Below are positions 1 to 64,000 of a DNA stretch of 64,000 bases, one piece after another. A program made the translations under genes and the position numbers. Under the pieces are notes generated by a model. The model did no database searches. It was given only the letters and a program-made list of their open reading frames with translations, and was not told the origin of the DNA. The DNA lies in the NCBI RefSeq assembly GCF_900456975.1, contig NZ_UGYM01000002.1, positions 3,224,001 to 3,288,000 of the forward strand, given 5' to 3'. The DNA is from Shewanella baltica. Lineage in GTDB: Bacteria > Pseudomonadota > Gammaproteobacteria > Enterobacterales > Shewanellaceae. The first letter of the stretch is position 1. Each line of letters begins with the position of its first letter.

Positions 1-70
1 TAATCAGAGAGGTTTTACCTACGCCTAAAAAACCTGTGATGATATTGGTGGGAATCGCTTTGATAATCAT
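1..70 (-). CDS. CobW/YjiA-family GTPase, N-terminal fragment
   Basis: Only the first 23 codons lie in the window; the gene runs off the left edge. Read from the ATG at 70 they encode a short beta strand followed by GFLGVGKTS, a Walker A P-loop in the form typical of CobW/P47K (COG0523) G3E GTPases, which act as metal-insertion chaperones. In-frame reading from the ATG to the window edge has no stop. The upstream ribosome site is weak. A terminator at 137-164 separates it from the helicase upstream. The family call rests on the P-loop and the N-terminal position alone; which metal or partner it serves cannot be told. Confidence 0.7.
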   Translation of the reverse strand, partial: MIIKAIPTNIITGFLGVGKTSLI

Positions 71-136
71 AAGGAAACTCGCTCGAATAGAAAGCTTGGC
101 GCTCGAGTGTAGAAGTATTGGCTTTGAAGCTCAACA

Positions 137-164
137 AAAAGCGCATCGATGAGGATGCGCTTTT
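137..164. terminator. bidirectional rho-independent terminator
   Basis: Perfect 11-bp inverted repeat (AAAAGCGCATC and its complement) around a 6-nt loop, with an A-run on one side and a T-run on the other. It can end transcription from the helicase gene on the minus strand before the CobW-type gene. Confidence 0.8.
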
Positions 165-249
165 AGAATGGCGACGAGCTCTTTAACCAACTAGGCAACC
201 GTCAAACTGCGAGGCTAACAGGCGCTTGGCGCTTATTAGCCTTGATTGT

Positions 250-304
250 TAGACTTAGCTTATTTTGACTTAGCTTATTTAGACTTAACTTATTTTGACT
301 TATT
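250..304. repeat. 15-bp tandem repeat across the helicase stop codon
   Basis: Three full copies and one partial copy of a 15-bp unit (plus strand TAGACTTAGCTTATT with small changes) run through the 3' end of the helicase gene. Because the unit is a multiple of three, the TAA stop recurs in frame at 290-292, 275-277 and 260-262 on the minus strand. The last four residues of the protein, NKSK, come from the innermost unit, and the following units would read xKSK-stop again. Confidence 0.85.
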
Positions 305-1708
305 GGTGCGAGAACCAAAACCTGACTTATTGCTCACCAAATTAGACTTAGGTTTAGTCGCGTTAAACGGCTTACCTGAGCCAGAAGCAGGTTTGGCACG
401 GCTAGAGGATTTATCGCCAGCAGTTTTGCTGTCCTGCGCTTTACCTTTAGCGTACTTGCCCTGACGGGACTGACCAATAGTGCGATCCTGCGGCGCCTTA
501 TGGCTCCACTTTCCAATCGGCTTAATCGGTGCCGCAGGCGCATCACGGTAGCGGGCAGGTAAAGGCGAGCCTTCTTCATAACCCGGTTGTACCGACACGG
601 GCAGTTTTTGCTCAATCAAGGCTTCAATTTCAGCGAGCATTTCATCGTCAGAAGGTGACACGAACGAAATCGCGCGACCAGTTAATCCAGCACGGCCTGT
701 ACGACCAATACGATGGATATAATCTTCGGCGAGGAAAGGTAATTCAAGGTTGATCACCATAGGCAAGGCATGAATGTCTAACCCACGTGCAGCCACATCG
801 GTTGCTACCAGCACCCGTAATTTACTGGCTTTAAACTCTTCTAACACCCGATTACGGGCGCCTTGTGTTTTATCGCCGTGGAACACGCCTGCGGCTATAC
901 CATCCAGCTTTAATTCTTGCAATAAATGCTCGGCGCTTTCTTTTGTGCTAGCAAAAACCAGTACTTGGCGCCAATTGTTGCGGCCAACGAGTTCTGACAG
1001 CAGCTCGGCTTTGCGACGTTTATCAACGCGATACACTTCCTGCACTACTGTAGAAGCCGTTGTCGTGTCAGCAACATTCACCCACTGAGGTTCATTCAGC
1101 ATTTTCTCGGCGAGTTGTTTGACTGCATCGCTATATGTGGCTGAAAACAACATGGTTTGATGCTGCGGCGCAATTAAGCGTTTCACTTTTTCAATGTCGC
1201 GCACAAAGCCCATGTCTAACATGCGGTCGGCTTCGTCGATCACTAAGGTCGTGACGCTCGACAAATCTAACTGGAATTGGCCGATAATATCGAATAAGCG
1301 ACCAGGAGTTGCCACCAAAATATCAACGCCCTGCTCTACCCCTTTACGCTGGGGATTCATGTTGGCGCCGCCGTAAACCGCTAAGGTTTTCAGTGGCAGG
1401 AACTGGCTGTATTTCTGGATGTTTTCGCAGACTTGAATCGCAAGTTCGCGGGTGGGCGTCATCACCAACGCGCGTAAAATCGGTTTATCATTGCTGTCGC
1501 TTGTTAAAGACTCAGCCGCCAACTTTTCAAGTACAGGCAGAGCAAAGGAAGCCGTCTTACCTGTACCCGTTTGGGCGCAGGCCATAATGTCTTTGCCTTC
1601 AAAGGCAAGCGGGATCACTTTCTCTTGCACTTGAGTGAGTTGCTGATAGCCACACTCAGTTATCGCATTCAAAATAGGAGAAGATAAACCGAGTGTTTCA
1701 AATTTCAT
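290..1708 (-). CDS. rhlE: DEAD-box ATP-dependent RNA helicase, RhlE type
   Basis: A 472-residue ATP-dependent RNA helicase, likely acting in rRNA maturation or RNA turnover in the cytoplasm. Visible motifs in order: Q-motif region near residue 25, motif I AQTGTGKT (about 44-51), PTRELA, TPGR, motif II DEAD, motif III SAT, and the C-terminal lobe with RGLDI and HRIGRTGR. Residues after about 380 are a basic, low-complexity tail rich in K, S, G and N, usual for RhlE proteins as an RNA-binding tail. The opening MKFETLGLS resembles E. coli RhlE. It lies 129 nt downstream of a GGDEF-EAL gene on the same strand, an arrangement repeated at 45.8-49.9 kb. The 3' end sits in a 15-bp tandem repeat. RhlE against a sister DEAD-box subfamily is not fully settled. 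Confidence 0.9.
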   Translation of the reverse strand: MKFETLGLSSPILNAITECGYQQLTQVQEKVIPLAFEGKDIMACAQTGTGKTASFALPVLEKLAAESLTSDSNDKPILRALVMTPTRELAIQVCENIQKYSQFLPLKTLAVYGGANMNPQRKGVEQGVDILVATPGRLFDIIGQFQLDLSSVTTLVIDEADRMLDMGFVRDIEKVKRLIAPQHQTMLFSATYSDAVKQLAEKMLNEPQWVNVADTTTASTVVQEVYRVDKRRKAELLSELVGRNNWRQVLVFASTKESAEHLLQELKLDGIAAGVFHGDKTQGARNRVLEEFKASKLRVLVATDVAARGLDIHALPMVINLELPFLAEDYIHRIGRTGRAGLTGRAISFVSPSDDEMLAEIEALIEQKLPVSVQPGYEEGSPLPARYRDAPAAPIKPIGKWSHKAPQDRTIGQSRQGKYAKGKAQDSKTAGDKSSSRAKPASGSGKPFNATKPKSNLVSNKSGFGSRTNKSK

Positions 1709-1772
1709 AGGGACTCTTTAGCTAAGTAGTAAAACTTTGATGCGAGGTGATACTCAATGCCCCAACGCGGGG

Positions 1773-1797
1773 CCGCGGAGTCTAGCAAAATCCGCGG
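1773..1797. other. GC-rich hairpin in GGDEF-EAL/helicase spacer
   Basis: Inverted repeat CCGCGGA / TCCGCGG with an 11-nt loop. It has a T-run only on the plus strand, where no gene ends, so for the minus-strand genes it is a leader or intercistronic hairpin rather than a standard terminator. A smaller alternative stem (GCCCC / GGGGC) overlaps it. Confidence 0.5.
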
Positions 1798-1837
1798 CGT
1801 TTTTATAGGCAATTATCATGTCTCAGTTAATATCCCC

Positions 1838-4800
1838 TCAGACACGGGAGACTAACGGCGGATCCTGCAGGTATTTTTGGGTAAATTCAGCAGCAGGCAC
1901 AGGTCTTGAAAACAAGTAACCTTGGCCGTAGTCACAACCTGCTGCCAACAACACTTGGCGCTGCACCTCGGTTTCGACACCTTCAGCAATCACTTTCATC
2001 CCCAACTTGTGGGCCATCACAATAATCGCCTCACAGAGAATTTGATCGTTTGAATCGGTATCAATATGGCGGGTAAAAGATTGATCAATTTTAAGATAAT
2101 CGATATCAAACTTTTTCAGATAGGCGAGTGACGAGTAACCAGTACCAAAATCGTCCAACGACACTTGCACGCCCGCATCACGGTAGGCCAGTAGTTTTTC
2201 GGTCACGCCCATACTGGCGTCCAATAACAAGCCTTCGGTAATTTCAACGCACACGCCCGCGCCCGTGATATTGAGATCTTGCAACAACTTCAACCAATCA
2301 TTGAGCAGTGTGCCTTCATCGCGAAATTGGATTGGGGATTTGTTAACGCTGATTTGGATTTCAACCCCTAACTCATGGCGCCATGCCGCACTTTGACGCG
2401 CGGCTTGCTCAAACACCCAATTACCAATTTCAACAATCAGCCCAGTGTCTTCCGCCACCGGAATAAACTCGGCGGGTGACACAGCGCCACGCTCAGCATG
2501 GTGCCAGCGGATCAAGGCCTCGGCCTTAGTCACTTCCCCCGTCGCTAAGGCAACAATTGGCTGATAATGCAGTTCAAATTCTTTATTGGCGACCGCTTGA
2601 CGCAAATCTTGGATCAAGCGCATGCGGTATTTGGCGTATTCCTGCATCGACGGGGTGAAATAGTTGAAACGATTGCGGCCTTGATCTTTCGCCGCATACA
2701 TAGCCTGATCCGCATGCTTAAGCAGTCCTTCAATACTGGTCGAATCATCGGGATACAAAGTGATCCCAATACTGGCGCTGATGTAAGCTGTTTCTTCCCC
2801 CAGCACATAGGGCTCGGCAATTCGCCGCAGAATATTCTCGGCAACACGCTCAATGCCCTTATGATCTTCCATCGAACTTAACACTACAGTAAATTCATCG
2901 CCGCCAAGACGCGCGACAACATCGGCATCACGCACGCAGGATTTTAAGCGGCTCGCGGTTTCTATCAGCAGTAAATCGCCCATGGCATGGCCTAAGGTGT
3001 CATTCACTTCTTTAAAGAAATCTAAGTCCAAGAACAATAAGGCAAAGTGATTGCGATTGCGGTCAGCGTTTTTCACTTCGCTGCTTAAATACTCCAATAA
3101 CATGCGCCGATTGGGCAAGCCTGTCAGCGTATCGTAGTTGGCTTGCTTCCAGATCAGATGCTCATTTTGCTTCTTGTCGGTAATGTCAGAAAACAGCGCC
3201 ACCCGCCGATAGGGATGGCCTTCTTTGTCATTGATGGTATTGATGGTTAACCAGATGACATATTCCTCGCCGTTCTTGCGCCGCTGCCACATTTCCCCTT
3301 GCCATTGGCCCTTTTCACGGATCTCATTGTTCATTTGAGTGTAAAAATCACGGCCATTGAGGTCACAATAAAGCAGCCGAATATGTTGATCCCGTACTTC
3401 AAATTCACGATAGCCGGTCATCACACTAAAGGCGGCATTAACGGTAATGATCACGCCCTTTTCATCGAGTACACTCATGGCTTCTGAGCTGTTGTCGTAT
3501 ACCAGCGCCGACAATTTCAACGATTCTTCGATAAGTTTTGCGTCGGTAATATCGGTATAGGTTCCGCACATCCGTAGGGCATTATCGTTGGCGTCGCGGC
3601 TCACCACTTTACCTGTGTCTAAAATCCAGCGCACTTTGCGATTGAGTGTATTTAGGCGATATTCCATCTTATGTTGCGCCGTTTCGCCGCGAATATGGGC
3701 CTCAATCGAGTGCAACACTTTAGGCCTATCTTCGGCGACAATCGCGTCCATCCATTGGCGACTGTTGGCGTTGAGCATATCCACATCGCAGCCAAGAATA
3801 TCGGCGCTGCGGGCGTTACGTTCGATACGATCATGACGAATATCCCAATCCCATACCCCAAGATCGCTACTGCTCAGCACCAGTTCGAGTTGCTCACGAC
3901 TAGCAAGTACCTCTTGGTCGGCAAAGGCTTGGGCAGTAATATCTAAATATCCAGCAATAACAAGCAACACGGCGTTATTGCCCCCCCGTTTGCAGGCGAC
4001 TGTCATATGGGTGTAAACCACGCTGCCGTCTTTCACAATAAAACGCTTATCCATCTCGTAATTATCGATATCGCCTTGCAGCATAAGCTCAAATTTCAGC
4101 GCATCGGTTTCTAAATCATCGGGATGGGTGATTTGCACCCACGTCATCCGCAGCAATTCAGCCTCTGAATATTTGAGCATTTGGCATAAACGTGGATTCA
4201 CCTTTATCCACTTTTGGTCAATCCCCGTTATCGCAATACCAATGTTGCCCGCGTTGAATTGGCTGCGAAATAGAAAATCGTCCTGTAGACGAATTTGTTC
4301 ATCACGTTCTAACTCAAAACGCCGTGACAACAGGCGGCTCAGCAGCCAAGTCGCAATAGGGAAAATGGTGAGCACAGGTAGGGTGACTTGTTCGAGTAAG
4401 GGCATTCCTATGCCATTAGGTAAAAATACGAACCACAACAACATCACGATATGGACAGCATAGGCGAAGAGAAAGATTTCTCCACCTGAAATGTTCGCGA
4501 GATAGGATTTACGATATTGACGCCAAATCACCCCGATTAACCCGGATGACACTATCACGCCGACGCCAATCCACATCCCAGCGCCACCAATACTGATGCG
4601 ATATAGCGCCGTCATCACTACAGCAATAAAGGTTGGCAAACCACCGAAAAAGAGGCCTGAAATACAGAGGATAACCGAGCGAGTATCGAAAAAAACGCCC
4701 GGTTGATATATCCAAGGCGTGCTCATGATGGTGATACCAATACCACCGATGAGCATCCCAATAATGATACGCCACAGTAAGAAATACTGCCGCTGATGCT

Positions 4801-4885
4801 TTTTAGGGATCACGTCGTACAAAAATACCAACGCCAGCAGCAAAGCCGCATTTTGCACTAACGGAAAGAGAATACCTTTATCCAT
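1838..4885 (-). CDS. membrane PAS-GGDEF-EAL cyclic-di-GMP enzyme
   Basis: A 1015-residue inner-membrane signalling protein. Residues 1-190 hold about six to seven hydrophobic segments resembling the 5TM-5TMR_LYT sensor domain of LytS-type proteins. Three PAS-like domains follow (about 205-320, 325-450 and 460-580), then GGDEF (signature near 662) and EAL (near 790-1010). Both catalytic domains look intact: GGDEF is preceded at the right distance by an RDAD product-inhibition site, and the EAL domain has EALIRW, EITE, DDFGTGYSSL, AEGVE and QGY. It could therefore make or degrade c-di-GMP; intact EAL residues make phosphodiesterase activity likely. The ligand of the membrane sensor is unknown. 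Its own promoter is expected just upstream, because glgA ends 131 nt before it. Confidence 0.9.
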   Translation of the reverse strand: MDKGILFPLVQNAALLLALVFLYDVIPKKHQRQYFLLWRIIIGMLIGGIGITIMSTPWIYQPGVFFDTRSVILCISGLFFGGLPTFIAVVMTALYRISIGGAGMWIGVGVIVSSGLIGVIWRQYRKSYLANISGGEIFLFAYAVHIVMLLWFVFLPNGIGMPLLEQVTLPVLTIFPIATWLLSRLLSRRFELERDEQIRLQDDFLFRSQFNAGNIGIAITGIDQKWIKVNPRLCQMLKYSEAELLRMTWVQITHPDDLETDALKFELMLQGDIDNYEMDKRFIVKDGSVVYTHMTVACKRGGNNAVLLVIAGYLDITAQAFADQEVLASREQLELVLSSSDLGVWDWDIRHDRIERNARSADILGCDVDMLNANSRQWMDAIVAEDRPKVLHSIEAHIRGETAQHKMEYRLNTLNRKVRWILDTGKVVSRDANDNALRMCGTYTDITDAKLIEESLKLSALVYDNSSEAMSVLDEKGVIITVNAAFSVMTGYREFEVRDQHIRLLYCDLNGRDFYTQMNNEIREKGQWQGEMWQRRKNGEEYVIWLTINTINDKEGHPYRRVALFSDITDKKQNEHLIWKQANYDTLTGLPNRRMLLEYLSSEVKNADRNRNHFALLFLDLDFFKEVNDTLGHAMGDLLLIETASRLKSCVRDADVVARLGGDEFTVVLSSMEDHKGIERVAENILRRIAEPYVLGEETAYISASIGITLYPDDSTSIEGLLKHADQAMYAAKDQGRNRFNYFTPSMQEYAKYRMRLIQDLRQAVANKEFELHYQPIVALATGEVTKAEALIRWHHAERGAVSPAEFIPVAEDTGLIVEIGNWVFEQAARQSAAWRHELGVEIQISVNKSPIQFRDEGTLLNDWLKLLQDLNITGAGVCVEITEGLLLDASMGVTEKLLAYRDAGVQVSLDDFGTGYSSLAYLKKFDIDYLKIDQSFTRHIDTDSNDQILCEAIIVMAHKLGMKVIAEGVETEVQRQVLLAAGCDYGQGYLFSRPVPAAEFTQKYLQDPPLVSRV

Positions 4886-5015
4886 GACTCAGAGAGCGAC
4901 TCCAATAAATGAGGGGGCTTGATACAATTTTAACATTCCCCTCACTAGTGTAGCAGAATCACTTAGAAATCATGCGCTAATTCCTTTTACCACATCACAC
5001 TTTGTATATGCTGCA

Positions 5016-6635
5016 TCACACTTTGCAATAGAGTTGTTGACGATATTGTTCAGCAATGGAATGCCAGTCAAAACGCTGTGCCATGGCCGCCGCACGCACC
5101 TTTGGCCATGTTTTCCCCTCGAAACAAGCAATGGCTTGCATCAACCTTTGCAAAAATGCTTCGGCTTGCTCGTCTAAGCTATTGCCGTTAAAAGCAAAGC
5201 CAGTTACGCCATCCTTAACGGTATCCTTCAATCCGCCCACACCATGCACTAAACAAGGCTGTCCGGCGCGCATCGCGAGCATTTGACTGATACCACAGGG
5301 CTCAAAGGAGCTTGGCATCAAGAAGAGATCGCCATGCTGATACAGCGCTTCGGATAACGCCTCGTTATATCCCTGCAAAAATAATAGGTTATCGTATTTA
5401 GCCCCTAACGCTTGAAAGGACTTAGCAATCGATGCATCGCCGCTGCCGAGTAAAATCAGCAGCGCCGTCGGTTTTGTTAGCTTCAACGCGTTAAGCAAGG
5501 TCTCAAGCACAAATGAGCCCGAGGGCAATTGATGGCGCAGCAGTAAGACTTTTTGATCGGTCAAACGGCCTACCGAAGTGAGTAACAGACTCGGTACTTG
5601 CTCTGCCATCGCTTGACGCCAATGGGCTTGCGTGCGCGCAAAGGCAATCATATCTACGCCGCTCACTTGGGTTTGACGTCCCTGCCATTGCACTAACGCA
5701 GTCTCAATCGCACTGAGCAATTGCTTGAACTCGGGTACTTGAATACGCGCAGGTGGCTTAGCGGGTAAATCCGATACTGACGAATATACACAGCCATTTA
5801 AAATCCCCACCACTTTGCCATCATTAGCCTTGAGCTGTAAGTCATGTTCTAGCCCTTCGCCCCCAAAGAATCCCGCCTCAGACTTGGACGGCTGCAACAC
5901 TTCTTTGGCGTAACTGGGTGAGACTAAATGCACTTTATCGCTCAGCACTATCCCCATGCGCATTGGGTTAACGCAGTGGGGATAACGGGGATCGGTGATC
6001 AGCTGTTTTTGCCCCAGTGTTAAAGACGCAAATAGCTCGGGAAACCAAGCCGCAAACGAGGACGAGTCTTGGCTTAGGGGACGTATCCCCTGCAGCGCCA
6101 AATTGTGGATGGAGAACACACACTCAATTTCTTTGAGAGCGCTGAACTCAGGCACAAACGCCCTAAGCATGGCTAAGCAGCCCGCATGCCAATCATGTAA
6201 ATGCAGCACAGCTGGCATTGGCACTCGACCCGTAGCTAATGCCGTGGCGACACTCGCGCAAAGGAAAGCAAACTTAGTTGCATCGTCGGCAAAAGGACGC
6301 TCGGCGCTGCCTTGGCTATAAATTTGCCCAGGAACGGATTGCCATAATGCATGTTCGAGCAAATAAATCATCGCCTCTGGCACTTGAGGATGGGGCATGG
6401 CAAACACATGCACCCGCTCCAATCGGCCGCCAAAGGCCACGGTTAACTCACCCAAATCTTGGGGTTGATTCGCGACCGCAGTCAAAAAGCCATAGCTTGG
6501 CATAATCACATCGGCGCACAAATCCACACCCGCCAAAGCGTCGGGTAAGTCACGGATCACATCCGCCATACCGCCAACCTTGGCGCCCGCAAGGGCACCG
6601 TTTTCAGCCGCGACCATTAAAATGCGTTGTTTCAA
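5016..6635 (-). CDS. glgA: glycogen synthase (ADP-glucose type)
   Basis: A 539-residue GT5 glycogen synthase that extends alpha-1,4-glucan from ADP-glucose. The N-terminal KVGGMADV (K-x-G-G, ADP-glucose binding) follows a first beta strand. The C-terminal half has the GT-B sugar-nucleotide site SSFEPCGISQ. E. coli GlgA is 477 residues, so this one is about 60 longer, mostly in the middle. The chosen start codon is TTG at 6635. It gives the N-terminal strand (KQRILMVAAE) expected before KxGG, whereas the next ATG, six codons in, would cut that strand. It is the last gene of the glg operon, after a 205-nt spacer carrying a tandem repeat. Confidence 0.93.
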   Translation of the reverse strand: MKQRILMVAAENGALAGAKVGGMADVIRDLPDALAGVDLCADVIMPSYGFLTAVANQPQDLGELTVAFGGRLERVHVFAMPHPQVPEAMIYLLEHALWQSVPGQIYSQGSAERPFADDATKFAFLCASVATALATGRVPMPAVLHLHDWHAGCLAMLRAFVPEFSALKEIECVFSIHNLALQGIRPLSQDSSSFAAWFPELFASLTLGQKQLITDPRYPHCVNPMRMGIVLSDKVHLVSPSYAKEVLQPSKSEAGFFGGEGLEHDLQLKANDGKVVGILNGCVYSSVSDLPAKPPARIQVPEFKQLLSAIETALVQWQGRQTQVSGVDMIAFARTQAHWRQAMAEQVPSLLLTSVGRLTDQKVLLLRHQLPSGSFVLETLLNALKLTKPTALLILLGSGDASIAKSFQALGAKYDNLLFLQGYNEALSEALYQHGDLFLMPSSFEPCGISQMLAMRAGQPCLVHGVGGLKDTVKDGVTGFAFNGNSLDEQAEAFLQRLMQAIACFEGKTWPKVRAAAMAQRFDWHSIAEQYRQQLYCKV

Positions 6636-6668
6636 TTAATTGGATACTCCCGCTACTTCATTTCAGCG

Positions 6669-6682
6669 GCTTATTAATAAGC
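6669..6682. repeat. 14-bp perfect palindrome upstream of glgA
   Basis: GCTTATTAATAAGC is its own reverse complement. It lies 34 bp before the glgA start, within the spacer after glgC. It could be a protein-binding site or a small mRNA hairpin; nothing further can be said. Confidence 0.5.
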
Positions 6683-6698
6683 TGACTGTACCTAAGCG

Positions 6699-6781
6699 CT
6701 AAATCTAAGGGCTTAATCTGAGAGCTTAATCTAAGTACTTAATCTAAGCACTTAGCTGTGTACTTAAAGCTCGAACTTAAG
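6699..6781. repeat. 13-bp tandem repeat between glgC and glgA
   Basis: Units based on CTTAATCTAAGTA begin at 6699, 6712, 6725 and 6738 (exact 13-bp spacing), then decay in copies near 6751, 6763 and 6776. The array fills much of the 205-nt untranslated stretch inside the operon and has no coding content. Confidence 0.75.
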
Positions 6782-6840
6782 CCCGTTCCTAAGCCGTTTG
6801 TGCTCATTATGCTTCTCGACTCAAAGAATGAATTGCAATG

Positions 6841-8103
6841 CTATTCATAACCCACTGGTAAACCTAGCATGTCACGGGTCACTAAGGTGACGCCTTTTTC
6901 CGACACTCTAAAGCCTTTGGCTCGGTCGTGATCATGGTTATAACCTATCACCATGCCTTCGGGAATAATGCAGCCACGGTCGAGTATCGCATTCTTGATT
7001 TTGCAATGCCGCAGCACGACCACATCGGGTAGCACCACTGAATCTTCAACCAATGAATAGGAACAGACACGTACTTCGTTAAACAATACGCTACGGCGCA
7101 CAGTCGCACCCGAAATAATACAACCGCCCGAGACAATCGAGTCCAACGCCATACCGCGTCTGTCATCGTCATCAAACACAAATTTAGCGGGAGGCAATTG
7201 TTCTTGGAAAGTCCAAATTGGCCATTTCGCATCGTACAAATTCAGTGCTGGCGTGGGCGATAACAGTTCCATATTCGCTTGCCAGAAAGAGTCTAGCGTC
7301 CCCACATCGCGCCAATAGGCTTGCTCGTTCGGGAAAGCGCTCTTAAAGGGATAGGCGAACACATTATGTTTTTCGATGATCGCAGGAATAATATCCTTAC
7401 CAAAATCCCGATCTGAGCTTTCGTTTAGGGCATCTTTCTTGAGCTGGTCAAACAAAAACTCAGTGTTAAACACATAGTTGCCCATAGATGCTAAACACAT
7501 TTCAGGATTACCCGGAGAATGTTTAGGCTGCTGCGGCTTTTCTTCAAAGCCTAAAATGCGCATCTCTTCGTCGACTTCCATCACCCCAAACGAACCCGCC
7601 GCTTCGGCAATCGGCACTTCAAGGCATGAGACTGTCATATCTGCGCCCGACTCGGCATGGGCGGCTAATAACCCCGCATAATCCATGCGATACACGTGAT
7701 CGCCCGACAATACCATTACGTATTTAGGCAGCTCATGGCGAATGATGTCGATGTTTTGGAATACCGCATCGGCGGTGCCTTGATACCAGTTTTCCGAATA
7801 GCGTTGTGAGGCGGGTAAAATCTCCACCGACTCGCCTAACTCTTTCTTAAAATGGCCCCAACCGCGCATTACATGGCGGATCAAGGAATGCGACTTGTAC
7901 TGTGTGACCACACCCACGCGGCGAATACCCGAGTTGATGCAGTTAGACAACGGAAAATCGATAATACGAAACTTACCACCGAAATACAGCGCCGGTTTAG
8001 CACGCCAATCCGTGAGTTCATGCAAGCGAGACCCGCGCCCACCAGCTAAAATCAACGCATAGGTTTCACGAGTTAAATTACTGATATAACGAACATTAGA
8101 CAT
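6841..8103 (-). CDS. glgC: glucose-1-phosphate adenylyltransferase
   Basis: A 420-residue ADP-glucose pyrophosphorylase, the committed step of bacterial glycogen synthesis (glucose-1-phosphate plus ATP to ADP-glucose). The nucleotidyltransferase motif [12 protein letters not shown] is near residue 20, followed by [27 protein letters not shown] is in the catalytic domain, and a left-handed beta-helix allosteric domain makes up the last third. Length matches E. coli GlgC (431). ATG start with GGAG nine nt upstream. It sits between glgP and glgA, with spacers of 192 and 205 nt, so internal promoters or RNA processing are possible. Confidence 0.96.
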
Positions 8104-8153
8104 AGGCTCTTACTCCGAAATCGGCAAACTGATTGCCCATAAATGGCTTCTCG

Positions 8154-8174
8154 ATACGGCAGAAACTGCCGTAT
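8154..8174. other. intercistronic hairpin glgP-glgC
   Basis: ATACGGCAG and CTGCCGTAT separated by three nt, a strong 9-bp stem in the 192-nt spacer between glgP and glgC. No T-run follows on the minus strand, so it is more likely an mRNA stabiliser or processing hairpin than a terminator. Confidence 0.5.
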
Positions 8175-8295
8175 TCCCCTGAGTATTTCTCACTTGCATT
8201 CCCCATTCCTTCCATTGATTGCTGCATTCCTTTCAAACACTTAACCTTATACTCGTCCGCTATAACAAGAGGACTTATAACCCAGAGCCCAGCCC

Positions 8296-10827
8296 TTACA
8301 GTTTCCAAATTTCATCGCGATAACCCGCGATCGTCACATCACTCGAAAAACGCCCGCTGGCGGCGGTATTGCGAATACTCATCTGCGTCCAAACCTGCGG
8401 ATCTTTATAGGCCCGCGCCACGGCTTCTTGCACGACTCGATAACTGTCGAAATCGGCGGCCGTCATCCATTGATCGTCGCTGCTTTCGATGGCGGCAATA
8501 ATAGGATCGAAAATCCCCGGCTCCAGCAGATTGAAATGACCACTTTTGAGTAACTTCATCACCTCAGATAACGCCGGTGAATCGTCAATAATGCTGCGCG
8601 GATGATAGTGGTTGCGTACCTCTGAGACCTGCTCTGCATTGAGTCCAAACAGGAAGAAGTTCTCTGAACCCACTTCCTCTAACATCTCGATATTGGCGCC
8701 ATCCATAGTGCCAATCGTCAGTGCGCCGTTCATCATGAACTTCATATTGCCCGTGCCCGATGCTTCTTTACCCGCGGTCGAAATTTGCTCGGACAAATCC
8801 GTTCCCGGGCAGATTTTTTCCATGGCGCTGACGTTGTAATTGGGTAAGAAAGCAAAACGTAGGTAAGGCGTCACCAAAGGATCGGAATTGACCATGTGGG
8901 CGACATTGCTGGCGAGCTTGATGATCAACTTAGCCATAAAGTAACCGGGCGCCGCTTTACCGCCGATCAACACGCAACGTGGCACCATGTTTTCGGTGTG
9001 GCCTTGTTGGATCTGATGATAGAGATGGACCACATGTAAGATATTGAGCAGTTGACGTTTATATTCGTGAATACGCTTCACTTGCACATCAAACAGCATA
9101 GATGGATCGAACTCGACGCCACATTCCTTAGCAATCATCTTCGCCAGCAAAGCTTTGTTGGCTTGCTTCACATCACGCCATTTTTGGATAAACGCCGTGT
9201 CCTGCGTGAGGGCATTGAGCGCCGTTAACTGACTCAAATCTGTCACCCATTCTTTACCTAAATGGGCGGTCAATAACTTAGCTAAAGCAGGGTTACAATG
9301 GGCAAGCCAACGCCTTGGGGTCACGCCATTGGTGCGGTTATTAAACTTGTGCGGCCACAACTCATAGAAATCCTTAAACAACCCAGATTTAAGCAGTTGC
9401 GTGTGTAAACCCGCGACGCCGTTGACCGAAAAACTCGCCACAATCGCCAGATATGCCATGCGCACGTGGGGATGGGGGCCATCTTGAATAATCGACATAC
9501 TCGCCAGTTTGCTAGCGTCCCCCGGCCAATGGTGGGCGACTAAATCTAAGTAGCGGGCGTTGATTTCATAAATGATTTCTAAAATACGCGGCAGCATCTG
9601 CGCCATCATACGCACGGGCCAACGCTCTAGTGCTTCTGGCAATAGGGTATGGTTAGTGTACGCCATGGTCTGGCTGGTAATCGCCCACGCACTGTCCCAT
9701 TCCAAACCGTATTCGTCGATCAATAACCGCATCAACTCAGGCACGGCAATGCTGGGGTGAGTGTCGTTCAGCTGCATCACATTTTTAGCGGCAAACTGGG
9801 TGAAATCATGACCATGACGACTCACCCAACGTTTGAGCAAATCTTGCAAACTGGCGGAGGATAAAAAGTATTGCTGACGTAATCGCAGCTCTTTGCCGTT
9901 CTCGCTCGCATCATTGGGATAGAGCACCATAGTGATCTGCTCGGCCAAGTTTTTACGGGCCACGGCTTCTGTGTAGTCGCCTTGATTAAACTCAGCTAAA
10001 TCAAAATCATCGGTCGCTTCGGCCTTCCACAATCTCAGGGTATTCACCCGTCCATTGCGATAACCGGGAACTGGCATGTCATAGGCGACGGCGAGCACAT
10101 CTTGGGTTTCAACCCAAATAATGTGCCTGCGACCCTGTTTATCGACATAGGATTCCGTGTGGCCAAAAAACGGCACTGTCACGTTGTGGGTCGGCACGCG
10201 CACTTCCCACGGATTGCCTTCGCGCAGCCAACGGTCGGGACGCTCAACCTGATAACCGTCGACTATCTTCTGGGCGAACATGCCATATTCATAACGTATG
10301 CCATAACCCGTCACGGATAAGTCCATGCTGGCGCAGCTATCAAGGAAACACGCCGCCAATCGACCTAGGCCGCCATTACCTAAACCGGCATCATGTTCGG
10401 CTTCTTCTAACTCTTCCAGCGATACTGCATAGTTGCTCAAGGCATCACGGCTATCTTGTTGTAAATCTAAACTCAGCAGTGCATTGCCCAGCGCCCTGCC
10501 CATCAAAAACTCAAGGGATAAATACGCCACTTGCTTGCGCTGAAAATGGCTGTCATCCACACGGGTCTGACGCCAATTGTCTAGCATCTGTTCTTTGACG
10601 CTATAGGCCAGCGCTTGAAATAATTCGCAGCTCACGCCTTCGCCACGGCTGAGTCCATAACGTAAATGGCGCTCAAAAGAAGCGGGCAAGGCATCGCAGG
10701 GCTCGCAGGGTTCAACGACTTTAGGTTTGGCCTGACGCTTAGCTGGCGCCTTCTTACTTGCCGCTTTTGGCGCGGATGATACGGTTTTTTCGCTGGTATT
10801 TGGACTCAGTTCGCTTTCGTCAGTCAT
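8296..10827 (-). CDS. glgP: glycogen phosphorylase
   Basis: GT35 glycogen phosphorylase releasing glucose-1-phosphate from glycogen chain ends, with pyridoxal phosphate as cofactor. The C-terminal third has the PLP-lysine motif SGTGNMKFMMNGA, and LGNGGLGRLAACF lies in the N-terminal half. I chose the ATG at 10827 (843 residues): it has AAGGA seven nt upstream, whereas an ATG at 10842 overlapping the glgX stop (ATGA) has only a weak site; translation could start at either. E. coli GlgP is 815 residues; the extra length is an N-terminal tail rich in A, K, P and S. It is in one operon with glgX upstream. Confidence 0.95.
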   Translation of the reverse strand: MTDESELSPNTSEKTVSSAPKAASKKAPAKRQAKPKVVEPCEPCDALPASFERHLRYGLSRGEGVSCELFQALAYSVKEQMLDNWRQTRVDDSHFQRKQVAYLSLEFLMGRALGNALLSLDLQQDSRDALSNYAVSLEELEEAEHDAGLGNGGLGRLAACFLDSCASMDLSVTGYGIRYEYGMFAQKIVDGYQVERPDRWLREGNPWEVRVPTHNVTVPFFGHTESYVDKQGRRHIIWVETQDVLAVAYDMPVPGYRNGRVNTLRLWKAEATDDFDLAEFNQGDYTEAVARKNLAEQITMVLYPNDASENGKELRLRQQYFLSSASLQDLLKRWVSRHGHDFTQFAAKNVMQLNDTHPSIAVPELMRLLIDEYGLEWDSAWAITSQTMAYTNHTLLPEALERWPVRMMAQMLPRILEIIYEINARYLDLVAHHWPGDASKLASMSIIQDGPHPHVRMAYLAIVASFSVNGVAGLHTQLLKSGLFKDFYELWPHKFNNRTNGVTPRRWLAHCNPALAKLLTAHLGKEWVTDLSQLTALNALTQDTAFIQKWRDVKQANKALLAKMIAKECGVEFDPSMLFDVQVKRIHEYKRQLLNILHVVHLYHQIQQGHTENMVPRCVLIGGKAAPGYFMAKLIIKLASNVAHMVNSDPLVTPYLRFAFLPNYNVSAMEKICPGTDLSEQISTAGKEASGTGNMKFMMNGALTIGTMDGANIEMLEEVGSENFFLFGLNAEQVSEVRNHYHPRSIIDDSPALSEVMKLLKSGHFNLLEPGIFDPIIAAIESSDDQWMTAADFDSYRVVQEAVARAYKDPQVWTQMSIRNTAASGRFSSDVTIAGYRDEIWKL

Positions 10828-10838
10828 AGTTAATTCCT

Positions 10839-13040
10839 TCATTTCTTGAAAATCAAATCAGCATGAAAAAGCATGAGACTGCGATCTTGCAGCAAGTATC
10901 GCGTCGTAGAGATCTGAGCATCCAGCGGCTCAGTTTGGGTATGGATCAGGCATTGCCACGGACTCAAGTGCTCAAAAGTCGGCGGCGTAAATGCCAAAGG
11001 ATTATCGTCGGCATTGACCATCAACAATAGAGCTTGCTGCTTACCTTGGCCTTCTAAGTCACCAGAAAGCACTACAGATAAACTGCGGCACATAGACTCA
11101 GTCCACAGGCTCTTGGTCATTTGCTCACCTTGACGACTAAACCAATCTAAGCGAGCACCGGTATCGGCTAAAGATTCGGCCAATAACTGTTCATGAATGA
11201 AGCGTTTAGCGCATAACAACGGGAAACGTTTGCGCAGGGCGATAAGCTGCTGAGTAAAGGCTAACAGCTCAGTGTCCATGCCCTTTGCCGACCAATCAAA
11301 CCAGTTCAGTTCATTGTCTTGGCAATAGGCATTATTGTTACCTTGCTGGGTGCGGCCCGTTTCATCGCCGCTCAACAACATAGGCACACCTTGGGATAAA
11401 AATAGCGTAGTCAATAAGTTACGTTGTTGACGACTGCGAAGTGCCAGAATTGCGCTATCTTCGGTTTCCCCTTCAATCCCATAATGATGGCTGAAGTTTT
11501 CTTGGTGGCCGTCGCGATTATCTTCCCCATTCGCTAAGTTGTGGCGCTGGGTATAACTCACTAAATCTTTGAGGGTAAAACCGTCGTGACTGGTTAGAAA
11601 ATTAAGACTGGTCGCGGGTGGACGGCCGCCATGCTCGAAGAAATCCCCTGAGCCGTGAAACCGCCTGGCAAATTCGGGCAACATGCTGTGATCGCCGCGC
11701 CAGAAGCGGCGCATAGTGTCTCTGTATCTGTCATTCCACTCGCTAAAAGCCACGGGAAAATTACCTAATTGATAACCGCCAGGGCCAATATCCCAAGGCT
11801 CAGCAATCAATTTTACTCGGCACAACACAGGGTCTTGCAACAGCGCATCGAAGAAACCTGAGCCGGGATCAAAACCATAGGCCTCGCGACCTAGGCAGGC
11901 CGCTAAGTCGAATCGAAATCCATCGACGCCCATGATTTCTACCCAGTAACGCAGCGAATCAAGCACGAGCTGCAACATACGTGGATGGTTGATATTTAAG
12001 GTGTTTCCGCATCCCGTATCGTTAATGTAAAAACGCTTATCATTCGGATGCAGGCGGTAATAACTGAGATTATCTATGCCACGAAAACTAAAGGTTGGCC
12101 CAAGTCGACTGCCCTCGGCGCTGTGGTTATAGACCACATCGAGGATCACTTCGATACCCGCACCGTGGAGTGCATCCACCATAGCGCGAAACTCACCAAT
12201 ATCGTCGGATGACAGATAACTCGGCTCAGGGGCAAAAAAGCCAATACTGTTGTAACCCCAATAATTGGTAAGCTTTTTCTCGAGCAAAAATGGTTCAGTA
12301 AAAAAGGCCTGTACTGGGAGTAACTCGACGCACGTCACCCCAAGTTCGGCCAAATAATCGATAGCAGGCTGAGTCGCCAAGCCCGCAAAGGTGGCGCGTT
12401 TATTAGGCTCAATCTCAGGATGCGCCGCCGTAAAGCCTTTAACGTGCATCTCATAAATGATGCTGCGCTCTAGGGGTTTAGGCTGAAACCTCGTCGCAAC
12501 GGGCTGAATCGACTGCTTAGCGGCGATGTCGATTAATGGACGAATGTCCACGACTTTACATTTTGGGACATAGGCAGCGTTATCTAACTTACTGAAAGAT
12601 AAGTCTTCATCCTTGTGATTCAGCTCGTAACCATAGTTAGACTCATGGTCGATATATTCACCGACCAGCTGGCGCGCATAGGGGTCGAGCAATAACTTAT
12701 TGGGGTTAAATCTGTGGCCAAGCTGAGGCTCATAGGAGCCATAAACGCGATAGCCGTAGAGTTGCCCCGCTTTAAGCCCCTGCACAAACACATGCCAGAT
12801 TTGCTGGGTTTGTTCAGTTAACGCAATCCGCGCGACTTCTTGCTCGCCATTGTCATCAAATAGGCATAACTCGACCGCTGTCGCGTTAGCTGAAAATAAC
12901 GCAAAGTTGACGCCATCCCTCTCGACACTCGCACCGAGCGGAAAAGGCTCACCTGCGCCCAAGGCCCATTTCTCATTTTGAGAAGGGTTATGTTTAGCGT
13001 CAGGGTTGAGCTTGATATCATCAGCCGTGGGCTTTTGCAT
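10839..13040 (-). CDS. glgX: glycogen debranching enzyme (isoamylase type)
   Basis: A 733-residue GH13 debranching enzyme that hydrolyses alpha-1,6 branches left short by phosphorylase. An N-terminal CBM48-like domain (about 30-140) is followed by the TIM barrel. Catalytic landmarks are DGFRFDLAACLG (nucleophile Asp), LIAEPWD (acid/base Glu) and TSHDGFTLKDL (His-Asp). E. coli GlgX is 657 residues; this one is longer at the C-terminus. Its ATG starts one nt after the glgB stop (TAGTATG), and its TGA overlaps a possible glgP start, so the three genes are tightly coupled. Confidence 0.95.
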   Translation of the reverse strand: MQKPTADDIKLNPDAKHNPSQNEKWALGAGEPFPLGASVERDGVNFALFSANATAVELCLFDDNGEQEVARIALTEQTQQIWHVFVQGLKAGQLYGYRVYGSYEPQLGHRFNPNKLLLDPYARQLVGEYIDHESNYGYELNHKDEDLSFSKLDNAAYVPKCKVVDIRPLIDIAAKQSIQPVATRFQPKPLERSIIYEMHVKGFTAAHPEIEPNKRATFAGLATQPAIDYLAELGVTCVELLPVQAFFTEPFLLEKKLTNYWGYNSIGFFAPEPSYLSSDDIGEFRAMVDALHGAGIEVILDVVYNHSAEGSRLGPTFSFRGIDNLSYYRLHPNDKRFYINDTGCGNTLNINHPRMLQLVLDSLRYWVEIMGVDGFRFDLAACLGREAYGFDPGSGFFDALLQDPVLCRVKLIAEPWDIGPGGYQLGNFPVAFSEWNDRYRDTMRRFWRGDHSMLPEFARRFHGSGDFFEHGGRPPATSLNFLTSHDGFTLKDLVSYTQRHNLANGEDNRDGHQENFSHHYGIEGETEDSAILALRSRQQRNLLTTLFLSQGVPMLLSGDETGRTQQGNNNAYCQDNELNWFDWSAKGMDTELLAFTQQLIALRKRFPLLCAKRFIHEQLLAESLADTGARLDWFSRQGEQMTKSLWTESMCRSLSVVLSGDLEGQGKQQALLLMVNADDNPLAFTPPTFEHLSPWQCLIHTQTEPLDAQISTTRYLLQDRSLMLFHADLIFKK

Positions 13041-13041
13041 A

Positions 13042-15273
13042 CTAGTTCGCCTCAGCCAATCCAGTTGCAGGCCCTATCACTAGGCAACCCAAGGGCGGCA
13101 CAGTGATCAGCGCGCTCTGCGCCATGCCCTGCCACGGCAGCGACTCAGCAACGACAGTGCCCGCATTACCTTGGTTACTGCCACCATAAATCTGGCTATC
13201 GCTATTCAGGTATTCGCGGTAATCCCCCGCCAAGGGCAAACCAATACGGAACCCAGTGTGCAATTGGGGCGTCATATTGATGACAAACACTAACGGCGCA
13301 TCACCCGCTAAACCGTAACGCACAAAGGTAAAGATGCTATCCCGGCTATTTTCACAATCTAGCCAACTGAATCCTGCTCCCTCGTAATCCTGAACCGATA
13401 AGGCAGGCATGGCTTGATATAAGTGATTGAGATCTTTAAGCCAACGTTGCACACCTTGGTGCGGTTCATAGGCCAATAAGTGCCAATCTAAACTCTGGTT
13501 ATGGTTCCACTCATTTCGCTGACCAAACTCGCAGCCCATAAAGAGTAATTTCTTACCGGGATGCCCCCACATAAAACCGTAATATGCACGCAGGGTCGCA
13601 AATTTCTGCCAATCATCACCGGGAATTTTATGTAGCAACGAGCCCTTGCCATGAACCACTTCATCGTGACTCACGGACAACATAAATTGCTCGGTATAGG
13701 CGTACATCAAACTGAAGGTCAATTGATGATGGTGGAATTGGCGGTAAAGCGGATCTCGGCCTAAGTAGCTTAAGCTGTCGTTCATCCAGCCCATATTCCA
13801 TTTAAAGCCAAAGCCGAGACCTTGCTGATCCGTCGGCTTAGTCACCCCCGCAAAAGCGGTAGACTCTTCGGCGATCATGCAAATGCCGGGGAAAGCTTGG
13901 TACAGGCGTTGATTCAAAATCTGTAAGAAACTGATGGCTTCGAGATTCTCCCGACCACCATAAGCATTGGGCAGCCATTGGCCCGGCTCGCGGCTGTAAT
14001 CGAGATACAACATAGAAGACACGGCATCGAGACGCAGACCATCAAAATGAAACTCCCGCAGCCAGTAACAGGCATTACTCAACAAGAAGCTGCGCACTTC
14101 ACCGCGATCATAGTTATAAATCAAGGTATCCCAATCGGGATGTGTGCCCTTGCGAGGATCTTCATGCTCATACAAACAAGTGCCATCGAAACGCACTAAG
14201 CCGTGGGGATCCTTAGGAAAATGCGCCGACACCCAATCGAGGATGATTCCAATTCCCGCCTGATGGCAGGCATCCACAAAGGCCTTTAATCCATTGGCAT
14301 CACCAAATCTGTGGGTCGGTGCATAGAGACCCACAGGCTGATATCCCCACGAACCATCGAAGGGAAACTCGCTGATCGGCATCAGTTCAATGTGGGTAAA
14401 ACCTTGCTCCTTCACATAGGGAATAAGCTGTTCAATCAAGTCTTGATAATCAAGATATTGCTCGCCTTGATCCCCCTTACGACGCCACGAACCTAAGTGC
14501 ACTTCGTAGGCCGACATGGGCGCTTTATGCCAAGCAGTCGCCGCTCGCTTACTCATCCAAGCGGTATCATTCCAACTGTGATGGGCTTTTGGGGGCACGA
14601 TAGAAGCATTATGGGGCGCGCATTCCATTTGAGTCGCCATGGGGTCGGACTTGGTATGACGCTCACCATTTTGATAAACCAAATCAAACTTATAGTGGGC
14701 GCCTTCAACCACATTAGGCAGAAATAGCTCCCACAAACCATTGGCAAGATGTTGGCGCATTACATGGCAAGTATCGTCCCAATGGTTGAAATCCCCCACC
14801 ACAGAGACCCGTTTGGCATTGGGTGCCCACACACAAAAATGCACACCTTCAACGCCTTGGGTCTGACGCCAGTTGGCGCCTAAAAACTCATAGGCGCGCT
14901 CGGCGCTGCCTTCACCAAACAGGTAAATATCGTCACTATTGAGCAGTGAATCAAACTGATAAGGGTCGACTATATCTAGCTGACACAGGGGGTATTCTAC
15001 CCGCAGCAAATAGAGAAACGGTTTGACGCGTCGCCCCAGCGTACCGGCGAACAATCCCTGCTCGTTAACTTTGTCCAGACTCGCTACTTTGCGGCCATCT
15101 TTAATGCTGATCACATCCACACTGATTGCATTACGTAAAAAACAACGAACAATTAATGCCTTACCCTCGTTGGCACTGTGCATACCCAAGAGCGAAAAAA
15201 CATCAGTGTATTGACCATTAAGTAGGGCGACGTCGGCGCCATCGTAAAAATAGGCATTGGCTTGAGTCATCAT
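13042..15273 (-). CDS. glgB: 1,4-alpha-glucan branching enzyme
   Basis: A 743-residue GH13 branching enzyme that cuts alpha-1,4 chains and re-joins them by alpha-1,6 bonds. It has two N-terminal beta-sandwich regions (the CBM48 part near 130-230) and a catalytic barrel with [16 protein letters not shown] (Asp), CMIAEEST (Glu) and [14 protein letters not shown] (His-Asp), then a C-terminal beta domain. Length fits E. coli GlgB (728). A GGAAG site precedes the ATG; a second ATG follows immediately. It is the second gene of the operon, 114 nt after malQ; that gap holds a small CCCTAAA / TTTAGGG stem at 15335-15357. Confidence 0.96.
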
Positions 15274-15387
15274 TTTTCTTCCGTTTATCAGTCAATTAAA
15301 CTTGCAAATTGGCACTCTTTATCCGCATAGCACACCCTAAACATCGAACCTTTAGGGATGGCTTAATGTGGCACTGGATCAGCAGCA

Positions 15388-17814
15388 TTAGCTCGGCAGC
15401 TGTCTCGCCGCAGCGATATTTTGTAATCGCTGCAGTATCTCCGGCGAAGCCGACACTTGCGTTAAACTCAGCGGCAAGCGCCGCTGCCAGTTAGGATATT
15501 CGAGCCAAGTGCCGGGAATGTTCACCGCATGGCGATCGGCTAATAAATCACACAGTTGCACGCTGTACAGCGCACTATTTCCGCGAGCCCCTAGGGTCAT
15601 CCAAGCCGTGAGCAAGGTTTGAATATCGAGTTCGGCTATCGTCACCTCGGCTAACAGACCTTGAGCGACTAACAGTGAAATAAGCTGCTGCTTTTCATGT
15701 TCACGCCCAGCCAGCGCCTCACCCAATTGGTCGTCAGTTTCAAACAGGGATAACTGTCGACGCAGGTGCAAATCGCTGCCACACCACCAAGCCACTAAGG
15801 TCGGTACATCATGGTTCGCCAGCATCATCAGGCTCTGGGACTTGTATTGATCCGGTGATTTAAAGCCTTGATGGTCTTTGCAGAAATAGAACAATTCGTT
15901 GGAGTAAATGCCAGAAGTGTAGAGACGATGAATAATGTCCGGTGGCACTAGACCTAAGTCTTCACCAATCACCACACAGCGGGCGCGTTGACTCTCAAGG
16001 CAAACGATAGCGAGCATGGTTTCAACGGGATAATACACATAGGCACCGTGGCCGAGTTGTTTATCCAGTGGCCACCACCAGAGGCGCAGTAAGCCCATCA
16101 CGTGATCGATACGCAAGGCGCCACAGCTTTCCATATTGGCGCGGATCAAGGCGATAAAATGACTGAAATTATGTTGTTTTAACTTCACCGGATCGAGGGG
16201 CGTTAAGCCCCAATTTTGCCCTTGGGGTGCAAAGGGATCGGGCGGTGCGCCGATACTGGCATTCAAACAAAACTGCTCGGCATTGGCCTGTACTTCACTG
16301 CCCTGCAGCGCTGCGCCAACGGCCAAATCACGGATCAATCCCAGCCCCATGCCCACTTCTTTCGCTTTTAGCTGGCAAAGGTGTAACTGGTTTTCGGCCA
16401 CAAATTGCAGGTAAAGATAGAAACCTTCCTCTTGTACAAACGCTTTTGGGCTACGTAAGTATTCCGCTTGAGCAAACTCTTGCAGCGCAGTGCCCTGCTC
16501 ACGCACAAACTCATGGAATCTTTGCGCTCTGGGCGTGTCGTTTGCTAAATGGGTTTCACAAAAAACGCGATATAACTGCTCAAAGGCACGGTATTTGAGC
16601 TCACTCACCTTAGGATAATCGAGCCAATTGTCACGATTCAGTAAGGCGATGGCCTCTATCCAAGTCGCGCTTGAAAATTCAGTGGTAAGTGCTTGGTATT
16701 CAGGAACGCTTTGTAATTGAATATAAAGAGGATTAAGTCTGCGGCGATCGCACGGACTATAGGGACTCGGATGCTCTGGCGCCGCAATGTCGAGGGCATG
16801 CAAGGGATTGAGTTGAATGAAATCCGCGCCCTGCGCCGCCACCAGCGCGATCAGTTGTTCTAAATCGCCAAAGTCACCAATGCCCCATTGGCTCTCGCTT
16901 CGTAAACTGTAGAGTTGAACGCTGATCCCCCAAGGTTTATGGCGTTTACCTTGGGCGACAGCCGTGAGTACGCCTTGATAAGCGGCCCGCGGTGCGACCA
17001 TTAAGGTGCCAGAAAACAAAGTGCTGGTATCAGCCTCTGCCGTCACACTGCTCTGTAGCGCTGAGCTTGGCGCTGGTGCACTTATCTCTAGGGCATGTTT
17101 TAAGCTTAAAGCTATACGATGAAAGCCCAAACCTAACACAGAGAAATCACTCGCATTTTTGTCAGCTGCATGCGCAAATGAGTCTTGGTTTTTGATTAAG
17201 GCAGGGTTGTTAGTGAACTCTTGGCTGCTCAGGAAATAAGACGCTAAATTCACCGCCTCAGTCTCAGCGGGCATTGAATGTTCAGGGGAAGCTTGGGTCT
17301 TAGCCTCAGCTAAATCGAGGCGTGCTAATCCCAGTTGCGTAAGATCAAGGCGATAGTGGAGATAAAGCGTTTGTTCAATGCGGTAATCGCCAATCGACTT
17401 AAGCGCCGAGAACGGCACATCAAATACGATAGACTCACCCTGTTCGCATTCAATCGCCACACTCAGATCTGAAGTATAGGTTTCAGGTAAACAAAGGCTT
17501 ATCCAAGGTTCATCCACAAAACACCAATGGAATTCGGGCAACACCTGAGTCCAAGGACGGGCATCCAGCAAGTCAATTTGTGAGGCGATCAGCGCTTCGG
17601 TCAATACCGCATCGACGTTAGTCAGCCCAGCATCACTCGATAACGCCTCTGTAGCAGAAGCATCAATGGCAGTCCCTGCCACAGTGTTTTTTCCCTGTAA
17701 CATACAGGTCAAGATACCTTGCCTGTCTACCTCGGAAATATGGATCTCTTGGCCAAAACAATCAGTAAATTCTGCTCCAACCCCCCGCAAATACAGCAAC
17801 TTTTCCAGCCCCAT
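15388..17814 (-). CDS. malQ: 4-alpha-glucanotransferase (amylomaltase)
   Basis: GH77 enzyme that transfers maltodextrin segments between glucan chains, linking maltodextrin and glycogen metabolism. The catalytic motifs are ALRIDHVMGLLRLWW (nucleophile Asp), VVIGEDLGLVP (Glu) and LANHDVPTL (His-Asp). I chose the ATG at 17814 (808 residues), preceded by a G-rich GGGGGCG stretch. The frame stays open to a TTG at 17931, with an ATG at 17844, but those extensions lack a ribosome site and add residues unlike the family. At about 800 residues it is longer than E. coli MalQ (694), with extra sequence in the N-terminal 300 residues. It is first in the glycogen operon, whose promoter should lie just upstream. 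Confidence 0.92.
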   Translation of the reverse strand: MGLEKLLYLRGVGAEFTDCFGQEIHISEVDRQGILTCMLQGKNTVAGTAIDASATEALSSDAGLTNVDAVLTEALIASQIDLLDARPWTQVLPEFHWCFVDEPWISLCLPETYTSDLSVAIECEQGESIVFDVPFSALKSIGDYRIEQTLYLHYRLDLTQLGLARLDLAEAKTQASPEHSMPAETEAVNLASYFLSSQEFTNNPALIKNQDSFAHAADKNASDFSVLGLGFHRIALSLKHALEISAPAPSSALQSSVTAEADTSTLFSGTLMVAPRAAYQGVLTAVAQGKRHKPWGISVQLYSLRSESQWGIGDFGDLEQLIALVAAQGADFIQLNPLHALDIAAPEHPSPYSPCDRRRLNPLYIQLQSVPEYQALTTEFSSATWIEAIALLNRDNWLDYPKVSELKYRAFEQLYRVFCETHLANDTPRAQRFHEFVREQGTALQEFAQAEYLRSPKAFVQEEGFYLYLQFVAENQLHLCQLKAKEVGMGLGLIRDLAVGAALQGSEVQANAEQFCLNASIGAPPDPFAPQGQNWGLTPLDPVKLKQHNFSHFIALIRANMESCGALRIDHVMGLLRLWWWPLDKQLGHGAYVYYPVETMLAIVCLESQRARCVVIGEDLGLVPPDIIHRLYTSGIYSNELFYFCKDHQGFKSPDQYKSQSLMMLANHDVPTLVAWWCGSDLHLRRQLSLFETDDQLGEALAGREHEKQQLISLLVAQGLLAEVTIAELDIQTLLTAWMTLGARGNSALYSVQLCDLLADRHAVNIPGTWLEYPNWQRRLPLSLTQVSASPEILQRLQNIAAARQLPS

Positions 17815-18419
17815 ATTTTGTCGCCCCCGCGACCGCTCATCCATAGCTTTAGATATACAGTAACCATGCCAACCAAAAGTAACAAGAAGATGACATAAAT
17901 ATTTCAGAGAAATAACAAAAAACTTTTTCAAAAAATCAGTAACTTACTAGAAGCACTCAGTTAAGTTCGCGCGCAGTGACAATCGAAATAATAAACATGG
18001 AACGCACCAACTTGGGGCATGCGTTCAGCAAGAGGGCAAGCATGCTTCTCAAGGCCTTGACGAAAAGCAGTAACGAGAGGCAGTTACAAAAGACAAGCAC
18101 TAAGCAGGGAACTAAGGCATAGAAATAACATGACAGGCGTAAGACATTTATATGTCATAGCATTCGAACTAAAACCCAATGAATAAGACCCAAAACATAT
18201 CGACTAAGGAGTTCGGTGCAACACTTTGTATCAATTACACTTTATAACTTGAACAGCCTATCTCTCCTCTGTCAACATCTCATCTCGCTACAGCGTAGAA
18301 ACATAATAACAACATTAAATTCATGGAGCCTGCTATGCCCTCGCTTATCCGCCAAAGGCTCGCTCGATGGAACGCTAAAGCAGAAACTCCCCAATGATGA
18401 TTGAGAATAAGGATATGAA
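17815..18419. other. intergenic region malQ / cyclophilin
   Basis: About 600 nt with divergent genes on either side, so both promoters should be here; no clear sigma-70 pair could be assigned. Two tiny reading frames are visible. One of 41 codons (17997-18122, plus) has no ribosome site. One of 20 codons (18335-18397, plus) has GGAG six nt before its ATG and ends just before the lipoprotein gene. Neither has enough support to be called a gene. Confidence 0.4.
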
Positions 18420-19049
18420 ATGAAGAAGTTATCAGGATTACTGTTTGTCGGCTGCATAGCCTTAACCGGTTGTGAAGGAAGTACAGATGGTGATCTAACG
18501 CCGACGCCACCGACGCCCGATCCCACTCCGCCAGCCTTAGCTGCGGATGTATGTTATTTAATGAAAACCACAAAAGGCGATATCACACTCGCCATTGACT
18601 TAACGAACATGCCAATCACAGGTAAAAACTTTAAGCAGTATGTTGATAAGTCTTTCTATAACGGCACCTTATTCCATAGAACCGTTAATAACTTTATGAT
18701 CCAAGGCGGCGGTTTTACCACAGGGCTCAAAAGCAAACCAGGCGATGCCCCAATCAAGAATGAAGCCGCAGTCGGTATTAGCAACAAACGTGGCACTATC
18801 TCCATGGCTCGCACGGATGACCCTAATTCTGCAACATCACAGTTCTTTATCAATGTGTTAGATAATCCACATTTGGATTCGTCTGCGAGCAATTATGGTT
18901 ATGCCGTGTTTGGCAAAGTGGTTGACGGCATGGATGTGGCGGATCAGATAAGCATAGTTCCAACAAAAAGTAGCGGTGGTTTTGCCAACACGCCAGTACA
19001 AGAAATCCTGATTAACTCCGTGGCTACAACAAGCTGCCCTGCAGCTTAA
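18420..19049 (+). CDS. lipoprotein peptidyl-prolyl cis-trans isomerase (cyclophilin)
   Basis: A 209-residue protein with a lipoprotein signal peptide (lipobox LTGC, Cys at about 18), a short T/P-rich linker (27-42) and a cyclophilin domain (about 45-205). Landmarks are FHRTVNNFMIQGG and SATSQFFINV. Cyclophilins isomerise X-Pro bonds; here the enzyme would be anchored in the envelope, probably facing the periplasm. Of the usual active-site residues, the FHR Arg and the QFFIN segment are present. AAGGAT lies upstream of the ATG. It appears monocistronic, with a terminator 43 nt downstream. Confidence 0.92.
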   Translation: MKKLSGLLFVGCIALTGCEGSTDGDLTPTPPTPDPTPPALAADVCYLMKTTKGDITLAIDLTNMPITGKNFKQYVDKSFYNGTLFHRTVNNFMIQGGGFTTGLKSKPGDAPIKNEAAVGISNKRGTISMARTDDPNSATSQFFINVLDNPHLDSSASNYGYAVFGKVVDGMDVADQISIVPTKSSGGFANTPVQEILINSVATTSCPAA

Positions 19050-19091
19050 GTATGTAAAAGACGCACAGCTAAACGACATCGAGTTAAAAGC

Positions 19092-19120
19092 AAAAAAGCA
19101 CTGAATTTTCAGTGCTTTTT
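19092..19120 (+). terminator. rho-independent terminator after cyclophilin gene
   Basis: Stem GCACTGA / TCAGTGC with loop ATTT, flanked by an A-run and a T-run. It can act in both directions, between the cyclophilin (plus) and MarR (minus) genes. Confidence 0.85.
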
Positions 19121-19176
19121 CATTTTATAAACTAATCGATTTTAACGTCTAATCATTTAAAACATGATCTAAACGA

Positions 19177-19653
19177 TTACTCGTCGCCTTGGATCTTCCC
19201 GACCAAGAGCATAGGCGCCGCATCAATTTTATCGGCGTCCATCATAGTCGCGATACGCTCAACGGCAGAGAGCAATTGACTCTGCTCCCATTCTTCAAGA
19301 TTCTGATAACGCTTAATAAAATGATCCTGTAACGGTTTAGGCGAGTCCTGTAACAGCGCTCGTCCCGCATCGCTAAGGTATAAATGCACCTTACGTTTAT
19401 CAGTCTCACTGCGCAAACGGATCACTAAACCACGGCCCTCGAGACGATCGATAATGGTCGTCACAGTCGCAGGGCTCAACGTGATCTCTTTCGCCACAGT
19501 TTTCGCCAATGGCGCATCCAATTGGGCGATTTTTTGCATCACCATCAATTGCGGCCCAGTTAAACCTGAATGTTTGTTCAGCTGGCGAGAATGAATGTCG
19601 ATAGCGCGTATCACTCGACGCAGCGAAATGAGCAGTTGTTCGTACTTTTCCAT
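19177..19653 (-). CDS. MarR-family transcriptional regulator
   Basis: A 158-residue winged-helix regulator. The recognition helix region reads LSPATVTTIIDRLEGRGLV, followed by the wing RLRSETDKRKVHLYLSDAGRALL, both typical of MarR. MarR proteins usually act as homodimeric repressors released by small ligands. It lies 91 nt downstream of the TorF-like porin gene on the same strand; the gap contains an inverted repeat (19720-19736) that could be its operator. The ligand and targets cannot be told from sequence. Confidence 0.92.
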   Translation of the reverse strand: MEKYEQLLISLRRVIRAIDIHSRQLNKHSGLTGPQLMVMQKIAQLDAPLAKTVAKEITLSPATVTTIIDRLEGRGLVIRLRSETDKRKVHLYLSDAGRALLQDSPKPLQDHFIKRYQNLEEWEQSQLLSAVERIATMMDADKIDAAPMLLVGKIQGDE

Positions 19654-19719
19654 AATGTCCCGTCCCAGTTGTCCAGTGCACCTTACCAGAAAGCGCGACT
19701 GAACTCACCAAGAGGAAGC

Positions 19720-19736
19720 ACTTTTATGGTAAAAGT
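19720..19736. promoter_or_regulatory. inverted repeat, candidate MarR operator
   Basis: ACTTTTA-TGG-TAAAAGT: two perfect 7-bp arms with a 3-bp centre, 67 bp upstream of the MarR start codon. The size fits MarR-family operators. No T-run follows, so it does not look like a terminator for the porin gene. Confidence 0.4.
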
Positions 19737-19744
19737 CCCTTAGA

Positions 19745-20449
19745 TTACAACATGAATTGACGCGATACCGACAACACTAGGCGCTCGTCACTGGTATCTA
19801 AGTTCATGCTGGTATCTTCAGCAGCAAGGCTGAAATCAAAGCCGCTCCAGCTGGTCATATAGGCAACGCGGAAGTGATTAAAGGATTTACCGCCATCCCA
19901 TGGCCATTTGTCTTCATCGAGTGACGTCGAGCGGTCAACACTGAAGCGAATATCATGGCCTTCGGCAACGCTAATCGTATGGCCGAGCAACATAGTGTAA
20001 TGTCCGCCGCCCAAACCAAAGTAGTCCCATGTGTAGGTTAACTTAGCTTCAGAGTGGCCAAGTGAAGTGTCATAACCCAGCTTGCTATACAGCTCAGGAT
20101 AGTTGTACTCATCGGAGAAGGAATCGCCGTGGTAGGTGTAATAGGCCAGCCCAACATCGAGACTCAATTGTTTATTCAGCTGATAGTACTTACCCGCATA
20201 GGCATCGAGCTCTAACCAAGTATCATCGCTACCACCAAAGTCGACGTTCGAGGTAAAGCCGCCCACGTACCAGCCCGAATCAAACCCGTAATCCAGACTG
20301 CCTTGCAGTGCTGGGCCGTTGTCCGTTTGGCTGACACCGTTAAAAGTGTAATCCGACGTCGCCGTCACAGTGGCCGATAATCCGGCATTCGCCGCAGTCG
20401 ACATCAATAACAATCCGCCGGCGACAAGATAAAAACATTTTGATTTCAT
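19745..20449 (-). CDS. TorF-family putative outer-membrane porin
   Basis: A Sec-exported beta-barrel-like protein of the Gcw_chp/TIGR02001 (TorF putative porin) family. The signal peptide ends at ANA, and the mature part opens with alternating strands (SATVTATSDYTFNGVSQTD) typical of the family and ends in hydrophobic MSRQFML-like residues. I take the start at 20449 (234 residues, MKSKCFYL); an in-frame ATG at 20464 shares one base with the stop of the transporter gene (TAATG), so translational coupling is possible either way. Its place directly after a BCCT-like transporter suggests it may help the same solute cross the outer membrane; that is inference. Confidence 0.8.
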   Translation of the reverse strand: MKSKCFYLVAGGLLLMSTAANAGLSATVTATSDYTFNGVSQTDNGPALQGSLDYGFDSGWYVGGFTSNVDFGGSDDTWLELDAYAGKYYQLNKQLSLDVGLAYYTYHGDSFSDEYNYPELYSKLGYDTSLGHSEAKLTYTWDYFGLGGGHYTMLLGHTISVAEGHDIRFSVDRSTSLDEDKWPWDGGKSFNHFRVAYMTSWSGFDFSLAAEDTSMNLDTSDERLVLSVSRQFML

Positions 20450-20463
20450 TATTAATTTTTCCA

Positions 20464-21681
20464 TTAGTTAGCTAGCTCAATTTTAGTAAAGTCGATTTTG
20501 TTCTCTTTTGGCGAGCGCTCAATGGCACGAACTGTTTGAAATTGCGTCATCATGATGTAACCAAAACAGCTAAAGATCAGGCCCAGTGCGATTGCACCAA
20601 CCCATTGAATTTGAAGAAAGTCTAATTGAAAGAGTAATGTCAGACTGCAGAGCAACACTAAGTTAAAGCTGACATATTTAAGCTTGCCTAAACGCTCAAT
20701 CGTCAGATTAAGATTGTCGGTATACAGGCGTACCAGTGAGTCGAGTGAGTTAATCACAAAGGTCACCCCTACAATCACCATCGCCAGATTATAGAAGCCC
20801 GAGGTATCTAACCCATTGGCGCTGTAGTAATAAAGCACGGTGAACCAGATAGCGATAGGGATAGACGGAAACACCATCATGGCCAGCAACACTTGGTAGG
20901 TTCTCATCCCGCCGACAAAGCGCGAGGTAAATTGACCAATCATAATGCTCCACGCAAACCACCAGAACAGATAAAACTCATGGTAGTCGTTGATGGGTAA
21001 AACAAAATGTTGAATATTGCCGAAGTAGTCACCCAGCATGGCAAAGGTCGTAAAGAACTCGCCCACACTCGAGTCAGCCGATAAAAATGCATTGGCCCAC
21101 ATCATGGCAATTAAACCCAAAAATAACCAAGTGCTCGATAAGCTCAAAATACGCACATAACGTATGCTAGTACTGGAATATACCGCCGCAGCGATGACCA
21201 TAAATACAATCAAATAGAAGCTACCGATTATGGTTTCACCATCACCTAATTCGGGTAAATACCAAGGTAAATTGCTGAGTAACAAATAGGCGGTAAAAGC
21301 ACAGGTGCCAATTATCACAATGTTATTGATGAACTTGACCCAAGGAATGTCGAAAAACTTCACCCTAGGTTCAATCACACAAAAATAGAAACAGGTTAAA
21401 AAGTAGAAACCCCAAATCAAAAATGCCCAAAAGCCAAACTCAATCGCCAGCGGATTGGTAAAGCCGTACTCGGGACTCGCCGCCACATTGGCGTAACCGG
21501 CAAACTCGGTCAGCGGAAACATGATCAAGCCGACATCAAGGCCAGAGGTGAACAGAATCGCGATAAAGGTAAACGTACGCACAGGCGTCACCCCGATACA
21601 GCGAATATTACCCCAGCGATAAATCACAAACGCAATCGCGGCAAAAGTGAACAGTATTCCTGCGGATAATAACCAGGTCAT
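20464..21681 (-). CDS. short, divergent BCCT-like transporter
   Basis: A 405-residue integral membrane protein with about ten to eleven hydrophobic segments. It aligns by eye with BCCT choline/betaine/carnitine transporters from their second transmembrane helix onward: WGNIRCIG matches the xGKIRLG region, LFTSGLDVGLIMF matches the glycine-rich GMGIG helix, and FYLFWWFAWSIMIGQF matches the BCCT signature W-rich helix. It lacks the first helix and the long C-terminal tail, and is about 100 or more residues shorter than usual family members. The substrate-site glycine motif reads GLDVG, which differs from the classical motifs. Start ATG at 21681 with GGAG eight nt upstream; a GTG at 21690 is the alternative. 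Its position after betIBA suggests choline or betaine as substrate. Confidence 0.72.
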   Translation of the reverse strand: MTWLLSAGILFTFAAIAFVIYRWGNIRCIGVTPVRTFTFIAILFTSGLDVGLIMFPLTEFAGYANVAASPEYGFTNPLAIEFGFWAFLIWGFYFLTCFYFCVIEPRVKFFDIPWVKFINNIVIIGTCAFTAYLLLSNLPWYLPELGDGETIIGSFYLIVFMVIAAAVYSSTSIRYVRILSLSSTWLFLGLIAMMWANAFLSADSSVGEFFTTFAMLGDYFGNIQHFVLPINDYHEFYLFWWFAWSIMIGQFTSRFVGGMRTYQVLLAMMVFPSIPIAIWFTVLYYYSANGLDTSGFYNLAMVIVGVTFVINSLDSLVRLYTDNLNLTIERLGKLKYVSFNLVLLCSLTLLFQLDFLQIQWVGAIALGLIFSCFGYIMMTQFQTVRAIERSPKENKIDFTKIELAN

Positions 21682-22069
21682 AGGGTGCACTCCGCCCCAG
21701 TCGATACTGGATATAAGTAGGCATGAGGATATGAATCCATAAAATTTAACTCCATGTTTTTATTTAATAATAAAAACTGAATCATTTTTAAAGGCAGCAC
21801 TCTGCCCTCAAGCCTTAAATATCGCTACTTAAAAAGCGCTCTGCGATAGTTAAACCCTGATAGATGTTCAGTCGTGAAAGCGGTCATTTGCACACTCACT
21901 GCGGGCTGACCGACCCTTTAGATAAAATGAATCATGACCCTTATTTTCAGTAATCAATTAATGAGTTTTGAGTCATCAATTAATGCGTCACTTAACATTG
22001 AAGCCGCCAGTCCATCGATAAGACGGACCGAGCAGGCATGTTGTGCACTTATGGCGTTAACTTGTGCCG
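21682..22069. promoter_or_regulatory. spacer between betA and transporter, with direct repeats
   Basis: A 388-nt gap inside the otherwise compact bet cluster. It holds two exact copies of ATCAATTAATG (21953-21963 and 21975-21985), 22 bp apart, which is two helical turns, so a regulator could bind both on one face. A small GGCAG / CTGCC stem lies near 21791-21804. The transporter and porin probably have their own promoter here. No copy of the TTGAAC half-site seen upstream of betI is present. Confidence 0.4.
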
Positions 22070-23755
22070 TTAACTTGTAGCTGTGCTTCTTTGTGTGGTT
22101 TGCCAAGCGTCGGCAACCACAACGGCGCAATCCGCCGGCGCTAACATCTCAGCCTCTAAAATCATATCCGCGGCGCGCTCAGCCAACATGATGGTCGGCG
22201 CGTTCAAATTGCCGTTCGGGATAGTCGGGAAAATAGAAGAATCCACTACCCGTAAATTCTGCAAGCCGTGCACGCGGGTTTCAGGATCCACTACGGCCAT
22301 CGCATCTGTGCCCATCTTGCATGAACAAGAAGGATGATAAGCACTCTCAACCGATTGACGCACAAAGGCATCGATTTGCTCATCGGTTTGCACTTGCGTG
22401 CCGGGTTGAATTTCCTCACCGCGATACTCATCGAATGGCGCTTGATTGATGATCTCACGGGTTAAACGCACGCAGGCTCTAAAGCCTTCAATATCATCGG
22501 GATGCTGTAAATAATTGAACTGGATCTTAGGCGGCGCTTTAGGATCTGCCGATACTAAGGTCACGGCACCACGGCTTTTAGGCTTGTTATGCCCTACATG
22601 CACCTGAAAACCATGCCCCGCAAAGGCTTCTTTACCATCGTAGCGCATAGCCGCAGGTAAAAAGTGGTACTGCAAATCTGGCCACTCGAGGCCCGCTTTT
22701 GAGCGAATAAAACCACAGGATTCAAAGTGATTCGTGGCCCCTAGGCCTGACTTATCTAAAATCCAACGGGCACCGATTAAGAACTTGCTGAATGGATCTA
22801 ACTTGCCATTGAGTGAAATCGGTTTAAGGCATTTGAATTGGAAATAAAACTCTAAATGATCCTGTAAATTCTGACCAACACCGGGCAACTCATGTTGTAA
22901 CTCGACCCCAGCATCGGCCAATACTTGGGGATCGCCAATGCCTGATAATTGCAGCAAATGCGGCGAACCTATTGAGCCAGCAGCTAAAATCACTTCTTTA
23001 TTACAACGAATATCTTCAACTTTGCCTTTGTGCTCAATGCGAACGCCAACGGCCGCTTGCCCTTCCAATAACACTTTATGCACTAAAGTGTGGGTCAACA
23101 CGGTAAGGTTACGTCTGGCCATCGCCGGGCGTAAATAGGCATTAGCGGTAGACCAACGCACGCCTTTTTTGACCGTCATGTGCATAGGGCCAAAACCTTC
23201 TTGCTGCGCTGCATTATAATCGGCGGTCGATAAATACCCCGCCGCGATGCCCGCATCCACAAAGGCTTGGTATAAGGGATTTTGCATCTGGTTGCCGTTA
23301 TTCACGCCTAACGGCCCAGACTCGCCGCGATACTCATCGCCACCAAAGGCCCAGGTTTCTGCCTTTTTAAAATACGGCAAGCAATGGCTGTAATCCCAGT
23401 TGGTCGCCCCTTGCGCCTGCCACTCATCAAAGTCTCTGGCATGACCACGGACATACACCATGCCGTTAATCGACGATGAACCGCCAAGCACCTTGCCCCG
23501 AGGACAATGCATCTTGCGATTATCTAAATGCGGCTCAGGCTGCGTCTCAAACTGCCAAGCATATTTAGGGCTGTTCATCGGAATAGATAACGCCGTCGGC
23601 ATCTGAATAAAGATGCTCTTATCGCTGCCACCGGTTTCTAATAACAGCACTTCGTTTTTAGGATCCTTAGACAGACGATTAGCGAGCACACACCCTGCAG
23701 AACCGGCGCCGACTATGATGTAGTTATAATATTTTTGCTGGAGTGAATGGGCCAA
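22070..23755 (-). CDS. betA: choline dehydrogenase
   Basis: A 561-residue GMC-family FAD oxidoreductase that oxidises choline to betaine aldehyde. The N-terminal dinucleotide fold is [18 protein letters not shown] landmarks include [13 protein letters not shown] and [15 protein letters not shown], and the C-terminal active-site region has [12 protein letters not shown] (His). E. coli BetA is 556 residues. The start codon is TTG at 23755, directed by a perfect AAGGAGG at 23760-23766 four nt upstream; no ATG lies nearby in frame. It follows betB by 9 nt in the betI-betB-betA operon. Confidence 0.95.
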
Positions 23756-23764
23756 AATGCCTCC

Positions 23765-25228
23765 TTAAAATGGGCTTTCTAAGGGCTGTAGACCCACGTA
23801 AACGGCTTTAACTTGGGTGTAATGCTTGAGTGTCTCGCTACCGTTTTCACGGCCAATACCCGACAGCTTATACCCACCTACTGGCATTTCGGCTGGCGAT
23901 GCACCATAGGCATTGATCCAACAAATACCTGCTTGTAACTGATGAATAACTCGATGGGCACGGCTGATATCTTGAGTGAACACCCCAGCGGCTAAGCCCA
24001 TGGCGGTATTATTTGCCCGAGCAATCACTTCGGCTTCATCTTTAAAGGTGAGTACCGACATCACAGGGCCAAAGATTTCCTCTTGGCAGATGCGCATCTC
24101 GTCGGTGCAATCGGTAAAAATGGTTGGGGCGACAAAGTAACCATTGGGTGCATTATCTGGCGTTAACGCTGTGCCACCAGTGAGCAAAGTTGCGCCGTCG
24201 TCGATACCTTGCTGAATATAATCGAGCACTTTTTGCTGGTGGTCTTTGGAGATCAACGCGCCAAAGTTAGTCTCTGGCGCCATAGGATCGCCCACCACAA
24301 TATTGGCTTGGGTACGGGCGAGCAGCTTCTCAATAAAGCATGGATAAACTGACTCATGGACAAACACTCGCGTCCCATTAGTGCAGACTTCACCTTGGGT
24401 GTAGAAGTTACCGAGCATGGCACCGGAAACCGCATTGTCGATATCAGCATCGTCAAACACGATAAGCGGTGATTTACCGCCGAGTTCCATAGTGACGTCT
24501 TTTAATGAACTTGCCGCCGCGGCCATGACTTTTTTGCCAGTACCGACTTCACCAGTGAAAGACACTTTGGCAATATCCGGATGTCCCGTTAACCAAGCGC
24601 CAACCTTGCCATCGCCCATCACGACGTTAAATACGCCATCGGGCAAACCCGCCTCACTTAAGAGTTGCGCTAATTTCAGTGCGCCAAGCGGCGTTTCTTC
24701 CGAAGGTTTAAAAATCATTACATTGCCGCTGGCTAAGGCAGGAGCGGCCTTCCAACAGGCGATTTGTAATGGGTAATTCCACGCGCCAATCCCAGCACAA
24801 ATGCCTAAGGGCTCACGGCGGGTGTAATAAAAATCCCCACCGACTTGCTGCTGCGCGCCTTCAAGCCCAGGGGCAATATGGGCGAAAAACTCGATGGCAT
24901 CTGCGCCTGTGACCACATCAACCACGGAGGCTTCTTGCCAAGGTTTACCTGTGTCGCACACTTCGATTGCCGCGAGCTCATCATTACGGGCGCGCAATAG
25001 CGCAACCGCGTTTAATAGAATACGACTGCGTTCGGTGGCACTCATGGCAGACCAAATCGCAAAGCCTTTTTTGGCGCTCTCGATGGCCGCTTGCTGAATT
25101 TTTTCATCGGCCACTTGCACTCGATACGCCAATTGCCCAGTGGCAGGATTGACGACGTCGAAGGTTTCGCCGCTATCGTTAGCGAGCAACTGACCCGCAA
25201 TAAAGTTGTACTGTACTTCTACTGACAT
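23765..25228 (-). CDS. betB: betaine-aldehyde dehydrogenase
   Basis: An NAD(P)-dependent aldehyde dehydrogenase converting betaine aldehyde to the osmoprotectant glycine betaine. It has the cofactor fold motif [11 protein letters not shown], the general base Glu in MELGGKSPL and the catalytic Cys in [10 protein letters not shown]. Start ATG at 25228 (487 residues) with GGAG seven nt upstream. The frame opens 16 codons earlier, but that part lies inside betI and does not fit the family N-terminus. The start overlaps the end of betI by 10 nt, suggesting coupled translation. Confidence 0.95.
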
Positions 25229-25824
25229 GTTTTGACTCCATGCTGCTTTATCACATTGTGGATAAAGGTTTTGCATAATTTTTCGGCCTGAACAAAATCC
25301 TGCTCAGGGGTTTCACTTAAAGCGCTGCGTAACCAAAATCCATCGATCATCGCCGCCGTTTGCTCAGCAGCCATCAGGGCAAACTCTTTGGGCAACACTT
25401 GCCGAAAGGAAAAATGTAAGTTGCTGTATAAGCGGCGACTATTAATATTCTGCAAACGGGCTAACTGGGGATCGTGGACGGCTTGTGCCCAAAAACTCAG
25501 CCAAGTGTGAGTGACATTTCGTGAGCGCTGTAACTCGGTAAAATTCGCTTCAACTATCATCATTAAGCGCTCTGTTGGCGCCAACACTTGTCCTTGGATT
25601 CGATTGAGCAACGCCTGCTTTAACTGCTCGAGCAAGTGGCGTAGCGTCGCTTGGATCAAGCCCTGCTTACCACTGAAATAATGACTGATGATCCCCGACG
25701 ACATCCCCGCCAACTGACTAATGCTGTTGATGGTCGTGTGCTGCAATCCATGCAAGGCAACCGATGCTAATGTCGCATCGATAAGCTGCTGTCTGCGTAT
25801 CAATTTCATTGCGGCTTTAGGCAT
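25219..25824 (-). CDS. betI: TetR-family repressor BetI
   Basis: A 201-residue TetR-family regulator, expected to repress the bet genes until choline is present. The opening R-R-x-Q-L-I-D-A-T and helix-turn-helix ([26 protein letters not shown]) match BetI proteins, and the position at the head of betBA supports the name. It is first in the operon. A 22-bp perfect palindrome lies 43 bp upstream of its ATG and is the best candidate for its own operator. Confidence 0.92.
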
Positions 25825-25866
25825 AAATACTCAAGGAATAACCACTCTCTCAATACTCTGAACGAC

Positions 25867-25888
25867 GTTAATTGAACGTTCAATTAAC
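25867..25888. promoter_or_regulatory. 22-bp perfect palindrome, candidate BetI operator
   Basis: A perfect palindrome centred between 25877 and 25878, with core TTGAACGTTCAA extended by TTAA-type flanks. It lies 43-64 bp upstream of betI. Its size and position fit a TetR-family operator controlling the betIBA promoter. Confidence 0.75.
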
Positions 25889-26433
25889 AATCATGATAAT
25901 GATTAGTGATGTAACTATCAACCTAAAATAGCACAGTGACAAAGCTCACAAGTTAGTTATGCAAAAAAGAATTAATGTGTAAAAACAAGATAAATGTATA
26001 GATTTCTTTGACTTGCGGCCCTACCGCAACCACAGCAGTACGCATAAATTAATATTAGATATCAAACTAATTAACTGGAATTAATGCTACGAATGAGAGT
26101 ATTAATGAGGTTTAACCTCTGTTAGATTTAACAATTGAGCCGTCAAATGTTAGCTAAAAAGTGGGATGAAAAGTGAGATAAAAAGACCAGTAAAAAAAAC
26201 ACAAAAATAATGCCTCGCCACGGGCGCTCCCCCAGAAAAACCATATCGTACGCCAACACTAATACCCGTCATAAAAGTCCGAAGTTTAGTTACCGAGTTC
26301 CAACTTTAGTGGGAAATTGCCCCCAGATAAGCGCCGAACTCGATCGAGCTCACACTTTCACTACCTCCAAATTGGTAGCTTGATCACCAGAAAAGAACAC
26401 AACTTAATCTTTACAAGCAAATAGGTGGATTTT
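25889..26433. other. intergenic region betI / alcohol dehydrogenase
   Basis: About 545 AT-rich nt between divergent genes. I see an inverted repeat GAGGTT-T-AACCTC at 26107-26119 and the 10-bp palindrome CTCGATCGAG near 26338, but no open reading frame or clear promoter pair. The ribosome site AGGTGGA of the downstream gene is at 26423-26429. Confidence 0.4.
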
Positions 26434-27582
26434 ATGGCTGCTAAATTTTTTATTCCTTCTGTCAACGTATTAGGCCAAGGCGCAGTGGATGACGCTATCG
26501 GTGACATCAAAACCTTAGGCTTTAAACACGCACTCATAGTGACAGACAAACCCTTAGTCAAAATTGGCTTAGTCGGTGAAGTGGCCGAAAAACTCGGTCA
26601 AAATGGCATTACCTCCACCATCTATGATGGCGTACAACCTAACCCAACCGTGACGAACGTCGAAGCGGGTTTAGCCCTGTTAAAAGCCAACAAGTGTGAC
26701 TTTGTGATTTCACTCGGTGGCGGCTCACCCCATGATTGCGCCAAAGGTATCGCCCTTGTTGCCACCAATGGCGGCAGCATTAAGGATTACGAAGGGTTAG
26801 ATCAATCCGCAAAACCACAGTTGCCATTAGTGGCTATTAATACAACGGCAGGTACTGCCAGTGAAATGACGCGCTTCTGTATCATTACCGACGAAGCCCG
26901 CCACATTAAAATGGCGATTGTCGATAAGCACACTACGCCTTTGCTGTCGGTCAATGACCCTGAGCTCATGCTGAAAAAGCCTGCGAGCCTCACGGCCGCA
27001 ACCGGTATGGATGCACTGACTCACGCGGTTGAAGCCTATGTGTCTATTGCTGCCAACCCGATCACCGACGCCTGCGCGATCAAGGCCATGGAATTGATTC
27101 AGGCTAACTTAGCCAACGCGGTTGAAAACGGTCAAGACATCAACGCCCGTGAACAAATGGCCTACGCCCAGTTCTTAGCGGGTATGGCCTTTAACAATGC
27201 CAGCTTAGGTTATGTGCATGCGATGGCGCACCAGTTAGGCGGTTTCTACGATCTGCCCCACGGTGTATGTAACGCCCTGCTGCTGCCCCATGTACAGGAA
27301 TACAATGCCCAGGTCGTCCCTGCTCGCTTGAAAGACATTGCCAAGGCTATGGGTGTGGATGTGTCTGGCATGACCGATGAGCAAGGTGCCAGTGCGGCGA
27401 TAGCGGCAATCAAAAAACTGTCTGTTGCGGTTAAGATCCCAGAAAACCTGACCTTGTTAGGCGTAAAAGCGGAAGATATTCCAACACTTGCGGATAACGC
27501 GTTAAAAGATGCCTGTGGATTCACCAATCCAAAACAAGCAACCCATGCGGAGATCTGTCAGATCTTTACTAATGCGCTGTAA
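26434..27582 (+). CDS. iron-containing alcohol dehydrogenase
   Basis: A 382-residue group III alcohol dehydrogenase of the AdhB/YiaY type, interconverting primary alcohols and aldehydes with NAD(H). It shows the nucleotide-binding [10 protein letters not shown] and metal-ligand segments: the Asp and His of [11 protein letters not shown], and the His residues of [18 protein letters not shown]. Start at ATG 26434, five nt after AGGTGGA; a GTG nine bases earlier lies inside that ribosome site and is unlikely to be used. The 3' end of the gene is part of a 13-nt tandem duplication. It has no close operon partner. It may be involved in fermentation or detoxification of alcohols. Confidence 0.93.
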
Positions 27583-27714
27583 TTGTGCGCTGTAATCGCC
27601 ATACTTTATCAATCGCAAGTTATCGCACTGTAATCGTGCGCTAACTTGCTGGATAACGACTGATTGTCCTGCTAGTGCGTAAACACGACTTCATCCTCCA
27701 ATGAATGCGTTTTG

Positions 27715-27762
27715 GGCTCCAATAGTGCACAAAATATCGCTGCACTATTGGGGCCTTTTTTA
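27715..27762 (+). terminator. strong rho-independent terminator
   Basis: Fifteen-base arms (GGCTCCAATAGTGCA and its near-perfect complement, one mismatch) around an 11-nt loop, followed by six T. It lies 133 nt after the alcohol dehydrogenase stop, so that mRNA has a long 3' UTR, or a small RNA ends here. Confidence 0.85.
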
Positions 27763-28368
27763 TACTGGTATCGACAAGGTTGCTATCTTAAAAATTGAGT
27801 AACAAAAACCAACATAAAACTCAGTGTCTATGCACCTTTGCACTGACAAAACACTCACAAATCTGCATATTCAAGTAGAAAGGATCTGAACCTCAAATAT
27901 TCATAGCGAAATGATATAAAAAACGTGATCTCTGTGGGTTACAGACTGTTACAGATCCGATAAGATGGCCCCAGTTCGCTTTTTCCCTGCAAAAGATGAA
28001 GCCAGCTGAGAGGCCCGTTCTAACGAATGGGCCTCTGTCCATTCTGCCTTCTGCGTTTCCTCTGCGACAACTTATGCTGCCACTTAATCGTATTACGCCC
28101 ACCAAAGCTTAATTAACCTATTTACTCCGCTGTTCACTCTTTTTATCACTTACACTCAATAAGACTTACTGACGACCAAGTTGTTGCTTTATTAATCAGT
28201 AATTCAGCAAAAGCGAAACTTCACCCAAAACTGAGATCTAGCACAAAGTTATTGGCATAAAACTCATGCTAAATAGAGACATGACAGATTAAGTAAATGG
28301 TTAATTTTCATGCAGTAACTATCCTTCTCCGTCAAAAAACATCAAGGCTAAATAGACTTAATTAATGA

Positions 28369-28398
28369 TTGACCGAATTCAAAAACGATGCCTATGAT
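28369..28398 (+). promoter_or_regulatory. sigma-70-type promoter
   Basis: TTGACC at 28369-28374 and TATGAT at 28393-28398 with an 18-nt spacer, about 33 nt before the ATG of the next gene. Confidence 0.55.
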
Positions 28399-28430
28399 GG
28401 CAACAATATCCTCGAACAGGTAGGTACGCT

Positions 28431-28796
28431 ATGACTGCAATCACCCATGTATATAACTACACAGTTAGATGTCCACATTACAAGGATCCTGAACATCCCG
28501 TTACTTGGTTAAATCATATTGAAATGAACCAGTCCTGTGAAATCGCGTTAAATCGCATCACTAAGTGGCACGAGCTTTCTGGGGATAAGTCCTTCGAAAC
28601 AAATAAGTTTGTGGTTCGTAAAGCCGAAAATGAAGATGCTTACTTCTCAATGCAGAGTGACAGACTCAAAAATGACGGCCATGCCCTAGTCACCTTTAAA
28701 ATCTTTTTAGATGATTGCTGTGACGATGCTGCACCGGAAGAAATCATGCAGCACCTGATTGAAGACTATCAACAACGCTTAGCCAAACTCGAATAA
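28431..28796 (+). CDS. conserved hypothetical protein, 121 residues
   Basis: I do not recognise a characterised family. It is a soluble, acidic protein of mixed alpha/beta character without signal peptide or membrane segment, with several Cys (C14 and a C-C pair around 106). The gene is well formed: a promoter about 33 nt upstream, AGGTAGGT before the ATG, and a terminator 29 nt after the stop. It is thus a monocistronic unit. Its function is unknown. Confidence 0.8.
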   Translation: MTAITHVYNYTVRCPHYKDPEHPVTWLNHIEMNQSCEIALNRITKWHELSGDKSFETNKFVVRKAENEDAYFSMQSDRLKNDGHALVTFKIFLDDCCDDAAPEEIMQHLIEDYQQRLAKLE

Positions 28797-28824
28797 TCTT
28801 TGCAGTATTATTTAGCGACCTTAG

Positions 28825-28857
28825 ACGCCAGTGCGCAAAACGCCACTGGCGTTTTTA
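28825..28857 (+). terminator. rho-independent terminator
   Basis: ACGCCAGTG / CACTGGCGT stem with a ten-nt loop followed by TTTTT, just after the 121-residue hypothetical gene. Confidence 0.88.
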
Positions 28858-29084
28858 TTTGCTGAATTCATAAAACTTAAACTCCGACGTCATTTCGCCC
28901 TATCCGCTCCACACCTCTTGCTCAAACTTGCCTAAAGACATTACAACAGCGACTCGGCAGATAATGGTGCCATAGCGTGATTCAGCTCAAGATCTGTTAT
29001 ATTGTCCCGAATGTTATTTGGCACTGTAAAAATGGCAGGCCCAGTAAATTGAGTTACGAACTTAAATTGAGGATTAGCATCACA

Positions 29085-29291
29085 ATGAATAAAGCGACGC
29101 TCATTATTATTCCTTTATTACTCGCTACATCCGCCTGTGCGGATTTAAAGGACGCAGGCCGTGCCATTGGCACAACCACTAAAGATGTCACCACTGAGAT
29201 AGGTCACGCGACCCGAGACACCACCAAAGCCATAGGACATGCCTCGCGGGATGCCGTCAAATCGGTAAAAGAAGATTTAACCAAAGACTAA
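29085..29291 (+). CDS. small entericidin-like lipoprotein with 11-residue repeats
   Basis: A 68-residue lipoprotein: hydrophobic signal (about 5-16) with lipobox ATSAC, then a charged, Thr-rich helix. The helix is made of three 11-residue repeats starting with IG and carrying a basic residue plus Asp (IGTTTKDVTTE, IGHATRDTTKA, then IGHASRDAVKS), the pattern of an amphipathic helix lying along a membrane. Entericidin-type small lipoproteins look broadly similar, but that link is tentative. The frame opens at 28977, but the signal peptide fixes the start at the ATG at 29085, with GAGGA eleven nt upstream. A palindromic terminator follows directly. Confidence 0.75.
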   Translation: MNKATLIIIPLLLATSACADLKDAGRAIGTTTKDVTTEIGHATRDTTKAIGHASRDAVKSVKEDLTKD

Positions 29292-29293
29292 TC

Positions 29294-29317
29294 ACAGTGA
29301 CGCCTAGGCGTCACTGT
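29294..29317 (+). terminator. palindromic terminator-like hairpin
   Basis: A perfect 24-bp palindrome (10-bp arms ACAGTGACGC / GCGTCACTGT with loop CTAG) beginning two nt after the lipoprotein stop, followed by CTGTTTT. Confidence 0.7.
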
Positions 29318-29371
29318 CTGTTTTAAGTATCTTATCTATTCAAACGTCACGCATTTCAAGCTCCGCGCCCG

Positions 29372-29740
29372 CTAAGCCGCATTCGCCCGAATACCGTGGG
29401 GCACAGGCAATCCTTGGGCATTCACATGCACAAACACCATCTTATCTATGCTCACCACTGGCGCCTGCGTCATCTTATTGCGCACTTGGCAGCTTACGGT
29501 AATCGAACTGTGGCCGAGGCTCACCAGCTCCAGACCAAACTCAATCACATCACCTTGGTGCGCTGGCGTCATAAAGTTGATTTCAGAAATCAGCTTAGTC
29601 ACATGGCTGGTGCTCTTCATCTGGCAGGCAGCAAAAATAGCGGCCTCCTCGTCTATCCAACTGAGCAACTGACCGCCAAACAGCGTATTTGCTGGATTTA
29701 AATGTTCAGGTTTAACTAAACGGCGACTGTAATATTTCAT
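29372..29740 (-). CDS. hotdog-fold acyl-CoA thioesterase
   Basis: A 122-residue protein resembling the YciA / cytosolic acyl-CoA hydrolase group, which cleaves acyl-CoA to acid plus CoA. The key segment NPANTLFGGQLLSWIDEEAA carries the usual N-x-x-x-x-FGG-x-L-x-x-W-x-D with the catalytic-region Asp. The start at 29740 is supported by GAGGT seven nt upstream and by the family N-terminus (R-R-L-V-K-P-E-H); the open frame extends further upstream but looks non-coding. It is the only gene in its unit; the physiological substrate is unknown. Confidence 0.88.
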   Translation of the reverse strand: MKYYSRRLVKPEHLNPANTLFGGQLLSWIDEEAAIFAACQMKSTSHVTKLISEINFMTPAHQGDVIEFGLELVSLGHSSITVSCQVRNKMTQAPVVSIDKMVFVHVNAQGLPVPHGIRANAA

Positions 29741-30273
29741 GGCGGTGACCTCAATGTGAATGCCAACAATCAGCTTTAATACGCTATAACTTCCCACTGT
29801 ATTCAGAGCATTTTTCAGGCCACAATTGATAGCCATTAAATAACAATGAGATAGCAATAAGCTGCTGTAAAATAATCCGATTATTGCACCAAGTCGTATC
29901 AGAGTTGCACCATATTAATCAGCGCAATAGTGAACCAATAAGCAAAAAAATAGCGACTCATAGAGTCGCCAAGCTAAGGCAAGCAAAAACTTACTGGGTA
30001 GGAAGTTAAGTCACAAAATTTGACTTAAAAACCCGCACAGCACATGTAGGCGAACTGCACGGGGATAACAGCTGCAGAGCAGCTAAACACAGGCTTACGG
30101 GTAACACTCTTTCATACTCGACTCGATATTTAAGCTGCAAGCTCGGTAACTCATCACAGTCCGCCCTTGCCCTCTATTTCGAGTTTTTAACCACGCCTCA
30201 CCACACATCGGCATAAGGCGTGCTAAGGAGTGATCCACAATCACAATGGATCATCCTAAGCGCTGCTTACTGC
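29741..30273. other. 3' region of aceBA with serial hairpins
   Basis: About 530 nt between the thioesterase start and the aceA stop. On the minus strand, downstream of aceA, a TGATCCA / TGGATCA hairpin (30226-30257) comes 16 nt after the stop, then CACGCCT / AGGCGTG (30192-30222), then AGCTGC / GCAGCT (30070-30084), and finally a true terminator at 29943-29970. There is no open reading frame of note. Confidence 0.5.
29943..29970 (-). terminator. rho-independent terminator of the aceBA unit
   Basis: On the minus strand GCGACTC-TAT-GAGTCGC is followed by TATTTTTTT. It lies about 300 nt past the aceA stop, with other hairpins between. Confidence 0.8.
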
Positions 30274-31599
30274 TTAAAACTGCTCTTCTTCGGTAGAACC
30301 TGTCAGTGCGGTCACTGATGAATGGCCACCTTGAATAACCGTAGTCACTTGGTCAAAATAACCTGTGCCCACTTCCTGTTGATGCGCGACGAAGGTGTAA
30401 CCTTTCTTCGCTGCAGCAAACTCAACTTCTTGAACTTTCTCAACATAATGCTTCATGCCTTCGCCACGAGCATAGTCGTAAGCGAGGTCGAACATGTTGT
30501 ACCACATGTTGTGAATGCCGGCTAAAGTGATGAACTGGTACTTGTAGCCCATGTCTGACAACGCTTGTTGGAAGCGCGCGATAGTGGCGTCGTCCAGATT
30601 TTTCTTCCAGTTGAACGAAGGCGAACAGTTATACGCCAACAGTTGATCTGGGTACTGAGCATGGATCGCTTCAGCAAAAATACGCGCTTCTTCTAAATCT
30701 GGCTTGGCGGTTTCACACCAAATCAAATCCGCATACGGGGCATAGGCCAGACCGCGAGAAATAGCTTGGTCAAGACCGGCTTTCACACGGTAGAAACCCT
30801 CATTGGTACGCTCGCCGGTCACGAAATCACGGTCGTATGGGTCGCAATCTGAAGTTAACAAATCGGCCGCGTTAGCATCGGTACGGGCGATAACCAGTGT
30901 ATCGACACCGCTCACATCCGCCGCTAAACGTGCAGCAACCAGTTTTTGTACCGCTTCTTGGGTTGGCACTAATACTTTGCCGCCCATGTGACCACATTTC
31001 TTCACAGAAGCTAACTGATCTTCAAAGTGAACACCGGCAGCGCCCGCGTCGATCATCGACTTCATCAGTTCGAAGGCATTTAATACGCCGCCAAAACCCG
31101 CTTCTGCGTCAGCAATGATTGGCAGGAAGTAATCAACAAATTTTTCATCTTCTGGATTAACGCCATTGCCCCACTGAATTTGGTCTGCGCGGCGGAAAGA
31201 GTTATTGATGCGTGACACCACAGCAGGCACAGAGTTGGCTGGGTATAAAGATTGATCTGGGTACATAGTGCCGGCTAAGTTAGCATCGGCAGCCACTTGC
31301 CAACCTGAAAGGTAAATCGCTTCGATACCCGCTTTCGCCTGTTGTACCGCTTGACCGCCCGTTAACGCACCGAGCGAATTCACGTAGCCTTTTTTAGCGC
31401 CGCCGTTAACCAGTTTCCATAACTTAGCCGCACCACGCTTAGCGATAGTATTCTCAGGCACGATTGAACCGCGAAGTGCAACCACTTCTTCCGCGGTGTA
31501 AGGACGACGCACGTTTTTCCAACGTGGGTTTTCTGCCCAATCTCTCTTGATTGCATCAATCTGCTCTTGACGTGAAGTCTGAGTCGTTGCCTTAGTCAT
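30274..31599 (-). CDS. aceA: isocitrate lyase
   Basis: A 441-residue glyoxylate-shunt enzyme that splits isocitrate into glyoxylate and succinate, allowing growth on acetate or fatty acids. The active-site [13 protein letters not shown] contains the signature K-K-C-G-H with the catalytic Cys. Length equals the short proteobacterial form (E. coli 434). The ATG has AAAGGAG seven nt upstream. It lies 140 nt after aceB on the same strand, forming aceB-aceA. Confidence 0.97.
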
Positions 31600-31739
31600 A
31601 GTGTCGCTCCTTTCTCTTTGATGTTGTAGCTATCATGAAACTGCCCCCCAGTTTCACTCTGCTAAATTGTTTGGTTGGCGGTAGCCCCGCCACAGCTAAA
31701 TCTGATTGATATAAAACGGTTTAAGCAAATGGGTTCATC

Positions 31740-33389
31740 CTAGGCAGTCAGCATTTCGTAACCGGGTAAGGTTAAGAAATCGACCAGCTCGTCGGAGGTG
31801 GTAATGTCTTCGAGCAATACCGCCGCTTGGGTGAATTTGCCATGGGTGAATCTGTCGCTACCCACTTCTTTTTTCACGTTCGACAGCTCTTCAACCAACA
31901 TGTCTTTAAAAAGTTGTTTGGTCACGAGTTTGCCGTTTGATAGCGACTTACCGTGTTGGATCCATTGCCAAATTGAGGCTCTAGAAATCTCAGCTGTAGC
32001 TGCATCTTCCATTAAGCCGTAAATAGGTACGCAACCGTTGCCGCTGATCCAAGCCTCTAAATACTGCAGTGCGATACGAATGTTCAGACGCATCCCCTGT
32101 TCGGTGCGCTCACCGTCGCAGGTTTTAAGCAGTTCGCTAGCCAGGATTGGCGCATCGACATCACGGGTAATATGCAATTGATTACAGTGATCTTGACCTA
32201 TGTATTCGTTGAAAATACCCATAGCGGTATCGGCAAGACCAGGGTGTGCCACCCAAGTGCCATCGTGGCCGTTACGCGCCTCGAGCTCTTTATCTCGACG
32301 AACTCGCTGCAATACCGCTTCGTTCTGAACCGGATCTTTAGCTGGAATAAAGGCCGCCATGCCGCCCATCGCTAACGCACCGCGTTTGTGGCAGGTCTTA
32401 ATCAAGAGTCTTGAATAAGCGCTTAAGAAAGGCGTATCCATAGTGACGGCTTGGCGATCCGGTAAGACTCGGTCGCTATGACGCTTTAATGTTTTGATAT
32501 AGCTGAAGATGTAATCCCAGCGACCACAGTTCAGCGCGACGATATTGGAACGCAGCTCGTAGAGGATTTCGTCCATTTCGAACACAGCCGGTAACGTCTC
32601 GATCAGGCAAGTACATTTAATCGTGCCCGCTTGCAGACAAAACCTTTCCTCAACAAAAGCAAATACTTTTGCCCACCAGCGCGCTTCAACATGACTTTCT
32701 AACTTAGGAATATAAAAGTATGGTCCACTGCCCTTGGCCAAAAGTTGGCGATAGTTGTGGTAGAAATACAGTGCGAAATCAAACAGTGAGCCAGGAATCG
32801 CTTTGCCGTTAAACTGCACGTGTTTTTCTTTAAGGTGCAGACCACGAACGCGGCAAATAAGCACTGCCGGATTTGGTCCTAATTTGTAGTGCTTACCTGT
32901 GTCCGGTGCTGTGTACTCAATATCACCACGCACGGCATCACGTAGATTGATTTGACCTTCGACGACTTTTTCCCAGCTTGGTGCTAAAGAATCTTCGAAA
33001 TCGGCCATAAACACTTTGGCATTGGCGTTGAGTGCGTTAATCACCATCTTACGTTCAACGGGACCTGTGATTTCTACGCGGCGGTCAAGCAAGTCATCCG
33101 GAATACCGCGAATTTGCCATGCACCATCACGAATAGCGCGGGTTTCAGGCAGAAAGTCGGGTAATGATCCTTTATCGATACGCGCTTGCTTATCTTTACG
33201 TTTAGCGAGTAAGGCAGGTACTTCGTCGGCAAACTCACGACAAAGGGATTCGAGTAAGGCGACAGCCCCTTCGGTAAAGATGACTTCTTGGCCTGGAATG
33301 TCACGACCCACAATATTAAGCGTGGCGTTTGCTGTAGCTTTACCCAGTGTCGAATTCAATTGCTGTTCACTCAAAGTGTGTTCCGTCAT
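31740..33389 (-). CDS. aceB: malate synthase A
   Basis: A 549-residue enzyme condensing glyoxylate with acetyl-CoA to malate, the second glyoxylate-shunt step. Family landmarks include the Mg/glyoxylate-site stretch FMADFEDSLAPSW, and GTIKCTCLIETLPAVFEMDEILYEL with its Glu. Length fits E. coli AceB (533). The ATG is preceded by GGGAGG eight nt upstream. It is first in the unit with aceA; the upstream region has a pair of 10-bp palindromes that may be operators. Confidence 0.96.
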   Translation of the reverse strand: MTEHTLSEQQLNSTLGKATANATLNIVGRDIPGQEVIFTEGAVALLESLCREFADEVPALLAKRKDKQARIDKGSLPDFLPETRAIRDGAWQIRGIPDDLLDRRVEITGPVERKMVINALNANAKVFMADFEDSLAPSWEKVVEGQINLRDAVRGDIEYTAPDTGKHYKLGPNPAVLICRVRGLHLKEKHVQFNGKAIPGSLFDFALYFYHNYRQLLAKGSGPYFYIPKLESHVEARWWAKVFAFVEERFCLQAGTIKCTCLIETLPAVFEMDEILYELRSNIVALNCGRWDYIFSYIKTLKRHSDRVLPDRQAVTMDTPFLSAYSRLLIKTCHKRGALAMGGMAAFIPAKDPVQNEAVLQRVRRDKELEARNGHDGTWVAHPGLADTAMGIFNEYIGQDHCNQLHITRDVDAPILASELLKTCDGERTEQGMRLNIRIALQYLEAWISGNGCVPIYGLMEDAATAEISRASIWQWIQHGKSLSNGKLVTKQLFKDMLVEELSNVKKEVGSDRFTHGKFTQAAVLLEDITTSDELVDFLTLPGYEMLTA

Positions 33390-33492
33390 CTTGATGCCCT
33401 CCCAAGAGGCTCCACTATCACAGGCTTAACGCTGACATATAAAGCAGTAGCATCCCCAATCACAGCTGCTTATAAACTCACCAAAAAACCAT

Positions 33493-33533
33493 CAAATGTT
33501 TGTTTCGAACTAAAACTTACCGACAAACGTTTG
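33493..33533. promoter_or_regulatory. paired 10-bp palindromes upstream of aceB
   Basis: CAAATGTTTG at 33493-33502 (one central mismatch from a palindrome) and CAAACGTTTG at 33524-33533 (perfect), with starts 31 bp apart, about three helical turns, and 104-144 bp upstream of aceB. The CAAAC / GTTTG half-sites resemble those reported for PsrA-type fatty-acid regulators in gammaproteobacteria, although the spacing between half-sites is shorter here. Regulator assignment is inference. Confidence 0.4.
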
Positions 33534-33908
33534 TATTTGCAACAGTCCAAGATTGACAAAAACGGGCATTAACCTAAGTAAAAACCATGCTAAAATTGGT
33601 CTGACCAAGCAACAAAAAACAACATAACATCATGATATAAAATACATTAAACATTTTAATTACATTTGGTAATTTGAGTTAAATGAAACTTGTCAGACAA
33701 CTTTACCAACCCCCACGCAAAGTAATTATTTACGTAATTAAATTACCAAAAGTAAATATATAAATACAGCATTTTTACCCTATTAGACCTAAGTAGAAAA
33801 TACCCAATGTTTTGAACTAACCTAGAGGGAAGCAAGCTAAATCCATATAAATCATAACGATAACCACTACTGCTACCAACATGGATTTAAACGACCGTTT
33901 TATTTTGA

Positions 33909-33922
33909 CGTTTACGTAAACG
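33909..33922. promoter_or_regulatory. 14-bp palindrome, possible LiuR-like site
   Basis: CGTTTACGTAAACG is a perfect palindrome about 520 bp upstream of aceB and 327 bp upstream of the TonB receptor. From memory it resembles sites proposed for the MerR-type regulator LiuR in Shewanella, which was linked to branched-chain amino-acid use and the glyoxylate shunt. Which gene it serves is unclear. Confidence 0.35.
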
Positions 33923-34197
33923 CAACAACGACCGAGTGTAATACCAGCTAAGCACTAGGTTGCGTTTCCCGATCAACAAGGTGGGATGTGATGGTTAACT
34001 CAAAAAATAAATCACTTTTTTATAAAAAAAATGAAACAAATTTGAAATTACAACGGGATGGAGCGTAAAACCGCCCTTTTATAACGTTTCTCTCTTGCTA
34101 GAACCCATTACTGGTTTGCTCATAAAGATGTTTTTTGCAGCATTCATTGGCAGCACTGCACATTTCGACAATAAATGCTGAAACATTTGTTGCCAAC

Positions 34198-34216
34198 TTA
34201 AATGCAAATCATTACT
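34198..34216. promoter_or_regulatory. weak candidate Fur box
   Basis: By eye, 12 of 19 positions match the classical Fur consensus, including AATCATTA, 32 bp before the TonB receptor start. It fits an iron-repressed receptor gene but is a modest match. Confidence 0.3.
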
Positions 34217-34248
34217 ATTCGCGGCCTATTTATTTGGGGGAACCATTA

Positions 34249-36711
34249 ATGAAACCATTTCGTTTGTCGCTAACTGCACTCGCCTGCCTTTCTGTTTTAT
34301 CACAAACCGCACACGCCGAAGCCAACTCGATATCAGCAAATGCTGAAGCCAACGTTGAGCGCATCACGGTTTATGGCAGACAGAACTCAGTAGTGAAGAA
34401 TTCAGGGCTGGCGACTAAATCCGACATGTCTCTTATGGAAACCCCAGCAGCTGTAGTGATTGTTGACCAAGAGCTGATCGAAACCCAAGGTACAGATAAT
34501 CTGCAGGACTTGATCCGTAACATCAGTGGCGTGACTCAAGCGGGAAATAACTATGGCATTGGTGACAACATAGTCATCCGTGGTTTAGGCGCAAATTACA
34601 CCTATGACGGTATGTATGGCGGTGCAGGCCTAGGAAATACCTTCAACCCTACGCGCTCTTTAACCAACGTTGAATCCGTCGAAGTATTAAAAGGCCCAGC
34701 GACTGGACTCTATGGCATGGGAAGTGCTGGCGGCGTGATCAATCTGATTGAAAAGAAACCGCAGTTTGAGTCAAAGCATAAGTTCAGCGCCGAAATGGGC
34801 CAATGGGACACCTACTCCCTTGCTCTGGATAGCACGGGCGGCCTGAGTGATGATGTCGCCTACCGTTTAGTGGCTAAATCTGGCCGCAGTGATGGGTATC
34901 GCGATATCGGTACAGACAGAGACGAAATCTATGGCGCCTTAAAATGGGTATTAAGTGATAGCCAAGATTTAATGCTTTCAGGTGCTTACATAAAAGATGC
35001 TATTGCCGTTGATTCTATTGGTCACCCGATTCGGATTTACAATGCAGAATCTGTCGGCGGCAAGGGCGCTGGCGAGGTCACGTGGCAAGATCTGGTTAAT
35101 GATCCCAACGGTAATGGTCTACAACTCACCGATGCACAGCGTCAGCAGTTAGCGGCCTCGTTGTCGGGCGCTGACGGCTTAACACCCTATTCGTTTGGTG
35201 ATGCTGGGCTGATTTCGCCCATGGCGAAGGACAATGAGGGTGAAGAGTTAAGATTTAAACTGACCCATAATATCTATTTCACTGACAATTTGTTCCTCAA
35301 TCAACAATTGCAGTATCGCGACTACACGTCAGGTTTCGCCCGCCAAACTGGTGCCTATAACTATGTCTATTGGAAGCGTAACATCAAGATTAAAAACGTT
35401 CTTACCGACGTGATTAACGAAGAGCCTAGATCGCCTTTAGTTGAAAATGGCGTACTTTATCCTTTTGCTGCAAGACGTCAGGAATACCGTAAAGTCGATG
35501 CCGACGAGACGTCGTGGCAGTACTTTGCCGATCTACGTTATGACTTCCAAATTGGCAATATAGACAATGAATTATTGGTCAATGCCAACTATGAAGACCG
35601 TAATATTCGTTTCCAGCAATATTCTATCTTCGATGCCGATCAAATTTATAAAAAAAAGGATGGAGAAATTACTTATCAAGGTTCCTTGCCTTATATTTAC
35701 GACATCCGTAATCCTAATTGGGGCACAGGTAAGTTTGAAGACTATGACCCACTCAAGACCGCGAACTATGACAAAAAGGTCAGCGCTTGGGGTTTAGGCG
35801 TACAACACGTGGGATATTTAGGACATGGCTTCACCACACGTGTAGGTGTCGCATTTAACGAGATAAAACAAAGTTATGAACACTTAGGTGTCGATGAACG
35901 CTATAGTGCAAGTCAAGCTGCTGCGACGCAGGAAGAGGACACTACGGATAACGGCATCACCTATAATCTAGGTTTAACCTATATGCCGACGGACGACTTA
36001 TCTTTCTTTTTGAACCACTCTAAGGGGCGGACTGCTTACAGTATATTAGGCACTGTGACCGGCAAAAATACTGACCGTGAAGATTCAGAATCGGTAAGCA
36101 ATGATCTGGGTATGCGCTTTAAAGCCTTTGATGATCAAATGCTCGCATCATTGGTGCTCTTTAAGAGCTCGCGCACCAATGTGTCCTATACGAATGAAGA
36201 ATATAAAATAGGCGTATCAGGACCAGAAGTACCCGTGTATTTTTACGACGGAAGTGAAGATACCCAAGGGGTTGAACTCGATCTCAATGCCCACTTAAAC
36301 GACAACTGGCGTATCAACCTTAACGGCATGTACCAAGATGCAAGGGATAAACAAAATCCAAGTAGTTTAACCTACAATAGCCGTCAAAAAGGCGTGCCTT
36401 ATGTCACTGCCAGCGCTTGGGTGACCTATGGCGCCGATTGGTTTAGCTTATCAAGCCCAATCGAATTAAGCCTTGGTGCTAAATTTGTAGATGATCGCAG
36501 CACGCACTCTAGCTCATTTGGTATTCCAGACGGTTACGTGCCTAGCTATACTGTCGTCGACTCGGCGGTGAGTTACAGCACTGATTCTTGGAAAATCCAG
36601 CTTAATATCAATAATCTATTCAATAAAGACTATTACAGTAAAGCGATGTTCTTAGGCGGTATGCCGGGTGAAGAACGCAACGTCAAACTGCAATACAGCT
36701 ATAGTTTTTGA
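34249..36711 (+). CDS. TonB-dependent siderophore receptor
   Basis: An 820-residue outer-membrane receptor. The signal peptide ends at AHA (about 24); a TonB-box-like ERITVYG follows near residue 38. The plug domain (about 60-190) shows NISGVTQAGNN, NIVIRGLG and VEVLKGPATGLYGMGSAGGVINL. The remainder is a 22-strand-type barrel with many aromatic strand ends, finishing in YSYSF with the C-terminal Phe needed for barrel assembly. The C-terminal NNLFNKDYY motif is typical of FhuA/FoxA-like siderophore receptors. The start at 34249 (GGGGGAA upstream) is chosen because the signal peptide begins there, although the frame opens earlier. A weak Fur box lies upstream. The ligand is not predictable. 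Confidence 0.92.
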   Translation: MKPFRLSLTALACLSVLSQTAHAEANSISANAEANVERITVYGRQNSVVKNSGLATKSDMSLMETPAAVVIVDQELIETQGTDNLQDLIRNISGVTQAGNNYGIGDNIVIRGLGANYTYDGMYGGAGLGNTFNPTRSLTNVESVEVLKGPATGLYGMGSAGGVINLIEKKPQFESKHKFSAEMGQWDTYSLALDSTGGLSDDVAYRLVAKSGRSDGYRDIGTDRDEIYGALKWVLSDSQDLMLSGAYIKDAIAVDSIGHPIRIYNAESVGGKGAGEVTWQDLVNDPNGNGLQLTDAQRQQLAASLSGADGLTPYSFGDAGLISPMAKDNEGEELRFKLTHNIYFTDNLFLNQQLQYRDYTSGFARQTGAYNYVYWKRNIKIKNVLTDVINEEPRSPLVENGVLYPFAARRQEYRKVDADETSWQYFADLRYDFQIGNIDNELLVNANYEDRNIRFQQYSIFDADQIYKKKDGEITYQGSLPYIYDIRNPNWGTGKFEDYDPLKTANYDKKVSAWGLGVQHVGYLGHGFTTRVGVAFNEIKQSYEHLGVDERYSASQAAATQEEDTTDNGITYNLGLTYMPTDDLSFFLNHSKGRTAYSILGTVTGKNTDREDSESVSNDLGMRFKAFDDQMLASLVLFKSSRTNVSYTNEEYKIGVSGPEVPVYFYDGSEDTQGVELDLNAHLNDNWRINLNGMYQDARDKQNPSSLTYNSRQKGVPYVTASAWVTYGADWFSLSSPIELSLGAKFVDDRSTHSSSFGIPDGYVPSYTVVDSAVSYSTDSWKIQLNINNLFNKDYYSKAMFLGGMPGEERNVKLQYSYSF

Positions 36712-36768
36712 GCGCTAAATAGATTTAAGCGCTAAACAGCAGCGCGAAAGTGGATATGTTTCCAACAA

Positions 36769-36794
36769 AAAAGAGAGCATTTATGCTCTCTTTT
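36769..36794. terminator. bidirectional rho-independent terminator
   Basis: Twelve-base arms AAAAGAGAGCAT / ATGCTCTCTTTT with a two-nt centre, between the convergent TonB receptor and KefB/C-like genes. Confidence 0.9.
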
Positions 36795-36839
36795 GACATC
36801 TAAATCCTTAATCGATAATGGCAAATGATACCCAGCGTA

Positions 36840-38609
36840 TTAACTGACATTCTCCCTATCGCCGCGCATAAGGGATTCCAACTCTGCCTTACCCTTATTC
36901 GATAGATTGATTAACGTCGCTAAATCATTTTGATGTGCTGCGCTCGCAATCACCAGTTTCTTATCATGCTCAGCAAAGATTTTTACCCGCTCGTTGGCTT
37001 GTACCTGAGATAGACCTAAACCTTGGAGGATCTTCTCGCTGGCCGAAAGCGCCGAACCAAAGGTCTCACGAAAGACATCCGTCACCCCAAGGCTCATTAA
37101 ACGATAAGCATGGTTACGATCCCTTGCCCGCGCGACTATGTGGATATGGGGAAAATGGGTTTTCACTTGCTGGGCGATTTCGATGGAATCCTCAACACTG
37201 TCCACGGCCAGCAATAACAAACGCGAGCGCGCGATCCCCGCCGACATTAACATGTCTAAGCGTCTGGCATCACCAAAATAGACCTCACCGCCATATTTGC
37301 GAATAACATCCACATGGCTCGCATCCTTATCCAACGCGACAAAAGGGATCCCTGATGAGGCCAAAATACGCCCGGTTATCTGGCCTACTCGGCCAAAACC
37401 GGCAATCACCACTTCCGATTCAGTGACATTAATCGTATCTGGCAGGCGAGTGTCCACCACCTTAGCCTTAGTTGCGCGAAACAGGGTAAACAATATCGGC
37501 GTCACCGCCATAGACAAACCAATCGCCAGCACTAACACTTGCGCAATTTTATCGCCGACAATGCCAGATAACTGCGCCTGGGATAACAGCACAAAGGCAA
37601 ATTCACCGCCTTCGGCAAGGATCAACCCCAATGCAATACTCGGTCGCCATTTGTGGTGCCGAATGCGGCCCAGCACCATCAGCACAAACGTTTTAATCAG
37701 CAACATCGCCATTAAAATACCTAAGATAAGTAACGGATCTGATATCAATAATTTCAAATCCATACTCATACCGACCGCCATGAAAAACAGCCCAAGCAAT
37801 AAGCCTTTAAAGGGTTCGATGTCGGTTTCGAGTTGATGTCGATAACTTGAGTTTGCGAGCATAATACCCGCCAAAAATGCCCCCATACCCGCAGAGAGTC
37901 CAAGCCACTCCATTAACTCAGCGCTGCCCATCACGAGCAGTAACGCAAAGGCGGTGAGTACTTCACGCACCCCGCTACTTGCGACTAACTTAAGGAGTTT
38001 TGGCAGTAAGTATTTGCCCACTAACACAAACCCTACTAGGGCTAGACACGTCCAGTACCAAGGCACGGCATGATGCTCAATCTGCGCCGAATTAGGCGCC
38101 AAATATGCCGTCAGCAGCAACATGGGGATAACGGCAAGATCTTGCATCAACAAGACACCAAAGGCATCACGCCCGAGTGGGGTTGTGAGCAACCTATGTT
38201 CACTCATTAACTGCACAGCAAAGGCTGTCGATGATAAAGATAGCGCGGCGCCAACCACTAAAGCTGCGTCAACAGACAAGCCAAAGCCCCAAGCCAAACC
38301 ACCAATCGCAGCCCATGATAACAACAACTGACCACTGCCTAAACCAAAGATAGCACTGCGAAGTTCCCATAATTTACTTGGATTTAATTCGAGTCCCAGC
38401 ACAAACAACATCAGCACTACACCTAACTCGGCAAAATGCAACACAGCAGCAGGATCAGAAACTAAGGCCATGCCGCCTGGGCCTAAAATGATCCCAGCAC
38501 CTAGGTAGGAAAGAATCGGGCCGGCGCCAAAACGTTTACCCAAAGGAACAAAAATAACCGCCGCCAATAAAAATAGCAGCACCGACGTGAGTAAACTCGA
38601 CTGTTCCAT
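36840..38609 (-). CDS. CPA2-family K+/H+ antiporter, KefB/KefC-like
   Basis: A 589-residue inner-membrane cation:proton antiporter. Residues 1-390 form about 12 membrane helices with a Na/H-exchanger-type core (LILGPGGMA; the DxxxxxMQD region DAFGVLLMQDLAVIP; a GEFAFVLL helix). Residues about 405-525 are an RCK N-domain with the NAD-binding fold VIAGFGRVGQITGRIL, followed by a short tail. In E. coli KefB/KefC the RCK domain senses glutathione adducts and gates K+ efflux under electrophile stress. The start is ATG 38609 with GGAG five nt upstream; the frame opens 24 codons earlier without a ribosome site. No KefF/KefG-type accessory gene lies next to it. Confidence 0.88.
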   Translation of the reverse strand: MEQSSLLTSVLLFLLAAVIFVPLGKRFGAGPILSYLGAGIILGPGGMALVSDPAAVLHFAELGVVLMLFVLGLELNPSKLWELRSAIFGLGSGQLLLSWAAIGGLAWGFGLSVDAALVVGAALSLSSTAFAVQLMSEHRLLTTPLGRDAFGVLLMQDLAVIPMLLLTAYLAPNSAQIEHHAVPWYWTCLALVGFVLVGKYLLPKLLKLVASSGVREVLTAFALLLVMGSAELMEWLGLSAGMGAFLAGIMLANSSYRHQLETDIEPFKGLLLGLFFMAVGMSMDLKLLISDPLLILGILMAMLLIKTFVLMVLGRIRHHKWRPSIALGLILAEGGEFAFVLLSQAQLSGIVGDKIAQVLVLAIGLSMAVTPILFTLFRATKAKVVDTRLPDTINVTESEVVIAGFGRVGQITGRILASSGIPFVALDKDASHVDVIRKYGGEVYFGDARRLDMLMSAGIARSRLLLLAVDSVEDSIEIAQQVKTHFPHIHIVARARDRNHAYRLMSLGVTDVFRETFGSALSASEKILQGLGLSQVQANERVKIFAEHDKKLVIASAAHQNDLATLINLSNKGKAELESLMRGDRENVS

Positions 38610-38944
38610 GAAGGCTCCAACGGAAAAAGGAATGTGCAGTGTTCCATATAATGGCCCAGCCGCAGCTAGGCAAATTAGCAACTATGATATCCCATTTATT
38701 TATTAACAAGGTCAAGGCAATTCATTAAAAATGAGAAATTTTTGGTACGAAAAACACTTAAGCGTGGGGGAAATCAACTGGAGCAACAAAGCTGAGTAAA
38801 AGAGCGTTCAGAGACGCCTTAGACTGTTATCGCATTTTTGTTAGTGGCGGCAAAACCCAAAACGAGACATAAATGAAGGAAGGATAAAAACCAGTAAGGA
38901 CTTTTGCCAACTCAGGATGAGACTAAATGCTCACTCGGCTTACA
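38610..38944. other. intergenic region, nothing identified
   Basis: About 335 nt between the antiporter start and the stop of the diguanylate cyclase gene, both on the minus strand. It must hold the antiporter promoter. I see no reading frame, and no obvious terminator for the upstream operon. Confidence 0.4.
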
Positions 38945-40738
38945 TTACACCGAGGGTGATGCGATATGACGCCGTAAATCAGTTGCCTGCTTGTCACATT
39001 TTAAGATGTCAGAATAGCGTACTACGGCATTGCGGCCATTGGCCTTAGCGGCATAAAGCGCCATGTCGGCTCGGTGAAATAATGGATCTAAACTCAGATC
39101 ATCAGCCATTAAACCGCTCACGCCAAAACTCGCCGTAATGACGAACTTATGTCCTGAATGTTGGGTATCAATGGCCTCGATACGGGCTCGGCACTGCTCC
39201 GCCACTTCCATGCCTTTCTCTTCATCGGCATAGGGTAATAAAATCGCAAACTCCTCACCGCCGATACGAGCAAAAACATCACCATTTCGGATATGGGATT
39301 TAAGGGAATCAACCACCTTTTTAAGCGCCCAATCGCCAGTTCCATGGCCAAAAGAATCGTTGATCCGTTTGAAGAAATCCAAATCAAATAAAATGACACA
39401 GAAATCCCCACCGCGGGCCGTGGCTTGCACAAAAAGGTTTTCCCCTAACTCTTGCCCTGCACCGCGATTCAAGATGCCTGTTAATGCATCCATTCTCGCC
39501 ATACGCATAAACTTGCGTTTCTGCATCTGGCCTACAGCTAACAAAATCCCGAGGAAGAACAGTCCGCCTACTAGAATAGTGACAAACATCAGCATATTGG
39601 TGTATTCGCGCTCTTTTACCGTTTGCTGAGCGACATACAGTTCACGTTCCTTATTCAATAAATTAATCTCACGTGACTGTTCATCAGCATTAAACTTTGC
39701 CGCCTGATACGCTAACGTTTTCATTTTCGCTTCATCGAACATCAGCTGATTGTAATACTGCTCTTTTTTCGAATATTCATAGGCTTGTTCAAACTGTTTA
39801 TTCTCAGCATTTAAGCCCGCTAACACTTTAAAGACAGTATGTTTTAACTCGGTATAACTAGGATCATTAGGTAATGACGTAACGAACTTGGCATGCTCGA
39901 CCACCTCAGCAGATTGCTTTAGTGCAAAATACGCTTCGGTTAACAAAGAATGGACACTATTAATTTCTAGTTGAAAATTAAAAGACTCATATCCCTTTAA
40001 TGCTTTCAAAAGTAAAGCAACTGCAGCAGAGTATTCTTGCAACCTTAACTTAGACTCACCCATCCCTTTCAATGCAATAAACGAAATCAATGGGAAGCCA
40101 TTAGACTCACAAAAATCGTGTGTGTACTGGAATTCATCAAACGCCTTAGTAAAGGCCTCTAGCTCTAATTGATAAACTGATAAATACAACTTTGCAGTAC
40201 AGATATCTTTTACATTATCTGCTGAAGCAAGCGATTCTGCCTTAGCCGCGTAGGTTCCCACCTCTTCTTTTATGCCCATTGCAGAGTACAAACTGGCTAA
40301 ACGTAGATATGCAGCACGTTTGATATCTATATTATCTATTCGATCTATTAGCCCTAGGCTTTTGCTCATTACAACAAAAGCGTCTTTAAAGTTCCGTAGG
40401 GCGATGTACGCAGTTGCCTCATAGCTATAGGCAGAAAATAAATAATCGCTATTTTGAACTAAATTTTCAGATTGAATTAAATTATCTAGGGCTTCTTGAT
40501 ATTGACCTGAATAAATAAATGAAGTCCCTTTAAATACCAATAAACGACCTTGCTGAAAACGCGTCATATGCTCGAAATCAGCTTCAAGTTCATGGAGCTT
40601 AGTGATTGCACTTTGCATATCGGTATGTTGTAGCTGCTCCAGATCAGCTAATACCTCATCAAAATTGATAGTTGCAGCCATTAAGGGCATACAAAATATG
40701 CCCGAACATAACCACAAAAAAGCGCGCAGGAGTTTCAA
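38945..40738 (-). CDS. TPR-containing membrane diguanylate cyclase
   Basis: A 597-residue protein with a Sec signal peptide (cleavage near LMAA, about 22), a periplasmic helical region of TPR-like repeats (about 30-340), a charged helix likely to be coiled coil (340-380), one membrane helix (about 382-405) and a cytoplasmic GGDEF domain whose ARIGGEEF signature is near residue 493. The RNGD inhibition site lies five residues before GGEEF, so the enzyme should make c-di-GMP and be product-regulated. The start is TTG at 40738, directly after the TAA of the precursor gene, with GGTGAG overlapping that stop. The signal peptide begins at this codon, so the start is well supported. It is third gene of the borosin operon, which links c-di-GMP output to that pathway, by context only. 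Confidence 0.9.
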   Translation of the reverse strand: MKLLRAFLWLCSGIFCMPLMAATINFDEVLADLEQLQHTDMQSAITKLHELEADFEHMTRFQQGRLLVFKGTSFIYSGQYQEALDNLIQSENLVQNSDYLFSAYSYEATAYIALRNFKDAFVVMSKSLGLIDRIDNIDIKRAAYLRLASLYSAMGIKEEVGTYAAKAESLASADNVKDICTAKLYLSVYQLELEAFTKAFDEFQYTHDFCESNGFPLISFIALKGMGESKLRLQEYSAAVALLLKALKGYESFNFQLEINSVHSLLTEAYFALKQSAEVVEHAKFVTSLPNDPSYTELKHTVFKVLAGLNAENKQFEQAYEYSKKEQYYNQLMFDEAKMKTLAYQAAKFNADEQSREINLLNKERELYVAQQTVKEREYTNMLMFVTILVGGLFFLGILLAVGQMQKRKFMRMARMDALTGILNRGAGQELGENLFVQATARGGDFCVILFDLDFFKRINDSFGHGTGDWALKKVVDSLKSHIRNGDVFARIGGEEFAILLPYADEEKGMEVAEQCRARIEAIDTQHSGHKFVITASFGVSGLMADDLSLDPLFHRADMALYAAKANGRNAVVRYSDILKCDKQATDLRRHIASPSV

Positions 40739-40954
40739 TTACTCACCATTACCATGGGAAATAACTAAGTAGGCTTTACAATCATCATCCCCACTCAAGC
40801 TTTTCAGTTTTTCCATGTCTCCCGACATGACGGCTGCAATTTCTTCATCAGTTAACCCATGGGCACGCATTACGGCCTCAGGGTCCTGTTGATACGATTG
40901 CATCAACTGTGAATTTTGGCCTAACTGAGTAAAAAAATCGGATAATGCAGGCAT
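40739..40954 (-). CDS. sonA: borosin precursor peptide SonA
   Basis: A 71-residue RiPP precursor for the neighbouring alpha-N-methyltransferase. Residues 1-55 form the helical borosin-binding domain (DFFTQLGQ, DPEAVMRAHGLTDEEIAAVM). The C-terminal core is about 58-71, reading CKAYLVISHGNGE from residue 59. In the S. oneidensis homologue, as I recall, backbone methyl groups are placed at Leu63 and Ile65; the same residues occupy positions 63 and 65 here. It has ATG with AAGGA six nt upstream, the strongest initiation site in the operon, as expected for a substrate needed in excess. It lies between sonM (59-nt gap) and the diguanylate cyclase (no gap). Confidence 0.92.
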   Translation of the reverse strand: MPALSDFFTQLGQNSQLMQSYQQDPEAVMRAHGLTDEEIAAVMSGDMEKLKSLSGDDDCKAYLVISHGNGE

Positions 40955-40977
40955 ACTTTTTCCTTATTTTAATGATG

Positions 40978-41000
40978 ACTTCCGAATTCAACTCAGAAGT
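40978..41000 (-). other. hairpin between sonM and sonA
   Basis: Imperfect arms ACTTCCGA / TCAGAAGT (one mismatch) with a seven-nt loop in the 59-nt spacer, about 24 nt before the sonA ATG. There is no T-run after it on the minus strand. It may protect or separate the sonA part of the mRNA. Confidence 0.4.
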
Positions 41001-41013
41001 ACGACTCTCGCAA

Positions 41014-41805
41014 TTAGCCTAAATCTTCAGGCCTAATACCTAATTTGGTTAAAATAGCATAGTTGTATTCGAGTTTTTTTGCTTGCGGGATCAGTAACGT
41101 ACTGATGGGAGACAAGTTTGCCTCGGGCAGCTTACTCAACGGCAAATACTCAATTCTAGGAGCTTGAATCGGTAAATTAGCAGCCTCGTAGATCACCACT
41201 TGATGATCCAGTGGATACCATTGATGCAGTTGTTCAACCAAAATCTGCAGCCTATCACTCGTAGTATTGAACTGAGTTAAGGTATGTTCGCCAGCAATAG
41301 CAATTTGCCATAACAACAAATGAGTTGTCGGATCGGGCACATGATTAAAGAACATAAACTGGCTGGCTTCAAAACTTTGGTGTCCTGAATTACCTGGGTC
41401 TATACCTAAATCTGCCCATAAACACGCCTCGGCCGATATCCCAGGCTCCATCTTTGCAGCAAATCCTTCAGCCCTCGCCTGCTTAATCGCTAAGTGGGAC
41501 ACGCAAGCAAACACACCGGGGTGACCATAAAGCGCACAAACTGTTTTTTTACCGGCTCTCACAGCGCCCAAAATTGCACTCACCATTTGCTCATAGGTCT
41601 CACGGCGATTTTTCACTTCGCCATCTTGAGCATAAAACGGCTGCAAATTGATGACATTAGGATTAATTTTCTGGATCCAACGCTGCGAAAAACCATCTGG
41701 CAGGAGTGAAAACACCACATCGGCGTGCTCAATATAACTGCGACTCATCACACTGATTTGTCCGGCCAGCTGTAAACCCGTGCCTACGCAAACTAAAGAA
41801 CCCAA
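41014..41805 (-). CDS. sonM: borosin peptide-backbone alpha-N-methyltransferase SonM
   Basis: A 263-residue SAM-dependent enzyme of the tetrapyrrole-methylase fold that methylates backbone amides of its precursor SonA (a split borosin, unlike fungal enzymes fused to their substrate). Landmarks: VGTGLQLAGQIS at the N-terminus, FYAQDGEVKNRRETY (about 57-71) with Tyr58, Arg67 and Tyr71 in the positions of borosin active-site residues, the SAM-site YGHPGVF, and PGISAEACLWADLGIDPG. The known homologue forms a dimer with two precursors bound. The start is TTG at 41805; the frame upstream reaches a stop within seven codons and offers no ATG. It is first gene of sonM-sonA-diguanylate cyclase. A biosynthetic-porphyrin role is unlikely given the adjacent precursor. 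Confidence 0.93.
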   Translation of the reverse strand: MGSLVCVGTGLQLAGQISVMSRSYIEHADVVFSLLPDGFSQRWIQKINPNVINLQPFYAQDGEVKNRRETYEQMVSAILGAVRAGKKTVCALYGHPGVFACVSHLAIKQARAEGFAAKMEPGISAEACLWADLGIDPGNSGHQSFEASQFMFFNHVPDPTTHLLLWQIAIAGEHTLTQFNTTSDRLQILVEQLHQWYPLDHQVVIYEAANLPIQAPRIEYLPLSKLPEANLSPISTLLIPQAKKLEYNYAILTKLGIRPEDLG

Positions 41806-42235
41806 AGCATCTATCCCAATATTTTATTTTAAACACTGCGAACTCATAACTAAAGCCACAGCACAAGAACATAATAAAAACATATCGGTAACTTTAATCT
41901 GATTTAAGCAAGATTACTATGGTTATCGCCACATAAACCGTTTATCGACTTACTGACTAATTGCTTGGCTTTAAAGAAGAAATCTGGCTCCCATTTCCTT
42001 TTGTCAAATCCTGTCAGCAGTAAACCAGTACGGTTCAGAGGCTGAAAAATCACACCCACAGCAGCCACGAGACTTACAGTAATAAATATCCTTACAGATT
42101 GAGAACTAAAGCCAACATCGCGGGTCGAAAAGTCACACAATTCGATCTATGACGGCAGCAAAACCCGATTGCCCTTGTCATGAGGGTGAATGCTTGGGTA
42201 TTATGGCCGCCAGATTTTCAGAAGTAGCGCATACA
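41806..42235. other. intergenic region sonM / bamE
   Basis: About 430 nt between divergent genes, expected to hold both promoters; I could not assign a convincing -35/-10 pair. A 78-codon minus-strand frame (41904-42140) opens at TTG, has no ribosome site and encodes one hydrophobic stretch; I do not count it as a gene. Confidence 0.4.
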
Positions 42236-42727
42236 ATGATCAATAAAAAGCAAAGTCTTACCCTGCTGAGCGCTGTGGCGCTCTCTGTTTCGCTCAGTGC
42301 TTGTAGTGTGTTCGATTGGTTGATTTATAAGCCCGACATCCCACAGGGTAACTACATGGAACCGCAACAAGTTGAAAAGTTGCGCATTGACATGACCAAA
42401 GAACAAGCCGAATACATTCTCGGCCGTCCGGTATTACGTGATAGTTTCGCCGACGATACTTGGTACTACGTCTATCACTACAAGAGTGGACGCGATGCCA
42501 GCATTACGCATAAAGAACTCATTTTGCACTTTACGGGTGATAAACTCACCGCAGTGAATGGCGATTATGAGCTAAGCAAAGAATTTGATACGCCGCTCGA
42601 GCAGAGCAGTTTACCTACGGGTAATAAAACTGAGCTAGTGCCACAAATTCCTGCACAGCGTCCAGATGCCAAACCTTTAGTAAAAGAAAACCAAACAGAA
42701 GCGCAAGTTCAAAAACCAATTAAGTAA
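42236..42727 (+). CDS. bamE: outer-membrane assembly lipoprotein BamE
   Basis: A 163-residue lipoprotein of the SmpA/OmlA family, subunit of the Bam complex that inserts beta-barrel proteins in the outer membrane. The lipobox SACS (Cys at about 23) is followed by the signature YKPDIPQGNYM and the conserved fold LRIDMTKEQAEYILGRPVLRDSFADDTWYYVY. The C-terminal tail (about 120-163) is longer than in E. coli BamE (113 residues) and polar. The start at 42236 places the signal peptide at the N-terminus (MINKKQSLTLLSAVALS); the frame opens earlier. Neighbouring rnfH-ratA and smpB match the usual gammaproteobacterial arrangement. Confidence 0.93.
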   Translation: MINKKQSLTLLSAVALSVSLSACSVFDWLIYKPDIPQGNYMEPQQVEKLRIDMTKEQAEYILGRPVLRDSFADDTWYYVYHYKSGRDASITHKELILHFTGDKLTAVNGDYELSKEFDTPLEQSSLPTGNKTELVPQIPAQRPDAKPLVKENQTEAQVQKPIK

Positions 42728-42770
42728 TATCCTAAACTTTGCTTATGCTCTTCTCAGTCGATGAAATACA

Positions 42771-42794
42771 AAAAAGCGCCCAAGGGCGCTTTTT
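42771..42794. terminator. bidirectional rho-independent terminator
   Basis: Eleven-base perfect arms AAAAAGCGCCC / GGGCGCTTTTT around AA, between convergent bamE and rnfH. Confidence 0.9.
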
Positions 42795-42842
42795 CATTGA
42801 GTAATGATGTCAAACTGACGTCAAGTAGTTATACCAACCGTA

Positions 42843-43175
42843 TTAAGCCCGTCCGCCAGTGACTTTATTCGCGCGGCCTTCATCTTTGGCTTTATCTGCG
42901 CGGCGGCGGCGAACATCCTTAGGATCGGCAATCAAAGGACGGTAAATCTCGACCCTTTGGCCCGGTAAAATCACTTGGTCATGTTTAACCACATTACTAA
43001 ACACACCGAGCTTGACCGTGTCTAAATCGATCTCAGGGAAAAAGCTCACTATGTTACTTAAACGCACTACCTCAATCGCCGACGTGCCGGGATTCACATT
43101 CACCGAAATTACTTTTTGCTGAGTAGGCAAGGCGTAAACCACATCAACTACAAACTTATCTGTCTCATTTGTCAC
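42843..43175 (-). CDS. rnfH: RnfH-family ubiquitin-like protein
   Basis: A 110-residue protein of the RnfH / UPF0125 family with a ubiquitin-like beta-grasp fold (VDVVYALPTQQKVISVNV, then VKLGVFSNVVKHDQVILPGQRVEIYRPL and the conserved DPKDVRRRRA tail). In E. coli the equivalent gene pair has been described as ratAB/pasTI, but the biochemical role of this protein is not settled. The start is GTG at 43175 with AAGGTG seven nt upstream, overlapping the end of ratA by 11 nt, so the two are translationally coupled. Confidence 0.9.
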   Translation of the reverse strand: MTNETDKFVVDVVYALPTQQKVISVNVNPGTSAIEVVRLSNIVSFFPEIDLDTVKLGVFSNVVKHDQVILPGQRVEIYRPLIADPKDVRRRRADKAKDEGRANKVTGGRA

Positions 43176-43602
43176 TGTAAATCACCTTAGCGCGACTCGT
43201 AAACGCCGTCACCATTGATACCATAAGATCATTAAACACTTTACCAAAGGCCATATCGGCTAACGAGTTTGAAAACTCAAAACTCAGTTCGAATTCTACC
43301 TTGCAAGCTTCTTCAGTCAGCTCAGTAAAACGCCACTGCCCCAATAAATGCTTAAAGGGCCCATTTTCCAATGTTAAATCAATACTCTTCCCGGGAACCA
43401 CTTGGTTGCGAGTCGTAAATGTCTTACGGATCCCCGCTTTACTCACATCCACAGATGCCAGCATAGTCTTACCATCAAATTCTAAGACTTTGCCACCCAC
43501 ACAACCGGGTAAAAATTCCTTATACGACTCGACATCATTCACTAAGTCATACATTTGCATCGCACTAAAACGGACTAACACACTTCGAGAAATTTGCGGC
43601 AT
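43165..43602 (-). CDS. ratA: RatA/PasT-like START-domain protein
   Basis: A 145-residue single-domain START/polyketide-cyclase-like protein. Family marks are the N-terminal PQISRSVLVRFSA, the Y-K-E-F-LPGCVGG segment and the C-terminal helix with ADMAFGKVFNDLMVSMV. E. coli RatA was reported to block 70S ribosome formation, while related proteins resemble the mitochondrial coenzyme-Q carrier Coq10; which role holds here cannot be told. I chose the ATG at 43602; a GTG four codons upstream is possible. It is in an operon with rnfH and divergent from smpB. Confidence 0.9.
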   Translation of the reverse strand: MPQISRSVLVRFSAMQMYDLVNDVESYKEFLPGCVGGKVLEFDGKTMLASVDVSKAGIRKTFTTRNQVVPGKSIDLTLENGPFKHLLGQWRFTELTEEACKVEFELSFEFSNSLADMAFGKVFNDLMVSMVTAFTSRAKVIYSDK

Positions 43603-43865
43603 AGGACTTAGCACTCTTAACTAACGACTTCACAGCGACCTTAGCAAACTCAAACGCACGAAAAGAACGCACACGCGATGAACAACTTAGGCAAGCAATC
43701 AAAATTTGCACGGATTTTATCACGATACGTAAAAAACGCACCCCTTGTGCACTTAAGCTGATACTCAACCCCTTAATGGCGTTCAAAAAACCAGCAACAA
43801 CACGATAGAGGCTTGAAATTAACTAAATAAAACCTTATATCAATACCAAATTGAATCACCGTGCG

Positions 43866-43871
43866 TATAAT
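43866..43871 (+). promoter_or_regulatory. perfect -10 element close to the smpB start
   Basis: TATAAT ending nine bases before the smpB ATG. If used, transcription would begin within a few bases of the start codon, giving a leaderless or near-leaderless mRNA. The matching -35 region is poor, so the site is uncertain. Confidence 0.4.
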
Positions 43872-43880
43872 GGCGCCACT

Positions 43881-44372
43881 ATGGTAAAGAAAAATTCAAG
43901 CAAAGCCGCGCCTGCGACTATCGCACGTAATAAGCGCGCAACCTTCGAATACCGTTTCGAAGAGAAAATGGAAGCCGGCCTATCCCTAATGGGATGGGAA
44001 GTTAAATCTATCCGTATGGGTAAGGTCAACTTGTCCGACTGTTACGTATTCCTGAAAAATGGCGAAGCCTTTATGCATGGCTGCACCATTATTCCCTTGA
44101 ATACGGCATCGACACACGTTGTCTGCGATCCCCTGCGCTTGAAAAAGCTGCTACTCAGCCGTAAAGAGCTCGATAAGCTGGCAGGCTTAGTCGAGCGTCA
44201 AGGCTACTCCATCATTCCTATTTCTATGTACTGGCGTAAAGGTGCATGGGTGAAAGTGGAGATTGGCCTAGGTAAAGGTAAGAAAGATCACGATAAGCGC
44301 GAAGATACTAAAGCGCGTGAATGGGAAGTTGAAAAAGCCCGCGTGATGAAAAAAGAAAAAACGCACGGATAA
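43881..44372 (+). CDS. smpB: SsrA-binding protein SmpB
   Basis: A 163-residue OB-fold protein that binds tmRNA and delivers it to stalled ribosomes for trans-translation. Landmarks are [42 protein letters not shown] and the basic tail [25 protein letters not shown], which folds into the empty decoding channel. Start ATG 43881 fits the family N-terminus (MVKKNSSK); the frame opens ten codons earlier. Its partner ssrA lies 71 nt downstream on the same strand. Confidence 0.97.
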
Positions 44373-44428
44373 TGAACAAACGATTGAACTTGAAGCAAAT
44401 GATGCTAGGTGATCATTGTGCTACGGGT

Positions 44429-44434
44429 TACAAT
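44429..44434 (+). promoter_or_regulatory. candidate -10 element for ssrA
   Basis: TACAAT ending ten bases before the mature tmRNA 5' end. Pre-tmRNA would start around 44441. No good -35 element was found at the usual distance. Confidence 0.4.
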
Positions 44435-44443
44435 CAAATTCTT

Positions 44444-44799
44444 GGGGGCGATTCTGGATTCGACAGGATTCACGAAACCCTGGGAGCATGCCGAGGGGCG
44501 GTTGGCCTCGTAAAAAGCCGCACCGTTATAGTTGCAAACGACTCTAACTACTCTCTAGCAGCTTAGGCTAGCTAGCCATCTGACACAGGTCTCTCAAATG
44601 GGCAGTGTATACAGATGGTCATCCTACATTTGATAGCGAGGGAACTCCGTCCGGGGGTGAACCGCGAAATAGTACCGGACTCGCCCGATGAAATCCTGTC
44701 TTTCGGAGTTTATTCGGGTTAATTAAAAGAGAGACTAAGCATGTAGTGCCTTGGATGTAGGTGTTCTGGACGCGGGTTCAAGTCCCGCCGCCTCCACCA
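44444..44799 (+). ncRNA. ssrA: transfer-messenger RNA (tmRNA)
   Basis: A 356-nt one-piece tmRNA. The 5' GGGGGCG pairs with CGCCTCC before the 3' ACCA, forming the tRNA-like acceptor stem, and GGTTCAAGTCCC at 44775-44786 is the T-arm. The 5' GATTCTGGATTCGACAGG is the usual conserved start. The tag frame begins at GCA 44534 and reads ANDSNYSLAA then TAG at 44564-44566, close to the E. coli tag ANDENYALAA and ending in the LAA degron. The mature ends are set by the acceptor pairing. A terminator follows 11 nt downstream. Confidence 0.97.
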
Positions 44800-44809
44800 A
44801 TTTTACCAG

Positions 44810-44840
44810 AAGGGCTTAACCGCAAGGTTAAGCCCTTTTT
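44810..44840 (+). terminator. rho-independent terminator of ssrA
   Basis: AGGGCTTAACC / GGTTAAGCCCT stem closed by a GCAA tetraloop and followed by TTTT. Confidence 0.93.
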
Positions 44841-44896
44841 GTTTGCTCTGCTCATAGAACGCAGTTTGAGATTTTATTTTCACAATTAAGCTTTGC

Positions 44897-44944
44897 TAGC
44901 TCGGATGGTTTGAGATTTTCTAGCTTGGGTAGTTTGAGAATGAG
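44897..44944. repeat. two imperfect 24-bp tandem units downstream of ssrA
   Basis: TAGCTCGGATGGTTTGAG... (44897-44920) followed by TAGCTTGGGTAGTTTGAG... (44921-44944); a partial AGTTTGAGATTTT also occurs near 44863. They are in the AT-rich stretch after tmRNA. Function unknown. Confidence 0.5.
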
Positions 44945-45065
44945 ATATATAACTCTGGTCGGCAGCTTGGTCTTGGACTTGAGCATCTAAGAGATACGCA
45001 TTGCTGCTAGCGATTGGCTCCGCCAATACAACATAACCACTAAAACCTATGAAAAACGGCAAAAA

Positions 45066-45578
45066 TCAGTACGAGAAGAGTAATACAGCGAGTGCGATTG
45101 AAATCGCAATAGAAATTAAACCAATGATTAAATGTATATATCTAGATAGGAATTTGTTTTCAATGGCTTCTTCAGGGCAATTGATTGGAACACATAAACT
45201 GATCTTGTCACCGATTTGAGGTCCAAACCGAGTGTAAGCTTGTTCGTCATAATTAATCAGAGTTCCTCTTGTATAACGCTTTCCTTTCCAAAAATACTCT
45301 ACAACCGGATTAATGAAAATTTGTTGGTACCTGAAGTGCTCATGATCTGGGCTGTATCTGGTATTTTCATCCAGTGAAATAATAGTCCCTTCAACGATAT
45401 CGTATGTTAAAAATTGATCTTCTTTAAATCTCAATATTCCACCAATCCCGATGAGACCAAGGGTGAATGAGAACCAAGAGAATAAAATATGTCCTCCTAT
45501 ATCCTCAAAGACAAATGCAGCGATGATCACGGAAGGAATAGACAAGATAAAAACAAAAAACAACATCAATCTCTTCAT
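45066..45578 (-). CDS. DUF3592-like membrane protein
   Basis: A 170-residue protein with two N-terminal hydrophobic helices (about 3-25 and 30-50), a soluble beta-rich middle (EGTIISLDENTRYSPDHE, NPVVEYFWKGKRYTRGT, GDKISLCVPINCPEEA) and a C-terminal membrane helix (about 145-168). This layout, with x-G-x-V/I and the P-V-V-E-Y segment, resembles DUF3592 proteins of unknown function. Start ATG 45578 is chosen over an upstream non-ATG opening. It is AT-rich compared with its neighbours and sits alone between tmRNA, a common integration site, and the helicase, so it could be acquired DNA; no integrase is present. Confidence 0.75.
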   Translation of the reverse strand: MKRLMLFFVFILSIPSVIIAAFVFEDIGGHILFSWFSFTLGLIGIGGILRFKEDQFLTYDIVEGTIISLDENTRYSPDHEHFRYQQIFINPVVEYFWKGKRYTRGTLINYDEQAYTRFGPQIGDKISLCVPINCPEEAIENKFLSRYIHLIIGLISIAISIALAVLLFSY

Positions 45579-45771
45579 ACAACACCCAAAAAACAATTCA
45601 AAAAGGTCAAACCATACTAAAAATAGAAAGAGCAGATCATATTAAGTGCCTTTAAAATAAAGACTTAATATAAATATAAAAGACTTATTTCTACATGCTA
45701 AAACGCTAACTGACGATAAAACGATAAACATGATTAACTTAACACCGTGACACAAACTCCTATAAAACAAA

Positions 45772-47007
45772 TTAACGTTTCTTACCGCCCAGAGCGCGCT
45801 TTTTAGCACGTTGTTTTTGGGCCGCTTTGCCGTTACGTCTTGGTTCGGTGTCCATTTTATTAAAGTCGGGTTCAAAGCCGGGTAACCATTGCTGTGGTAA
45901 ACGCTTGTCTAATACGACTTCGACTTCTTCCAGTAATAGGGCGTCCTCTTGGCTAAAAAGGGTGATCGCAAGCCCTGCACTGCCCGCTCGACCTGTGCGG
46001 CCAATACGATGAATATAATCTTCGGCGATAAAAGGCAGCTCAAAATTAATCACGTACTTGAGCTCGACGATATCTAGGCCTCGGGCGGCAACATCCGTAG
46101 CCACTAGCACTTGAATTTTGCCTTGTTTAAATTCCTGCAAGACTTTCTCGCGCGCACCTTGGGACAAGTCACCGTGAAACGCCTGAGTGATAATATCGGC
46201 TTTATTGAGTTGCTGAACCAGTTTGTCGACGCCTTGCTTAGTGCGGCTAAAAATCAGCACTTGGTGCCAGTTTTTACTGCGCACTAGATGGCTGACGAGT
46301 TCGGTTTTACGGTCGGCGTCGACGGCATAAACCACTTGCTCAATTTCGGCAGCGGTCGTATTGCGCTTGGCAACTTCAATCAACTTGGGATCGCGCAGTA
46401 AAGTTTTACTTAAGCTGAAGATGGCGGCATCTAAGGTGGCAGAAAATAACAGTGTTTGTCTGTCACTCGGCACTTGCTTGAGCACGGCTTGAATTTCATC
46501 CATAAAGCCCATGTCGAGCATACGGTCGGCTTCATCAAACACAAGCACGCTCAATTGCTTAAGACTCAATGCGCCTTGCCTGAGGTGATCGAGTAAGCGA
46601 CCCGGTGTTGCGATTAACACATCTATCCCAGCATTAAACACAGCGACCTGCGCATCGATACTCACGCCGCCGTAGGCGATACCGACACGGATATCTGTCC
46701 CTTTAGCGTACTTAACAAAACTCTGCTGTACCTGCACCGCCAGTTCACGTGTCGGCACTAAGACTAATGCACGTACAGGTCTCACCGCCGTTAACTCTTG
46801 CAAAGGGCTGAGTGCCAACAAATGATGCAAGATTGGCAAGGCGAACGCCGCGGTTTTGCCTGTGCCCGTTTGGGCGCCAGCCATCACATCCCGTTTCGCC
46901 AAGATGGCAGGGATCGCTTCTAGCTGGATAGGCGTTGGCGACTCATAGCCAAGACTCGCTAAGGTATTCACTAAGGTGGAGTTTAAGGATAAGGCACTAA
47001 AGGACAT
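45772..47007 (-). CDS. rhlE: DEAD-box ATP-dependent RNA helicase, RhlE type
   Basis: A 411-residue RNA helicase with motif I AQTGTGKT, PTRELA, TPGR, DEAD, SAT, RGLDI and HRIGRTGR in order, and a short basic tail (about 375-411, rich in R, K and A). It opens MSFSALSL, like E. coli RhlE (454 residues). It is the second RhlE-like protein in the window; the other (290-1708) has a longer G/S/K-rich tail. Each follows a GGDEF-EAL gene on the same strand. Likely roles are ribosome assembly and mRNA turnover, perhaps at low temperature. Confidence 0.92.
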   Translation of the reverse strand: MSFSALSLNSTLVNTLASLGYESPTPIQLEAIPAILAKRDVMAGAQTGTGKTAAFALPILHHLLALSPLQELTAVRPVRALVLVPTRELAVQVQQSFVKYAKGTDIRVGIAYGGVSIDAQVAVFNAGIDVLIATPGRLLDHLRQGALSLKQLSVLVFDEADRMLDMGFMDEIQAVLKQVPSDRQTLLFSATLDAAIFSLSKTLLRDPKLIEVAKRNTTAAEIEQVVYAVDADRKTELVSHLVRSKNWHQVLIFSRTKQGVDKLVQQLNKADIITQAFHGDLSQGAREKVLQEFKQGKIQVLVATDVAARGLDIVELKYVINFELPFIAEDYIHRIGRTGRAGSAGLAITLFSQEDALLLEEVEVVLDKRLPQQWLPGFEPDFNKMDTEPRRNGKAAQKQRAKKRALGGKKR

Positions 47008-47063
47008 TGCGGTTAACCACTGAAAATAATGGCCAGAATTTTAGCAGACACAACTCCAAGCGA

Positions 47064-47081
47064 CTAGCGCCATAGCGCTAG
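47064..47081. other. hairpin in second GGDEF-EAL/helicase spacer
   Basis: CTAGCGC-CATA-GCGCTAG, a perfect 7-bp stem with no T-run, within the 155-nt gap between the GGDEF-EAL gene and the helicase. The first such pair has a comparable hairpin at 1773-1797. Confidence 0.45.
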
Positions 47082-47162
47082 CCCTGTGGTTCTATCGGAT
47101 GAAACTAAATCAATTTCACGATAGTCAGCCTTACCATAAGTCAGTCTCGCAATACGCCAGCA

Positions 47163-49928
47163 TCACGATAGAAATGCGTCGAGATCTTCTGGTAGTTGCG
47201 GACGACTAAAGAGATAACCTTGGGCTTGATCACACTGATTTTGTTGCAGAAAATCGGCTTGTTCTTTGGTTTCCACTCCTTCGGCGATAATGTCGAGCTT
47301 CAACGCATGTCCAAGCGCAATCACAGCTTTAGCAATCGCGGTATTGTTAGTGTCGAAGGGAATATCCCGCACGAAGGATTGGTCAATCTTCAGCTTATGA
47401 ATAGGTAGTTTTTTCAAATAATTCAGCGATGAATAACCGGTTCCAAAGTCATCGACCGATAATTCGATGCCCAGATCGCCAAGTAACTTTAAGTCACGGA
47501 TAGCAAGATCGGGATTTTGCATCATCACACTTTCGGTCACTTCAAGCTCTAAGTGTTTGGCGGGCAAGCCAGTTTCAGCTAAGACACGTTTTACATCATC
47601 CACAAAGGAGCTGCGCTGTAACTGTTGTCCGGCCACGTTCACCGCAATGCGGCCAAAGTGTTTGCCTTCACTAAGCCAACGCATGCCCTGACGACAGGCG
47701 GTTTCTAGCACCCATAAACCTATCTCATGGATAAGACCAATTTTTTCAGCCACGGGTATAAATACCGCGGGCGAAATTAAACCCAGTTGAGGATCGTGCC
47801 ATCGCAGCAGCGCTTCAAATCCTACGGTTTTTCGAGACACTAAGTCGAGTTTTGGCTGGTACATCAAGTACAAGGCATTTTGCTCAATCGCGCCATAGAG
47901 GGCACTTTGCAGCTTAAGATGTTCAAAAGACTGTTGCGTTAAGGACTCAGTATAAAAAGCATAATTATTGCGGCCATCATTTTTAGCGCGATACATGGCC
48001 GCATCGGCGTTACGCAGTAAAGTGTCCGCATCGGTTCCATCATTTGGATACAAAGACACGCCCATGCTCGCGGTCAAACGTAAGTGATCGCCTGTGCTCA
48101 CAATAAACGGTTGTTCAAACACTTGGCGTAATTGATTAATGGCAACCGTGGCATCTTCGTTATTATCGATCCCCGAAATTAACGCCACAAACTCATCGCC
48201 ACCAATCCGCGATAACACATCCTGATCGCCCACTTGGCTGCGTAAACGCTTGGCAAGCTCGACCAGCATTTCATCACCTATGCTATGGCCAAAACTGTCG
48301 TTGATATGCTTAAACAAATCGACATCTATCATCACAGTCGCTAACTGCAAATTCAGCCGCTTAGCTTGCCGTACTTCTTGTTTGAGCTGCATCATAAACT
48401 TCATGCGATTAGGCAAATGCGTTAGCGGGTCGAAATACGCTAAGTGCGTGAGTTGCGCTTCATTCTCTTTTTGGGCAGAAATATCGGCAAACACAGCGAC
48501 AAAATAACGCACATCACCGACTTCATCATAAATCGTACTTATGGTGATATTTTGCGGGAAAATAGTACCGTTTTTACGCCGATTCCAGATTTCACCATTC
48601 CACTTACCGTTAGCCAACAGGGCATTCCACAGTTTGTCGAAGAATGCTTTATCATGGCGACCCGAGCTAAAAATCCGTGGATTCTGACCGAGCAGCTCTT
48701 CCCTCACATAACCTGTGATCTCAAAAAATGCGCCATTTACGTCGGTGATATTGCCGTGTCTGTCGGTCACAACCACGCCTTCGACCGAGTTTTTAAATAC
48801 ATTGGTCGCCAGTGTCAGTTGTTCTTCAACCGCTTTATGCTTGGAAATATTGCGAGTCATACCGATAACGCCCACAAACTCACCTTGGGTATTTAAGGTT
48901 GGGAGTTTGAGCGTTTCTAACCAAAGATGATTTTTAGCTTCATTGCCGTCTAAACACTCAGCGACAATAATTGGCATACCAGACTCGATAGCGAGCCTAT
49001 CACCCTCTAGAAAAATATTCGCAATTTCAGCACCAAAGAGTTCGACATCGGATTTACCGACAATCTCACTTCGGGGCATTTCCCATGCTTTCTCGACGCT
49101 GCGATTACAGAGTGTGTAAATGCCAGCGGCGTTTTTCATCCAAATATGTTCTTCAAAACTATCAATAAATGTTTGTAAATCGACCGTATCGACACACCTT
49201 GGCGTACCTCGGCTTAATGCTTCAGCCGCACTGTGTTGGCTCAATATCTCGCCTAACTGGCGTTGAATGCTATCGCTGATAAGCTTTGCCAGCTGCAGCG
49301 TTTTCGAATCTACGCCGAGCGCCTCGTTGTGATAAAAACATAAAAAGCCAAAATTTGCCCCAGATGGCCAAGCGAGGGATAAACAAATCACGCTGCCGAT
49401 TGCGCTACAAGTGCGCCAATCTGAGTGCTGCCGAGTATCTATGATCAATTGAGACTGACTGACCAGCTCAGTTAACTCTGACACAGATAATAACGAGGTG
49501 ATTTGATGGTGACCTAATCGCGGCAATAGCGAAATCGGCTCGGTTGGGCTGACCAACTGTTCTTGGGCTAATTGGGCATCAACGGAAGTTTCAACAGCAT
49601 CTGAAGGACTGGAAGTGAGTTCTGATGTCGTCGCTTTTGATGGAGTGGTTGTTGATGGAGTGGCTTTGGACTGTGTAGCGGTTGATGACGTAGTAGCTGA
49701 TAATGTTGCGATAGGTAGGGTTTTCGCCGAATGATTGCCACTTAACTGACAGAATATTGCCTGTATTTCGCTTTCAGCCGCAGAGTCTGAACTTAACATA
49801 CTGCTAAGTTCTCCCGCAGCATTCCATGCTATTAATATTGCTTTACTGTTTGATATCTCGGCGACTAAGTTTACGTCCCTCAACCAGTTATCCAGCTCTT
49901 GCTGCGAAATAGGTAAATCTATCATCAT
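47163..49928 (-). CDS. GAF-like/PAS-GGDEF-EAL cyclic-di-GMP enzyme
   Basis: A 921-residue cytoplasmic signalling protein with no membrane helix. Residues 1-230 resemble a GAF-type sensor interrupted by a Ser/Thr/Ala-rich low-complexity insert (about 70-115). Two PAS domains follow (about 255-370 and 380-490), then GGDEF (RIGGDEF near 578) and EAL (EALLRW near 704). The EAL domain keeps EVTE, DDFGTGYSSL, AEGVET and QGY, so phosphodiesterase activity is likely. GGDEF is intact, but the upstream inhibition site reads GDQD instead of RxxD, so feedback inhibition should be lost. The frame starts at two adjacent Met codons. The helicase gene follows 155 nt downstream. Confidence 0.9.
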   Translation of the reverse strand: MMIDLPISQQELDNWLRDVNLVAEISNSKAILIAWNAAGELSSMLSSDSAAESEIQAIFCQLSGNHSAKTLPIATLSATTSSTATQSKATPSTTTPSKATTSELTSSPSDAVETSVDAQLAQEQLVSPTEPISLLPRLGHHQITSLLSVSELTELVSQSQLIIDTRQHSDWRTCSAIGSVICLSLAWPSGANFGFLCFYHNEALGVDSKTLQLAKLISDSIQRQLGEILSQHSAAEALSRGTPRCVDTVDLQTFIDSFEEHIWMKNAAGIYTLCNRSVEKAWEMPRSEIVGKSDVELFGAEIANIFLEGDRLAIESGMPIIVAECLDGNEAKNHLWLETLKLPTLNTQGEFVGVIGMTRNISKHKAVEEQLTLATNVFKNSVEGVVVTDRHGNITDVNGAFFEITGYVREELLGQNPRIFSSGRHDKAFFDKLWNALLANGKWNGEIWNRRKNGTIFPQNITISTIYDEVGDVRYFVAVFADISAQKENEAQLTHLAYFDPLTHLPNRMKFMMQLKQEVRQAKRLNLQLATVMIDVDLFKHINDSFGHSIGDEMLVELAKRLRSQVGDQDVLSRIGGDEFVALISGIDNNEDATVAINQLRQVFEQPFIVSTGDHLRLTASMGVSLYPNDGTDADTLLRNADAAMYRAKNDGRNNYAFYTESLTQQSFEHLKLQSALYGAIEQNALYLMYQPKLDLVSRKTVGFEALLRWHDPQLGLISPAVFIPVAEKIGLIHEIGLWVLETACRQGMRWLSEGKHFGRIAVNVAGQQLQRSSFVDDVKRVLAETGLPAKHLELEVTESVMMQNPDLAIRDLKLLGDLGIELSVDDFGTGYSSLNYLKKLPIHKLKIDQSFVRDIPFDTNNTAIAKAVIALGHALKLDIIAEGVETKEQADFLQQNQCDQAQGYLFSRPQLPEDLDAFLS

Positions 49929-50462
49929 CTTGCCAACTAATACTTAGTTACTACTCAATCGACCCACGGCGAGAATACCGTAAGACCCCAAACGCATGCT
50001 CACATTAGCCCCAGAGGGAAAGCGTTAACCAAGGGGTAAAACTTCATAAATTTTTACTTTTAACATCAATCCACTACATATCAATTGGCGCTAATCTTAG
50101 ATCGCAAACCGTCCTCATCATAACCACCTTTTAAGGCTGGAGAGGTCAAACCATCAAGGTTAGAGGGATGTTTCTAGCCGACTCTTTCTCGCCGACTCAA
50201 CGTGTCCTTACACAGTTAAGCACTGCTGACATAGCCTTTGCTACTTTAGCACAAAATTTTCGAGTCAGTATTGGGATAAGTTTATTGCGTAACAATTAGT
50301 TAGACTTAACCGATTAAGCCTTACCGCAGTGCTAAAGCACTTTGTGAGCAGCAGATAACTCTCCCTAAAGACATAAATCAGCAATAACAGAGTTTTGATT
50401 GACAAAAATGCTATCTTATTGTCTACAATGGAAATAATAAGGCTGAAAAACCAAGGATATTT
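49929..50462. other. divergent intergenic region
   Basis: About 530 nt between the GGDEF-EAL gene (minus) and the Lon-family protease (plus). It includes the promoter at 50399-50429 and a small AGTGCT / AGCACT stem at 50328-50341; nothing else identified. Confidence 0.4.
50399..50429 (+). promoter_or_regulatory. promoter of the Lon-family protease gene
   Basis: Perfect -35 TTGACA (50399-50404) and TACAAT (50424-50429) with a long 19-nt spacer, about 33 nt before the ATG. AAGGA precedes the ATG by six nt. Confidence 0.5.
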
Positions 50463-52880
50463 ATGCCCACTGACGTCGTATCAAGCCAAGCCACCCTACT
50501 CGACAGTAAACAACTGTATCGCATTTGCGAACTCGACCAATTAAGCACAGATTGCCAGTCCACAGCCGAGCTCACTCCACTTGATGATATTGTCGGCCAA
50601 GAACGTGCCCAGCAAGCGGTAGAGTTTGCGATGGGGATTAAAGAAAAGGGTTATAACATCTACGCCATCGGCCAGAACGGCCTTGGCAAACGCACTATGA
50701 TGCTGCGCTATTTAAGCCGTCACGAGCCAAGCGATCATACGCTGTACGACTGGTGTTACGTGGTTAATTTCGATGATACCCGTTGCCCTAAAGTGCTCAA
50801 ACTGAGCGCGGGGACTGGGCTTGAATTTAAAAAAGCCGTCGAAAAATTAATGCTAAAACTTGTCAAAGCTTTGCCTTTAGCCTTTGATAATGAAATGTAT
50901 TATGCCCGCACCGAAAAGCTCAAAAGCCAGCTATCACAGAAACAAGAAGTCGCACTCACAGAATTAACCGAAGAAGCAAAACAAAAAGGTATCAGCCTCA
51001 GCTTGACTATGCAGGGCGACTATCAAATGTTAGCCCTCAATGGTGAAGAGCCCCACGACGAAGCCTCATTCGAAGCCTTGACCGATGCTGAACGCAGCCA
51101 ATTTGAAAGCAATATCAATGGCCTAGAAGTCAAACTGCGCGGGATTATTCGCCAAATCACAGAATGGGAAGAAGAATTTAGCGACAAGCAGCAAGAGCAT
51201 GACGAGCAAGTCGCCAAAGAAGTGTTAATCCATTTTATTAAGCCACTTAAAGATAAGTTCAAGCATCAGCCAGAAGCGCGCACTTTCTTAACTGGTATGC
51301 AGGCGGATATCTTAGATAATCTGGATATTTTCTTAGAAGAAAGCGAAGAGCAATTGGGCCTAGCCTACGCTTCCCTAGAAAAGAAAATGCCCCGTCGCTA
51401 TCAAGTTAACGTTTTGGTCGGCCAAGGCACTCAAAAATTCCCCATAGTCGTCGAAGAAAGCCCGAGTTATCACAGCCTATTTGGCTATGTGGAGAACGCC
51501 ACATTTAGAGGCACAGTGTTCACCGACTTCTCGCTTATCCGGCCCGGCAGCCTGCACAAGGCGAATGGCGGCGTGTTATTGATGGATGCCGTTAAAGTAT
51601 TAGAGCGCCCTTACGTGTGGGACGGACTAAAGCGCGCCCTGCGTTCACGAAAACTGGATTTAAGCTCACTCGAACGGGAAGTGTCTCTATCGGGTACGAT
51701 TTCCTTGGCGCCCGAGCCTATCCCCTTAGATGTGAAAATCATCCTGTTTGGCGATCATGAAACCTATCAGCTGCTGCAGCACTATGATCCTGACTTTAGC
51801 GAGCTATTTCGCGTTACCGCCGATTTTGAAGATGTGATGGACAGAACCGCCGCCTCTGAGGCGCACTATGCCCGCTTTATTTCGAGCATAGTCCACGACA
51901 ACAACATGCTGCACTGCGATCGCGCCGCCATAGCGCGCATCATCGAATACAGCTCGCGGGAAGCCGAAGATCAGCAAAAACTGTCGCTACACTCGGCCAA
52001 TATTGCCAATCTACTGCGGGAATCAAACTACTGCGCTAAATCGGCAGGCAGTCAGCAAATTTTAGTGCCGCACGTTGAGCAAGCACTGCGAAATCAAGAA
52101 CAAAGGGTCTCGCGTCTGCATGACAACATAATGCAGAGCTTTACCAACGGCACCACCTTGATTAGCACTCAGGGCAAAGTGGTTGGGCAAATCAATGCCT
52201 TATCCGTCATCTCGACCTCTGATCATCAGTTTGGTATGCCCAATCGCATCACAGCAACCACTGCCTTTGGTAAAGGTGAAGTGATGGATATCGAACACAG
52301 AGTCAAACTAGGGGGGCGAATTCACTCTAAGGGCGTGTTGATCTTAACCGCTTATTTAGCCTCAGTGTTAGGTAAAACAGCGCAAATCCCGCTCACCACT
52401 TACCTCACCTTCGAGCAATCTTACAGCGGCGTGGACGGCGATAGCGCCTCAATGGCCGAATGTTGCGCCATTATCTCGGCCATTAGCGAGCAAGCACTAA
52501 GGCAAGATATTGCCATTACAGGTTCGATGAACCAGTTTGGTGAGGCTCAGCCCATTGGCGGTGTGAATGAGAAAATTGAAGGCTTCTTTGATGTCTGCAA
52601 AATCAAAGGCCGTACGTCAGATCAAGGGGTGATTATTCCTGCTTCGAACATGGCTAACCTTATGCTACGTAAAGACATTGTCGATGCCGTGGCGCAAGGT
52701 GAGTTCCATATTTGGGCCATTACCCATGTAACGCAAGCCATGGAGTTACTGCTTGGTAAAACCGCAGGTAGCTTGTCGCAAACGGCCGCACCTAGCCAAG
52801 GGCAATATTCTCCCGAGAGCATTTTCGGCATCGCCCAGCAAAAGCTCACCGCACTCAGGTCATTAATTAAAGCGGATTAA
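50463..52880 (+). CDS. Lon-family ATP-dependent protease
   Basis: An 805-residue AAA+ protease of the LonB/LonC-like type (AAA_32 ATPase plus Lon proteolytic domain). Walker A is GQNGLGKRT near residue 77, a long charged helical insertion spans about 140-310, and Walker B lies in GGVLLMDAVKVL near 370. The C-terminal Lon domain carries the Ser-Lys dyad: DGDSASMAE with Ser661, and IGGVNEKIEG with Lys704. It lacks the N-terminal domain of E. coli Lon and is longer than E. coli YcbZ/LonH (586). It is probably an ATP-dependent protease of unknown substrates; it is transcribed alone, with a terminator after it. Confidence 0.92.
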   Translation: MPTDVVSSQATLLDSKQLYRICELDQLSTDCQSTAELTPLDDIVGQERAQQAVEFAMGIKEKGYNIYAIGQNGLGKRTMMLRYLSRHEPSDHTLYDWCYVVNFDDTRCPKVLKLSAGTGLEFKKAVEKLMLKLVKALPLAFDNEMYYARTEKLKSQLSQKQEVALTELTEEAKQKGISLSLTMQGDYQMLALNGEEPHDEASFEALTDAERSQFESNINGLEVKLRGIIRQITEWEEEFSDKQQEHDEQVAKEVLIHFIKPLKDKFKHQPEARTFLTGMQADILDNLDIFLEESEEQLGLAYASLEKKMPRRYQVNVLVGQGTQKFPIVVEESPSYHSLFGYVENATFRGTVFTDFSLIRPGSLHKANGGVLLMDAVKVLERPYVWDGLKRALRSRKLDLSSLEREVSLSGTISLAPEPIPLDVKIILFGDHETYQLLQHYDPDFSELFRVTADFEDVMDRTAASEAHYARFISSIVHDNNMLHCDRAAIARIIEYSSREAEDQQKLSLHSANIANLLRESNYCAKSAGSQQILVPHVEQALRNQEQRVSRLHDNIMQSFTNGTTLISTQGKVVGQINALSVISTSDHQFGMPNRITATTAFGKGEVMDIEHRVKLGGRIHSKGVLILTAYLASVLGKTAQIPLTTYLTFEQSYSGVDGDSASMAECCAIISAISEQALRQDIAITGSMNQFGEAQPIGGVNEKIEGFFDVCKIKGRTSDQGVIIPASNMANLMLRKDIVDAVAQGEFHIWAITHVTQAMELLLGKTAGSLSQTAAPSQGQYSPESIFGIAQQKLTALRSLIKAD

Positions 52881-52903
52881 GTCTAGGACGAGAGAGACAA
52901 ACA

Positions 52904-52934
52904 AAAAGGGTTATCCAATGCTAACCCTTTCTTT
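52904..52934. terminator. bidirectional rho-independent terminator
   Basis: AAAGGGTTA / TAACCCTTT stem with an eight-nt loop, between the convergent protease and ene-reductase genes, with A-run and T-rich flanks. Confidence 0.85.
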
Positions 52935-52953
52935 ATTCAGCTATTAAGTGAAA

Positions 52954-54021
52954 TTACACTAAGCTTGCTAGCATTTCGTCGCTGTAAGGCACAAGTTCAA
53001 CGCCATCACGCACACGAGCGACATAGTCAGGGTTAGCAATGAATGGACGACCGATAGCAATCAAATCGAACTTATTCGCTGCAATCGCTTCACTGGCCGT
53101 TTCAGCGCTGTAGCTTCCCACTCCCACTAAGGTTTTGCCATAGTGTGCGCGCACATAGCTTGAAGCTCTGCCGCCAAGATAGTCAAATTCCATACTGTCA
53201 TCGAAAATCCCAATATGCACAAAGGCGATATCGCGCGACTCTAGTTCCGGCAAGAAGTAATCGAACACTTCGCGGTCACGGCTATCGGCCGCCATATTGA
53301 AATAAGCCCCAGGTGAAATCCGCAGACCGGTTCTGTCTTTGCCGATACGAGCCACAACAGCGTCGACAACTTCAAGCGCAAAACGGGACATATTGGCAGG
53401 AGTGCCACCATATTCATCGGTGCGGCGATTGCTGTCATGATGTAAGAAAGTATCAATTAAATAACCATTTGCACCGTGGATTTCAACACCATCAAAGCCA
53501 GCTTCAATGGCATTTTCCGCCGCTTTGGCGTAATCACGCACTAGGCCTTGAATATCCTCGAGTGTGGCGGGTTTTGGCGTAACATAAGTTAGCTCACGCA
53601 TTCTTGGCACGCTGCCTTCAATCTTCTGGGCTGATGCTGCAAGCACATCGCCACCACCGAAAAAGTGTGGATGAGCAACACGGCCCGTATGCCATAACTG
53701 CACAAAAATCTTACCGCCTTTGGCATGTACTGCATCGGTCACTTTACGCCAGCCAGCAATTTGCGCTTGAGTAAAAATACCTGGGGTATTTGGGTAACCT
53801 TGGGCATCGGGACGAATAATCGTCGCCTCTGTGATGATCAAACCCGCTTCGGCGCGGCGTGCATAATAGGCAACCATGTCATCGGTTGGCACTAAGTCGG
53901 CATCGGCCATACAACGGGTCAAAGGCGCCATTAAGAAACGATTGTTTAAGGTAATAGTGTCATTAAGCGAGTAGGTTTCGAACAGATTTGCCAAGGAATT
54001 TGGCGTGGTTTGTGTGGTCAT
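52954..54021 (-). CDS. nemA: old yellow enzyme family alkene reductase
   Basis: A 355-residue FMN-dependent ene-reductase / N-ethylmaleimide-reductase type enzyme that reduces activated C=C bonds or nitro compounds with NAD(P)H. The barrel shows NNRFLMAPLTR, QLWHTGR, and the flavin and substrate-site GVEIHGANGYLIDTFLHHDSNRRTDEYGG with its His/Asn pair. Length matches NemA (365). It is divergent from a TetR-family gene, as nemRA-like modules often are, and three palindromic sites fill the shared promoter region. The symbol is used by family resemblance; several OYE paralogues are common in Shewanella. Confidence 0.88.
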   Translation of the reverse strand: MTTQTTPNSLANLFETYSLNDTITLNNRFLMAPLTRCMADADLVPTDDMVAYYARRAEAGLIITEATIIRPDAQGYPNTPGIFTQAQIAGWRKVTDAVHAKGGKIFVQLWHTGRVAHPHFFGGGDVLAASAQKIEGSVPRMRELTYVTPKPATLEDIQGLVRDYAKAAENAIEAGFDGVEIHGANGYLIDTFLHHDSNRRTDEYGGTPANMSRFALEVVDAVVARIGKDRTGLRISPGAYFNMAADSRDREVFDYFLPELESRDIAFVHIGIFDDSMEFDYLGGRASSYVRAHYGKTLVGVGSYSAETASEAIAANKFDLIAIGRPFIANPDYVARVRDGVELVPYSDEMLASLV

Positions 54022-54037
54022 TTTCTCAGTCCCATTC

Positions 54038-54104
54038 TTGAATATGCATTCAAGATATTATTATTTGAACGATCATTCAAGTTAATTTTTGAATGTTCGT
54101 TCAA
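54038..54104. promoter_or_regulatory. three palindromic operator-like sites
   Basis: Three 16-bp near-palindromes of the form TTGAAYRnnYRTTCAA: TTGAATATGCATTCAA (54038-54053), TTGAACGATCATTCAA (54065-54080) and TTGAATGTTCGTTCAA (54089-54104). They are spaced 24-27 bp between centres and cover the whole divergent promoter between the reductase and the TetR gene. Confidence 0.75.
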
Positions 54105-54154
54105 AATTAGGTAGAATTCGGCCTAAGCGTTTCTATACAAGTGAATTAAATTCG

Positions 54155-54736
54155 ATGCGTAATGCTGAGTTCGACCGAGAACAGGTACTTCGCGGCGCGA
54201 TGGCCGCCTTCATGCACAAGGGTTACACCAAAACAAGCATGCAAGATCTAACTCAAGCCACGGGATTACATCCGGGGTCGATTTACTGCGCTTTTACCAA
54301 TAAACGCGGATTACTAATCGCGGCCATTGAGCAATATCAACTCGACAGAAATACGCAGTTCAACAGCCTGTTCGTTAATAGCGAAAATGTACTAACTAAC
54401 TTAAAAACTTATTTAGATCATATTGTTGCAGAATGCCTAAGTTGTGATAGCGCCCAAGCTTGTTTATTGACGAAGGCATTAAATGAAGTGGCTGAGCAAG
54501 ATGTTGAGATTAGAGATATCATCAATCAGTATCTGCAATCTTGGCAGCAAGCGCTAACGCAGCAGTTTACCAGCGCAGCCGAGCAAGGACTGCTAGAAGG
54601 TCATCGCAGCGACGAGCAAAGAGCCCAATATTTTATGATGGGAATTTATGGTTTAAGAACCTTCGCCCACACCCATCCAAATGCCGAAACCCTGCAGCAT
54701 CTTGCCGATCGATTGCTGACTGAGGTATGCCATTAA
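54155..54736 (+). CDS. TetR-family regulator, divergent from ene-reductase
   Basis: A 193-residue TetR-family repressor. The helix-turn-helix region reads FDREQVLRGAMAAFMHKGYTKTSMQDLTQATGLHPGSIYCAFTNKRGLL, and a C-terminal ligand domain includes paired Cys residues (AECLSCDSAQACLL), which could sense electrophiles in the manner described for NemR. Start ATG 54155 fits the family; the frame opens 22 codons earlier inside the operator region. It most likely represses itself and the reductase gene through the three sites upstream. Confidence 0.9.
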   Translation: MRNAEFDREQVLRGAMAAFMHKGYTKTSMQDLTQATGLHPGSIYCAFTNKRGLLIAAIEQYQLDRNTQFNSLFVNSENVLTNLKTYLDHIVAECLSCDSAQACLLTKALNEVAEQDVEIRDIINQYLQSWQQALTQQFTSAAEQGLLEGHRSDEQRAQYFMMGIYGLRTFAHTHPNAETLQHLADRLLTEVCH

Positions 54737-55113
54737 AGGCATTTTAATCTGTTCAGTGACGAATCTCTGGGCGACAAAATCGACAGTGGCTAATGAATGC
54801 AGATGTATGGCTGGTAATCGCTCAGATGTTGTTGAGTGTTGAGTTATTGAGGATCGGAAATTAAGTTTGACGTTATGGAAGGTGATGTTATTCAAGTCGA
54901 TATAAGCGTCACTATCTCCTTGAATTCAAGCCGATAAAGCGCAGTAAATACGTTCTGTACATTATTAAATAAGATTAAAAGAAGTATTGCAGAGAAAGTC
55001 GAGACGCTAATTCAACAAGGCGATTATGCGTCCCAAAGGTGAGTATTTTTTGACATGTTAATCTATTGAATGTTAATTTTTTAATTATAACCTTTTGAAA
55101 TTATAAGCTAATT
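54737..55113. other. intergenic region, nothing identified
   Basis: About 380 AT-rich nt between the TetR gene and a small minus-strand gene. No convincing reading frame, terminator or repeat was seen. Confidence 0.4.
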
Positions 55114-55338
55114 TTAACCTATGTTAGCCTGAGCAAATACCCGCTCGCCCAATGAGTTCAGTATCTTACATTCACCTTCAAGTACGGCAATGATCGATTT
55201 TCCCTTACGAAAACTTGCCGGTATCATCACACGCCCAGCTTCACTCACAGGCAAATTAGCTAGCACAGAATTGTGCATAATTAACCCTACGGGCGCGTCA
55301 TAATATAAAACAGTAACAGTCGCTTGATTTGCTTGCAT
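55114..55338 (-). CDS. small conserved protein, TIGR02922/DUF2375-like
   Basis: A 74-residue soluble protein: VTVLYYDAPVGLIMHN, then a loop with PVSEAGRVMIPASFRKGKSIIAVLEGECKILNSLGERVF. This matches my memory of a short conserved family (TIGR02922) found in Shewanella and Colwellia, of unknown function. ATG at 55338; the codon before it is GTG and could also be read. It stands alone between two gene-free stretches. Confidence 0.75.
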   Translation of the reverse strand: MQANQATVTVLYYDAPVGLIMHNSVLANLPVSEAGRVMIPASFRKGKSIIAVLEGECKILNSLGERVFAQANIG

Positions 55339-55671
55339 CACATTTAACTCACATTAAGCAGCGTCTGCTGCGTTATATTTACGTCGCAAGAGAGCTCCCT
55401 GTCCTCTACATCTTAAAATATCCCCAAAGATATTTTAACCATTTTTAAATCAACTAATTAAGGTCTTATTCAATTTTTATATTTTTATTATGGCGTACAG
55501 AACTGCATCAAACTGTACACCTTGAGCTATTTAAGCACTTCAGCAAAAAGATGCCAATCTATTTCTATTATGTTAATCAATTACCCACTACAATTCACAA
55601 GTACAACACATAGCAAGATGCGTTTTTATGCATTTTTTAGAGTAAATAACCTAAATTTGATTATCTATTAT
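55339..55671. other. intergenic region, nothing identified
   Basis: About 330 very AT-rich nt between the chemoreceptor stop and the small-protein start, both minus strand. It should hold the small gene promoter; no distinct motif was recognised. Confidence 0.4.
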
Positions 55672-57240
55672 TCACTTAGCCTTAAATCCCACCCTAAATC
55701 CGCCCCAATGTTTGCCATTCACAAAAATGGGCACTGACAAGTCGTGCATCACTTCGCCCGTATCCCTTTTGTAGGTTTGCAGTAATACAGGCTCAGTATG
55801 GGCGCCGCAGCGGATCCCTGTCGGATCATTAAACAAGCGTTTGGTTCGATTATGCACCATATCGACTTCGACCTTGCCCGTCAGCGCTTGGCTGAAACGT
55901 TTATTATGGGTCGGAAAATAACCTTTTTTATCAACAGCTCCCGCATAAATGATTTCGCTATGTTTTGCAAGAATGGGTTCTTGAATCATTGGAAAATGCT
56001 GATCGGTATAACGATCGAAAGCTGTGCTGTATTTCTGCGGCTGAGTATTAGCAATCGGTTGATATTTAGGATTAAACAAATCTGCCTCGCTAAAACTGCC
56101 GCTAGCTAAACCTTGTGCCAACTTGTCACCGCACGCTTTAGCGGCCACATTGGCCAATTGCAAAACCTGCTGATCGAAGGTTTGTGTATCCCATTTAGAC
56201 AGCGCTTTAAAAATGCCCTCGGTGGTCAAGGATAGAGTAAAGGCCTGCTCAGATACGCTATGACTCTGTTTACCCGTCGAATTTAACGAATCACGGATTT
56301 GAGTCACCGAGCGGCTAATGTCATTAGTGGTGTTGTTATATTGTTTGAGGGAATCTTCCATATCACCTAACGCATGAGCCGATTGAGTCACAGAGGCCGA
56401 AATCTCAGTGAAATGCGCGTCTAACTCGCCCATAGCCGCGACCACATCGGCGGTTTGCGTTACGACCCTTTCCATCAGCCCAGAGGTTTTATCGGTTTCG
56501 CTGCGGATTTCTAATAGCATCTTGCCGATATCTTGGGTCGCACCTGCGGTTTTACCCGCAAGGCTGCGAACTTCGTCTGCGACAACCGCAAAACCTCGGC
56601 CCTGCTCTCCCGCACGAGCCGCTTCGATGGCCGCATTTAACGCCAACAGATTCGTTTGTTCGGCAACGGAGTTAATCACTTCAGTGATTTTTTGGATTTC
56701 TTCGGCTCGCGACTTAAGCGCCTGTACTTGCTCGGCGGCGGTATCAATATCCGTACTCAGGGAGCGAATAGCCGCCACACCTTTTTGGGCTTGGCTACGC
56801 CCCTGCACACTAACGCGCTCGGCCTCTTGTGCCTGACCTAAAATATCGGCGGCATTATCGCCAAGTTGGGCCGTGGTATGACTCAATTGCCCCGCGGCAA
56901 CGGCAATAGCGCTGGCATGCTCGCCATTTGATTCAATGGATTTATTCAGTAAATCAATAAAATGCGACACTTCAGCCGAACCGATAGCAATTTTACTGGT
57001 TTGCACACTGATATCATGGGCGGGAAGGCTGTGATCTTTTAATGCCTTAGTATTTGCCTCATCGGTGTCGAGCTTAGCCTTAGTTGCGCGCAAACACACC
57101 CACACCACTAAGCCAGAGGTGATTGCACCCAAGATCAGCGCCTGCACAATGCTCGGAAGATGAAGCCCCGCAAGTAATAAACTCCCTAGAGTGACCAGCG
57201 TGAAACTGATGAAAATTAAAACTTTGTGCTGTATTTCCAT
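55672..57240 (-). CDS. methyl-accepting chemotaxis protein with C-terminal sensor
   Basis: A 522-residue chemoreceptor-like protein. Two N-terminal membrane helices (about 8-28 and 32-50) are joined by only a few residues, so there is no periplasmic sensor. The signalling domain follows (about 100-340), with the hairpin tip [38 protein letters not shown]. The last 150 residues form a separate cytoplasmic domain ([69 protein letters not shown]), a Cache-like sensor known at the C-terminus of some MCPs. Start ATG 57240 with GGGAAG five nt upstream. The signal sensed is unknown but should be intracellular or membrane-derived. Confidence 0.9.
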
Positions 57241-57659
57241 ATACTTCCCGTAACTGAGCAAGGTAAAAATGAAAGGGAAATGCTAAGAGTCGAATCATTT
57301 GCCCTCGTCCTGCTGCAATCAATTACAGCTGACTAAGAAGGGCTAACTATGATAGCGCTCAAGATTTATAGTTTTAGTCTATTTCTCTGAATAAGCTAGA
57401 TAATTTATCCAGCTAGATAAACAAAGTAGCAGTTAACTATCATCAACAGTCTCACGTGTGTATGGCATTAGACATTAGTATTAATCTCGCGTGATTTAGT
57501 CTTAGTCCATTCTCAAGATAACCCCACCTGAAAAAGCCAACTTTGCCCTGAAATGCGTGCCCCGTCGCCTTCTAGGTAATAAATCCCACATGGACGACTG
57601 CACTTATGCCAAGAAAACTGCTAATATCGGCGCAATTTTTTTGAGCTAACGAGATCAAG
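57241..57659. other. divergent intergenic region
   Basis: About 420 nt between the chemoreceptor and the YebC-family gene. Two copies of AGCTAGATAA (57394-57403 and 57411-57420) flank a GATAA-T-TTATC inverted repeat; significance unknown. No gene seen. Confidence 0.35.
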
Positions 57660-58382
57660 ATGGGCAGAGCATATCAAAACAAGAAAGAATCCATGGCGAA
57701 AACAGCCGGTCAAAAAACCCGCATTTATTCACGCTACGGTAAAGAGATTTACGTTGTCGCTAAACAAGGCGGCGTTGAGCCCGATGGAAACTTATCACTG
57801 CGTCGCTTGATTGAACGCGCTAAGAAAGACCAAGTGCCTGCGCATGTTATTGAACGCGCAATTGAAAAAGCCAAAGGCGGCGGTGGTGAAGATTACGATA
57901 CCGCCCGTTACGAAGGTTTTGGTCCTGGCAACTGCATGGTCATTGTTGACTGCTTAACCGATAACGTAAAACGTACCTTCACCGAAGTGCGTCAAGCCTT
58001 CGTAAAAAACGATGCCAAACTCGGCGGTCCAGGTACTGTTGGCCACATGTTTGATCATCAAGCCGTGTTCGTGTTTGCCGGTGATGACGAAGATGCGATT
58101 TTAGAACTACTGATGATGGCTGACGTTGATGTGAGCGATGTTGAGCTGGAAGATGGCTTAATCACAGTTTACGCGCCGCACACTGAATACTTTAAAGTTA
58201 AAACTGCACTGACCGAAGCAATGCCAGAAGTTAACTTCGAATTCGATAACATTACCTTCGTACCGCAGGACATGACTAAGGTTGAAGGTGAAGATGTGGC
58301 CATGTTTGAAAAGTTTATCGCCGCTTTAGAAGATTGTGACGACGTACAAAACGTCTATCACAATGCGGAAATTGAAGACTAA
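57660..58382 (+). CDS. YebC/PmpR-family protein
   Basis: A 240-residue member of the YebC/DUF28 family, three-domain proteins described as DNA-binding regulators and, in recent work, as factors helping translation through difficult stretches. It opens [31 protein letters not shown] and continues with [29 protein letters not shown], both family signatures. The N-terminus resembles the YeeN-type paralogue more than YebC itself (which begins AGHSKWANI). It is acidic towards the C-terminus. A terminator follows directly. Confidence 0.9.
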
Positions 58383-58402
58383 ACACTGCTTTCGCCTGAA
58401 AT

Positions 58403-58429
58403 AAAACGCAGCCCTTGGCTGCGTTTTTT
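58403..58429. terminator. bidirectional rho-independent terminator
   Basis: AAAACGCAGCC-CTT-GGCTGCGTTTT followed by further T, between the convergent YebC-family and carotenoid-oxygenase-like genes. Confidence 0.92.
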
Positions 58430-58446
58430 GTTTATAGGTCAATATA

Positions 58447-60123
58447 TTAAGCGTTAATGAAACAACCGTGAAACCCTAATGGCAATACCCTGTTCATCTG
58501 AGCCGAAGCTATGGGGCCCGCACTGATGTCACTGGCACGAAATAAAGATAAGCCAGATTGTGCATTGTGGTAATCGAGCCAAGTCATCAACAAATAGGCT
58601 TCATGCTGCTCAGTGGCGGGGATATAGAGCGGCTCTTCGGCAATCTTGCCTTCGCCAAGATAAAACGCGCTATAGCTCGCGTCGCCAAGTTCATCCGTAC
58701 CGTGCTGGCTGCTGTCTTTTGCGTTATGAATACAATACAGAGTATTACTCAGTCCTGATTCAGATTCGGCTTCTGCTTTATATTTAAAGTTAGAGCTGGA
58801 GCCAGAGTTAGCAGCAGAATCTGATCTTGCTCCAACGCCAAATAACGGGACAAACTCCGAAGCTCCACCCGTTCTCTCTGCAAGCTTTTCGGCATTGCTC
58901 GTTTGCTGTGCAGACTCTTTGTTACTCATAGTGTGCTGCGCAAACTGGGGAAACTCCATCATCACGCCGCTGCGGTTAATACGTGCAGAGGGAGATAACG
59001 TCCCCGCAAACTGCGTTTTGCTAGCTGCTGTAAGTGGTGCCGTCAGCGGTACTGTGATCGTCACTAACTCGGCATGGGGTGTTTTTGCTTTACGGGCGCC
59101 CGTCAGTAACCCTTTCATCCCTTGAGTTAAAATCGCCGAATTGGGATAGAGGCAAAGCTGGACTGACAGTTCGTCATTCTTCTCAATGGCTTGACCAAAG
59201 TGAAACACAAATCCAGCAGGCAGCGGGTGTAACTGGCGCGCTTTAAAGTCGGCTTTGTCGATAACCAGTAATTGCGATGGCAATTCGGGTCGCCATTTAA
59301 AGGCATCGATATAAGTTTCGCCCTCTTCATACACGCAAGATGAAATATAAAACACTAGCTTATTCTCACTCTGCGCAAAGGCATGTAAATAACTCGCCTG
59401 TGGTAATTCAATCACTTCCATTCTGGCAATGCTGTCATCGGCTGCCACTTGATACACAAGTAATAGCTTCTCGCCGCCGACATACCAGACGCCAAAATTC
59501 CACAATCCACCTTGTCCATCATCGAGTGGATGGGCGGAAAAGGGTAAACCCTTAAACTTGTCGCCAAAGCTTTTAACGCCGAGCGTAGTTAAGGTCTGCG
59601 CATCGAGTCGATAGGGTGAACCCGCTTCCCACAAGGCAAGCAACTCGCCGTGGCGCGGTAATAAACTGGTGTTAGCCACATTCAAGTCATCGTTATTGCG
59701 AATGGGTAAAGCATTGGGGATCACTGTGCCTGCGGTGGTGTACTTAAACGCGCCAACGGCCTCCTCCACTTTAAACTTCTTTGTTTGGATAAACTTAGCT
59801 TGATGCTGAATTTGCCCATTTGCCACACTAAACTGCTGCACCATGCCATCGCCATCGAACCAATGTTGATATGCCTTACCTGCCCGAGACATTTTTGCAG
59901 GCCCATTTCGGTATAGATTGCCGCTCAATTGCGCTGGCCACTCGCCCGAAACCTGCATAGTGAGCGGCAGATAGTCGCCTTCCGCCCCGTTAAAACCGAT
60001 AGCCCATGGCTCACGGGCGACCGCTTGTGCGTTATCCAGTGCCAGTAATTTATCTACTGAACTTGCCCAAACAGCAGTCGTCATTAGGGCGGCTGAGCCT
60101 GCTAGAAATTGACGTCTATCCAT
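58447..60123 (-). CDS. Tat-exported carotenoid oxygenase family protein
   Basis: A 558-residue protein of the carotenoid cleavage oxygenase family (non-haem Fe(II) enzymes that cleave polyene or stilbene double bonds). The four iron-ligand His are recognisable in SAHPLDD (about 196), YLHAFA (about 246), FVFHFGQ (about 307) and the C-terminal GFHGCF (about 552); FDGDGMVQQF is the usual early motif. The N-terminus DRRQFLAGSAALMTTAVWA is a twin-arginine signal, so the folded enzyme would be periplasmic. Residues about 400-460 are a Ser/Ala/Glu-rich insert absent from typical members. It forms an operon with the DUF2141 gene 14 nt upstream. Substrate unknown. Confidence 0.88.
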   Translation of the reverse strand: MDRRQFLAGSAALMTTAVWASSVDKLLALDNAQAVAREPWAIGFNGAEGDYLPLTMQVSGEWPAQLSGNLYRNGPAKMSRAGKAYQHWFDGDGMVQQFSVANGQIQHQAKFIQTKKFKVEEAVGAFKYTTAGTVIPNALPIRNNDDLNVANTSLLPRHGELLALWEAGSPYRLDAQTLTTLGVKSFGDKFKGLPFSAHPLDDGQGGLWNFGVWYVGGEKLLLVYQVAADDSIARMEVIELPQASYLHAFAQSENKLVFYISSCVYEEGETYIDAFKWRPELPSQLLVIDKADFKARQLHPLPAGFVFHFGQAIEKNDELSVQLCLYPNSAILTQGMKGLLTGARKAKTPHAELVTITVPLTAPLTAASKTQFAGTLSPSARINRSGVMMEFPQFAQHTMSNKESAQQTSNAEKLAERTGGASEFVPLFGVGARSDSAANSGSSSNFKYKAEAESESGLSNTLYCIHNAKDSSQHGTDELGDASYSAFYLGEGKIAEEPLYIPATEQHEAYLLMTWLDYHNAQSGLSLFRASDISAGPIASAQMNRVLPLGFHGCFINA

Positions 60124-60137
60124 GGTGCTGCCCTCCC

Positions 60138-60632
60138 TTAGCGAATATGTATCGTGATTTGCGCATCGGCCTGCAAACTAAAGCTGGCGTCTTTAAAGCT
60201 CGCAGGTCCAAAACTGCCGGCGTTATTGCTAAAACCATAGCCTTCACTCGGCACACCTAACATATTGGTATCTAAGCTATGATTACCGTTTTCATCGTGA
60301 AAGACCTTGACCGCATATTGACCATCGGCTAGATCGCTAAATACCAGCCTATGCTCAGTCTTAGTGACGGGCTTTATCATAGATGCGCTGGGATTGTGGC
60401 CTGCGGCGTAATCCTCGGCATTGGCATAAAGCTCAACCATCAAGGCGCCGGTTTGTACTTGAATATTATCGATATCCACAGTCAGGGTATGTGCCTGGAT
60501 CTCTGCGGACATGGTTCCTGCCGACAAGAGCAAGCAAGCTAAGCCTGCGCCCCAAATCGCCGATAACGTCCTTTTGGTCATATTAGCTCGGCGAATCTGA
60601 GTTGTTGTCATCGTTAAGTTCACGTGTTTCAT
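60138..60632 (-). CDS. secreted DUF2141 protein
   Basis: A 164-residue exported protein: an N-terminal signal peptide with a hydrophobic core at about 23-40, then a DUF2141 beta-sandwich domain (LTVDIDNIQVQTGALMVELY, ADGQYAVKVFHDENGNHSLDTNMLGVPSEGYGFSNNA). DUF2141 proteins often sit beside carotenoid-related genes; their function is unknown. Start ATG 60632 has a strong AGGAG six nt upstream, giving a long polar N-region before the signal core; an ATG at 60581 would give a standard signal peptide but has a weaker site. It is first gene of the two-gene operon and divergent from the two-component system. Confidence 0.82.
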   Translation of the reverse strand: MKHVNLTMTTTQIRRANMTKRTLSAIWGAGLACLLLSAGTMSAEIQAHTLTVDIDNIQVQTGALMVELYANAEDYAAGHNPSASMIKPVTKTEHRLVFSDLADGQYAVKVFHDENGNHSLDTNMLGVPSEGYGFSNNAGSFGPASFKDASFSLQADAQITIHIR

Positions 60633-60707
60633 GTCTTACTCCTGTTATTTGCGCTGATAAGTAACTGCGATGGAGTTAGCTTAAAAAATCACAGGACTAA
60701 AAACAGG

Positions 60708-60752
60708 TGCCAAAAGTCATGAAACAAGAATTTAACAAGATGACTTTTGGCA
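60708..60752. promoter_or_regulatory. 13-bp inverted repeat, candidate response-regulator site
   Basis: TGCCAAAAGTCAT (60708-60720) and its exact reverse complement ATGACTTTTGGCA (60740-60752), with 19 nt between. The arm centres are 32 bp apart, three helical turns. It lies in the middle of the 183-nt region between the DUF2141/oxygenase operon and the kinase/regulator operon. The size suits two dimers of a NarL-type regulator. Confidence 0.6.
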
Positions 60753-60815
60753 TAGTGACATCTGACGCTGATACCTTAGAATGGTCGGCATAATTGGATT
60801 AAGGAATCATCATTC

Positions 60816-61979
60816 GTGCTAGAAAATCGATTAGCAAAAGAAGAGAGCATGTTAATTGCCGCAGGAGTGCTCACTTGGGCATTAGTGGCTTGGGTTGGGA
60901 TAAACCAAGCCGCATTGCATACATGGCAAGGCATGCTCAATGCCACGCTTTATGGGCTGTATTTAGTGCAATTTATACTGATAGCTACCGATAAAGTTGC
61001 GCAGAACAATATTCTGTTTCGTCGCCTTGCCACACTAGCAATGCCGTTGATCGTGTTGAGCTTATTGCTCACGGCAAACCATGCATTGCTGCCGATCCTC
61101 TTCGTTATTTGGGCGTCACTTTTGCCTGAGTTCTTTAATCGCCGCCAAGCCATTTCGCAGTTACTGTTAGCCAACCTTGTTTATTACGCGCTGCTGCAAT
61201 GGCATTTGCATGAACAAAGCAATGTGTTCAATATTTTGATCTATCTTGGCTTTCAATTCTTTGCCTACAGCAGCAGCCAAGCAAGGCTTTCCGAGCGTAA
61301 ATCACGTTTGATACAAGAACAGCTAAACCAACAGCTTATCGCCACTCGCGCCCTACTTAGCCAAGCCAGCGAACAGCAAGAAAGATTAAGGATCTCCCGC
61401 GATTTACACGATATTCTCGGCCACCAGCTCACAGCACTCTCTCTGCAATTAGAAGTACTGAGCCATAAAGCGCCCGAAGGCCTCAAACCTCAAGTTAACC
61501 AAAGTAAATCCTTAGCCAAAGAGCTACTTGAAAGTATTCGCGCCGTCGTCAGGGCTCAAAGAGTGCAAGTGGGATTGGATTTAGTCCCACCTTTAGAGGC
61601 GCTGATGACCCGCTTACCCAGCGTCACTCTCACCTGCAAGGCGATGAAACCACTGCAATCAGCCGAACTGACTCAAGCCCTGCTGTTAGTCCTGCAAGAA
61701 GGCATCAGCAACGCCGTGCGCCACGGCAAGGCGAATCAACTGCAACTGAGCATGGAAGACTCCCACAGCGCACTGGTATTGCAACTGAGCGACAACGGCG
61801 TGGGGCTAACACGGGTAGCCGCGCGAAACGCATCAGCTAAAAGCGGTACAGGACTTTATGGCACAGGGCTTAGCGGCATGCAGGAAAGACTACAGCCCTT
61901 TAATGGCAAGGTGCAGCTAAGGGCGAATGACTCGGCGCCCGGCTGCCAACTCACCCTCACCCTCCCAGCACTCGCTTAA
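60816..61979 (+). CDS. NarL/DesK-type sensor histidine kinase
   Basis: A 387-residue membrane histidine kinase. Five or so membrane helices fill residues about 12-155 with almost no periplasmic loop, as in DesK-type sensors of membrane state. The HisKA_3 dimerisation helix has RDLHDILGHQL with phospho-acceptor His198. The ATPase domain shows QEGISNAVRHG (N box), LSDNGVGL (G1) and GTGLSGMQERL (G2). The start is taken as GTG 60816 (AAGGA ten nt upstream); ATG 60849 is an alternative. It is the first gene of an operon with the regulator 29 nt downstream. Confidence 0.9.
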   Translation: MLENRLAKEESMLIAAGVLTWALVAWVGINQAALHTWQGMLNATLYGLYLVQFILIATDKVAQNNILFRRLATLAMPLIVLSLLLTANHALLPILFVIWASLLPEFFNRRQAISQLLLANLVYYALLQWHLHEQSNVFNILIYLGFQFFAYSSSQARLSERKSRLIQEQLNQQLIATRALLSQASEQQERLRISRDLHDILGHQLTALSLQLEVLSHKAPEGLKPQVNQSKSLAKELLESIRAVVRAQRVQVGLDLVPPLEALMTRLPSVTLTCKAMKPLQSAELTQALLLVLQEGISNAVRHGKANQLQLSMEDSHSALVLQLSDNGVGLTRVAARNASAKSGTGLYGTGLSGMQERLQPFNGKVQLRANDSAPGCQLTLTLPALA

Positions 61980-62008
61980 CTTTTTATTGAAAACTCTTTG
62001 GAATCGCT

Positions 62009-62659
62009 ATGGATACGCAAAACAACATCATCTGTGTCGGCTTAGTAGAAGATCAACAATTGGTTCGCCAAGGTATCGCTAGCCTGCTCGCCATTTCCGA
62101 CAACATTCGCGTGTTATGGCAGGCCGAAGACGGCCAAGATGCACTCAGCCAACTCGCCAATAATCCTGTCGATGTGCTGCTCAGTGATATTCGCATGCCA
62201 AATCTTGATGGCATCGCCATGCTCAAACAGATACGTCAGAGTGCCAATCGCTTACCTGTCATCATGTTAACCACCTTCGACGACAGTGAGTTATTCCTCA
62301 ATAGTTTACAGGCGGGAGCAAACGGCTTTTTACTCAAGGACGTGTCACTCGACAAGTTACTGCACGCCATCGAAACCGTCGCCAAAGGCGGCTACTTGAT
62401 AGAGCCTTCGGTACTCAAACAGATGAGTGAGCCTAAACCTGCACCTAGCGTTGGGGTAACTAGAAATGAATTATTGTCGGAACGGGAGCGGGAAATCCTC
62501 AGTTTTATGGCGGGCGGATTCTCCAACAAGGAAATCGCCAATGCGGTATTTTTAGCCGAGGGCACAGTGAAAAATCATGTCTCTAACATACTCACTAAAC
62601 TCGATTGCCGAGACCGCACCCAAGCTGTACTCAAGGGCTTACAACTGGCATTGATCTAA
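62009..62659 (+). CDS. NarL/LuxR-family response regulator
   Basis: A 216-residue response regulator: receiver domain (about 9-125) with acidic pocket EDQQ and phospho-acceptor Asp60 in LLSDIRMPNLDG, conserved LTTFDD and LLKD (Lys), and a LuxR-type helix-turn-helix at the C-terminus (LSEREREILSFMAGGFSNKEIANAVFLAEGTVKNHVSNILTKL). It is the cognate partner of the kinase just upstream. The inverted repeat upstream of the operon is a likely target, implying control of the divergent oxygenase operon and of itself. Confidence 0.94.
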   Translation: MDTQNNIICVGLVEDQQLVRQGIASLLAISDNIRVLWQAEDGQDALSQLANNPVDVLLSDIRMPNLDGIAMLKQIRQSANRLPVIMLTTFDDSELFLNSLQAGANGFLLKDVSLDKLLHAIETVAKGGYLIEPSVLKQMSEPKPAPSVGVTRNELLSEREREILSFMAGGFSNKEIANAVFLAEGTVKNHVSNILTKLDCRDRTQAVLKGLQLALI

Positions 62660-62766
62660 CCCAATAGTATTCAGCAAAAGCCAATTGCCATGAGCGCAGC
62701 AAAGCCATGCTCAAAAATGAAATCAGCCTTGCTCTAACAGCATGAACTTATAGGAAAGGAACACTG

Positions 62767-63291
62767 ATGCAAAATCTTATCAATGCCATAAGCACGATAG
62801 TTAGCCACACGCCAATGTGGGTCTTTGCTTTACTCGCTGGACTGATTTATTTGGGGCTGAGCCAGACAAAGAATCGTCAACTCAGCTTAGGCCGCGTATT
62901 ACTGATGCCAGCAGTGATGACGATATGGTCTGTGATATCACTCAATTCGAGTCTACACAGCCCATTAGCGCTTATGCTATGGGGAGTCAGTTTACTACTG
63001 ACGGTGGGTTTAGCTTGGTCTCTGCTGCCTAAAACGCCTGTCAGTTACCAAGCGGGTCTGTACCATATCAAAGGCAGTTGGCTGCCGCTGCTGCTGATTT
63101 TAGGGATTTTTATCATTAAATATGCCGTGGCTTACACACTCGCGACACAGGCAAATATCTTAGAAAACCACCTTTTCATCGCCATCACTAGCGCTACCTA
63201 TGGCCTGCTCAGTGGCATCTTTATCCTAAGAGCAGTTCGCATACTCACTGGCGCGCATCATGCTCAAATTAACGGCTATTCGGCGCACTAG
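62767..63291 (+). CDS. multi-helix membrane protein, DUF6622-like
   Basis: A 174-residue integral membrane protein with about five helices (12-32, 42-58, 65-85, 106-128 and 138-160). The opening MWVFALLAGLIYLGLSQTKNR and the R-V-L-L-M-P-A region resemble DUF6622 proteins of unknown function. GGAAAGGA precedes the ATG. It lies 107 nt after the response regulator and before a strong terminator, so it is probably the third gene of that operon; it may be an output or accessory of the membrane-sensing kinase, by context only. Confidence 0.8.
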   Translation: MQNLINAISTIVSHTPMWVFALLAGLIYLGLSQTKNRQLSLGRVLLMPAVMTIWSVISLNSSLHSPLALMLWGVSLLLTVGLAWSLLPKTPVSYQAGLYHIKGSWLPLLLILGIFIIKYAVAYTLATQANILENHLFIAITSATYGLLSGIFILRAVRILTGAHHAQINGYSAH

Positions 63292-63320
63292 TGCGCTAAC
63301 ACTTACTCAAATTGCAGCCA

Positions 63321-63350
63321 ACAAAAAGGGCCAGTTAAGGCCCTTTTTGT
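63321..63350. terminator. bidirectional rho-independent terminator
   Basis: Perfect 12-base arms ACAAAAAGGGCC / GGCCCTTTTTGT with loop AGTTAA, between the convergent membrane-protein and hibernation-factor genes. Confidence 0.93.
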
Positions 63351-63382
63351 ACTCATCTAAGGCGATGAGTAATGGCTAAAAC

Positions 63383-63739
63383 CTAACGAAGCTCCATCTC
63401 TTGGATAATTTCATGGGCAATGGCTGGCGTTGTGCAGCTCGGAGTTTCATGTAAATCTGCTTTTAGTTGACCTTTACGGTGCTTAAGTGCAGCATCTAAT
63501 TTTTTCGATGCGGCCTTGATAGCTGGGTACATAACCTCATCGGTACCCGAAGCGGAAATGCGGCTGCCTTCATAATTGGTACGAAGTTCAACCTGATACT
63601 CGCCATGCTCTTTCGCAATAATGATGTCCAGCGCGATCAGAGAGGGGAAATGGGTGGCGATTTTTGCAAACTTTTCGTTAACATGTTCTCTAATAGAATC
63701 AGTAACATCGACGTGGTGACCAGAAATATTTATTTTCAT
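63383..63739 (-). CDS. hpf: ribosome hibernation promoting factor (HPF/RaiA family)
   Basis: A 118-residue protein of the HPF/YfiA family, which binds the 30S decoding region of idle ribosomes. It opens MKINISGHHVDVTDSIREHVNEKFAKI, close to E. coli HPF, and has the beta-alpha-beta-beta-beta-alpha pattern with DEVMYPAIKAASKKLDAALKHRKGQL. It lacks the dimerising C-terminal domain of long HPF; the last 20 residues are a short tail, so it is a short HPF or a RaiA-like form. It appears monocistronic. Confidence 0.88.
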   Translation of the reverse strand: MKINISGHHVDVTDSIREHVNEKFAKIATHFPSLIALDIIIAKEHGEYQVELRTNYEGSRISASGTDEVMYPAIKAASKKLDAALKHRKGQLKADLHETPSCTTPAIAHEIIQEMELR

Positions 63740-64000
63740 AGGTTGTCCCTTTTAATGTCATTACTTTTATTTTCGCTTCACTAATAGAGCTTGGGGCATG
63801 CAGGATAAAACACAAGGGGAATTGGCAAATATTTCGATCAACTCAGGTATTAGCATCTCCTAAATGTGACCGCCATCAAGAAGTTGAAAATAAAACCGCC
63901 AGAAAAATGCGATTAAGTGATTGATTTATAAACAGGCATTAATAATAAATCAATCACAAAATCCAATACGACATAAGGTAAATACGCTTAATATTTACGT
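63740..64000. other. upstream region of hibernation factor, to window end
   Basis: About 260 AT-rich nt containing the hpf promoter region. No gene or distinct motif was recognised before the window edge. Confidence 0.4.

What the first reader, a model, noticed from the sequence alone, without database searches (positions are those of the whole stretch)
38945..41805. Split borosin RiPP operon fused by context to a TPR-diguanylate cyclase
SonM (alpha-N-methyltransferase) and a separate 71-residue SonA precursor lie together, and a signal-peptide/TPR/GGDEF protein starts on the base after the sonA stop. The core residues at 63 (Leu) and 65 (Ile) match the sites I recall as methylated in S. oneidensis SonA. 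The enzyme pair is described; the role of the coupled c-di-GMP synthase, the missing protease and exporter, and the final product are not, to my knowledge. A methylated peptide that feeds, or is sensed by, a periplasmic TPR domain controlling c-di-GMP would be a new signalling layout.
Basis: partly seen in the sequence, partly recalled or inferred. Interest (0 to 1): 0.9.

Follow-up and report, generated by a model that had tools for sequence, protein, structure and literature searches.

The report
N-methylated peptide with matched membrane sensor
A small gene trio in Shewanella makes a chemically methylated peptide next to a membrane sensor whose outer domain changes in step with that peptide, which suggests a private chemical signal and receptor feeding the messenger c-di-GMP.

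Summary
The window holds a type IV split borosin pair (SonM 41805-41014, SonA 40954-40739) followed directly by a signal-peptide/TPR/membrane/GGDEF protein (40738-38945).

The link is not local. A TPR protein lies within 5 kb of SonM in 107 of 107 fetched Shewanella type-1 loci, 20 of 21 fetched paralogue loci and 59 of 61 fetched other loci of the order. The output varies (GGDEF, histidine kinase, none detected), so the TPR sensor, not the cyclase, is the constant partner.

SonA core and TPR domain form one hypervariable allelic block between conserved flanks. In 18 near relatives TPR identity is 59-99% within a core type and 45-54% between types; SonM, BamE, SonA leader and GGDEF show no such link. 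In 4 of 6 pairs the block ends at the end of the modelled TPR superhelix. The core is under purifying selection within types.

Best reading: a pherotype-like peptide-receptor system, with methylated SonA core as ligand, TPR as extracytoplasmic receptor and c-di-GMP as usual output. Binding, export and processing are not shown. Hitchhiking of the core beside TPR is the main rival.

The parts
41014..41805 (-). sonM: borosin alpha-N-methyltransferase, 263 aa
   Evidence: TP_methylase, E 5.2e-20; 7ltc_A, E 1.1e-161
40739..40954 (-). sonA: split borosin precursor, 71 aa, borosin-binding leader plus C-terminal core
   Evidence: 7ltc_B, E 6.7e-32
40799..40954 (-). SonA leader (residues 1-52, cut chosen here), conserved whatever the core type in the near clade
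   Evidence: mean leader identity 0.866 within and 0.872 between core types, p 0.86
40742..40798 (-). SonA core region (residues 53-71, ends AYLVISHGNGE, type A); Leu63 at 40768-40766, Ile65 at 40762-40760
38945..40738 (-). TPR sensor diguanylate cyclase, 597 aa, TTG start directly after the sonA stop
40664..40738 (-). Signal peptide (residues 1-25, by hydropathy)
   Evidence: N-terminal hydrophobic stretch; likewise in 173 of 177 GGDEF-type relatives
39803..40663 (-). Predicted extracytoplasmic TPR superhelix (residues 26-312), the putative peptide receptor; Cys180 and Cys210 kept in 177 and 176 of 177 GGDEF-type relatives
39494..39793 (-). Signalling helix (residues 316-415) with transmembrane stretch around 379-400
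39029..39499 (-). GGDEF domain with GGEEF active site (39262-39248) and RNGD I-site (39289-39278)
39801..40839 (-). Allelic specificity block: from about SonA residue 39 to the end of the TPR superhelix; replaced as a unit between relatives (breakpoints window versus L182)

Best explanation
The three genes form a self-matched peptide signalling module. SonM methylates the backbone of the SonA core (shown in S. oneidensis; inferred here from close similarity). A short methylated peptide is released and reaches the periplasm by an unknown route (inferred). It is bound by the TPR superhelix of the neighbouring membrane protein (inferred from joint evolution and fold), which acts through a long helix across the membrane on the GGDEF domain to change c-di-GMP (inferred from architecture). 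Core and TPR exist as matched allelic types, like pherotypes, and are swapped together by recombination, while methyltransferase, leader, signalling helix and cyclase stay common. In other bacteria of the order the same layout drives a histidine kinase, or ends in a TPR protein with no output domain.
Confidence: 0.7

Rival explanations
1. The TPR domain senses something else (another ligand or protein) and diversifies for that reason; the SonA core is carried along because it lies directly upstream in the recombining block.
For: Physical adjacency of core and TPR in most loci; the leader also tracks TPR at genus level; the separated-arrangement test was uninformative.
Against: The core is under purifying selection within types (pN/pS 0.19) and changes with type (0.65); the three genes are missing together in 17 of 17 SonM-less Shewanella genomes; gene order is shuffled elsewhere while the module stays together.
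Confidence: 0.15
2. SonA yields an antimicrobial or interference peptide, and the TPR protein is a self-sensing or immunity partner specific for it; c-di-GMP output is a self-protection or biofilm response.
For: Polymorphic matched pairs and leftover precursor copies also fit toxin-immunity evolution; TPR-only proteins without an output domain, often in tandem, exist in one genus.
Against: Most partners keep a signalling domain: 177 of 217 GGDEF (164 with GG[DE]EF) and 16 of 217 kinase. The genes flanking the trio in the window match a Na+/H+ exchanger with TrkA domain and BamE, which does not suggest a bacteriocin cluster.
Confidence: 0.1
3. Methylated, uncleaved SonA acts inside the cell (for example on the GGDEF domain), so there is no exported signal.
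For: No exporter or protease has been identified; SonA has a folded leader domain (PMC8429565).
Against: The part of the sensor that tracks the core is the predicted extracytoplasmic TPR, not GGDEF (GGDEF-core partial r 0.04, p 0.24).
Confidence: 0.05

Closest known systems
Type IV split borosin SonM-SonA of Shewanella oneidensis MR-1 (PMC8429565; PDB 7ltc)
   Same: Same enzyme and precursor family, same methylated positions and gene order. L185, whose SonA is identical to 7ltc_B and which is therefore taken as S. oneidensis, also has the TPR-GGDEF gene and a type A core.
   Different: The published text treats the pair alone; a search of its main text finds no GGDEF, diguanylate, TPR or tetratricopeptide.
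RRNPP receptors (Rap, NprR, PlcR) with peptide pheromones
   Different: RRNPP receptors are cytoplasmic and their peptides are unmethylated and imported (recalled); here the TPR domain is predicted extracytoplasmic, the peptide belongs to the backbone-N-methylated borosins and the output is GGDEF across the membrane.
agr and ComQXPA pherotype systems
   Same: Modified peptide plus membrane receptor whose ligand part and peptide vary together as matched allelic types while other parts stay conserved (systems recalled; pattern here).
   Different: Different modification, a TPR receptor instead of a polytopic kinase, and c-di-GMP instead of a phosphorelay in most members.

Membership tests
Type IV split borosin | Separately encoded alpha-N-methyltransferase and precursor | tested here: met
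Type IV split borosin | Catalytic residues Y58, R67, Y71 (named in PMC8429565) | tested here: met
   read from the window translation
Type IV split borosin | Borosin-binding-domain leader and methylatable core (Leu63, Ile65) | tested here: met
   alignment to 7ltc_B
Type IV split borosin | Backbone methylation of the precursor | not testable with these tools
   needs mass spectrometry
Diguanylate cyclase | GGDEF domain with intact GG[DE]EF | tested here: met
Diguanylate cyclase | c-di-GMP synthesis | not testable with these tools
   needs an assay
RRNPP peptide receptors | TPR superhelix fold like Rap | tested here: met
RRNPP peptide receptors | Cytoplasmic receptor with DNA-binding or phosphatase output (recalled) | tested here: not met
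   N-terminal hydrophobic stretch, transmembrane stretch and GGDEF
Pherotype system (agr or ComQXPA-like way of working) | Peptide and receptor ligand domain vary together, other parts do not | tested here: met
   near clade; genus-wide the leader varies too
Pherotype system (agr or ComQXPA-like way of working) | Receptor responds only to its own peptide type | not testable with these tools
   needs binding or reporter tests

The most novel reading that the evidence does not exclude
Split borosins of Shewanella and relatives are private peptide pheromones: backbone-N-methylated cores read by matched, extracytoplasmic Rap-like TPR receptors on diguanylate cyclases or histidine kinases, forming many pherotypes in one genus that switch by replacement of a core-plus-receptor block. 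It would give bacterial split borosins a function and would be, as far as recalled, the first ribosomal peptide signal wired directly into c-di-GMP.
Probability: 0.6. Interest if true: 0.93.

Novelty: new variant of a known kind. Interest (0 to 1): 0.87.

Why it matters
Split borosins are described chemically and structurally, but in 2021 none of the type IV pathways was tied to a final product (PMC8429565 Discussion), and no function is given in the passages read here. The joint allele pattern says what the peptide is probably for and which protein reads it, and gives ready-made natural swaps to test. If true, it joins three topics that were apart: borosin RiPPs, TPR peptide receptors and c-di-GMP control. 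It also gives a plausible use for backbone methylation, since that paper's abstract names membrane permeability among its effects and no dedicated exporter was noticed.

Tried and rejected
Chance or local adjacency: rejected. The cyclase as the essential partner: rejected, since the output domain varies. Breaking core-TPR linkage in a genus with the order SonA-SonM-TPR: uninformative. Promoter and terminator scan: fewer sites than the mean of shuffles, so nothing on co-transcription. A TPR-domain query alone (residues 1-396) gave no match in 15 of 17 SonM-less Shewanella and marginal ones in two (2.7e-5, 3.6e-4; about 20% identity). Rfam, viral contigs, metagenomes, phages and the large protein database were not searched. 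Plasmids: 13 records with distant SonM relatives (at most 42% identity), none Shewanella. Paper searches: 'SO_1480' with Shewanella 0, 'shewanellamide' 0, borosin with histidine kinase 1, a review seen only in the listing, borosin with GGDEF 1, a broad four-term search with no relevant title. A Foldseek search of the whole model shows GGDEF structures in its first 50 rows.

Dropped rows: in the near clade (window and L181-L200, 21 genomes) 3 were left out (L190 and L197 have a broken cyclase reading frame; L200 has a third core type). L195 has a broken GGDEF frame; it was kept with low GGDEF scores, blanked for GGDEF and left out of the GGDEF and helix counts. Five of 107 fetched genus loci were left out of the 103-row analyses (102 loci and the window): L099, L135, L190, L197, L217 (broken frame or contig end). 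L234 had no SonM match and was dropped. Not every match found was fetched: 21 type-2 loci, 61 other loci of the order and 10 outside it were taken from longer lists, and the weakest hits (E above 1e-20) outside the order were not fetched. Loci L027-L080 and L241-L264 (short) were not used in the counts; L001-L026 overlap the G set and were not counted. One SonM-positive genome (G199) is probably a false hit (2.4e-5). In some searches the candidates scored were capped in some larger genomes, so a miss there is possible. One of the 17 SonM-less Shewanella genomes (G111) is only 52% complete. The type label 'A' was set by a pattern and includes L183, L191 and L199, whose cores differ at some positions.

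Full report
WHAT IS THERE. On the minus strand the window carries sonM (41805-41014), sonA (40954-40739) and a 597-residue protein (40738-38945) that starts with TTG on the base after the sonA stop. SonM and SonA match the solved S. oneidensis proteins over their whole length. The third protein has an N-terminal hydrophobic stretch, a TPR superhelix (residues 26-312), one continuous helix (316-415) holding a transmembrane stretch, and a GGDEF domain with intact GGEEF and I-site (AlphaFold mean pLDDT 93.8, pTM 0.68). Two cysteines in the TPR part, C180 and C210, are kept in 177 and 176 of 177 GGDEF-type relatives, which fits an oxidising compartment.

HOW CONSERVED. SonM was found at E<=0.001 in 112 of 129 Shewanella genomes, 96 of 394 genomes of the order, 12 of 369 of the class and 18 of 398 of the phylum; these samples overlap and their tails hold weak hits. 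Within 5 kb of SonM a TPR protein lies in 107 of 107 fetched type-1 Shewanella loci, 20 of 21 type-2 loci, 59 of 61 other loci of the order, and 4 of 10 loci outside the order. In that last group the 4 have SonM identity of 46% or more and the 6 without have under 40%. Five of the 107 show no GGDEF in the TPR reading frame (broken frame or contig end). A SonA-like ORF was detected in 107, 20, 48 and 3 loci of these sets. Several of the rest have a small ORF with a similar core that the profile missed.

THE CONSTANT PARTNER IS THE TPR SENSOR. Of 217 TPR ORFs in the loci from L081 on, 177 carry GGDEF, 16 a histidine kinase and 24 neither (some of these broken or at contig ends). Gene order is also shuffled: in L175, L179, L232, L233, L236, L276, L289 and L295 the order is SonA-TPR-GGDEF-SonM. 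The kinase-linked TPR domains mostly lack the cysteine pair (present in 2 and 3 of 16) and are probably another TPR lineage recruited to the same place.

JOINT PRESENCE AND ABSENCE. The 17 Shewanella genomes without SonM also have no SonA match. A profile of the TPR domain (A2) reaches 3.7e-89 or better in the five SonM-bearing Shewanella genomes tested. In the 17 without SonM its best hit is 1.0e-19; 10 of them have weak hits between that and 3e-11, as other TPR proteins would give. In a random sample of the order, the profile at E<=1e-25 hits 29 of 40 SonM-positive and 3 of 110 SonM-negative genomes. Of the 11 positive misses, 9 have kinase-type partners, one (G284) a TPR ORF with no output detected, and one (G199) is probably a false SonM hit. 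Of the 3 negative hits, two (G220, G234) are fragmented assemblies whose short loci show no SonA or SonM; the third (G466) was not examined. The profile was built from SonM-linked proteins, so the positives are favoured; the negatives are the informative part.

JOINT ALLELES. Among the nearest relatives, SonA cores fall into type A (ending ...YLVISHGNG[D/E] or close variants) and type B (...[T/A]F[L/I/V]LVNHGNN). With 10 A and 8 B genomes, TPR identity is 0.59-0.99 within and 0.45-0.54 between types, with no overlap (p 0.0001). SonM, BamE, SonA leader and GGDEF do not differ (p 0.77, 0.44, 0.86, 0.23). Examples: window and L182 share 91% of SonM and 99% of GGDEF but 51% of TPR and 37% of core. 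L185 (SonA identical to 7ltc_B, so taken as S. oneidensis) and L187 share 99% of SonM and 97% of GGDEF but 51% of TPR. In six A-B pairs DNA identity is 83-97% on the left, 49-52% in the middle and 70-93% on the right. The breaks lie at nucleotides 966-1017 after the sonM start (about SonA residues 39-61) and 1902-2005 (about sensor residues 289-315); in four of the six pairs the right break is at residue 313-315, the end of the modelled superhelix (residue numbers by arithmetic). The core type changes 5 times on the backbone tree, at least 4 forced by well-supported branches, and once on the TPR tree.

GENUS-WIDE. Outside that clade, in 114 pairs (not independent) with SonM at least 85% and GGDEF at least 70% identical, core identity follows TPR identity (r 0.89) more than GGDEF (0.44); the leader also follows TPR (0.71). 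Where TPR is at least 75% (37 pairs) the core is 88% identical; where TPR is under 65% (66 pairs) it is 36%, while SonM is 91-92% in both. The 103 loci form 33 TPR clusters at 60% identity; in the 25 listed, most have a core motif of their own, but one holds two motifs (...MIISNPTE and ...FQIVTTPKP) and type-B-like cores recur in other clusters of distant species. Partial Mantel tests on 103 loci give TPR-core r 0.56 (p 0.001), GGDEF-core 0.04 (p 0.24), but also TPR-leader 0.50 (p 0.001). So at this depth the leader is not free of the link.

SELECTION AND LEFTOVERS. In residues 60-70 of SonA pN/pS is 0.19 within types and 0.65 between; for TPR 0.24 and 0.50; for SonM, leader, signalling helix and GGDEF the two values are nearly equal. 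The core is thus not a free passenger within a type. In the three near genomes with two sonA copies (L191, L192, L195) the upstream copy has a core like the opposite type with a frayed end, and the copy next to the sensor matches the sensor type. The DNA matches bear this out for L191 and L195 and are less clear for L192. This looks like precursors left behind by allele replacement.

LIMITS AND RIVALS. Adjacency of core and TPR makes hitchhiking the main rival. The attempt to break it in a genus where SonM lies between them failed, because SonM tracked both. The type-2 paralogue keeps a conserved-looking core, so not every member is diversified. A peptide-immunity reading is not excluded. No exporter or protease was identified, and none was searched for systematically.

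WHAT IS IN PRINT. The main text of the 2021 paper has no GGDEF, diguanylate, TPR or tetratricopeptide; its supplements were not available. A 2024 paper names a GGDEF domain in a figure legend of borosin clusters (PMC11395268, passages), so the gene has been drawn. The review PMC11285071 (passages) does not mention a sensor in the passages seen. Imani et al. 2022 and Cho et al. 2022 were not held, nor a 2023 paper recalled on a borosin peptide product. No statement of a peptide-receptor relation was found in the searches (listings, and the passages named); that is not proof of absence.

Noticed in passing
L191 and L192 (upstream sonA about 830 after sonM start), L195 (same place): Extra sonA copies with a frayed 3' end whose core resembles the opposite allele type to the active copy and sensor; probable leftovers of allele swaps.
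   Followed up: yes
L084: A partial second SonM with a second SonA before the sensor, as expected from insertion of a new allele block by homologous recombination.
   Followed up: partly
L140-L160: A paralogous SonM (about 50% identity) in many Shewanella genomes, with longer precursors with an acidic tail, a core motif around CPDVVC..PAED that looks conserved, and its own TPR-GGDEF.
   Followed up: partly
L229-L231, L286-L288, L290, L304: One genus of the order has TPR proteins with an N-terminal hydrophobic stretch but no transmembrane stretch after the TPR part and no output domain, often in tandem, beside SonM and SonA.
   Followed up: partly
L172, L238, L266, L267, L275, L279, L280, L282, L283, L291, L292, L298-L301: Histidine-kinase versions of the TPR partner beside SonM and SonA; their TPR domains mostly lack the conserved cysteine pair.
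   Followed up: partly
L100-L102, L117, L126, L131, L134: Two or three TPR-GGDEF (or TPR) genes in tandem behind a single sonA.
   Followed up: no
window 40954-40739: The SonA leader has weak, sub-cutoff matches to the IniB N-terminal and Os1348 NHLP families and to LigA.
   Followed up: no
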